From a virus: DNA of 31,182 bases. Location: positions 1-31,182 of the IMG/VR virus record IMGVR_UViG_3300046171_000018. One strand, 5' to 3'. Both the position numbers and the translations under genes were made by a program. Under the pieces are notes generated by a model. That model ran no database searches, was not told where the DNA came from, and saw nothing but the letters and a program-made list of their open reading frames with translations. Positions 1 to 31,182 of this stretch are shown here, piece by piece; the first letter of the stretch is position 1, and every line of letters begins with the position of its first letter.

Positions 1-565
1 CAAACTTATTCTCATTAATAAATTCTACTAATCTATTTATTTCAGGGTCATCTGAACTAGCATAGATACCATTGATTGTTTGTCTAAGTTCTTTTTCTAA
101 TACTGCAAACTCGCTACCAACTAATGTGTTTTGATAAACCTTTTCTGATAGTCGTCTTGTAAATGTATTAGATACATCTTTAAACTGAGTAAAATATTGT
201 TGCTTTAGATTTTGTACTAATGCTAGATCGCCTTTAGTTAGTTCCTGAAACTCTATAGGAATATTACCAATTCTTTTAAATGCTTTTTCTATTCGTTTAG
301 CTTGTTTATTAAAACCCTCTCTAACAACTGTATCTGACCATTTAAGATATTCTCTTTCTAAGATAGCTTTTATCTGTGGCCTAATTGCTATAGCTGATTG
401 TAGTTCAATTAACTTACCATCTGTTAAAGGTAATCGACTTGCAAGAGATACTACTTCTCGTTCTATTCTATCTAATGTTGTGATTAATGATTTATAATAT
501 TCGGCTTCTGCAAGTTCTATTTGCTTGATTCTATAAAGTGTTGCATCTTTTACTATATCCGACAT
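1..565 (-). CDS. Minor head protein (SPP1 gp7-like), N-terminal part, cut by window edge
   Basis: Read leftward from an ATG at 565, this frame stays open for 188 codons to the edge of the window. The product is largely helical and charged with no enzymatic motif, as expected for the N-terminal half of SPP1 gp7/Mu gpF-type minor head proteins, which bind the portal and help package DNA. It starts 5 bases after the portal stop, the usual place for this gene. The missing C-terminal domain, with the family's Cys/His motifs, lies at the other end of the window (30769-31182) on the same strand, so the two pieces are one gene split where a circular map was opened. Joining the ends directly leaves one extra base; removing it gives a 325-residue protein. 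Confidence 0.8.
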   Translation of the reverse strand, partial: MSDIVKDATLYRIKQIELAEAEYYKSLITTLDRIEREVVSLASRLPLTDGKLIELQSAIAIRPQIKAILEREYLKWSDTVVREGFNKQAKRIEKAFKRIGNIPIEFQELTKGDLALVQNLKQQYFTQFKDVSNTFTRRLSEKVYQNTLVGSEFAVLEKELRQTINGIYASSDDPEINRLVEFINENKF

Positions 566-569
566 TCAT

Positions 570-1983
570 CTATATCTGCTCTTGCTCTACTTCTTGATCT
601 TCTTGTGCTGGTTCGTCTTGTGTGAATTGACCTACTTCTGCTTGTTGGTCTATCTCATCAAATATTTCATTTAGTTTATTATCATCATCAACAACTGCTC
701 TAGCTATTTCTTTATCAACTTCTTTAGCAAAAGTTGGAGAGCCAATGTTTAATGCTTTAGCTTGTTGGAAGTACATAAGATCACTTGCGTAATCTCTAAT
801 GTTAAATGAATCTGGATAATTAATTTCTCCATCAAATGTAGCATCTTGGAATAAAGCATATAATCTAAATAGTTGTTCTTCTGCTATTTGTAAGTTGTCA
901 GCTTTCTCAGATAGTCTAGCATTTAATAATTCAAATTCTGTTTGTAGTGCAACACCAGATGTTATTCCTGTCTTTTGAGTTCTAACAGCACCTGTATGTG
1001 CAATTCTGTTTATTGAATTTACTTTGCTGTTTATAGACTCCATAATAGCTTGTAAGTTTTGGCCAGATGGTTGAAGTAAATATGGTTTTAAGTTTGGCTC
1101 AAGTTCATCAGGCATTTCTATAACTGCACCAGCACCAGCACTAGCATTTACACTTGGAGTTTTAACTAATGATGGGTGGTTAGTTAATCTAATTAATTGT
1201 TCCATTTCAGAGTATTCGTTGTAAATAGATTTTTGTAGATCAGCAATATCAGTTAAATCTGATTGACCTATTCCTCTTTTGTGTGATTTAGCATTGTATA
1301 AAATAACTGCTGGTATTTTACCAATCATATTTGGAACAGCTATCTATCAATCTAGGCTCTGATCTTTCTTCCATGTAGATAGTATCTATTCGATCTGGAT
1401 ACCAAATTCTCATGTATGTTCCACCATTTCTATCTACTTCTTCTCTAACTTTTAAATAGTTTAATTCATACTTACCATTAACTTGTCTTTCAAAGTTCCA
1501 ATCTAAAACATTCTCAGGAGTAACGATTGATAAGTATGGTCTAATATCTTGATCTAATTCTTCGGCTCTAGTGTTTGTAGTTACATTAGGTTTATCTAAC
1601 ATTAAAAAACAATGACCATAAATAGACGCATAGTTTTGTGCCTGTTTAATTACAGAGTTTAAATTGTTACCCTCAAGGTCAGCATCTTTTAAGAATGATT
1701 CTAAACTAGGTTCATCTTGCATAGAACCAAAATCTCTACTTGGTCTAACTCTAAAAAGGAATGATGAATAAATTTGAATAATATTTTTACAATGATTATC
1801 GCATGGAGTGTTAGCTAGTCTTTGATTGAACTCGTTATCTAATTCTAAATTATATCTGTTTAGGTATTGGCCTATCATGTAATCATAGCCACCATTGTAT
1901 GATCTAATATAATACTCCCAATTATTAATTGTTTCGGAGTAGTCTTTGTGGGTGTCTAATGCTTGATCTCTAGTGTATGCCAT
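570..1983 (-). CDS. Portal protein (frameshifted in this sequence)
   Basis: Dodecameric head vertex protein through which DNA enters and leaves, and to which terminase docks. Two adjacent frames carry its halves. The first 221 residues (from ATG 1983) end at a stop near 1318. The remaining 252 residues are read in the next frame and begin around VPNMIGKIPAV, a segment typical of portals ('G.IP', then 'G.SDL.DI.DL'). The break lies at about 1325-1345, and removing one base restores a protein of about 470 residues, the expected length. The C-terminus is acidic and Gln/Glu-rich. The gene begins 3 bases beyond the large terminase stop, and the minor head gene follows. The break most likely is a sequence error because both halves are well conserved and in order. 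Confidence 0.88.
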
Positions 1984-1986
1984 AAA

Positions 1987-3223
1987 TTACTTCATTGTCC
2001 ATCTTGTAGGAGAATTAAATCTTGCCTGAGTAGTTAATGGTTTTAAATAATCAATCATATAGCCCAAAGCATCATTCATATGATCGAATCCATCTTCCTT
2101 ATCAGGAATATTTGTATTCTCTTTGTATATTTGCCTTTGTAACCCTTTTATCAGCGTTTTGCAAGAATGTGAAACAAAAATGTGTCTTTCGCCATTAGAA
2201 TCTTTGAGCCTACTATTCACAGCATTGACTCTATCTCGTATAGCTGGGTGTTTATGTTTGACCTTAACTTTAAATCCAGCGTTTTGTAAAATAGATAAAT
2301 CAGTTCTCCCACCAGCAGATGTTTTTCTTTGTTTAGATGCTGGGTCAGGATAGATAAATATTTGCATTTTAGTTCCGTAACGATCTCTTAACTCTTGCAC
2401 CATTTCATCAGTATTACTTCCATAAATGATTACCTCATCTACAAAATAAACTTTATCTTTTTCTATTTGCCCAACACAAGGCTGACATAGGGTCAACATT
2501 AAAGTCCATTCCAATATGTAAAGGTTTATCCCAATCTATCTGTCGTTTAACAACATTATCTACAGGGTGGAAGTTATAATAAACACTACCAGCATAGTTC
2601 TCAAATGTACCCTCAAACTCTTGTCTAAAAGTTCTAATATCAATATCTTGTTTAGCTTGTTCTATTTCCTCTGGAGTAACCATACCACCTTGAATAGTTG
2701 TGTATTGAAAAGACTCCCAATCGTTATCTTGCTTACCTTTTAAATATAATTCATAAGACCAATTACCATAACCTTTTGGAGTACCACAAAACAATACATG
2801 ACCTAATCTATCTGAAATAGATGCTCTCAATACCTCGTACCAAGTTCGCTTATCTATATCTGCAAACTCATCTAAGATTAAAAAGTCTAATCCTGTACCT
2901 CTAAGACTATCATAATTATCAGCACCCTTTAGTGAGATTGTACTATTCGATTGTCTTATCGTAATAGTCATTGTTGTTTCGTTTATATCCTCAATCCAAT
3001 TAAACTGATTAAGCATTTCTTTAAGAGTTCCCCAGACGATCTCTTTAGCCATTTTAAATGTAGGTGCTACATACCAAATTCTTCTATTTGGCTGACACGC
3101 ATATTTCATCATCTCAGTTACAGCTAAATAAGTTTTACCAAATCTACGACCTGATATTAAAACTCTAAACCTTGATTTACTTGTTGAAACTTTAAGTTGG
3201 GGTTTTGTCAGAGTGATTTTCAT
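1987..3223 (-). CDS. terL: Terminase large subunit (frameshifted in this sequence)
   Basis: ATPase-nuclease motor that cuts concatemers and pumps DNA into the prohead. From ATG 3223 the protein shows Walker A SGRRFGKT (residues 24-31), Walker B LDFLILDE (about 112-119), the coupling motif CGTPKG, and the RNase H-fold nuclease start GMDFNVDP (about 237). The frame is then lost at about 2475-2490. The next frame carries the rest of the nuclease domain, including the late Asp motif FDHMNDALGYM. Removing one base restores about 411 residues. I chose ATG 3223 over an in-frame upstream start because it gives the normal short N-terminus before Walker A. It overlaps the preceding small gene by 32 bases. 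Identification is firm; the break is probably a sequencing insertion. Confidence 0.93.
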
Positions 3224-3413
3224 TACAAAAGTAAGATATGTATAATTTGTCCTCGTTAAATTTTTGTTCAAATTCGTTAGTTACATTTATAGTAACTGAT
3301 GCACCAGCTTTAGTGCAATCTGTCCAAGTGTCAAACTTTACAGGGTGTATTGCTGTTGTATTACAGAATCCTGTTATGGCAGAGCAGATAGTATAAGCTA
3401 AAACAAATTTCAT
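3192..3413 (-). CDS. Small Cys-containing, probably exported protein
   Basis: A 73-residue protein with a short hydrophobic N-terminus (MKFVLAYTICSAITG) followed by a polar body with spaced cysteines (residues 10, 17, 33 and 63) and a charged tail. This arrangement resembles small secreted or periplasmic proteins that I have seen repeatedly near terminase genes of marine phages. I know no function. Its start overlaps the stop of the preceding small gene by 4 bases (ATGA-type), and its end overlaps the large terminase start, so translation is probably coupled. The N-terminal hydrophobic stretch is short for a cleavable signal peptide, so the location is uncertain. Confidence 0.65.
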   Translation of the reverse strand: MKFVLAYTICSAITGFCNTTAIHPVKFDTWTDCTKAGASVTINVTNEFEQKFNEDKLYISYFCNENHSDKTPT

Positions 3414-3639
3414 TCTTTGGATACTATCTTTTTAATTGACTTACTTCCATCTATATTTTCTTCTAATTCAGCTTTTACTTTGCCACACTTATACTCAATG
3501 TTATCTCCTGTAGCTTGTTCTTTCAGCAAGTCTTTTACCCTTTTAAACAATCTGACATTTTATCTTGGATTCTATGTTCTTGTAACTCTCCAGCTACAAA
3601 CATACACAAAGCAACGACACTACTAATGATTGTTTCCAT
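3410..3639 (-). CDS. Small membrane-anchored protein (frameshifted)
   Basis: From ATG 3639 the reading frame gives 34 residues with an N-terminal hydrophobic segment (about residues 3-16), then stops at 3535 just after an AAAAGGG run. The neighbouring frame continues without interruption for another 40-odd residues of charged sequence (starting RVKDLLKEQ, containing one Cys) and ends exactly with an ATGA overlap onto the next gene at 3413. One added A, or two removed bases, at about 3540 joins the halves into roughly 76 residues. One N-terminal transmembrane or signal segment plus a charged helical body could fit a spanin-like or periplasmic role, but no motif supports this. The gene overlaps the preceding one by 17 bases. 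Confidence 0.55.
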
Positions 3640-3985
3640 TTGCTCTTACCTTATCTTTTAGTTCTTCAATATCTTCTAATGCTTTTTCTAACTGTGCCTC
3701 TATGTGATCTAACATAACTTGAGTGTGAATATTTTTATCTAAAAGTTCTTGGTGCTTTTCTACTGTTTCGTATAAATCTTCCAATAAAAGATATTGCTCT
3801 TTATCAGTTGTAGTTTGTTCAGACTTTTTAAGTAGATCAGAGTTCATTAATTCTCTAGATGTTTCTAAACTTGTTAATCTTGCAGTAACTTCTGTATAGG
3901 CAAAGATACCCATAGCAACTCCTACAATTATTCCAACCATGTTTTTGATTGGCATAGCTACAGATGTATTCTCAGATATTTTCAT
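3623..3985 (-). CDS. Membrane protein with long coiled coil, function unknown
   Basis: A 120-residue protein with one transmembrane segment near the N-terminus (about residues 14-30, Gly/Val/Ile-rich) followed by a continuous charged heptad-like helix to the C-terminus, ending KVRANGNNH. This is the architecture of i-spanins and of bitopic phage membrane proteins. Here it lies between DNA packaging and replication genes rather than beside the peptidase, so a lysis role is only one option. I chose ATG 3985 because it overlaps the stop of the upstream 27-residue gene in an ATGA arrangement; an in-frame start 15 bases upstream lacks this coupling. Confidence 0.7.
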   Translation of the reverse strand: MKISENTSVAMPIKNMVGIIVGVAMGIFAYTEVTARLTSLETSRELMNSDLLKKSEQTTTDKEQYLLLEDLYETVEKHQELLDKNIHTQVMLDHIEAQLEKALEDIEELKDKVRANGNNH

Positions 3986-4065
3986 AATGGTTTCATACAA
4001 AGTGCTAAAAATACAAATCCTAAAATCAATACTCCTGTAAAATAATAATTCATAATCCTACCCAT
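3982..4065 (-). CDS. 27-residue single-pass membrane peptide
   Basis: A tiny reading frame starting with MGRIMNYY, then a hydrophobic stretch of about 16 residues (GVLILGFVFLALC) and a short polar tail. It starts 2 bases beyond the preceding stop and its own stop overlaps the following start (ATGA). It is supported mainly by this tight tiling: without it, there would be an unexplained 80-base gap in an otherwise gap-free run of genes. No function is recognisable. Confidence 0.5.
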   Translation of the reverse strand: MGRIMNYYFTGVLILGFVFLALCMKPL

Positions 4066-4066
4066 A

Positions 4067-4231
4067 TTATTTAGCAACCTTGCCTTTGTTAATACCTTTT
4101 TTAATTACATACTGTTGAGTGCCATTTGCACCATGATTTACTTCTTGTTTTAAATTCTTAAATATATTCATTTCCTTTAGCTTCTTTTCTGCGTGTTTCT
4201 TAAACGACTCTAAAACTTTAGTATCTCTCAT
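4067..4231 (-). CDS. Small basic hypothetical protein
   Basis: A 54-residue, Lys-rich protein. It starts with an ATGA overlap onto the preceding gene's stop and ends one base before the next start. The N-terminal half looks helical (LESFKKHAEKKLKEM) and the C-terminus is basic (KKGINKGKVAK). No membrane segment or catalytic motif is visible. It belongs to the run of micro-genes between the small and large terminase genes. Support comes from tiling and codon style like that of its neighbours. Confidence 0.5.
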   Translation of the reverse strand: MRDTKVLESFKKHAEKKLKEMNIFKNLKQEVNHGANGTQQYVIKKGINKGKVAK

Positions 4232-4344
4232 TTCTTTTTCTTTTTCTTTTTAAGTCTAGGGTCATCAGATACAAACCTATCAAACAAATAACCCATAAAG
4301 TTATCTACCATTCCAAAGACTCTGTAAATTATATTATCAATCAT
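4228..4344 (-). CDS. Small protein with poly-lysine tail
   Basis: A 38-residue frame with an amphipathic first half (MIDNIIYRVFGMVDNFMGYLF) and a C-terminus of seven consecutive lysines encoded by an (AAAAAG)-like repeat at about 4231-4251. ATGA overlaps at both ends tie it to its neighbours. It could be a nucleic acid or membrane binding peptide, but nothing beyond composition supports that. The purine run is also a place where a sequencing slip could hide, so the exact C-terminus is less sure than the start. Confidence 0.45.
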   Translation of the reverse strand: MIDNIIYRVFGMVDNFMGYLFDRFVSDDPRLKKKKKKK

Positions 4345-4613
4345 ACTTTGAATCCTTTTTGCCATGCTCTAATACTCCAATATGCTGGAGATAGAGTCTT
4401 TTGGCCTCTTACTCTTTTAAGAACTCCACCCATACGAGCCATGAATGATCTTTTTCTTGCTGGAATATGTTTCTTAATAGACATTTCTTTAGAGCCAAAA
4501 TTAACCTTTTTAACTCTGCCAGAACTCTTGTCTTTTACAAATACTTTAAACTTCTTAACATCTCCACGCATGGGTTTGTTAAGTTTTACAGTTTTGTTTT
4601 TATATTTAGCCAT
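4341..4613 (-). CDS. Small basic protein of a marine-phage hypothetical family
   Basis: A 90-residue, strongly basic protein. Its pattern 'MAKYKNKTVKLNKP..G..KKFKVFVKD..SG.VKKVNFGSKEMSIKK..PARK.SF.AR' is one I recognise as recurring in many marine phages (DUF5872-like, from memory), where the family often ends with a Cys/Trp-containing motif. Here the C-terminus ends SPAYWSIRAWQKGFKV. The role is unknown; it may be a nucleic acid or virion-associated protein. The stop overlaps the next start by 4 bases. Confidence 0.7.
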   Translation of the reverse strand: MAKYKNKTVKLNKPMRGDVKKFKVFVKDKSSGRVKKVNFGSKEMSIKKHIPARKRSFMARMGGVLKRVRGQKTLSPAYWSIRAWQKGFKV

Positions 4614-4633
4614 GTGGCATAAATATCACAAAA

Positions 4634-4843
4634 CTATCTCTTAAAATACCTTTTTCTCCATTCGTGGCAAACATAAGTATCTTTAACTCCCTTAGCACCC
4701 CACCTACCACAGAATGATCTTTTGTTAGAGTATAATCCACAATCTCCACAGCTACTGCCTTTAAGTGCTTTAGTAAATGATTGTGGTAGAGAATAATCTA
4801 TGATCTCTCCATTAGGATAAAAGTTACTTCGTTTCTGTTCCAT
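4634..4843 (-). CDS. Small putative zinc-ribbon protein
   Basis: A 69-residue protein with four well-placed cysteines (CGDC at 32-35, Cys45, Cys59) plus His60, compatible with binding one zinc ion. The rest is basic, with aromatic residues near both ends. Such mini zinc fingers in phages often bind DNA or host proteins, but no specific family is recognised. It overlaps the stop of the preceding coiled-coil gene by 20 bases and is followed, after a 20-base gap, by the basic 90-residue gene. Confidence 0.6.
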   Translation of the reverse strand: MEQKRSNFYPNGEIIDYSLPQSFTKALKGSSCGDCGLYSNKRSFCGRWGAKGVKDTYVCHEWRKRYFKR

Positions 4844-5003
4844 TCTCTACTAACTTTCTTAAATCTTTTGCTATTGCTAATGCTTTGTTTAATTTTCGTA
4901 AAGCAATATCTCTTTGTATTTTTACTTGCTCTAACTCAGATTTTAACTGTGATTTTTCTTCTCTTAATTTTAAAAATGTATTCTCTCCAATTAGTTCACT
5001 CAT
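4824..5003 (-). CDS. Small coiled-coil protein
   Basis: A 59-residue protein made almost entirely of charged heptads (from about residue 10 to 52), so it is probably a dimeric coiled coil. I placed the start at ATG 5003, one base beyond the preceding stop (TAATATG). The frame is open further upstream, but that would overlap the preceding gene for its whole length. No function is recognised. Confidence 0.55.
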   Translation of the reverse strand: MSELIGENTFLKLREEKSQLKSELEQVKIQRDIALRKLNKALAIAKDLRKLVENGTETK

Positions 5004-5004
5004 A

Positions 5005-5142
5005 TTATCTTCCTTGTCCTTTATATCGTTTTTGTTTTTGTTGTCGTTTTTCTTGTTTGTTTTTGTTCTTCTTATGTTTTCCAGCACCTCGCTTTGGTGG
5101 TTTATCTCTTGGTATGAAGTGCGTGAATTTTTGTTTAGCCAT
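5005..5142 (-). CDS. Small, very basic RNA/DNA-binding-like peptide
   Basis: A 45-residue protein beginning MAKQKFTHFIPRDKPPKR, followed by a Lys/Arg/Gln-rich tail with KGQGR at the end. The 'F.PRDKP.KR...HKK...K.EKR' pattern recurs in small proteins of marine and other alphaproteobacterial phages near the small terminase. The extreme charge suggests nucleic acid binding, but the role is unknown. Its start overlaps the small terminase stop by 8 bases. Confidence 0.6.
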   Translation of the reverse strand: MAKQKFTHFIPRDKPPKRGAGKHKKNKNKQEKRQQKQKRYKGQGR

Positions 5143-5509
5143 TTACCTCGTCAGCTTTAGCATCAATAATTAATGGTAGAGGTTCAACAGCTTGTGTGGT
5201 GTGTATCTTATCAACCATGTTAAGTTCGTTCTTAGATAGCCATATAAGTAGCTTAGGGTCGCCTTTAAGGGCTTTCTCCCATAGTTTCTTCCTTAGACTA
5301 GCTTTACCAATGTTTTTGTTTTCTGCTACTAAATCAGCATATCTTCTTTGTAAAGTTCTAGCAGATATTCCTACAACAGAACCTATTTCTTCTTGTGTGC
5401 AACCTATCTGACTAAGTTTTGCAATAACATCTTCATCTAGTTCTTTCTTAGGTCTTCCCATAGATTGTGTCTTAATTGTGTCTTTTGCCTTAGTTTTGTC
5501 GTTTTTCAT
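5135..5509 (-). CDS. terS: Terminase small subunit-like DNA-binding protein
   Basis: A 124-residue protein that is probably the DNA-recognition subunit of the packaging motor. After a basic N-terminus and GRPKK, residues 26-60 form a helix-turn-helix (DEDVIAKLSQIGCTQEEIGSVVGISARTL spans it), followed by a region that looks helical and oligomeric (SLRKKLWEKALKGDPKLLIWLSKN). The 'ALKGD..LLIWL.KN.L' segment is characteristic of small terminases I have seen in related phages. It lies upstream of the large terminase in the same direction, although about 2 kb of micro-genes intervenes. A general HTH regulator is the alternative. Confidence 0.75.
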   Translation of the reverse strand: MKNDKTKAKDTIKTQSMGRPKKELDEDVIAKLSQIGCTQEEIGSVVGISARTLQRRYADLVAENKNIGKASLRKKLWEKALKGDPKLLIWLSKNELNMVDKIHTTQAVEPLPLIIDAKADEVNG

Positions 5510-5516
5510 AATGTGT

Positions 5517-5822
5517 TTATTTTAGTAATTTTGTTAGCAAAGTCCATAGTTTAGGATTTTGTTTAAATATCTTAGTAAAGCCATTTCCTATCTCTATTGC
5601 CATTGGTTCTTCTCCCATAGTTCTAAATTTAATTTTAGATAGATGAGCAATTAAGTGAAATATCTCGTGAATTATTGTGTTAAAGAGTCTTTTGCCTTTT
5701 ATTCTGCTATCCAACACGATTATTTTCTTCTCGGTTTCGTAATATCCATCAAGATTTTTAAGTGGTCTAAAATGCACCTTAATTTTCTTTCTCCCATACA
5801 AAATGTGTTCTAATTGTGGCAT
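5517..5822 (-). CDS. HExxH metalloprotease-like protein (ImmA/IrrE or SprT-like)
   Basis: A 101-residue protein with a clear zinc-binding helix HEIFH (His52, Glu53, His56) followed by hydrophobic residues, and a downstream Glu-containing segment (GEEPMAIEIGN, about 70-80) that could supply the third ligand. Before the motif come two predicted strands containing KIIVLD, as in ImmA/IrrE-type minimal gluzincins. ImmA-like enzymes cleave HTH repressors in mobile elements, and this phage encodes an XRE repressor at 8656. The link is an inference because the two genes are in opposite blocks. Start ATG 5822 shares its A with the preceding TGA (TGATG). Confidence 0.7.
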   Translation of the reverse strand: MPQLEHILYGRKKIKVHFRPLKNLDGYYETEKKIIVLDSRIKGKRLFNTIIHEIFHLIAHLSKIKFRTMGEEPMAIEIGNGFTKIFKQNPKLWTLLTKLLK

Positions 5823-5956
5823 CAATGTTTTTTAGAATTATCACTTTCTACAATCGCTTTGTAAAATTCAAGTTGCATCTTTAACCTTTTATTTTCAATA
5901 GACAGATTAATCAATCTTTTTCTGACATATTTGAATATTCTTAATATCGCACTCAT
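5822..5956 (-). CDS. 44-residue helical peptide
   Basis: A small frame joined to both neighbours by stop/start overlaps (ATGA at its start, TGATG at its end). It begins MSAILRIFKYVRKR, a basic amphipathic helix, followed by a charged helix with heptad-like spacing. It looks like a small coiled-coil or membrane-surface peptide. Its function is unknown. Tiling is the main evidence that it is translated. Confidence 0.5.
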   Translation of the reverse strand: MSAILRIFKYVRKRLINLSIENKRLKMQLEFYKAIVESDNSKKH

Positions 5957-6525
5957 TGGTATTCTTTCAGAGGCTCATCTTTCCATTTATGTTTTAGATA
6001 TTTTTTAGAGTCTTTCAGCAAGATAGTATATTCTCCCCATTCCCCAATTTTCTTATATTCTTCCTTGCTAGACTTCTTTTGTGATATATTAGATATTAGT
6101 GTATTAGTATTATTTATTAGATACGCGGAGTCGTTGGTGAGTCGTTGGTTATCCACAGGCTCAACATATTGGAACTTGTCGTAATTAACCACAGAAACTA
6201 TAGTTATTTTGCTATACTTAAAATCATTCGTTGGTTTCAATGTGGTGAGTCGATGGTTTATCATTCCTCGTCTTTTCAACCTTAAAATGAAAGTTCGCAT
6301 AGCGGTATAAGGTATATTCCAAATCTTAGCATTTTTTCTTAAAGGAAATATTAACTCGCCTCGTTTTATAAATATTTCGTTATCTAAATATCTAGCTGTC
6401 TTATCTTTGTGACTTGCTGAACTAATCATGTAAAGCCAAATAGCTGACTCCACTAAATTTTTAAATACAGGGTGTTTCCAAACATCTCTATAAACTAAAA
6501 AATATCCTGACTTTCTACTTTGCAT
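5953..6525 (-). CDS. Winged-helix replication-initiation-like protein
   Basis: A 190-residue protein with a pattern familiar from phage replication or DnaD-related winged-helix proteins: an N-terminal 'W.HPVF....ES.IWLYMIS.A' segment (about residues 16-40), 'IKRGELIFPLRK.AK.W' (about 53-70), then a recognition helix and wing (about 72-100, RTFILRLKRRGMI). The C-terminal half is polar, less ordered and Asn/Ser/Lys-rich. Related proteins bind the phage origin and load the host helicase. With no phage polymerase or helicase visible, this is the best candidate for starting replication with host machinery. Its start overlaps the end of the preceding 54-residue gene by 11 bases. Confidence 0.6.
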   Translation of the reverse strand: MQSRKSGYFLVYRDVWKHPVFKNLVESAIWLYMISSASHKDKTARYLDNEIFIKRGELIFPLRKNAKIWNIPYTAMRTFILRLKRRGMINHRLTTLKPTNDFKYSKITIVSVVNYDKFQYVEPVDNQRLTNDSAYLINNTNTLISNISQKKSSKEEYKKIGEWGEYTILLKDSKKYLKHKWKDEPLKEYQ

Positions 6526-6679
6526 TTTTACTCTCTTTCTCGATCATCTCGATTAATTGTTTTTTTGTATATCTATTTAACAGAGTCTTAATTATATTTG
6601 TGGTCTTTTTTTGTTTCTCATAAACTCTAGCACGATTGCTAGATATTACTTCAAAATGTTCATCTCTCATTTCAGCCAT
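6515..6679 (-). CDS. Small charged helical protein
   Basis: A 54-residue frame from ATG 6679, preceded by an AAAAGGAGAG ribosome binding site at 6689-6698 on the complement. It is rich in Lys, Glu and Arg with no obvious motif. It overlaps the preceding nuclease gene by 8 bases and the following winged-helix gene by 11 bases. Its length, strong ribosome binding site and overlaps support translation. The function is unknown. Confidence 0.55.
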   Translation of the reverse strand: MAEMRDEHFEVISSNRARVYEKQKKTTNIIKTLLNRYTKKQLIEMIEKESKNAK

Positions 6680-6998
6680 TGTTCTCTCCTTTTAGGTTAA
6701 AAAAATTATTTACTTGTTCTATGTTCTTAATTTCTTTTAAAGTTCTATGCAGTAGTTCTTCCTCAGTTCCATACATAGCTTCAAATTGTTCTTTGCAGTT
6801 GTGAATACTGAATTGTCCTTGATGGTGGTCGTGGCATAAAGGAATTGTTTGGTAGTGTCCTGATCTCATGCCTATTCCTAAGCCTACAGGCCTGATGTGA
6901 TGCACATTAGCTGGTCTTTGGCACACCAGACACCCTAAACTAGCAACCTTGCTCATATGCTCTCTTTCGAGCTTTGTCGCTACTTTCTTCTTTGCCAT
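6672..6998 (-). CDS. HNH nuclease of the Ref (recombination enhancement) type
   Basis: A 108-residue protein with the compact HNH/Ref signature: CLVC (Cys23, Cys26), HHIRP (His33-His34), a Gly-rich 'VGLGIGMRSGH', then TIPLCHDHH (Cys55, His58, His59) and a C-terminal helical part (FEAMYGTEEELL). Phage P1 Ref is a RecA-dependent DNase with this spacing, and the family is widespread in phages as a recombination or DNA-processing nuclease. It lies second in the leftward early operon, overlapping the winged-helix gene by 19 bases. It may work with the PD-(D/E)XK nuclease and the SSB-tail protein of the other block, which is an inference. Confidence 0.78.
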   Translation of the reverse strand: MAKKKVATKLEREHMSKVASLGCLVCQRPANVHHIRPVGLGIGMRSGHYQTIPLCHDHHQGQFSIHNCKEQFEAMYGTEEELLHRTLKEIKNIEQVNNFFNLKGENNG

Positions 6999-7276
6999 AC
7001 GATTGCTTGTTTCCCATATTTAGTTTTTCTTCTTGTACCAGAGTCCTCTACTAAATTCAAAACTTGTAACTCTCGGCATCTAGCAGTTACAGAACTTAAA
7101 GGCATATCTAACTCATCAGCTATTTCATAATTAGTTAGTGCGTTAAGTTTTATAAGATTATAAACTTGTTCTCTTTTAGTTTTAATCTTAGGCTTTATTG
7201 TGGCTAGTGCTTCTTGGCTAGTCTTGGTGTAATTACAAGACTCGTAATCAGTATCAAATATATCTAGTTGCTTCAT
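6980..7276 (-). CDS. Winged-helix DNA-binding protein, first gene of the leftward block
   Basis: A 98-residue protein with a winged helix: a basic lead-in (IKTKREQVYNLIKL), HTH at about residues 49-70 (NYEIADELDMPLSSVTARCREL), then a wing (LVEDSGTRRKTKYGKQAIVW). It resembles phage or MarR-like 'ALT..EIA..L..P.SSVTARCREL' proteins that accompany HNH and replication genes. It has a GGGAGA ribosome binding site and is preceded by a strong RNA hairpin (7296-7328), so its translation may be controlled. As the first gene leaving the divergent control region, it may regulate one or both blocks. Confidence 0.72.
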   Translation of the reverse strand: MKQLDIFDTDYESCNYTKTSQEALATIKPKIKTKREQVYNLIKLNALTNYEIADELDMPLSSVTARCRELQVLNLVEDSGTRRKTKYGKQAIVWQRRK

Positions 7277-7295
7277 CTCGTTTTCTCCCTATTAG

Positions 7296-7328
7296 GTGCT
7301 GGGCTGGAGAGAGAGGCCAACCCAACAC
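7296..7328 (-). promoter_or_regulatory. 12-bp leader hairpin upstream of the first leftward gene
   Basis: On the complement the RNA reads GTGTTGGGTTGG, a 9-base loop CCTCTCTCT, then CCAGCCCAGCAC. All 12 positions pair, two of them as G-U. On the plus strand these two would be A·C mismatches, so the structure belongs to the leftward transcript. It ends about 20 bases before the ATG at 7276, just upstream of the AGGGAGA ribosome binding site, and its loop is complementary to that site. Confidence 0.6.
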
Positions 7329-7388
7329 AAATGAATTTAAAAAATTAAATTCAAGTTTAAGTATTAGATATGAAAATAATAAATACTT

Positions 7389-7410
7389 ATCTCTTGCGAG
7401 ATGTAATCTC
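7389..7410. repeat. Three-part ATCTC/GAGAT element (alternating dyads)
   Basis: ATCTC (7389-7393), GAGAT (7398-7402) and ATCTC (7406-7410) allow the middle element to pair with either flank. As DNA, the first two form a perfect 5-4-5 dyad of repressor-operator size; as RNA, the two hairpins exclude each other. Confidence 0.45.
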
Positions 7411-7544
7411 TCTAACATTTTTTTAATTATAATCATATCTTTAATTGATTCGTTTTTTATATTTGATTTGTTTAAATTGCAAGAATTAAAACACAAGTTG
7501 TTAAAATAGTTAAAAAAGCTATATTTTATGCGATAAATTAGCTA

Positions 7545-7573
7545 TTGCATAATGCAACCTATTTTTATAGATT
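7545..7573 (+). promoter_or_regulatory. Candidate rightward early promoter with overlapping dyad
   Basis: TTGCAT (7545-7550) could serve as a -35 and TAGATT (7568-7573) as a -10 with a 17-base spacer, upstream of the first rightward gene. The -35 overlaps the TTGCA-TAA-TGCAA dyad (7545-7557), so a protein bound there would block it. The match is modest in such AT-rich DNA. Confidence 0.3.
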
Positions 7574-7621
7574 ATTCGTATGTTAAATAAATTAACTAAC
7601 AACAAACAAGGAGAGAGTAAA

Positions 7622-7888
7622 ATGGACGAACCAACATTAAAAGAAAAAATAAAATTGTTAGAGGAACTTAAAGACCTTATGGAACAATTAGAAAAAGTAG
7701 AACATAGAACTTGTTTTACTAATTATTTTTCAAATGATTTTAAAGATAAGTATTATGCAATGTCTAATGATATTGATTTTGAAATAAATTGGTTAGAAGA
7801 TGAAGAAGTTAAACCAATTGAAAGTAAAGATATAAAAGTTAATGTTGATAGATTACAAAAACTTGGAATTATAAAAGAGGGGGCATAA
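7622..7888 (+). CDS. Hypothetical early protein, helical and acidic
   Basis: An 88-residue protein, the first gene of the rightward block. An AAGGAGAGAG ribosome binding site lies 5-6 bases before ATG 7622, so this start is preferred over the in-frame ATG at 7580. The N-terminal half is a charged helix (LKEKIKLLEELKDLMEQLEKVE), the middle is aromatic and the end is basic/hydrophobic. No family is recognised. The TAA stop overlaps the next ATG (TAATG). Confidence 0.65.
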   Translation: MDEPTLKEKIKLLEELKDLMEQLEKVEHRTCFTNYFSNDFKDKYYAMSNDIDFEINWLEDEEVKPIESKDIKVNVDRLQKLGIIKEGA

Positions 7889-7983
7889 TGAAAAAAATAG
7901 CATACTACACTTTAGGTTTTATTTTTTCAGCTTTTTGTTTAACTGCAATCATGTTAGGTTGCTTACACGTTTGGAGTATATAA
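7888..7983 (+). CDS. 31-residue hydrophobic membrane peptide
   Basis: Starts inside the previous stop (TAATG) and is almost entirely hydrophobic (residues 6-25, YYTLGFIFSAFCLTAIMLGC). A Cys at residue 25 follows MLG, so a lipoprotein-like or simple transmembrane topology is possible. Its stop overlaps the next start in the same way. Such early membrane peptides sometimes mediate superinfection exclusion, but nothing here shows that. Confidence 0.5.
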   Translation: MKKIAYYTLGFIFSAFCLTAIMLGCLHVWSI

Positions 7984-8240
7984 TGAGAATACCAACTAAC
8001 TCAAACTTTACTAAAGAGATGTCTAAAAGACTACAGAGAATAATTAACCCTCAAACTACATTAGAGGAGTTACAGAATTTACAGGAAGAAGTTAATATGA
8101 TTAATCCTGTAGATACTTATTTGCAAAAGCAAGTAAGTCATTTGGAGAAAAACAATGAACCCAAAACAAATGTTCAAGGTTCAAGAACAACTAGACAAGA
8201 AGAAACAAATGGAGAAAGATTTGTTACAAAAGGTTGTTAA
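7983..8240 (+). CDS. Hypothetical early protein
   Basis: An 85-residue protein starting at ATG 7983 (TAATG overlap with the membrane peptide). An upstream in-frame ATG at 7935 would run through the previous gene and is not favoured. The protein is helical in its middle (LEELQNLQEEVNMINP) and polar with repeated Thr/Arg/Glu at its end. The last 86 bases are shared with another frame (8155-8274), which has the better ribosome binding site, so the true end of this protein could be affected by a frameshift. Confidence 0.55.
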   Translation: MRIPTNSNFTKEMSKRLQRIINPQTTLEELQNLQEEVNMINPVDTYLQKQVSHLEKNNEPKTNVQGSRTTRQEETNGERFVTKGC

Positions 8241-8274
8241 AGAACAAGGAACAGCAGAAGAATTTGGCTTTTAG
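8155..8274 (+). CDS. 39-residue charged helical peptide, overlapping gene
   Basis: ATG 8155 follows a TTGGAGAAAAACA ribosome binding site. The product is a single long charged helix (KVQEQLDKKKQMEKDLLQK) ending in a polar tail. Most of it overlaps the end of the preceding gene out of frame. Either both are translated, or one base slip turns them into one protein. The function is unknown. Confidence 0.45.
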   Translation: MNPKQMFKVQEQLDKKKQMEKDLLQKVVKEQGTAEEFGF

Positions 8275-8334
8275 ATTACATTTCTTAAAGTATCATCAGC
8301 CAATTTTATAGAGAGTAAAAAAAAGGAAAACGAT

Positions 8335-8646
8335 ATGAAAAAAACAATACTTTTATGTGGGCTACTTGCCACCCTATTACAAGGATGTGCCTATAAACCC
8401 ATCATTGATAGTAATGGGAGATCAGGAACTTTTAATAATTCTACAGCAGAGAATATAACTAACGATATTATTTTATGTCAGGAACTTGCTAAAGAAAATA
8501 CTAATCAATTAGTAGAGTCTTATAAGGTAGTGCATAATTGGTATCTAAGACCAGGTGTTTTATGGCTTATGCCTAAAGCTGAATATACAAACAACAAACT
8601 TGTAAGGAACTGTCTTAAAGGCAGAGGCCACAACGTTATTAACTAG
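8335..8646 (+). CDS. Outer-membrane-type lipoprotein
   Basis: A 103-residue protein with a signal peptide and lipobox: MKKTILLCGLLATLLQGC, with lipidation expected at Cys18. The mature part begins AYKPIIDSNGRSG, has further cysteines near the middle and end, and finishes 'NCLKGRGHNVIN'. A GGAAAACGAT region supplies a weak ribosome binding site. Short lipoproteins in early phage operons are often superinfection-exclusion proteins that block the receptor or DNA entry. The form also resembles bacterial lipoproteins, so acquisition from the host is possible. The lipoprotein call is firm, the function is not. Confidence 0.75.
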   Translation: MKKTILLCGLLATLLQGCAYKPIIDSNGRSGTFNNSTAENITNDIILCQELAKENTNQLVESYKVVHNWYLRPGVLWLMPKAEYTNNKLVRNCLKGRGHNVIN

Positions 8647-8655
8647 GAGAAAACA

Positions 8656-9054
8656 ATGCACAAAAGAACAAACACAACAATAGAAGAAGTAAATCAATCA
8701 ATCCAAGAACTAACTTTACAATGGAATGTTAGTGAGCAAGACAATCTTAAAATAGCAACTTGTTTAATAGGATTGCAACTTAGAAAACTTAGATTGATGA
8801 GAGGTAAAACCCAATCAAGAATCGCTAAAGCTGTAAATGTAACATTTCAACAAATTCAAAAATACGAAAGAGGCCAAAATGCGATCAGTTTAAATATAGC
8901 TAAAAAATTATGCGAATATTTAGATGTATCTATTGACTATTTCATTAAACCAATGGAAGATAAGAACTTAACATTTTTAAAAAGGAGAGAAGCTAATGTA
9001 TATCCGTTCAAAAAAAGATTTGTGGAAAACCAAGCGAATCAAAGCCATGAATAG
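8656..9054 (+). CDS. XRE/Cro-family transcriptional regulator
   Basis: A 132-residue protein with a classical HTH_3 domain: LGLQLRKLRLMRGKTQSRIAKAV region with the HTH at about residues 52-74 (TQSRIAKAV...QQIQKYERGQN) followed by ISLNIAKKLCEYLDVSIDYF, the hallmark of XRE regulators. The C-terminal 30 residues are basic with no peptidase or oligomerisation domain seen, so it is shorter than lambda CI-like LexA-fold repressors. An AGGAG ribosome binding site precedes the ATG. It lies 9 bases after the lipoprotein gene. Likely operators are the dyads at 7332-7410 and 7545-7557. Without an integrase, it may be an early-gene switch rather than a prophage repressor. Confidence 0.85.
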   Translation: MHKRTNTTIEEVNQSIQELTLQWNVSEQDNLKIATCLIGLQLRKLRLMRGKTQSRIAKAVNVTFQQIQKYERGQNAISLNIAKKLCEYLDVSIDYFIKPMEDKNLTFLKRREANVYPFKKRFVENQANQSHE

Positions 9055-9193
9055 AATAATAAGTATAAGTAAAGCTAAGAAAGAAACTACAGAACTCTAT
9101 TTGCCAGAATATAATAGAGTATGTGTTTCTAACGCAGAAAATAAACAACAATATAAGGGAGAGAATAATGACCAAACAATTTATAGAAAATAA
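8996..9193 (+). CDS. Small basic hypothetical protein
   Basis: A 65-residue frame starting at ATG 8996, preceded by an AAAGGAGAG ribosome binding site 8 bases upstream. It overlaps the last 59 bases of the regulator gene and the first 26 bases of the nuclease gene. The N-terminus is basic (RSKKDLWKTKRIK) and the rest polar with two lysine-rich clusters. No family is recognised. The strong ribosome binding site is the main support, and the long overlaps are the main doubt. Confidence 0.45.
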   Translation: MYIRSKKDLWKTKRIKAMNRIISISKAKKETTELYLPEYNRVCVSNAENKQQYKGENNDQTIYRK

Positions 9194-9960
9194 ATTAGGT
9201 AATAAAATTAATTATGACCCTAATGGTAAAAGATATAGGTACTATGTAGATAATGAACCTAAATCAAGTGTAACTACTGTTATTAATAAAAGAACAAGAC
9301 CTGATTTACAAAATTGGTATAAAAAAAATAGAGATGATTCTATTAAAGAAATCATGCTAGAAGATAATCAACCATTAGATAAGATTAATGCTTTTATTGA
9401 AAAGGTAAAAGACAAAGGCAGAAAAAAAAGAATCTTTTGGTAGAGATATAGGAAGTCAATTACATGATTGGATTGATATATATTTTAAAAGTAAAAAAGA
9501 ACCTGTATTACCAGAATCAGAACCATTAAGAACTATGGCTCAAAAATGGTTAAAGTTTTGGAAAGCACAAAAGTTCAAAGTAGTTGCTAGTGAATTACCT
9601 TTGTATAGTTCTAAATTTGATTGTTGTGGAACTAATGATGTAATTGTAACTAAAGACTCTTGGAATGGTCAAAATGCAGTTTTAGATTGGAAAACAAGTA
9701 AAGATTATAGTTTTGACCAAGCTATCCAAGTTGAAATGTATAGACGATTTATAGAAGAAACAACCGACTTTAAAATACAAAAACTCGCTGTGGTAAATAT
9801 ACCAAAAGAACCTCAAAAAGAAGTTTCTATGTATATTATTAAAATAGATGAGAAATATTTTAAAGGCTTTAAAGCAATGAAATATATAGACAAGCTAGAA
9901 AGCGAATTTAATGCAGACTTAAAACAATGGAAAAAGGAGAACAAAAAAAATGCAAAATAA
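9168..9960 (+). CDS. PD-(D/E)XK exonuclease, RecB/Cas4-like (frameshifted)
   Basis: ATG 9168 follows AAGGGAGAGAAT. The first 91 residues end in a stop at 9441-9443, just after an A8 run (9422-9429). The next frame continues without a break, reading ESFGRDIGSQLHDWID, the usual first helix of this fold. The catalytic core then follows: an Asp in GTNDVIV (about residue 157), DWKTSK (Asp about 173, Lys about 175), and DQAIQVEMYRR. Removing one base gives 263 residues. Such nucleases trim DNA ends for phage recombination. The next gene encodes an SSB-tailed protein, which fits a recombination or replication pair. The break is in the spacer before the catalytic domain and is probably a sequence error. 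Confidence 0.82.
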
Positions 9961-10403
9961 TAAGTACCAAATGCCTTTCTGTGGATTATCATTAAAATTA
10001 TATGAGACAGGAAACAAAGCACCTAAAATGGAATATAGTGCTTCATCAACAAAAGCTAAATTTTTATGCAGTTTAACTAAACAGCTATATGGATTAGAGC
10101 AAGTTATAGATTGGTGTAATACACCACAAGTTCAAGCATATTTTAAAGCTGGTTATAGTCTTAAATGGGGTAGTAAAATCCAACAGGCTAAAGAAACTAA
10201 ATATGGTGCAGATACAGAACAAGTAGTAACTTGTTATATGGTTAAACCACCTCAACAATCTAATGTAGATGGATTTAAAAGTGTTGGTCCAAGCTATGCC
10301 TAGATATACTGAGCAACAAATGACTCAGGCTCAACCATCAGCACCAGATCATGCTATGCCTGTTGAGAAGATGTCAGATATGGACGATGAGATTCCATTT
10401 TAA
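9950..10403 (+). CDS. Protein with SSB-type acidic C-terminal tip (frameshifted)
   Basis: The first frame (117 residues from ATG 9950) ends at about 10303. The adjacent frame continues with a Pro/Gln/Met-rich linker and ends MSDMDDEIPF, the acidic, hydrophobic-tipped tail by which single-strand-binding proteins recruit partners such as exonuclease I, RecO, PriA and polymerase III chi. Removing one base near 10298 gives 150 residues, with the linker and tail placed as in SSB. The N-terminal 110 residues are not a standard OB fold that I can recognise, but a divergent ssDNA-binding or annealing protein is likely from its place after the nuclease. It overlaps the nuclease stop by 11 bases, and its TAA overlaps the next ATG. 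Confidence 0.72.
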
Positions 10404-10618
10404 TGTCTGAATTATCTAAAACTCAAGACAAACTTATTAGCGATTTCTATAACTTAAAAAAAGATTTCGCTATTAAGTTAGAGGAAATACAGGCTTTGTA
10501 TTTAGAAGTTAAACAACAAAGAAATTTAGCTGAAAAATATGAACTAGAAAACAAACATTTAAAACAACAAATAAAACAATTAGAACAAGAAGCAGAGGAG
10601 ATGTTATTATACCCATGA
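10403..10618 (+). CDS. Small coiled-coil protein
   Basis: A 71-residue protein that is nearly all coiled coil (residues 8-65, with Leu/Ile at heptad spacing, ending LKQQIKQLEQEAEEM). It begins in a TAATG overlap with the SSB-tail gene and ends in an ATGA overlap with the membrane peptide gene. Coiled-coil partners of phage SSBs and membrane peptides exist, but there is no motif to say which applies here. Confidence 0.65.
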   Translation: MSELSKTQDKLISDFYNLKKDFAIKLEEIQALYLEVKQQRNLAEKYELENKHLKQQIKQLEQEAEEMLLYP

Positions 10619-10725
10619 TTATATTTGGAAAAAGCAAAAGAGATTGGCAAGTATTAGAACTTCATTACAGACGAGAATGGATTTGCTTTGTAGTAGGATT
10701 TTTGCTAGGAGTTATATTGATATGA
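10615..10725 (+). CDS. 36-residue membrane peptide
   Basis: A small frame with a basic N-terminal half (FGKSKRDWQVLELHYRREW) and a C-terminal hydrophobic helix (CFVVGFLLGVILI), a typical C-tail-anchored peptide with the positive end inside. It is tied to both neighbours by ATGA overlaps, and the next gene starts within its final codons. The function is unknown. Confidence 0.5.
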   Translation: MIIFGKSKRDWQVLELHYRREWICFVVGFLLGVILI

Positions 10726-11048
10726 ATTTAAGCGATCAATTATATAAAAAATTAGAAGATGCCTCTAATGAGTGGGCTGAGTGGCAAAAGAAAACTATTA
10801 TATTAGAGGAGGGTAAAAAAAGTATGTACTCTAAATGTTTTCTTAAACACAAAGAATTTGTAAAAACAGTAGTAGAGGCTGAACACCTAGCTAGGCAAGA
10901 TGAAGATTACAAAGTTGTTGTAGAACAATATGCGGTAGCTGAGGAAGAATTAATAAAAGCTAAATATAGATATAATAATATTGATAGATATGTCAGCTTA
11001 AAACAATCAGAGTTAAAAAGAGATTTAGCTTTGAACAATAAGGTTTAA
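10722..11048 (+). CDS. Hypothetical helical protein
   Basis: A 108-residue, highly charged, all-helical protein with one Cys. I chose ATG 10722 because it overlaps the previous stop (ATGA); the in-frame ATG at 10644 would run through the membrane peptide gene. The pattern 'LYKKLEDASNEWAEWQ' and a long C-terminal coiled coil look like small proteins seen in other marine phages, without known function. The stop overlaps the next start (TAATG). Confidence 0.65.
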   Translation: MNLSDQLYKKLEDASNEWAEWQKKTIILEEGKKSMYSKCFLKHKEFVKTVVEAEHLARQDEDYKVVVEQYAVAEEELIKAKYRYNNIDRYVSLKQSELKRDLALNNKV

Positions 11049-11185
11049 TGGATTCTACTAACGATATATTGATTTGCTCCCCATATATGAGTTTAGTGGA
11101 TAGAGTGGTCAGCGAGAGTTGGCCACTTGTTAAAAAGAATTTTGGGAAGAATAACGATAGTTTATATAAACGGCTATCACTTTGA
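11048..11185 (+). CDS. 45-residue hypothetical protein, last gene of the rightward block
   Basis: Starts in a TAATG overlap and reads MDSTNDILICSPYMSLVDR with a basic C-terminus. It has no recognisable motif. The overlap and the clean end just before the convergent hairpin support it. A 7-bp stem at 11104-11127 lies inside it. Confidence 0.5.
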   Translation: MDSTNDILICSPYMSLVDRVVSESWPLVKKNFGKNNDSLYKRLSL

Positions 11186-11204
11186 ATTGACCCAAAATAA
11201 CTAT

Positions 11205-11239
11205 GGGGTGGTTTTTATTTCTCTCTCTTTAACCACCCC
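11205..11239. terminator. Convergent-junction hairpin, possible two-way terminator
   Basis: GGGGTGGTT (11205-11213) and AACCACCCC (11231-11239) form a perfect 9-bp GC-rich stem with a 17-base loop, exactly between the ends of the two blocks. No long T-run follows on either strand (the T/C-rich stretch is in the loop), so it is not a canonical intrinsic terminator. Its position suggests it stops or slows converging polymerases. The left arm is upstream of, and the right arm touches, the leftward gene's stop. Confidence 0.5.
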
Positions 11240-11484
11240 TAGTTTCTAGTAATATCAAAATGTTTTAAATCAGTATCTTCGTGGATTCCTGTATAAGAAT
11301 ATTCGTAATTAATTAAATCAACATCACTTCGTTTTTTAATTTCTTCGACCATATCATTAACTTTAGTGAAGTATGGAAAAGTATCTATGAATCTAAAATT
11401 AACATAAGAACCATAAGGATTGTTATTGGTTTCTAATTGTAGTTCTAGGTCTGTTATAACGAAATCAACTTTTACTTTGTCCAT
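11239..11484 (-). CDS. Hypothetical protein, last gene of the leftward block
   Basis: An 81-residue, acidic, mixed alpha/beta-looking protein, beginning MDKVKVDFVITDLELQLE and ending HFDITRN. I do not recognise a family. It follows the holin gene by 12 bases and its stop codon lies in the arm of the junction hairpin. It may be a late or lysis-associated accessory protein, on position only. Confidence 0.6.
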   Translation of the reverse strand: MDKVKVDFVITDLELQLETNNNPYGSYVNFRFIDTFPYFTKVNDMVEEIKKRSDVDLINYEYSYTGIHEDTDLKHFDITRN

Positions 11485-11496
11485 TCGGACACTATA

Positions 11497-11874
11497 CTAT
11501 TTCTTACGCATGATGTCTGCACCTTTAAGACCATAGATTGCAGAAACTACTCCAATAAAAATAGCTTGATACCAATAAGGAAGCTGATTAAAATACTCAA
11601 AAAATAAATCTAGTTTATTACGAATTTCAACATCGTCAGAGAAGATAGACCAACCCAATATAAGAATAGGAATAGATATAAGAATAAGGACAAATTCGTC
11701 TTTGAAACCATTGTCATTACTTTCAATAACTTTTGCTTTATATTCAATTTCGCCTTTACTCATTTTCTCTGCATGAAGCATTTGAGCATCAGACAGTAAT
11801 TGTTTTGTTCGTTGTTTATTTTGGTAAATCTTAGCCCCTGTCTTTACACCCAACGATAATAAATTCAACCACAT
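11497..11874 (-). CDS. Holin of the GTA 3-TM type
   Basis: A 125-residue protein. Residues 1-56 are basic/amphipathic, with an N-terminal segment that could insert. Hydrophobic helices follow at about 61-78 (FVLILISIPILILGW) and 100-116 (YWYQAIFIGVVSAIYG), with a loop containing LDLFFEYFNQLP. The 'GF.DE...I....P.....W..F' and 'YG.KG' features match my memory of the GTA_holin_3TM family (holins that release gene transfer agents and some alphaproteobacterial phages). It would permeabilise the inner membrane so the M15 peptidase at 14301 can act. It overlaps the DUF3310 gene by 10 bases. Confidence 0.8.
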   Translation of the reverse strand: MWLNLLSLGVKTGAKIYQNKQRTKQLLSDAQMLHAEKMSKGEIEYKAKVIESNDNGFKDEFVLILISIPILILGWSIFSDDVEIRNKLDLFFEYFNQLPYWYQAIFIGVVSAIYGLKGADIMRKK

Positions 11875-12101
11875 TTTAACTCCTTTGCTAATTCACAATA
11901 ATGAATTATTTTATCATATCTTTCTTTAGGATTCTCGCCTTTTTTATTCCTAACTGCATATTTAACTATATTGCCATCTATGAAGTCTAAATTATGCGAT
12001 ACAATGAGTTCTATAGGCTGTACTTTGCCTTTGTAATGGTTGCCACCTATTTGCTTATCAGTAGCACTCTCTGTGGCTCTCTGTGGCTTCTTGTGGGTCA
12101 T
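11865..12101 (-). CDS. DUF3310-family protein
   Basis: A 78-residue protein with the characteristic 'KQIGGNHYKGKVQPIELI', then 'GNIVKYAVRNKKGENPKERYDKIIHY' pattern of DUF3310 (SaV-like). It is common in phages, often called a nucleotide kinase-like or MazG-neighbour protein, although its activity is not settled. It lies between the metallophosphoesterase and the holin, so it is expressed with late genes here. The family call is confident; the function is unknown. Confidence 0.85.
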   Translation of the reverse strand: MTHKKPQRATESATDKQIGGNHYKGKVQPIELIVSHNLDFIDGNIVKYAVRNKKGENPKERYDKIIHYCELAKELKCG

Positions 12102-12803
12102 TTAAAGTAATTTACCTATCCATTTGCCAGATTTATCCTTAATAAAAGGTTCTATTATTGGAAGTCCATTTTTAATAACAGAACAGCCAATTAAAGGTCT
12201 AGCTTTTTGAACTTTATTATATCTAAAGGCTAATGATTTATTATCTATCATACAACCAACTTGTAATCCATAATACAGGCCTAAACTATTGCCGTACCAT
12301 CTACAACCCATTGAACTATGATAGTGTCCCTGAACACAACTCATTCCCATGCTTTGTGCTAATTTTAATACATCAGCAGTTTTACCATGACAGAAATAAA
12401 CCTTACCAAGTGGTGTATCTATTGTTAAATCATCATGCCATTTCCAGCCTTTTCCTACTTCTAAAAATTCATTATAGTTTCTTAAATATGCTTTTGGTAT
12501 TCCGTGTTTTAATGCTTTTCTAAAAACTAAACTTCCGTGATTAGAGTCCATCAAATCCATTTGTGGAAATAATTTTTCTAATTCATGTATAGTAGGTAAA
12601 GATAATTTTAATTCATCTCCAGCACTAGGAAGATCAGGGTCAGAGTCGTGAAATGATAATGCGTGTTTATCTAATTCATCTCCAATATGAATTACTTTAT
12701 CAAATGAATATTTTTTCTTTAACAGTTTTAAGTAAGATATTAATTCTGGTACATGGTAGGGTATGTGAGTATCGCTAATAATCAAAACTGATTTATAAAT
12801 CAT
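12102..12803 (-). CDS. Calcineurin-like metallophosphoesterase
   Basis: A 233-residue enzyme with the full set of two-metal motifs: SDTHIPYH (Asp11, His13), GDELD (Asp42), SNHGS (Asn88, His89, replacing the usual GNH), CHG (His139) and GHYHS (His160, His162). Phage relatives act on nucleic acid ends or nucleotides; no extra domain shows the substrate. It is directly followed by the DUF3310 gene with no gap and preceded by the small coiled-coil membrane protein. A late position beside lysis genes is unusual for a nucleotide-metabolism enzyme. Alternatives are a DNA 3'-phosphatase/phosphodiesterase or an RNA ligase-associated type. Confidence 0.88.
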   Translation of the reverse strand: MIYKSVLIISDTHIPYHVPELISYLKLLKKKYSFDKVIHIGDELDKHALSFHDSDPDLPSAGDELKLSLPTIHELEKLFPQMDLMDSNHGSLVFRKALKHGIPKAYLRNYNEFLEVGKGWKWHDDLTIDTPLGKVYFCHGKTADVLKLAQSMGMSCVQGHYHSSMGCRWYGNSLGLYYGLQVGCMIDNKSLAFRYNKVQKARPLIGCSVIKNGLPIIEPFIKDKSGKWIGKLL

Positions 12804-12821
12804 ACAATTATGTGTTGTATA

Positions 12822-13064
12822 TTATTTAGATAAAAAGTAAAGCACTTGGGCTAGAAATATAACAGCTACTGCACCTACGCCATATAATATTTTATTACTT
12901 AGGCTATCAAATTTGTTATCTAACTTTTGATCTATCTTTTCAATATCTTCGTGCATATGTGCAAGATGATTATTTTTAATTGTAGATATATCTTTTTTTA
13001 ATCCTGTGACATGACCATACAACGATACGATATGTTCGCCTGTTGTCTTTGGTCTTTTAGTCAT
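12822..13064 (-). CDS. Tail-anchored coiled-coil membrane protein (XhlA-like)
   Basis: An 80-residue protein with an N-terminal helical region ('TTGEHIVSLYGHVTGLKKDI'), a coiled coil (about 38-58, HEDIEKIDQKLDNKFDSL) and a C-terminal transmembrane segment (about 61-78). This is the layout of XhlA-type holin partners. It lies in the same stretch as the holin and M15 peptidase, so a lysis accessory role is plausible. It overlaps the stop of the virion-protein gene (ATGACTAA region, 1 base shared). Confidence 0.65.
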   Translation of the reverse strand: MTKRPKTTGEHIVSLYGHVTGLKKDISTIKNNHLAHMHEDIEKIDQKLDNKFDSLSNKILYGVGAVAVIFLAQVLYFLSK

Positions 13065-13780
13065 TAGCTTTGATCAACTTTCTCTAGAATTAATTCAAAT
13101 CCAGCACTAACTGATGATGTTGCACTAGCTTTAGCAATTAATTCTAAATCTGTTTTTTCTGTAAATTTTACAGGCACGATATAATTCTTTTCTACAAATC
13201 CACCTCTTGTAGTTATAAATGCTTTTGTATTCCAAACATTACCATTGTCTATTTCTTTTGAAATAAATCTAATTTCATTTTCTAAATCTTTAGAACTACC
13301 TAAATCTATCTGCATTAAGTAAGCATTGTATTTTCTAGGGATTGTATAAACACACATTAAAGTTTGACCATAACCAGCACGGATTTGAGCAACAGTTGTA
13401 GATGATACTGTTATTGTAATTGTTCCAACATTTGCAGTTCCTGTATTTGCAGAAATCATTACTGCTCTAAATACTCTTATAAAAGATACTGTTCCAGCAC
13501 TACCACCAATAGTCAAAGTTTCTTCTGCTAAATCATAATTAGAATCTAAGCCAAATATTTTAACTGTTCCTGTATTGTCATCTGAATCTGATGAAGTTGC
13601 TGTTGCTGTACCAGAAGAAGATGGGTAAGTGTATGTGTTATTCCCGTCCCATACTGTTTCAAATGCACCACTTCCTACAGCAGTATTTAAACCAAATTTA
13701 TGAACACCACTAAAATTATTAATCAATCCTTTTTGGATTGCTAGACCTATTGGTAAATTTGTTAAGTGATTTAAACTCAT
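13064..13780 (-). CDS. Virion surface/structural protein (marine-phage family)
   Basis: A 238-residue, Thr/Ser/Gly/Val-rich beta protein. The segments 'VHKFG.N..VGSGAFETVWD', 'TVKIFGLDSNYDLAEETLTIGGSAGTV' (two pieces here), 'VFRAVMISANTGT.NVGTITI' and the C-terminal 'KFTEKTDLELIAKASA...AGFELILE' form a pattern I recognise from structural genes of marine cyanophages and pelagiphages. It probably decorates the capsid or tail. It lies in the late block between two small basic genes and the XhlA-like gene. The exact location in the particle cannot be told from the sequence. Confidence 0.75.
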   Translation of the reverse strand: MSLNHLTNLPIGLAIQKGLINNFSGVHKFGLNTAVGSGAFETVWDGNNTYTYPSSSGTATATSSDSDDNTGTVKIFGLDSNYDLAEETLTIGGSAGTVSFIRVFRAVMISANTGTANVGTITITVSSTTVAQIRAGYGQTLMCVYTIPRKYNAYLMQIDLGSSKDLENEIRFISKEIDNGNVWNTKAFITTRGGFVEKNYIVPVKFTEKTDLELIAKASATSSVSAGFELILEKVDQS

Positions 13781-14028
13781 TTCTTTTTCCTTGTCTTTCT
13801 TCTGAGGTCAATATCATGTTTTCTACTTCCTCTCAAGAATGAATTAACTCTGGCCATTGACCAACCAGCCATAGATATTTTTGGTCTTGAACCAGATGAT
13901 AGCCAAGCACCTTGTCCTCTACGATAAACTTTCTTTAATTGTCCTAATGTAATATTTTTTCTGTTCTTTGCTTTTGCTCTAAGTGTAGAAATAACTTGAG
14001 CAGATAATGGTTTTCTTCTTACAGCCAT
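13777..14028 (-). CDS. Small basic phage protein (GAWLSSGSRP...ARVNSF motif)
   Basis: An 83-residue protein, highly basic, with the conserved run GAWLSSGSRPKISMAGWSMA and ARVNSFLRGSRKHD before an RRKTRKKK tail. I recall this motif as a small-domain family (DUF5824-like) in marine phages, sometimes next to structural or lysis genes. The function is unknown. It overlaps the next gene by 4 bases (ATGA) and the preceding one by 1 base (TAATG). Confidence 0.7.
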   Translation of the reverse strand: MAVRRKPLSAQVISTLRAKAKNRKNITLGQLKKVYRRGQGAWLSSGSRPKISMAGWSMARVNSFLRGSRKHDIDLRRKTRKKK

Positions 14029-14201
14029 TACTTAACTCTTGCTTTAAACATTGATAAAGGAATAGTAGCACCAGATTTATATAGACCTGACATTTTCTTT
14101 AATAGCTTTGATCTTGATGATCGCTTTTTACCTTTAAGACCAGATAGGTACTTCTTAGGTATTTTAGTCTTCTTATCTTTTGCTACTTTCCTTTTTTTCA
14201 T
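14028..14201 (-). CDS. Small very basic protein
   Basis: A 57-residue Lys/Arg/Ser-rich protein (KKRKVAKDKKTKIPKKYLSG at the start, SRSKLLKKMSGLYKSGATIP in the middle). Phage relatives with 'IPKKYLSGL' look like small internal or nucleic acid-binding proteins. It begins at an overlapping ATG in the preceding stop (TAATGA) and ends in TAATG with the next gene. No function is known. Confidence 0.6.
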   Translation of the reverse strand: MKKRKVAKDKKTKIPKKYLSGLKGKKRSSRSKLLKKMSGLYKSGATIPLSMFKARVK

Positions 14202-14288
14202 TACTTCTTCTTCTTTTTAGCTTTTTTCTTTTTTCTTCATTGGTGGTCTTCCTCTTTTAGACCCATAAGTTCCTTTTCCCATTGGCAT
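14201..14288 (-). CDS. Micro-protein MPMGKGTYGSKRGRPP (frameshifted)
   Basis: From ATG 14288 the frame gives 23 residues and stops at 14217. Removing one base in the AAAAAAGAAAAAAG run gives 28 residues with a lysine-rich end that stops exactly at the overlap with the next gene. The 'MPMGKGTYG..RGRPPK' start is a common signature of tiny marine-phage proteins. The function is unknown; the purine-rich run is an expected place for a sequence error. Confidence 0.6.
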
Positions 14289-14300
14289 GATAAACTCCTA

Positions 14301-14780
14301 TTAGTTAGTTAGTTTTCCACCTGACCATTTTGCTTCAGGTAATCCATTAGTATATGATTTGCCATCAAATGTTAATACTTGTTTTCTATTTGAGCCATCT
14401 TTATATGAAACATGAATCCACCCACTATTAGCTTCGCCTGTGTAATACTCTAAGATCAGTTGGTCAAAGTCACAATGGTTTTCAATCCACAAAGCTACTT
14501 CAAGATTAGATACTCCAGCTATTTCAAAATCTGTTGCGTTTCCTGTGGTGTGTTGTGATGTTTTTTTACTGCCTATTGCTTCGCATAATTCTTCTGATCT
14601 ATAACCAGATGTAATTGTAACAGGCTTATCAAATTTAATTCTTACAGGCTCAAGTATTTCATAACAAAGATCGCCTAAGTTTTTTATTTCTCCAGCACCA
14701 GCTTTATTCTTAATACCTTTTCTTGTAGCAGTTTGTGATTTTTCAAACTCCTCTAATGTAAAATGTTTGGAAAGTTGCAT
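14301..14780 (-). CDS. M15A-type peptidase, probable endolysin
   Basis: A 159-residue zinc D-Ala-D-Ala carboxypeptidase/endopeptidase-like enzyme. The motifs are in order: SGYRSEEL (about 58-65), SQHTTGNATD (His77, Asp84) and GWIHVSY (His123), which together bind the zinc. The N-terminus SKHFTLEEFEKS is typical of Peptidase_M15_3. The domain fills the protein and there is no signal peptide, so it should need the holin at 11497 to reach the peptidoglycan. It lies after the fibre genes and before small basic genes in the late block. Such domains occur also as tail-associated enzymes, but the stand-alone form favours an endolysin. Confidence 0.87.
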   Translation of the reverse strand: MQLSKHFTLEEFEKSQTATRKGIKNKAGAGEIKNLGDLCYEILEPVRIKFDKPVTITSGYRSEELCEAIGSKKTSQHTTGNATDFEIAGVSNLEVALWIENHCDFDQLILEYYTGEANSGWIHVSYKDGSNRKQVLTFDGKSYTNGLPEAKWSGGKLTN

Positions 14781-14788
14781 TTAAACCC

Positions 14789-15076
14789 CTATGGTTTAGT
14801 TGGCCATGTAACAGCATTAACATCTTCAACAGTTGTTAAGCCATTTGTAATATCTCTTAATGCTTGTCTGTAAGTTGTCATGTCAGCAGAAAGTGTATTG
14901 TCAGATAATGCTAAGTAGTCTGTAGCTTTTAATAAACTATCTCGTCTTTGTCTTAAATCTGCCATAGCACGATCAAAAGCACCATCATTCCATGCTTGTT
15001 CTTCAGCATCTCTTTGTGCTTCTTCTTCTGCTGTAAAGGGTACTTGAACCCCATTTATGTTGTGATGTCTTGGCAT
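14789..15076 (-). CDS. Tail-fibre assembly chaperone-like protein (APC family)
   Basis: A 95-residue protein: a short head (PRHHNINGVQVPFTAEEEAQ), a long charged helix, and a C-terminal part 'LRQRRDSLLKATDYLALSD......YRQALRDITNG...VTWPTKP'. That C-terminal signature matches the phage tail assembly chaperone type found next to tail fibres (Phage_tail_APC, from memory). It directly follows the triplicated fibre genes, so it probably helps them fold or attach. Confidence 0.78.
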   Translation of the reverse strand: MPRHHNINGVQVPFTAEEEAQRDAEEQAWNDGAFDRAMADLRQRRDSLLKATDYLALSDNTLSADMTTYRQALRDITNGLTTVEDVNAVTWPTKP

Positions 15077-15102
15077 AATTATTTATACTCCATTGTTAAT
15101 TG

Positions 15103-15720
15103 TTAAGCAATACCATAAAGGCAAATATCTCCAGCATCTATGTTGCCAGAACCCATTTGAAATCTAATAGCATCAACTGAACTTTGAGTGTTTCCGTACC
15201 CAGCAACAAAAGATTGTATTCCATAATCACTTCCTAAAACATTATTTCTCATAATATAATGTTTTACAAATGTATCTGATGATGGATTAAATATTTGTAA
15301 ATATCCACTTAAACATTCATCATTATTGTTTCCAATATTAGATGTACCATGAGTTTGATATGCTGTAGATTGTGCTAAATCATCTGCACCTTGATATTCT
15401 AAACCACTATCATTACCAGCTTCATTGTGATATGCTCTAAAATTAGTTGATGTTTTTGTAACATTATAAGTAGAACCACCATCTGTTGAAAAATTAAATT
15501 GAAATCTACCTAATGTTTGAGGGTGAATGTTATTAAATGTAAATAAGTATTCCTTGTAAGTATTATCTAAGTCAACTCCATCAGAGCCATCAACAAAAGA
15601 TAAAGTAGCAGAAGAACTAGCTGTTAGTTTTTTAATAAATACCATACTGCCTAAACTTGATATAGAACCAAATGAAGTTGCGTTTTTTACAGCTTGATTA
15701 TTTAATTTAACGATAGACAT
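15103..15720 (-). CDS. Tail fibre/receptor-binding-type protein, paralogue 1 (intact)
   Basis: A 205-residue beta-rich protein. The N-terminus (IVKLNNQAVKNATSFGSI) is the attachment-type head of this family. It is followed by LTASSSATLSFVDGSDGVDL, NNIHPQT, YHNEAG, 'GYLQIFNPSSDTFVKHYIM' and the C-terminal 'IRFQMGSGNIDAGDICLYGI'. The last motif recurs at the end of many marine-phage fibre or host-interaction proteins. It is the last of three tandem copies in transcription order, and the only one with a full open frame. The 16-base interval to the next start upstream is the end of copy 2. Confidence 0.75.
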   Translation of the reverse strand: MSIVKLNNQAVKNATSFGSISSLGSMVFIKKLTASSSATLSFVDGSDGVDLDNTYKEYLFTFNNIHPQTLGRFQFNFSTDGGSTYNVTKTSTNFRAYHNEAGNDSGLEYQGADDLAQSTAYQTHGTSNIGNNNDECLSGYLQIFNPSSDTFVKHYIMRNNVLGSDYGIQSFVAGYGNTQSSVDAIRFQMGSGNIDAGDICLYGIA

Positions 15721-15721
15721 A

Positions 15722-16325
15722 TTATGAATCCTTTATTCCATATAGTTTTATTGTTCCAGAATCTATGTTGCCTGATGACATTTAAATTGAACAGCATCAA
15801 CTGCATTGTAGTATTCAATATCCAGCATAATATTGGTAAAATCTGAACTTCAGAATCTTATTATAACTTGGATATAAAATGTTTTACAAAAGTTGTGACT
15901 GATGGATTAAATAATCTAAATATCCACTACATGTTGGTCATTATCATTTCCTATTGTTTGCAATATGAAGTTGTACTTGTGCTTGAGTCATCTCCACTTT
16001 CTATAATTAAGAGTCTAGAACCACTTCACTATGATATGCTCTAAAAAATGTACTTGTTTTAGTAACACTGTAACTACTACCAGAATCTGTGCTTAAATTG
16101 AAATTCAAATTGAACATTAGCTGTAGCCGGGTGGCAGTTAATAAACTCAAAGCGATATATTGGATATGTGCTATCCAAGACTACATCATTACTTCCATCT
16201 ACGAATGACAATGTAGAACTAGAACTAGCAGTTAAAGTTTTAATAGGTACTAGGCTTCCTGTTGCTAGTTGTCCAGCACTAGAGATTGTACTTATACTAT
16301 TGTTGTTATACTTAACTAATGCCAT
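15722..16325 (-). pseudogene. Tail fibre paralogue 2, multiply frameshifted
   Basis: Starts MALVKYNNNSISTISSAG and matches paralogue 1 along its length, but the frame is lost after 82 residues, at about 16100. Using all three frames, the family segments can be followed in order: FRAYHSEV, ESGDDSS, FNPSVTTFVKHF, and at the end the coding for a MSSGNIDSGTIKLYGI-like C-terminus at about 15725-15785. I count at least eight breaks, both insertions and deletions. It spans 604 bases, the same as paralogue 3. It is either a decaying copy or a stretch of bad consensus caused by its repeats. The breaks are far denser here than in single-copy genes. Confidence 0.7.
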
Positions 16326-16915
16326 ATAATTTTATTACTCCACTATCTATGTTGCCTGATGACATCTTGAACTGAACGCCATCAATAGCTGATGTTGTGT
16401 TGCAGTACCCCGCAACAAAAGTTCTATGTGCCGAATCATTTAAAAAAGATTGATTAGATTCCAGCATAAAGTGTTTTACAAATGTAGTAGAACTTGGATT
16501 AAATAATTTTAAATATCCAGCATGACAATGGTCATTTCTATTTCCTGTATCTTCTGTTAATGGGTTGAAAAGCTGTACTTTGTGCTAAATCTTGTGCTGT
16601 TCTGTATCTTAAACCATCACTACTACCCTGCCTCACTATGATCTGCGTTAAAAAAAGTTGTTGTTTTTGTAGCATCATAGTCTGTTCCACATCTCTGAAA
16701 TTAACTAAAAATTGTGCACCATATCTACAGGGTGGCAGTTAATAAATTTAAAAACATAAGAATCATAAGTGCTATCAATACCAGATGTAAAAGATATATT
16801 AGCTGAACTACTTGCAGTTTGCTTCTGAGATTAAAGTCATACCACCACCAGAAATAGATGCTGGTAATGATGTTATTGCTGAGAGTGAATTATTGGAAGC
16901 AAAGTTAAGAGCCAT
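16312..16915 (-). pseudogene. Tail fibre paralogue 3, multiply frameshifted
   Basis: Starts at ATG 16915 with MALNFASNNSLSAITSLPAS. The frame stops after about 35 residues, then the family body is found in alternating frames: TASSSANISFTSGID, KFINCHPVD, FFNADHSEAG, AQDLAQSTAF, 'GYLKLFNPSSTTFVKHFML', and an intact final frame of about 50 residues ending FKMSSGNIDSGVIKLYGIS. About four or five indels are needed. The stop (16312-16314) overlaps the start of paralogue 2 by 14 bases. The same doubt applies as for paralogue 2: decay or assembly error. Confidence 0.7.
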
Positions 16916-17197
16916 TTAAACTCCTATCAATGCTTTTACTTCTTCTTCGCTTAATCCAAGATCAATAAGTTTTTGTTTGCCAGATGCTTTTTTAGTTTCT
17001 GCGTTTGCTTCAGCATCTTTTAATTCTTGTATCTTTGCATTTATAATTTGTTGTTTAACTTCATCTGTATTATCAAATGTACCATCTGACTTTTTTACCA
17101 TATCAGCAAAAACATTATCTGATACTTGTTCCCAATTATCTACAGGCTCATAAGATATTTGTTTAACAATATTATTTTCTATTAATGCGTATTTCAT
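16916..17197 (-). CDS. Small fibre-associated protein (assembly partner-like)
   Basis: A 93-residue protein: a short beta start (MKYALIENNIVKQISYEP) resembling phage 'YALI.NG.V' fibre-assembly proteins, then a long charged helix and a C-terminal small helical domain (GKQKLIDLGLSEEEVKALIGV). It is placed right after one fibre gene and right before the three-copy array, separated by 1 base on each side. By position and form it is a likely fibre chaperone or short adaptor. Confidence 0.65.
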   Translation of the reverse strand: MKYALIENNIVKQISYEPVDNWEQVSDNVFADMVKKSDGTFDNTDEVKQQIINAKIQELKDAEANAETKKASGKQKLIDLGLSEEEVKALIGV

Positions 17198-17198
17198 A

Positions 17199-18038
17199 TT
17201 ATGCTACCTTCCATATTTGTACATCAGTATAAACTTCAGTAACACCAAAATTTGAAGCAACGCCAAATCCAGTACCACTTGTTGAACTTTCACATCTTTG
17301 TTGTATTTCAAATGTTTTTGATGAAGCTATTGTGAATCTTCCTGTAATAAAATTTGTTCCTTGTTGGTCATCAGCTGAACTACCAAAATCAGTTGTGCCT
17401 ATTATAGCATCTGAACTATCAGATGTATTTCTTAATTTTGCTTTTGATCTACCTGAATTATGAAAAGGTAGAGTTGCAGTTATAAAATATGTTCCACTAG
17501 GTAAAGTAATTTGATTTGACGATAAACTTGCACTAGTAATTTCATTTGTTACTGATGTATTTAAATCTCTAGTTTGAAAAGAACCAGAACTAAAAGTACC
17601 ACCATTAGTTCCAGCAGATTTTTCATCTCTAACATGAAGTAATTGGCTTTCAAATTTTCCACCAGCTTCTGCAAAAGTATTATCTCCTCTTAAAAAGGTT
17701 GTAGCATCTTTAGTTCCTGTTGCTGTTAGTTTAGCAAGTGAAACTGTATTATCAGAGGGTACGCCTAAGTCTAAAACATCTCCAAGTATTTGAATGAAGT
17801 CAATCACATCTCCTGTAACTAAATTTGATGCAAAGGTAATTGTAGAACCCGAAACTGTGAATGAAGAATTTGGTGCTTGTAAAATTCCATTCAAACTGAC
17901 TAGCATATGATTAGCAGATTGAGGAGTTGCATTTACTCCACTTACTTGCATAGTATAACTAGCTTGTCCATTTACTACTGATATAGCATCACAAACTTGA
18001 AAGTTTCCTATTGTGGGTGCTGTTCCTATATAACTCAT
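17199..18038 (-). CDS. Tail fibre with marine-phage attachment domain and C-terminal beta-jelly-roll-like tip
   Basis: A 279-residue protein. Residues 1-105 carry the widespread N-terminal module: MSYIGTAPTIGNFQVCDAIS, VNGQASYTMQ, 'SLNGILQAPNSSFTVSGSTI', 'TGDVIDFIQILGDVLDLG'. A short spacer (SLAKLTATGTKDATTFLRGD) follows, then a C-terminal domain of about 140 residues with strands such as GTYFITATLPFH, SKAKLRNTSD and TDVQIWKVA, similar to C1q/TNF-like tips of fibres. Such modules join the virion at the N-terminus and bind the host with the tip. The gene is intact, unlike its neighbours. Confidence 0.82.
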   Translation of the reverse strand: MSYIGTAPTIGNFQVCDAISVVNGQASYTMQVSGVNATPQSANHMLVSLNGILQAPNSSFTVSGSTITFASNLVTGDVIDFIQILGDVLDLGVPSDNTVSLAKLTATGTKDATTFLRGDNTFAEAGGKFESQLLHVRDEKSAGTNGGTFSSGSFQTRDLNTSVTNEITSASLSSNQITLPSGTYFITATLPFHNSGRSKAKLRNTSDSSDAIIGTTDFGSSADDQQGTNFITGRFTIASSKTFEIQQRCESSTSGTGFGVASNFGVTEVYTDVQIWKVA

Positions 18039-18041
18039 TAA

Positions 18042-18335
18042 TTATTCCTTTGGATATTTAGTTTTAATTGTTTGTCTTAAAGTTTGTAAATTTTCTAATG
18101 TTTCTCCACCATCTAATAAAGCATGAATACAATCGTCTATTTTTGGATATTCTGATTGTCTATTTCTTTTCCATTCTTCAGCATCATACTCAGCTTGTAG
18201 TTCATTCATCTTAGCTTCTATGTCAGCTTTAGGAATAGGTGTTGTTCCATTTAACCAAGTAATTTGATTAATGTCATCTGCATTAACAGATACTTCTGCA
18301 TTAGGATTTATTTTAAGTATTGCTTTTATAATCAT
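18042..18335 (-). CDS. XkdW-like small tail protein
   Basis: A 97-residue protein: a beta start (MIIKAILKINPNAEVSVNAD) and 'ITWLNGTTPIPKADIEAKMNE', then a helix (AEYDAEEWKRNRQSEYPKID) and a C-terminal helix. The 'I..W.....IP.ADI.AK...LQAEYDA.E..RNR..EYP.I.D' pattern resembles XkdW-type tail proteins that accompany fibres. It lies between two fibre genes, overlapping the upstream one by 4 bases. The role is probably fibre assembly. Confidence 0.7.
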   Translation of the reverse strand: MIIKAILKINPNAEVSVNADDINQITWLNGTTPIPKADIEAKMNELQAEYDAEEWKRNRQSEYPKIDDCIHALLDGGETLENLQTLRQTIKTKYPKE

Positions 18336-18954
18336 CCTGCTATCTCCATTAAAGTTATTGATGATATTCCTCTTGGTGTATAATTAGCATCTGTATCTCT
18401 ATCACCTCTGTTTAAATAAAGATTTTGTGTGCTACCAGAACCATTAAATAAATTAATACCATACGTTATAGATGAGGTACTTGACGGAGTATCAAGAAAC
18501 GTCATTGATAAATTTTCTACTTGATAAGTAGAACTAAAATTATTTCCTGTTGTTATTCTTGTTCTACTTCCATCTGCATCTCCTCTTGCAATAGCTGTAG
18601 CATCTCTTTTCAATAAAAATCCCATAGAATCTCCTATGCTATTTGTGTCATATCCAACAGTTAAAGTAACTATTACTAACACTTTATTTGAAGTAGAAGC
18701 TGGTGTAATAGATGGTTGTAATCCTGTTACTAAAGTAGAAGATAAAGAATTTCCTGAAACACTCTCACTATATGCATCTGTTTTTGATACTTGAACAACT
18801 TGCAAAACCTTACCACCTACACCTGCTAGGTAAAGTAACTGTGTTTGATGATAAATCTAAAGTTGATGTAAGTTTAGCAACAGAAAATACTGCCATCTGT
18901 AATATCGTTTGCAGTAAGTGGAACATTAGTTGGTTTTGCACCTATAAAAGCCAT
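18332..18954 (-). CDS. Tail fibre protein (frameshifted twice)
   Basis: The start MAFIGAKPTNVPLTANDITD at 18954 is a typical fibre N-terminus. The frame is lost at about 18890; the next reads VAKLTSTLDLSSNTVTLP, and after a second slip at about 18830 the remaining 157 residues continue (GGKVLQVVQVSKTDAYSES...) to the stop at 18332. Removing one base at each site gives about 206 residues. The body is a Ser/Thr-rich beta domain similar to fibre tips found in other marine phages ('LVTGLQPSITPASTSNKVLV'). It overlaps the XkdW-like gene by 4 bases. Confidence 0.72.
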
Positions 18955-18965
18955 TTAACTAACTC

Positions 18966-19316
18966 CTATGTTATTTCCATTATTGATAATGTAGAATCTA
19001 TCTTTGCAGAAACAGAACAATCAATTTTTAAAATATCTGTTGTTTGTAGAACAACTTTTCCACCAGATAATAATTCTAAAGAACTTCCAGCTGGTATGCT
19101 TACATTTTCTGCAAGTTTAACTGTTTCGTTTGTTTCTGTGTCAGAAGTATCTGAAACTAATTGAACATCTACTGTTACAGCAGTTGTGTGAATGTTGCAA
19201 AGTATTAAGCCAAGAACTACAGAGGTTGTTGAACTTGGAACTGTGTAAAGTGTGTCAGGAGTTCCTGAAGAACTCGGCATAGCACCATTTGTTTTTACTT
19301 TAAATGTATTAGCCAT
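18966..19316 (-). CDS. Tail-associated beta protein
   Basis: A 116-residue protein with a repeating beta pattern: YTVPSSTTSVVLGLILCNI, VTVDVQLVSD, NVSIPAGSSLELLSGGKVVL, DILKIDCSVSAKIDSTLSIMEI. This 'VP.....V.GL.L.N......V.V......V.IP.GSSL.L..GGK.VL...D.L' signature is frequent in small proteins next to tail fibres of marine phages. It is likely a structural adaptor or decoration of the tail tip. The gene is intact, spaced 4 bases from the preceding one. Confidence 0.72.
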   Translation of the reverse strand: MANTFKVKTNGAMPSSSGTPDTLYTVPSSTTSVVLGLILCNIHTTAVTVDVQLVSDTSDTETNETVKLAENVSIPAGSSLELLSGGKVVLQTTDILKIDCSVSAKIDSTLSIMEIT

Positions 19317-19320
19317 ATCT

Positions 19321-19632
19321 TTATCCTAGTGCGATTGCTAGAGCAACAGCCTGAGGGTCTGCCTCTAAACTTGTTACTTCTGTTGTTGTTAAGTTTGCGT
19401 CATTTGTACTCGTATTTATGTAAAAAGGCAAGTTAATCCATGCACTCCCATCATAAATTTTTGGTTGCCAAGCAGTTGCAGTTGTCGTGTCAATCCAAAT
19501 CATTCCTGATTGTGGAGAACTAGGTGCTGAACTTCCTGAGTTTTGACTACCTAATGAAACTAAAGCATTATTTAAGTCTGCTCTGAAATTTGGAAAAGAT
19601 TGGTTTGCTATGTTTAAATCGTGTTGTGCCAT
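19321..19632 (-). CDS. Short tail fibre/adaptor protein
   Basis: A 103-residue protein with a conserved phage core: FRADLNNALVSLGSQNSGSS, then PQSGMIWIDTTTATAWQPKI and YDGSAWINLP. This 'G..W.D.....W..K...G..W' motif is found in the head-proximal part of many fibres and adaptor proteins. It follows the hub gene directly (17 bases), consistent with being the first component attached to it. The C-terminal 35 residues are simple and helix-prone. Confidence 0.7.
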   Translation of the reverse strand: MAQHDLNIANQSFPNFRADLNNALVSLGSQNSGSSAPSSPQSGMIWIDTTTATAWQPKIYDGSAWINLPFYINTSTNDANLTTTEVTSLEADPQAVALAIALG

Positions 19633-19649
19633 AATTTCTTATACTCCTT

Positions 19650-22550
19650 TTAAAAGCCTTTTGCAATAAAATCAAATGTTCTTGATACATTTGTTCCACC
19701 TGAATTTTTAAACAAAATATCAAAACCATTAATAGTTTTGTTGGATACAGTAAAGAAATCGCCTGTGGCCATATCTTCGCCTGTAATCCCTAAAGCATAA
19801 TTAACAGTTTTATATGGATTTGTAAATGTTACAGTTTTAGTTCCAGCACCAGATACAATATCATTACCACTAAATATTCTATCTTGCATATCTATTGAAA
19901 CTGATACTGCTGATACAACAGGAGTAGATGCTAAATCTCTTGAAATTAAAACAACTCTAAATTTAAAATATCTAGCTGTGTAATCTCCAATAACAAATGA
20001 TCTAAAAGAAGTATAAGTTACATTGTCATCTGATGTTGCTATTTCTAAGTGTGCATTTGCATTAGCTGGTGTATCTCCATCAAAGTTAGAATTTGTGCTA
20101 TCAAATAATCCTATTCTATTATCAAACAAGTCATCAGGATTGTCAGAAGATTGAGATAAACTTGCAGTAATTCTAGCAGTATGTTTAGCACCTATATCAA
20201 TAACATCTGAAAATTCATAATTACCACTAGCAAAGAAGTCTGCATTTGCTACACCTGAATCAAAAAATCTACTAGCTTCTGTATCGAAATCTCCACTTGC
20301 AGAATCAAATAATTCAGAAGAATCTAATCTTAATGTGCTATCAGTTTTAATTACATTTGTTTTAGTACCATCAAAGTCAGGGTGTTCTGATTGATTTGCA
20401 ATAGCATTAAAATTAGTAATACCTACAACATTAGAAATAATTGCAGTTGCATTAGAACTAAAGTTTCCTAATTTATCTACAGCTTTAATTAAGTAAGTAC
20501 CCTGTCTAGCTGGTACAGATATTGAAGTTGCTGGTCGTGATATTTTTTCTACTAATGCTACTGAATCTGCCCAAGTTCCTGTACCATCTGTTTTATCGCT
20601 AAATCTTAATTGATAGTATGCTAAATCTAAATCTCCAATTTGTGTCCAACCCAAGTGTGCTTCTTGTCCTACAATATTGCATGAGAAATCTTGGACATCT
20701 TCTGGTGGTTCTACTGCACCAATAATAGTTCTTTGTGCAGATGTATAAGTTGAACTAACACCAAAACTATTTACAGCTTTAACTCTTACATCATAGACAC
20801 TTTGGTCAATTACATTTAAAACTCTGTGATTTAATCCTGAGCCTTGTGCATAAATAATAAAATCTGAATCTGTGCTTAATTTATATTCTACTTGGTAATA
20901 ATCAATAAAGCTATCAGGAGAAGCACCTATAGATACATCTAAAGCTACAATTACAGTTCCATCATTATATTCAATTAAGGTATCATCTAAGGTTACACTT
21001 GCTGGTGGTTGAATAGTAAATGGATTTGGTAAGATTAGTAGCTGGTACTGTTGTTGCTTGTGTTTTTGTAGCCCAAGTATAATGACTAGCCTGATATTCA
21101 ACAAGTGATAAACCAACAGTTAAATCTCTGATTAAAAGTAATTCCAATCACTCTAAAAGGTTTAGCAGAAAAGCCAATAGAACTATGTGTAATATTAACT
21201 ATATCTCCTATCGGCTAAATCATAACCATTAAAATCAACATTAATACCTAAAGATAATGCTTCTCTACTTCTTCTAAGTATTACCTCTGCCATTTCTTCT
21301 GCTTGATATTGTGAAGTTATTGTTGTGAAGTTAAATCTACCCTCTAATAAAAAACCACCATCATCAGCTTTCATTGTTGCGTGTTGATCTGCACTTGGTA
21401 ATCCTGAATCATCAATAGGTGGAAACTGTACTTCATCAACTTGGAAATTACGATCTGGGTTCACAAATCCAACTATAACTCTATTGTATCTATCATTCTT
21501 TGTTGGAGTAGATAATGAGTAACCACCAATAATATTATCTTCTGTTAAAGTGATTGATGCACTTCCTGTTGTTTCAATAATCAAATTATACTTACCAGCA
21601 TTATAAGGTAAGTAACCTCTACAACCTTTTAAAAACTCTCTAACATTATCTATGATTGGTTTTGAAGTATCTAATGCAGTATTAATATCAAAAATATTTA
21701 TATCACTACCACCTGAATATGGTGTTACTTGTGTGACGCAAACTTGTGAAGCATCATAAAAAGATTGTAAATCTATTTCACTTATTGCTAATCCTTTTCC
21801 ATATCTTGCATTAGTTAAATAGTCTAACAAACACCAAGCTGGATTAGTTGAGTATGCTGAAGTTTGTGCAACTAAACTTGAATTATAAGCTACAACTTTC
21901 TTACCTTGTATTTTAGCTTGTACTTTTGGAATCCCTGTAAATGCGTCTTGATTCCATTTAAACCTAACTGCTAAATAACATAAACCAGATAATTTATGAT
22001 TACTTCCCCAAGATGATAATGTAGATAATAAAGATGATGCTGATTGACCATCAGTTCCATAATGAGGCTCTACTCTAATTAAACTTTCTGCACTTGAACC
22101 CTCAACATTTGGGTCAGCTTTATAAAAATTAGCATCTCCACTATCTACTTCAACTGCTGTACCATCTGAAAAACTAGATGCAAATGTAACTACTTTATCA
22201 TCTACTCTTATTTCTTCTATATCGTTAATCTCTCCCTCTGCCATAACGATAGCCATATACAAGTAAGTGTTATCTGTGCCAGAAGTTTCCATGAATACTC
22301 TAGTTCCACCCGTAAGTCTTTCTCCATAAATTACAGGAATATTAGAGTCATTAGATTGTTTATTAAGTAATATACCTTTTTCAAAATCATCAAATTCGTT
22401 TGTTCCAAAGTCAGGAATCTCAGGTTCTTTTGGTCTTAATGCCCAACTTAAAAATAAAGATATACCTAAAGATACTAAAGGGTTTCCCCCTGTAAAAACT
22501 TTAGCAACGCTACTAACAACGCTAACAACTGATTTAACTATACCACCCAT
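19650..22550 (-). CDS. Central tail hub (gpJ/GTA-hub-like) with FnIII repeats (frameshifted three times)
   Basis: From ATG 22550 the N-terminal 451 residues form a gpJ/GTA-type hub: a hydrophobic N-terminus, 'IPVIYGER.TGGTRVFMET', 'YLYMAIVMAEGEINDIEEI', 'LSGLCYLAVRFKW', 'GKGLAISEIDLQSFYDASQVC' and 'FLKGCRGYLPYNAGKYNLII'. The frame breaks at about 21215, 21130 and 21045. Between the breaks the other frames read DIVNITHSSIGFSAKPFRVI and LTVGLSLVEYQASHYTW, both typical of the family. After them come fibronectin-III-like domains (from about 21010) and a long beta domain to the stop at 19650. Removing three bases restores about 965 residues. It closes the tail tube and carries the fibres. Confidence 0.85.
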
Positions 22551-22936
22551 TATATATCCTTAACTACCATTCTTTTAATTTGATTATCTTCTACTCTTAA
22601 CCAAGTAAAATTATCTTTAATGCCTTTAAATTTGTTGGCCATATTAACACACCATTTAAAAATTTTTCTAACATTCTTGATAGCAATAAATTCTACAAAT
22701 ACTAAATTACTTCCTGAGTTCCATTCTTTATAATTTATTTTAGCTGTTTGCTTAAAATGATTAAAAGCATAATCAGATAAATAAGCCCAATTAGTAAAAC
22801 CAACTAATTTATCATTATGATAATGTTTTTTATATTGATTTAAAAAAATACTTGGCTTGATGTGATGTTGTAAATCAAGATCGTGTAGATTATCATATTT
22901 AGGATAGTTTCTATATAGTGAGATAATATCTTGCAT
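22550..22936 (-). CDS. HlyC-like (RTX toxin-activating lysine acyltransferase) protein in the tail-tip operon
   Basis: A 128-residue protein that lines up along its core with the HlyC family: 'IKPSIFLNQY' (HlyC 'VLPAIRANQY'), 'LVGFTNWAYLSD' (HlyC 'PVAYCSWANLS'), 'YKEWNSGSNLVFVEFIA' (HlyC 'AEDWTSGDRKWFIDWIA'), and 'FTWLRV' near the end. The catalytic His has candidates at His18, His24 or His25; the catalytic Asp of HlyC aligns with Glu82. HlyC enzymes transfer acyl groups from ACP to lysines of toxins. This gene lies between the DUF2163-like and hub genes, with 1-base overlaps, the slot of the NlpC/P60 peptidase in GTAs. Its target may be a tail protein (inference). It is shorter than HlyC (170), so loss of activity is possible. 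Confidence 0.75.
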   Translation of the reverse strand: MQDIISLYRNYPKYDNLHDLDLQHHIKPSIFLNQYKKHYHNDKLVGFTNWAYLSDYAFNHFKQTAKINYKEWNSGSNLVFVEFIAIKNVRKIFKWCVNMANKFKGIKDNFTWLRVEDNQIKRMVVKDI

Positions 22937-23502
22937 TACTCTCTACCCCATTTAATATCTTGTACTGTTTGAGAACTAAAATCCATGCCAACATCTGTAC
23001 TAAAGAATCTTTGCTGTGATGTATTGTTTGTTTTACGACCATTCTTTTTATTAAAGTCTGCCCAATGAGATACGATAGATAATGATAGTGTGCTTGATTT
23101 TGGTTGCTCTTGTATTTCAAAGTTTTCTATACTTCCTTTATAAAGTAAAAAAGGGTCAGCAAATATAGTATTATCATCATCTAATAATCCTCTAAATATT
23201 GTTACAGTATCGTTAATAACATTTTCGTTTAAAACAGTTGAAATAAAGGTTTGATCTGCACCTGATAAAGTTAGTGTAATACTAGATTTACTTACATCTG
23301 TTTGTTCTGAAAAGTCAGATATACCTAATAAATGATCTGATGCTAAGTAAGTAACTGATGAGCCTGATACTGATGATGTTAAAGGAAAAGAGCAATCAGT
23401 GAAATTAACAGGAGTAGAGAAACCAATAGTGATAAGGTGTATTGGTCGTATATCATTTGTTGCTATTTCGTTCTTTACTGCTGTTGTTAGGCTTCTCGTC
23501 AT
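22936..23502 (-). CDS. DUF2163-like tail hub-associated protein
   Basis: A 188-residue protein. Its start, 'MTRSLTTAVKNEIATNDIRPIHLITI', is typical of the DUF2163/GTA gp13 type. It is followed by a beta-rich body with 'FTDCSFPLT', 'LLGISDFSEQTDVSKSSITLTLSG', and the C-terminal 'IVSHWADFNKKNGRKTNNTSQQ' and 'DIKWGRE', in which Lys-Trp-Gly near the end is characteristic. In GTAs this protein joins the distal tail ring to the hub. The gene order here (distal tail, then this gene, then hub) is the same. It overlaps the preceding small gene by 50 bases. Confidence 0.75.
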   Translation of the reverse strand: MTRSLTTAVKNEIATNDIRPIHLITIGFSTPVNFTDCSFPLTSSVSGSSVTYLASDHLLGISDFSEQTDVSKSSITLTLSGADQTFISTVLNENVINDTVTIFRGLLDDDNTIFADPFLLYKGSIENFEIQEQPKSSTLSLSIVSHWADFNKKNGRKTNNTSQQRFFSTDVGMDFSSQTVQDIKWGRE

Positions 23503-23683
23503 ATTGTTCGTAAGTTGTTTGAGTTACACTTTCTGTACCTTTTAACATAGTATATTCAAATTTGCTATTAGGTTTCTTGTATTCTTTAAGATCGTTAATA
23601 CTAGCATCTATTTGATCTTCATTGACAATAATTTCAGCAATAAAGTCGGCAGTTATCTTATGGGTTATTTTATATTTTTTCAC
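23453..23683 (-). CDS. Small hypothetical protein with GTG start
   Basis: A 76-residue protein, polar with Lys, Glu and Asn, beginning KKYKITHKITADFIAEIIVNED and ending in a basic, low-complexity tail. The only plausible start is the GTG at 23683, sharing its G with the stop of the distal tail gene (TAGTG). Its end overlaps the DUF2163-like gene by 50 bases, so translation of both is probably coupled. No family is recognised. Confidence 0.55.
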   Translation of the reverse strand: MKKYKITHKITADFIAEIIVNEDQIDASINDLKEYKKPNSKFEYTMLKGTESVTQTTYEQYDEKPNNSSKERNSNK

Positions 23684-24303
23684 TATAGAGATTCTTCTAC
23701 ATCAAATTCAAATTGATACAACAAAGCACCATCTTTAGCAGTTCCAACTACACCAAACTCTTGAATATCATTTGTTAAATGTACTGTAAATGGAACATTA
23801 TCATAAGTTACTATAGAATCATCTGCTACTGTTTGTAATAAAGGTGGCTCAATAGTTACTGTTGAAGCATTACTAGAAGCCTGAACATCTGCTACAATCA
23901 TATATACTTTTGAATGACTAGCAAACTTAATAAAATCTCCTGACTTAAATGCGTGTGGGTTGTCATTGTGATGATTGTCCATAGCAATCGTTGTATCTCC
24001 TACTGCGTGAACACCATTAACTCTTACTGTATTTGTTTCATTACCTCTAGCATCTTCTACTTCTGGTGGGATTATTGTAAAGTTTTCTTTGCCTGATCTT
24101 TGTTTAACTATAAAAGCCATTAACTCTCCATATACATCTGATCTAGTTCCTGTGATAATTCTAACTGTAAAAGCCCATCTTTGATTATCTATTTGTCTAG
24201 CAAGTTTCTTACCAGATACAGTTTTTGAAATAATAGTATTTTGAATAGACCTTATTCCTAAAGATTCAAACTTTGCAGAAGATATTGGGAAAGCACCTGA
24301 CAT
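23683..24303 (-). CDS. Distal tail protein-like structural protein
   Basis: A 206-residue protein with a beta start (FPISSAKFESLGIRSIQNTI), 'QRWAFTVRIITGTRSDVYGELMAFI', 'KENFTIIPPE', 'FKSGDFIKFASHSKVYMI', 'TVTIEPPLLQTV' and a C-terminal 'FDVEESL'. This is the usual layout of the tail tip ring protein that follows the tape measure in siphoviruses ('QRW.F..... ' then 'GD.I.F....KVY.V' and 'PPL'). It starts next to the tape measure stop, with a 1-base overlap. Identification is by position and pattern; no functional motif is expected. Confidence 0.75.
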   Translation of the reverse strand: MSGAFPISSAKFESLGIRSIQNTIISKTVSGKKLARQIDNQRWAFTVRIITGTRSDVYGELMAFIVKQRSGKENFTIIPPEVEDARGNETNTVRVNGVHAVGDTTIAMDNHHNDNPHAFKSGDFIKFASHSKVYMIVADVQASSNASTVTIEPPLLQTVADDSIVTYDNVPFTVHLTNDIQEFGVVGTAKDGALLYQFEFDVEESL

Positions 24304-26105
24304 TAGATTAAATTTTTACTCCCTCTTTCATTAACTGCATTATTAATTAATTGTGTAATAGTTCCTCTTGATCTTACAAGTAATTCTTCAAAGCCAGAAG
24401 CATCTACTGTGTTGATATTAAAATTAACTGTGGTTGCACCACCATTTCCTGTGCCTCTTGCTGATTGTGTAATTTGGCCTGATGAATTAGGTATAAATAA
24501 TTCTGCACCTTGCTCTCCAACAACAATTGGTTTTCCTTTTGATACAGCACCACCATTAGCAAAGAATGGTATTCCACCACCACTTCCACCCGTGAACAAA
24601 CTTAATACAGCTTGTCTTTTCATTTCAGTTGTTTGTGATCTTAACTCATTTGTAATTTTTTGTTCAGAAGTTACTTGTTCTTTTTTAAGTGCATTTCTAA
24701 TTGTTTCTTGAATAACTATTTGTATTGTAAAGGCTACCATATCTACTAATAGTTTTTGTGCTATTTCTTTAAATGTCATATTAAGTTTTTTACCAAGCAC
24801 TAAAGATTCTGCAAGTCCTCTTGAAAATGCTTTTATTCCACTACTAGCCATTTTTCCTATTGTAGTATTTATAGATTCAAAATCTTTTTTAAATGCTTCT
24901 AATATATTTTCTTTAATCTTTTCTAGACTTATTCCAGCTTTTTCTGTTTCTTTTGTAAAGTTAGTTGCACTTTTCATTAATTCGTCCATAGACTTTTTAG
25001 ATGCAATTATATTTTCATCAATAAGTTCAATAAACTTATTAGCTTTTTTAAACATACCACCCATACTCTCATCATCTTTTGCACCAAATATTTTGTTAGT
25101 AAGTTCATCTAAGTCTAATCCCATTTTTTTAATTAATGCTAAAATACCAACTACTGCAATTTTTCCACCTCTACCTAACATTAAGAATCCAAGAATACCT
25201 AACTCTCTCATACCAGCTGGAAGTGATCTAACTACTTCTATTAATCCAGCTAATCCATTATTAATTATTCTAAATAAAGGTGCTACTAAATCCATTAATC
25301 CAGCCATACCTAAAATAAATTGTTTTATAAAATTAACCATGCCTTGACCAACAGCACTTGAAAATCTACTTAATGCCTGAGAATTTTCTTCTATCATTCT
25401 ATTTATAACTACAAGAGCATTTTTTATAAAATCAAAAAAACCAGCTTCGTTTGTTTCTAATTTAAACTTAAAGAGTTTATCTCCAAGCATTGATAATGTT
25501 CCTGTAAAAGTTGTTGCCAATACTTCTGTTGCTTTAGAAAATCTACCATTCTCTCCAAACAATTCTTCAAATCTTTGTATTGTTTCTTCTGTAGTAACAT
25601 TCATTCCAGCTTTGAATCCTAACAATGCTCTTACACCTCTTTCTCTAAATAAATCTGCACTACCAATACCTGATGAGAATGATCTTTGTATTTGTTCTGC
25701 TGTTGTTCTAAAATCTAATCCTGTAACAGATGCAACATTTCCTGTTATCTTTAATATTCTTTGTAAATCTTCTGCGTCTTTTGAAACAACTGCAAGGTTT
25801 CCTGATGCTGATGATATTTCTTCTAGTGAAAAAGGTACTTTACCAGCAAAGTCTATTAAGCCTTTAAATGCTTTTTGACCCTCTCTTACATTACCAAATA
25901 AAAAATTAAATCTAATACCAAGATTTTCTACTTCACTTCCTACTTTTAAAATTGATCTTACTACAAGTCCACCACCAATACCTACTAAAGCTGATTGAAC
26001 AGAAAATATAGATGCCTTTAAATTTGTAAGTCCAGCACGAACACTATTAAATGCTTGTTTTGTTTTATCTCTTGCTAATACATTTAATACTAAATTTTGT
26101 GCCAT
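24303..26105 (-). CDS. Tape measure protein
   Basis: A 600-residue protein. It starts 'MAQNLVLNVLARDKTKQAFNSV' (a 'KAQ.AF..V' head), has many hydrophobic helices in the middle (about 255-330, with repeated Gly/Leu/Ile such as ILGMAGLMDLVAPLFRI), a coiled-coil part (about 340-470), and a C-terminus with 'FFANGGAVSKGKPIVVGEQGAELFIP', a signature of tape measures. At about 1.5 angstrom per residue, a usual rule of thumb, the tail would be about 90 nm long. It is preceded by the tail chaperones; its ATG shares bases with the GT stop. Confidence 0.9.
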   Translation of the reverse strand: MAQNLVLNVLARDKTKQAFNSVRAGLTNLKASIFSVQSALVGIGGGLVVRSILKVGSEVENLGIRFNFLFGNVREGQKAFKGLIDFAGKVPFSLEEISSASGNLAVVSKDAEDLQRILKITGNVASVTGLDFRTTAEQIQRSFSSGIGSADLFRERGVRALLGFKAGMNVTTEETIQRFEELFGENGRFSKATEVLATTFTGTLSMLGDKLFKFKLETNEAGFFDFIKNALVVINRMIEENSQALSRFSSAVGQGMVNFIKQFILGMAGLMDLVAPLFRIINNGLAGLIEVVRSLPAGMRELGILGFLMLGRGGKIAVVGILALIKKMGLDLDELTNKIFGAKDDESMGGMFKKANKFIELIDENIIASKKSMDELMKSATNFTKETEKAGISLEKIKENILEAFKKDFESINTTIGKMASSGIKAFSRGLAESLVLGKKLNMTFKEIAQKLLVDMVAFTIQIVIQETIRNALKKEQVTSEQKITNELRSQTTEMKRQAVLSLFTGGSGGGIPFFANGGAVSKGKPIVVGEQGAELFIPNSSGQITQSARGTGNGGATTVNFNINTVDASGFEELLVRSRGTITQLINNAVNERGSKNLI

Positions 26106-26613
26106 TATCTGTGCCTTGTTTTATTCATAGCTTGTTGTTGTTCTTCTTGTTCTAATAGAAGATAACCAAGCCAATGATTATACTCCCATTCTTCCATTTG
26201 TAAAACTTCTTGTAAGGATATTTTTAACCTATCAGCTAGAATAAAACAATTCTTTAATTGATGATCGGATTTTAGTTTTTTTTTACTGTTTCAGGATTGA
26301 TAGCTTTTACCATTTCAGAAGCTATCCTAGAAAGTACATCAGAATCTACTTTGTGCATTAAAGCAAGTTTATCTTCTAATGTAAAAAGTTTATTACCCTC
26401 TTTATCTAGTGCTTTCATAACTAGAATATCAGCAAGGATACTTACATCATTAAGGTTATCTGACTTTTTAAAAAGTTTATTTTTTTCAGAAAGAGTTATT
26501 GGATTCCAATATATTACACTTGGATTACCAGCTTCGTCTTTCCATTCTTCTACTTCAAGCTGTTGAACACCTAAAGACTCAAAATGAGATTTCGCAGAAT
26601 CTATTAACTTCAT
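26105..26613 (-). CDS. Tail assembly chaperone fusion (GT) by -1 frameshift
   Basis: The fusion starts at ATG 26613 like the short chaperone (G), slips back one base at an A9 run (26276-26284), and continues in the -1 frame with KLKSDHQLKNCFILADRLK, an extension including EEWEYNHWLGYLLLEQEEQQQ, and stops at 26105-26107, overlapping the tape measure start. The product is 169 residues. Extensions of this kind (helical, with a 'W.Y..W..Y...E.' pattern) belong to the T part that binds the tape measure. The order, size and direction of shift match the lambda G/GT system. Confidence 0.78.
26272..26613 (-). CDS. Tail assembly chaperone (G)
   Basis: A 113-residue protein, mainly helical: 'LGVQQLEVEEWKDEAGNPSVIYWNPITLSEKNKLFKKSD' then 'ILADILVMKALDKEGNKLFTLEDKLALMHKVDSDVLSRIA'. 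This is the usual type of phage tail chaperone (lambda gpG/GTA gp10.1-like) that binds the tape measure with its extended GT form. It is followed at its stop by the slippery A9 run. It starts 10 bases after the major tail protein gene. Confidence 0.82.
   Translation of the reverse strand: MKLIDSAKSHFESLGVQQLEVEEWKDEAGNPSVIYWNPITLSEKNKLFKKSDNLNDVSILADILVMKALDKEGNKLFTLEDKLALMHKVDSDVLSRIASEMVKAINPETVKKN
26276..26284 (-). other. Probable programmed -1 slippery site (A9)
   Basis: On the complement GTAAAAAAAAACTAA: the zero frame reads Val-Lys-Lys-Asn-stop. A -1 slip on A AAA AAA reads through into the T extension. The stop is immediately downstream. The direction and place are as in phage G/GT genes, and unlike the +1-type breaks elsewhere in this sequence. 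Confidence 0.7.
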
Positions 26614-26622
26614 AAAGTCTTA

Positions 26623-27009
26623 TTAGACAGTACCTATAGTTAATGCCCCTGTACCTTGAAAAGTAACTGTTCTTGATACTACTGCGTCCATTGAGTTATT
26701 AACTGACATTCCTGTAACAATTCCTGTACCAGCAAAACTTCTGTCGCCACTTGCATTACCCTCAGGTAATAAAATAAAAGCGATTGAAGAACCAGCAGTT
26801 AAACTTGTTTGTGGGCTATCTGTTTCGTCAAAGTGCATTTCTAATGAACCAGAGAATGAAGTTCTGCCAGCTAAAAACGATTTTGTAGCATCTGTTAAAG
26901 CTGTATCTTCTACAACATCTCCTGTAGTTTCAAGTGTGAATGATGTTAGTTCCCCAACAGCAGTTCCACCAGCAGTAACTACGCCTTCTTTTCCGTGATG
27001 TGTTGCCAT
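26623..27009 (-). CDS. Major tail protein (tube)
   Basis: A 128-residue protein, rich in Thr, Gly, Ser and Val. Core patterns include 'GKEGVVTAGGTAVGELTSFTLETTGDVVEDTALTDATKSFLAGRTSFSGSLEM' (given in pieces: GTAVGELTSFTLETT, SFLAGRTSFSGSLEMHFD) and a C-terminal 'VSRTVTFQGTGALT'. The 'V....TA..D...F..G..S..GS.E...D' layout is characteristic of small siphovirus/GTA tube proteins. It directly precedes the tail chaperones, as usual. Length and position support the assignment. Confidence 0.85.
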   Translation of the reverse strand: MATHHGKEGVVTAGGTAVGELTSFTLETTGDVVEDTALTDATKSFLAGRTSFSGSLEMHFDETDSPQTSLTAGSSIAFILLPEGNASGDRSFAGTGIVTGMSVNNSMDAVVSRTVTFQGTGALTIGTV

Positions 27010-27143
27010 TTTTTGTCCTTGTTTGATTTAGTTTGTTTAGTTTCTTTTTCTTGCTTATAGCCTAAAGTTAAAAAATGTTCAAGATTAGATTCATTAATAA
27101 CTATTTCTGAATTACCTTTATATAATTTAATATCCTTAGCCAT
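26979..27143 (-). CDS. Small hypothetical protein upstream of the tube gene
   Basis: A 54-residue frame from ATG 27143 reading MAKDIKLYKGNSEIVINESN, then LEHFLTLGYK and a lysine-rich tail that runs over the start of the major tail protein gene for 31 bases. Phages of this type often have a small 'L...G......I.E....HFL.LGY' protein here; its role is unknown. The overlap would couple its translation to the tube protein. Confidence 0.55.
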   Translation of the reverse strand: MAKDIKLYKGNSEIVINESNLEHFLTLGYKQEKETKQTKSNKDKKWQHITEKKA

Positions 27144-27151
27144 AAGTCCTT

Positions 27152-27385
27152 TTACAGTTTATCATCTTCTTCGTCAATATCTTCTTCATCTTCTTCAAAA
27201 TCTTCTTCTAAGTCATCTGATACATCTTCTTCTTCCCAAGTACCATCTTCATCTTCTAAAGAGTTTTCTCTAATTTCTTCTACTAAGTCTTTTACTTCCT
27301 CGCAAAGCATAGACTCTTTATCGTGTAACTTTTCTATTTGATCTATTTTCTTAGATATTTTATCTAATAGTTTTTCGTTTTTCAT
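27152..27385 (-). CDS. Acidic coiled-coil protein
   Basis: A 77-residue protein. Residues 1-40 form a coiled coil (KISKKIDQIEKLHDKESMLCEEV), and residues 42-77 are almost all Asp/Glu, encoded by TCATCT/TTCTTC repeats on the plus strand. Such acidic tails are seen in DNA-mimic or assembly-scaffolding proteins. It lies between the tail terminator and the tube gene. It may help in head-tail joining. The repeat region is low-complexity, so its exact length could vary. Confidence 0.65.
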   Translation of the reverse strand: MKNEKLLDKISKKIDQIEKLHDKESMLCEEVKDLVEEIRENSLEDEDGTWEEEDVSDDLEEDFEEDEEDIDEEDDKL

Positions 27386-27393
27386 AATTTATC

Positions 27394-27831
27394 CTATGGT
27401 GTTCCAGCTTGATATTCGTACATACACCTAATTGTCATTCTTATTCCACCAACAGGAAATAAAGAACCCTCGTCAGTTTCTACTTGTATAACTTCTGAAT
27501 CAAGTGCGTTACCATTTCGAGTAATATCAGTTTCTATTGCAGTTTCAATAGCTGTAATTAATTCATTTCTTTTAGTATCTATATTGGCCTCTGCACCTTT
27601 AACAAATCCTAGTATTACAAAATCAATAGTACCATGCCTAGTTTTAGCACCACTTCCTAATTCAGAGTCATCTCTATTTTCTTCTGATGTTTGAACTATT
27701 ACTGCTGGATATTGTTTATCTGATAATTCGTCTAATAAAAAAGGTTGCCTAGTTGCTTTTATAATATCTGGGCTAGATATAGCAGATATAACTGACAATA
27801 AATTAGATGCTATGTTTTCTCTTACACTCAT
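27394..27831 (-). CDS. Tail terminator protein
   Basis: A 145-residue protein: an N-terminal helix (VRENIASNLLSVISAI), then 'RQPFLLDELSDKQYPAVIVQTSEE', 'GTIDFVILGFVKG...NIDTKRNELITAIETAI' and the C-terminal 'IRMTIRCMYEYQAGTP'. The pattern of an alpha/beta protein with 'P...V..G.E......' and 'L...Y....P' is typical of tail terminators (lambda gpU-like) that end the tube and join the neck. It overlaps the neck gene by 4 bases. Confidence 0.75.
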   Translation of the reverse strand: MSVRENIASNLLSVISAISSPDIIKATRQPFLLDELSDKQYPAVIVQTSEENRDDSELGSGAKTRHGTIDFVILGFVKGAEANIDTKRNELITAIETAIETDITRNGNALDSEVIQVETDEGSLFPVGGIRMTIRCMYEYQAGTP

Positions 27832-28307
27832 ATTCTTGATTTCCTTAATTCTTTTTCTACAAATCTATTAAACTGCTTACTTATAATCTTTTCTGTTCTA
27901 TTGTTAAAGCCAAAAAATTCTCTTTTTGGGTCATTCAATACTTGATTAAATAATGCTCTCTGACGCATCTGTGAATTTGTAAAATTTACTGAAACTTTAT
28001 GCTTTCCTGTTTTTTTTACTGAACCTGATGGAGTTAAACTACCTAACATTCGACCAGAATAAAATAAATCTACATTTGTTGATTTACCCTCTCTGTTTAA
28101 TTTTTTTAAATAACCTGATGAATAAGGTGCAAAGGGTCTATCATTAAAATCAATACCTTTTTGTGTTTTAGTTCTTATTCTATCTACTAATTGGAATCCA
28201 GCTTGTTTAACACCTTTATCAATAACTCTTGATAATAAGGATTGAAATTTTTTATATTTTTGAGATACTTGTTTTTGATTAGATGTAATCTTTAATGTTA
28301 CAGCCAT
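27828..28307 (-). CDS. Neck/tail-completion protein (HK97 gp10/gpS-like)
   Basis: A 159-residue basic protein. It starts 'MAVTLKITSNQKQVSQKYKKFQSLLSRV', has 'QLVDRIRTKTQKGIDFNDRPFAPYSSGYLKK' (an 'I...T..G.DF.....F.PYS..Y....' motif of phage virion morphogenesis proteins), 'LFYSGRMLGSLTP', and a basic C-terminus. The motif and the position between connector and tail terminator match the HK97 gp10-type neck protein. It overlaps the terminator gene by 4 bases. Confidence 0.8.
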   Translation of the reverse strand: MAVTLKITSNQKQVSQKYKKFQSLLSRVIDKGVKQAGFQLVDRIRTKTQKGIDFNDRPFAPYSSGYLKKLNREGKSTNVDLFYSGRMLGSLTPSGSVKKTGKHKVSVNFTNSQMRQRALFNQVLNDPKREFFGFNNRTEKIISKQFNRFVEKELRKSRI

Positions 28308-28322
28308 TATCTAGTCAATCTT

Positions 28323-28793
28323 CTAAATCCATGTAAAGGCTTCTCTCTCATTAGATACAATAGTTCCAGCTGCATCTACATCATATTCTACACCATCTTC
28401 TAATATCATTCTCCATTCGATATTGTATTGGCTCATGTAATATTCTTGCATTCTTTCAAATCTATCTTTTTCTGTTTCTGGTCTAAATTTAGTTAATGCT
28501 GGTAAATAGAATCTTCCAAGAAATAGATAAACACCAGCCCGTTCAAACTGATCTAAATTAACTTTTGTATTAACCATCTCAGCAGTATTAAGAACTGTAA
28601 TATCTGTAAATATATTTGTTTTATATACAGGCCACCATTCTATTCTTAACTGTCTAAAAATATCATTAGTAGTTTGTGCTAGAAAATTAGTTGTTTCTGT
28701 AGCAGTTGTAGATATACCAAAATCAAACGCATCAGGTTGATATTTTAAAACATCTGATGTGGTAATAACATCTGCACCTGTATAATTAGCCAT
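28323..28793 (-). CDS. Head-tail connector protein
   Basis: A 156-residue protein beginning MANYTGADVITTSDVLKYQPD, followed by helical regions ('FRQLRIEWWPVYKT', 'FERAGVYLFLGRFYLPALTKF') and a polar C-terminus ending NEREAFTWI. The 'TGADVITTSDVL.YQP..FDFGI' start is one I associate with head-tail connectors or stoppers of marine siphophages. Its position between the capsid and neck genes agrees. Its residue pattern is that of an adaptor sitting below the portal. Confidence 0.75.
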   Translation of the reverse strand: MANYTGADVITTSDVLKYQPDAFDFGISTTATETTNFLAQTTNDIFRQLRIEWWPVYKTNIFTDITVLNTAEMVNTKVNLDQFERAGVYLFLGRFYLPALTKFRPETEKDRFERMQEYYMSQYNIEWRMILEDGVEYDVDAAGTIVSNEREAFTWI

Positions 28794-28796
28794 AAT

Positions 28797-28919
28797 TTAC
28801 TTCCAAATTAAATAAGCAATTATTAAGACTAGAGGAATAGAATACATTGGGTTATTAATGCTTTTTCTCCAAACCCATTTTGACCATTTTCTAGTTTGTT
28901 TCCAAATCCACTTGTTCAT
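28797..28919 (-). CDS. 40-residue membrane peptide
   Basis: Starts MNKWIWKQTRKWSKWVWRKS, a Trp/Lys/Arg-rich amphipathic N-terminus, followed by a hydrophobic helix (YSIPLVLIIAYLIW). It overlaps the preceding gene by 29 bases and ends 3 bases before the connector gene. A membrane peptide in a head operon is odd; it may be a holin-like or lysis timing peptide. Evidence is limited to tiling and composition. Confidence 0.45.
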   Translation of the reverse strand: MNKWIWKQTRKWSKWVWRKSINNPMYSIPLVLIIAYLIWK

Positions 28920-29133
28920 CTTTTTTCTTCCTTGTTTTTCGTTTCTTTTTTAAAGGTACTACATTTTCTGCAACAACTTCTTTAACTTCTTTTACAACAT
29001 CTTGTTCTAGTTTAAAACCTCTAAAATCATACATACCTTTATTAGTTTGATAATCTAATTCACTTCTAGTGATTGTTTTGTTACCTCTTTTAAGAGTAAC
29101 CATCTTCTCATTTGATAATACTAATTTAACCAT
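28891..29133 (-). CDS. Small hypothetical protein downstream of the capsid gene
   Basis: An 80-residue protein: a beta-like start (MVKLVLSNEKMVTLKRGNKTITRSE), 'TNKGMYDFRGFKLEQDVVKEV' and a C-terminal basic cluster KKKRKTRKKK followed by an acidic tail. An AGGAG ribosome binding site lies upstream. Small proteins in this place sometimes stabilise capsids or act in head completion, but no motif tells here. Confidence 0.6.
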   Translation of the reverse strand: MVKLVLSNEKMVTLKRGNKTITRSELDYQTNKGMYDFRGFKLEQDVVKEVKEVVAENVVPLKKKRKTRKKKDEQVDLETN

Positions 29134-29147
29134 TTTATTCTCCTATG

Positions 29148-30038
29148 TTAGTTGCGAGGGCAGTTTCCCACCCTCACAAAGTATCCAATTATTATTGGAT
29201 TGATGAATCGAAAGTGTAACTCAACACCATATGAATCATGGATTTCTCCAACACCATATACTGAAGTAGCAACAATCTCGTCTGCTCTAAGAGAAGCATC
29301 TCTTTGAGTTTCGATTTTAACATCTTCCATCATAGCGATTGCTAGTGCATCTCTGTGGAACGCACCACCTTTGTAATCTCCAGCATTACCTGTATTAGCA
29401 ATGTTTGAAGTTTCAAAGACAGGCATACCAGCTAATCTACCAACAAAACCTGATCTTAATGCTTCGTTTGATAAGTCATTTGCATTTGCGTTTGCAAAAG
29501 TATTAGTCAAACCAGCTTTTAAGTCATAAGCGATTTTAGGGTGTAGAACAACTGCACAATCGTCAATGTTAAGAGCATTTTCTCTTAAAGTTGAAAGTGC
29601 TTGGAAGATTGAAGCAGAAGAAATAGCCCCTGTTCCATCTCCTAATGCACTTGAAAAGCCATCAAACAATGCAGTTAAATCTGCGTCTTGTTTTCTTGCT
29701 AGTGCTTCTCCAAACAATTTACCAATATCTCCAGCAACATTTCTTGGTGCTGAATTTCTTGCTAAGTCTGTTAGAGTAGTCATAACACCAACCTCAGATG
29801 CAGTAATAGTTACTGAACTAGGGTTGATTGCTGTGTTAGATAAGTCAGTTGCTTCTGCTACTGCTGATGCTGATACATTTGCATAAACAGGAACTTCAAC
29901 TGCTTTTCCACCACCTGTGATCGCATAGTTTTTAACTAAGTTTCTCATGATGGATTTTTCAGAAGCTACGAATTGTGCTTCTGCTACTATCTCTGTGTAT
30001 AGTTCCGATAGCGTAGAACTTGTGCTTTCGTTTGCCAT
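29148..30038 (-). CDS. Major capsid protein
   Basis: A protein of about 281-296 residues with an HK97-fold pattern: 'LSELYTEIVAEAQFVASEKSIMRNLVKNY', 'KAVEVPVYANVSASAVAEATDLSN', a segment with 'VGVMTTLTDLARNS', 'ALARKQDADLTALFDG', 'AVVLHPKIAYDLKA', 'GFVGRLAGMPVFETSNI', 'GGAFHRDALAIAMMEDVKIET' and 'YGVGEIHDSYGVELHF'. It follows the scaffold gene and is intact except at the very end. In the given frame it ends at 29148 after 'RFINPIIIGYFVRVGNCPRN'. Removing one base at about 29210 gives ...HFDSSIQ and a stop at 29192-29194, before two hairpins. The shorter end is preferred. Confidence 0.88.
   Translation of the reverse strand: MANESTSSTLSELYTEIVAEAQFVASEKSIMRNLVKNYAITGGGKAVEVPVYANVSASAVAEATDLSNTAINPSSVTITASEVGVMTTLTDLARNSAPRNVAGDIGKLFGEALARKQDADLTALFDGFSSALGDGTGAISSASIFQALSTLRENALNIDDCAVVLHPKIAYDLKAGLTNTFANANANDLSNEALRSGFVGRLAGMPVFETSNIANTGNAGDYKGGAFHRDALAIAMMEDVKIETQRDASLRADEIVATSVYGVGEIHDSYGVELHFRFINPIIIGYFVRVGNCPRN
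29152..29200 (-). terminator. Double hairpin behind the capsid gene
   Basis: On the complement, ATCCAAT-AATA-ATTGGAT (29200-29183) is followed by TTGTGAGGGTGG-GAAA-CTGCCCTCGCAA (29179-29152): 12 pairs (three are G-U) closed by a GNRA-type tetraloop. Neither is followed by a T-run, so it is probably a partial terminator or an mRNA 3'-stabiliser rather than a full stop; genes continue 19 bases further on. Confidence 0.6.
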
Positions 30039-30056
30039 TTTATTATCCTATTAAGG

Positions 30057-30755
30057 TTATTTTGTTAAATTAATCTCAACAGCACCTGAATCTCGTTTCT
30101 TCCTATATTCTGCATAGGCTTTACGATCTTCTGGCTTTGTTAAGTCCAAGTCCTGTAGGTTAAAAGGTTTAACAGTTTTACCACCAATAGCACTCTGGCT
30201 TCCTGAACCAGACAACGACCCTTGACGGAAATGTGGGTTGCTATCTAAGAACTCCTTAACTCGATCTTCAATTGTAAGTAGTTCTCCTTGTGCGTTATAT
30301 CGTACATTAGAATTATTATCAACTACTTCTATTCTACCATCATCATTGTACTTAACTTCGTTTTTTAACAAAGCTACAACTTGTTGTGCATTGATAGATT
30401 TTTCTTTGTTAGCAATAGAAAGTATTGAATTATCTACTTTTTCTTTTTTGATTTGATCTTTAACTTTTGCAAGTTCTTGTTCTTTTTCAGATAATCTTTC
30501 TTGCATAATCTTTTCAAGATCAGATTTAGTTTTTGCTTCTTTTAACTGTTCTTGTTTTAAGATTTCTTGTTTTTGCTTTTCTTCTTCTTGAAGTTTTTTC
30601 TCATACTTATTTTTTTCTGCTTCAAGTCTTGTTTTGATTATGTTGTCTAATTGTTCTTGGGTAAAAGTATTTTGTTTTGTTTCTTCTACTTTTACTTCTT
30701 CTTTTGGTGTTTCAGTTGCAACTTCTGGTGCAACATTTGTTTGTTCTTCGGACAT
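30057..30755 (-). CDS. Capsid scaffolding protein
   Basis: A 232-residue, highly charged, mainly coiled-coil protein (residues about 30-105, Glu/Lys/Gln-rich), with a less charged C-terminal part ('RVKEFLDSNPHFRQGSLSGSGSQS') and a final conserved helical segment 'LDLTKPEDRKAYAEYRKKRD', a type of capsid-binding end. It lies directly upstream of the major capsid gene (19 bases), the standard position. A protease domain is absent, so scaffold release would not be by self-cleavage. Confidence 0.85.
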   Translation of the reverse strand: MSEEQTNVAPEVATETPKEEVKVEETKQNTFTQEQLDNIIKTRLEAEKNKYEKKLQEEEKQKQEILKQEQLKEAKTKSDLEKIMQERLSEKEQELAKVKDQIKKEKVDNSILSIANKEKSINAQQVVALLKNEVKYNDDGRIEVVDNNSNVRYNAQGELLTIEDRVKEFLDSNPHFRQGSLSGSGSQSAIGGKTVKPFNLQDLDLTKPEDRKAYAEYRKKRDSGAVEINLTK

Positions 30756-30768
30756 TGTTTTCTCCTAG

Positions 30769-31182
30769 TTATATTATTAGTTCGCCTTTGCTGTCATACC
30801 AATCAGGATTGACATAAGACCATTGATGACGACAATTATAACCACCTCGAACAATTAAAGGGTTTCCAGATTTTTTACCTTTCCAACTTCTACTTGTCCA
30901 AAGTGCATTGACTTCATCAACTGTGAAAAGTCCACTTTTCCTCTTGTTATATACTCCATTAATTATATTTCTGCAATGATCTCTAGTGGTAGGTATTACA
31001 TCTCCATAATATTTTACAAAAGTTAAACCAGCGTCTTGAGATTTATTAAAGTTAAGGGTTGCATCAAAATCTCTTAGTGAATCATTAAGTATTTGACCAG
31101 CATATCTTTTCATGTTTTCTCCAGCCCTATCTCTAGCAAATTTAGATTGTAATGTTTGAACTGACTTATCAACTTCTGATTG
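30769..31182 (-). CDS. Minor head protein (SPP1 gp7-like), C-terminal part
   Basis: The frame is open from the right edge of the window (no start inside it is needed; the ATG at 31113 is internal) to the stop at 30769. It has the family's C-terminal signature: 'FVKYYGDVIPTTRDHCRNIING' (Tyr-Gly, then Thr-Arg-Asp-His-Cys), 'LFTVDEVNALW', 'GNPLIVRGGYNCRHQW', where the 'G.NCRH.W' is characteristic. It continues the N-terminal part at 1-565 across the junction, leaving one extra base in between. The scaffold gene follows 13 bases after the stop. Confidence 0.85.
   Translation of the reverse strand, partial: QSEVDKSVQTLQSKFARDRAGENMKRYAGQILNDSLRDFDATLNFNKSQDAGLTFVKYYGDVIPTTRDHCRNIINGVYNKRKSGLFTVDEVNALWTSRSWKGKKSGNPLIVRGGYNCRHQWSYVNPDWYDSKGELII

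Follow-up and report, generated by a model that had tools for sequence, protein, structure and literature searches.

A conserved, folded and apparently undescribed leader RNA at the head of a main operon in a group of SAR11 phages

The leftward operon of the virus analyzed here is headed by a structured leader RNA of ~145 nt, and we are nearly certain that a conserved RNA element exists at this position. The DNA under study, referred to below as the window, is a complete IMG/VR virus record of 31,182 bases. A sequence-only reading had singled out one 12-bp hairpin and proposed it as a translational switch acting in cis or a small RNA acting in trans. The hairpin is real, and it forms the 3' part of the larger leftward leader. 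The earlier proposal is partly supported: the element was correctly recognized and a cis-acting switch is plausible, but the leader contains further modules, the switch would be more complex, and the frame was too small. The elements of the region are as follows.

7433..7453 (-), conserved promoter-like block ACGAATCAATTAAAGATATGA preceding the leader, with a putative transcription start
7407..7413 (-), 5' box with the sequence AGAGAGA, which complements the P3 loop
7389..7402 (-), P1, hairpin AUCUC-GCAA-GAGAU with a GNRA tetraloop
7359..7388 (-), P2, A/U hairpin AAGUAUU...AAUACUU, containing the conserved UUUUCAUAUC at 7376-7367
7332..7353 (-), P2b, optional A/U hairpin UGAAUUUAA/UUAAAUUCA, from our reading of the leader
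7296..7328 (-), P3, the hairpin noted earlier, with a 12-bp stem and the loop CCUCUCUCU at 7316-7308
7284..7290 (-), SD AGGGAGA of the first leftward gene, 5 nt downstream of P3 and complementary to its loop
6980..7276 (-), first leftward gene (ATG at 7276-7274), an ORF of 98 codons, PHROG 1123, function unknown

P3 reads GUGUUGGGUUGG / CCUCUCUCU / CCAGCCCAGCAC along the minus strand from 7328 to 7296, and its 12 pairs (two of them G-U) enclose a loop of 9 nt. The leftward 45-nt RNA folds at -19.5 kcal/mol (z -4.8, with 0 of 200 shuffles equally good) vs -12.3 kcal/mol for the rightward strand (z -1.5, 17 of 200). The stability excess of leftward P3 is smaller in an 87-nt context (z -1.4, 22 of 200 shuffles equally good). 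Across the window, P3 is the most stable among 20,758 segments of 45 nt (both strands, steps of 3), as well as the sole 12-pair stem on either strand that combines 7 or more G-C pairs with a loop of 5-12 nt; 20 mononucleotide shuffles of the window contained no stem of this type.

The leader is shared by related phages. A distant blastn search of the leader region against the phage collection returned two records, Pelagibacter phages HTVC111P and HTVC202P. HTVC026P also carries the leader, and it is in these three phage records that a search at E 1e-5 identified a relative of the first gene. Using the first leftward protein as the query, we read the best 80 of 86 viral loci in IMG/VR and identified the leader in 75 of them (73 by script, and L018 and L078 by eye). 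The five loci without a recognizable leader (L040, L051, L077, L079, and L080) have upstream DNA that is too short, and P3 is still visible in L077. Read in order, the upstream DNA of the loci comprises the promoter-like block, a GAGAG box, P1, P2, an optional P2b, P3, the SD, and ATG, with L018 displaying the box GAGGG and a slightly different promoter.

A covariance model (R1) built from 16 leaders recovered 63 leaders at E < 1e-4 across 72 sources, and it had no match at this threshold in nine sources, namely the same five loci and four genome contigs. A second search, with the L063 gene as the query, gave 70 loci; when R1 was applied to 50 sources (48 L063-gene loci and two others), it produced 19 matches at E up to 1. 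Within the wider gene family, the leader was seen in 14 of the 41 loci read (7 of the P2 type, 6 of a variant type, and 1 truncated), and in the other 27 the gene is internal to an operon or nothing recognizable lies within 800 nt. Genome contigs searched with the first gene yielded four distant relatives, none of them titled SAR11. R1 found no convincing match in HTVC010P, HTVC112P, HTVC034P, or HTVC204P, and its G001 match and second G017 match look like chance or another hairpin. Rfam 15 gave no match at or above the gathering threshold in the whole window and loci L078, L063, L121, and L074, and a permissive scan of 7240-7640 returned a weak miRNA match alone (E 2.4). Among the matches listed in a broad literature search, no title or start of an abstract describes this leader. 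A conserved folded leader RNA of this SAR11 phage group is apparently undescribed.

The pairing of P3 is strongly conserved in relatives, so the earlier reading clearly survives the refutation test that it had set for itself. From among the 75 distinct leaders, 72 were used to analyze the stem (we omitted L069, whose stem is imperfect, L078, which was misparsed, and L144, which is truncated), and these contain 34 distinct stems, with a CUCUC loop in 71 of the 72. With only Watson-Crick pairs used to place the stem, 32 distinct stems presented 317 Watson-Crick pairs, 55 G-U pairs, 1 A-C, and 11 other positions; the excess of G-U over A-C identifies the leftward RNA as the pairing strand. Swapping P3 arms between stems less than 60% alike, with one common loop, gave a mean of -7.3 kcal/mol vs -17.8 kcal/mol unswapped. 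In alignment A4 (60 rows), which was fitted to the structure model, 93.1% of cells pair vs 70.8% across 500 shuffled versions and 33-42% after sliding. Each of the 12 modelled P3 pairs carries two-sided changes, and RNAalifold applied to A4 re-predicts P3 with 11 pairs, each of which has two-sided changes. The distance from the end of P3 to the first ATG is 15-24 nt in 70 of the 72 parsed leaders, whatever the gene, and 11 nt in L038 and L060.

Given these data, it is highly improbable that a non-RNA element (a DNA palindrome, operator, origin, terminator, or leader peptide) accounts for the conservation. Such an element would suit the divergent intergenic region, and a DNA site may overlap P2, whose UUUUCAUAUC inverts the promoter-like GATATGA. 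However, a DNA palindrome was rejected on the G-U bias of 55 to 1, and an intrinsic terminator was rejected because neither a U-run nor a terminator-like match follows P3. A conserved leader peptide was likewise rejected, as an ATG occurs just upstream of the box in 50 of 73 leaders only, opening frames of 9 to 74 codons.

The promoter-like ACGAATCAATTAAAGATATGA is found as an exact 21-mer in 79 IMG/VR stretches, a number of which have the leader before differing first genes, and its distance to the 5' box is similar in the leaders read; a sigma-70 consensus scan had no match at 7433..7453. A GNRA tetraloop caps P1 in 73 of the 75 leaders compared (HTVC026P and 74 parsed ones), on stems that are many and different. 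P2 in leaders generally is an A/U hairpin with the conserved element UUUCAUAUC; 82.9% of its cells in A4 are paired over 5 pairs, and since none of these five shows two-sided changes, its pairing is unproven by covariation. At the position of P2b, other leaders have AACUUG-GUAA-CAAGUU or none.

The P2 loop UUUUCAUAUC is also an inverted copy of the GATATGA located at 7433-7453. The loop and the promoter motif differ together in HTVC026P and G012 (GTTATG/CATAAC) and do not in L023 and L055; from the sequence, UUUUCAUAUC in P2 may double as a DNA operator half-site. A role of the P2 loop UUUCAU as a start-codon mask was discarded, because by eye it does not track first-gene start changes.

The P3 loop has candidate pairing partners on either side. 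As the earlier reading had stated, in the window it is complementary to the SD AGGGAGA of the first leftward gene (7 pairs, one of them G-U). Counting runs that include 5 or more Watson-Crick pairs, we compared 69 distinct sets of loop, box, and SD (L078 was restored by hand, HTVC026P was added, and L018 lies outside the sets). A run with the 5' region is present in all 69 sets, or in 68 if the L063 match to an upstream A-run is discounted, and a run with the SD is present in 62, whereas shuffled regions match the loop in 19% (5' box) and 26% (SD) of cases. The match to the SD expected of an anti-ribosome-binding-site loop is kept in most sets, but the 5' GAGAG box is the more constant partner. 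Complementarity between loop and SD is absent in L037, L059, L063, L064, L067, L118, and HTVC026P, which make up the remaining 7 of the 69 sets, and also in lineages G012/G002 and in L388.

Permutation tests do not establish formal co-variation of the loop with either site. For loop and box, 32 of 1000 permutations were equally good with L063 and 325 of 1000 without it; for loop and SD, the corresponding figures were 652 and 923 of 1000. An extended set gave 108 of 2000 for the SD and 121 of 2000 for the box. With one leader per clade, by our own grouping, the median p was 0.08 for the SD and 0.05 for the box, and without L063 it was 0.16 and 0.50, respectively. These tests are weak because most leaders share CUCUC and GAGAG, leaving little variation to test, and L063 supplies much of the signal.

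Natural variants add to the picture. In L063, the box, loop, and SD have all changed, from GAGAG/CUCUC/GAGAG to AAAAU/UUUUUU/AUAAAG. In some divergent clades, the loop and the presumptive SD differ together, with L395, L402, L414, and L418 matching: L395/L397/L398/L401 and L414 have the loops CUCCCU and SDs AGGGAG, the loop and SD of L402 (UCCUCUCUCU/AGAGAGAGGA) form a 10-nt exact match, and L418/L420 combine the loop UGCUCUC with the SD GAGAGCA. Both pairings of the loop are proposed on this conservation and these few coordinated variants. Geometry bears on them unequally. The SD linker is mostly 4-7 nt over a stem of 12-15 bp and, by a rough A-form estimate, barely spans P3, so that intramolecular pairing of loop and SD with P3 intact would be near the steric limit; the 5' box has a long linker to P3 and no such limit.

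Neither the GNRA hairpin nor a 5' box complementary to the P3 loop is present in leaders L395, L388, and L414. In each of them, one strand is complementary to both a 5' segment and the start-codon region. This bistable-looking strand is AAUUAUCUCU (AUUUAUCUC in L414), and its pairing with the start region, which includes the AUG, amounts by eye to 11 pairs in L388, 8 in L395, and 9 (one G-U) in L414. The minimum-energy fold has the start region paired in L395 and the 5' segment paired in L388 and L414. By these predictions, the strand would repeat an either-or logic using another part. Given the R1 scores of L388 (25.6 bits, E 0.006) and L414 (18.7 bits, E 0.23), these two are assigned to the group chiefly by gene, position, and anatomy.

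For HTVC111P and related pelagiphages, we postulate a cis-acting 5' leader of a main operon in which the CUCUC loop would pair alternatively with the 5' GAGAG box or the SD, a proposal for which we hold belief and doubt to be about evenly balanced. P1, P2, and P3 would fold during transcription. Pairing of the P3 loop with the 5' box would form a loop-to-strand pseudoknot and leave the SD free, and pairing with the nearby downstream SD of GAGAG type would turn translation off. Because the 5' box is made before the P3 loop and the SD, the switch would be ON by default. If the 5' end were lost or captured, or if a factor bound, the first gene would be turned OFF, and the operon with it by coupling. 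The two loop pairings and their exclusion of each other, the direction of control, and its trigger are what we infer, on a structure, strand, position, and conservation that are observed. Masking of the SD combined with a 5' decoy is the most likely model, and it fits the position, strand, conservation, and variants.

The genes behind the leader are not constant. In the window, it directly precedes the PHROG 1123, HNH nuclease, and DnaD-like genes. The operon that it heads in HTVC111P and HTVC202P is the same one, with one or two extra genes first, and in HTVC026P (MN698240 908-782, minus strand, 46 bits) it heads the operon across the divergent region. Other DNA, mostly another gene, separates the leader from the PHROG 1123 gene in 24 of 73 loci, and the leader remains with its promoter while the downstream gene varies. 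A link to a single target gene or metabolite was rejected, since the leader heads several genes, and its presence before differing genes points to control at the transcript level, not control of one pathway.

This setting bears on a second explanation, in which the leader would be a platform for a protein or the ribosome (put- or nut-like antitermination, a standby site, or a 5'-end stabilizer) and the CUCUC loop and 5' box would merely lock the fold. The 5'-terminal place beside the promoter-like block, the GNRA hairpin, the greater constancy of loop-box over loop-SD complementarity, and the differing first genes of a long operon are all consistent with a platform. An element acting on RNA polymerase, however, would need neither a P3 near the ATG nor loops mostly matching the SD, and Rfam offers no match; we consider the platform improbable, if worth keeping in view.

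Some side observations concern the same genes. The first leftward protein (6980-7276, minus strand) resembles sigma-70 region 4 and IclR helix-turn-helix domains only below threshold, and from its sequence is possibly DNA-binding. HTVC026P (L276) has a weak R1 match (21 bits) at 5030-5135 (+), where a hairpin and then CCUAAGAGGGAG precede gp15; gp15 is the PHROG 1123 gene, though HTVC026P has its leader at the head of a different operon. Two weak R1 matches in the window were rejected as second leaders. At 29131-29230, the match is an ordinary hairpin in front of a gene. A very stable hairpin (29179-29152, minus strand, -19.4 kcal/mol) lies within the end of the capsid gene, just before the SD of the next gene, and its loop has no CUCUC. 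The other match, at 11127-11262, led instead to the following hairpin of the rightward operon.

11199..11244 (+), possible partner, the 3'-terminal hairpin of the rightward operon, with the loop UUUAUUUCUCUCUCUUU

The 17-nt loop of this hairpin contains CUCUCUC, and the hairpin overlaps the stop codon of the last leftward gene. The run TCTCTCTC occurs in the window in the leader loop, in the rightward 3' hairpin loop, and at one coding site (28342). The 3' hairpin is conserved: across the window and 79 loci (another locus being too short to use), it has 38 distinct versions and 12 distinct stems, and its odd pairs comprise 10 G-U on the rightward strand vs 0 on the leftward one. Its loop holds CUCUC in 26 of the 38 distinct end regions, and in L304, L340, and L342 the CUCUC is in an added hairpin. 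Among contigs holding both elements (picked by eye from contig names), 17 of 17 have CUCUC at the 3' hairpin.

The earlier reading had also described the sites complementary to the leader loop as used by many genes. That description holds for the first rightward gene and falls short on number, since GAGAG occurs within 20 nt upstream of the start in 4 of 46 hand-picked ORFs of the window; a one-base offset in the first rightward start used for this census leaves the count unchanged. For HTVC111P, HTVC202P, HTVC026P, and the window together, GAGAG lies within 20 nt of the start in 27 of 237 genes, vs 6 of 240 for four leaderless pelagiphages (Fisher p 1e-4), or in 25 of 233 (p 3e-4) once the leader's own genes are removed; these counts are not independent, because the leader-bearing phages are related. 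By our reading, 21 of the 27 GAGAG SD genes flank the divergent promoter and are not among the structural genes.

These observations raise a further possibility, which we consider unlikely though deserving of attention, that the RNA acts in trans, either as a small RNA with an anti-SD or as a regulator derived from the leader, with the CUCUC loops of the leader's P3 and of the rightward 3' hairpin binding GAGAG SDs of other mRNAs. The conservation and rightward G-U pairs of the 3' hairpin, its CUCUC (in an extra hairpin in three loci, and in every dual-element contig), the greater frequency of GAGAG SDs in leader-bearing phages, and the leader staying with its promoter as the downstream gene changes all accord with action in trans. 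The L063 phage can be read both ways, as it retains GAGAG SDs in 3 of 27 ORFs (simple caller) and CUCUC in its 3' hairpin, but its leader loop has changed. In addition, the L316 and L317 phages have the leader and a 3' loop without CUCUC, the relatedness of the phages weighs on the SD counts, no U-run follows P3, and a separate small transcript is not known.

A broader version, a genome-wide GAGAG/CUCUC code, strikes us as rather improbable. The leader would then control its own operon and also act in trans on early genes, with the CUCUC loops of both main transcripts pairing with GAGAG boxes and SDs within and between transcripts. If this were true, competition or immunity between co-infecting pelagiphages would be possible, as for the leader-derived RNAs of P4 and P1.

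The cis-acting leader that we favor can be placed beside several known systems. Cuckoo RNAs, which range across the Alphaproteobacteria, carry an anti-SD loop motif. They are described as having 2-4 hairpins whose stems are unconserved and whose loop is conserved (PMC4504443). P3 likewise combines unconserved stems (34 distinct) with a conserved loop (CUCUC in 71 of 72). The pelagiphage element differs in having one CUCUC hairpin per leader read, and in being a phage 5' leader with other hairpins and candidate cis partner boxes on both sides.

In the P4 CI RNA and the P1/P7 c4 antisense RNA, a phage leader segment is complementary to upstream and downstream sites of the transcript, and these RNAs, processed from a leader, act at translation or termination and give immunity. 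The c4 antisense RNA appears as RF01695 in a motif table of PMC2864571. Flanking complementary boxes are also present in the pelagiphage leader, but it is differently structured, has no Rfam match, and is known here from sequence alone.

The put element of HK022, an RNA that suppresses termination, is ~70 nt long with two stem-loops, binds RNA polymerase, and lies just after the early promoter (PMC9378689). It resembles the pelagiphage leader as a structured phage RNA directly after a promoter (here a promoter-like block), and by that description it differs from it in that the pelagiphage hairpin is beside the start codon with a loop mostly matching the SD. In tisB, which has a standby site, a 5' hairpin loop pairs with a flanking strand while the RBS is sequestered, and this pairing attracts S1 and the 30S subunit ~100 nt upstream of the RBS. 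On that account, tisB shows that a 5' loop pseudoknot is able to govern a masked RBS (PMC7708055). Unlike in tisB, the pelagiphage P3 lies directly against the RBS and carries a loop that looks like an anti-SD; a feature of translational switches, a conserved segment complementary to the SD, is present in the 62 sets given above.

To our knowledge, little is known about gene control in pelagiphages. According to PMC10504331, SAR11 bacteria outnumber all other surface marine bacterioplankton and have ubiquitous phages, and for Skadi, a phage of another type, it is stated there that no terminators or riboswitches could be identified. A structured, covarying leader would, as judged from the genomes, constitute a defined, testable control point heading a main operon of cultured phages.
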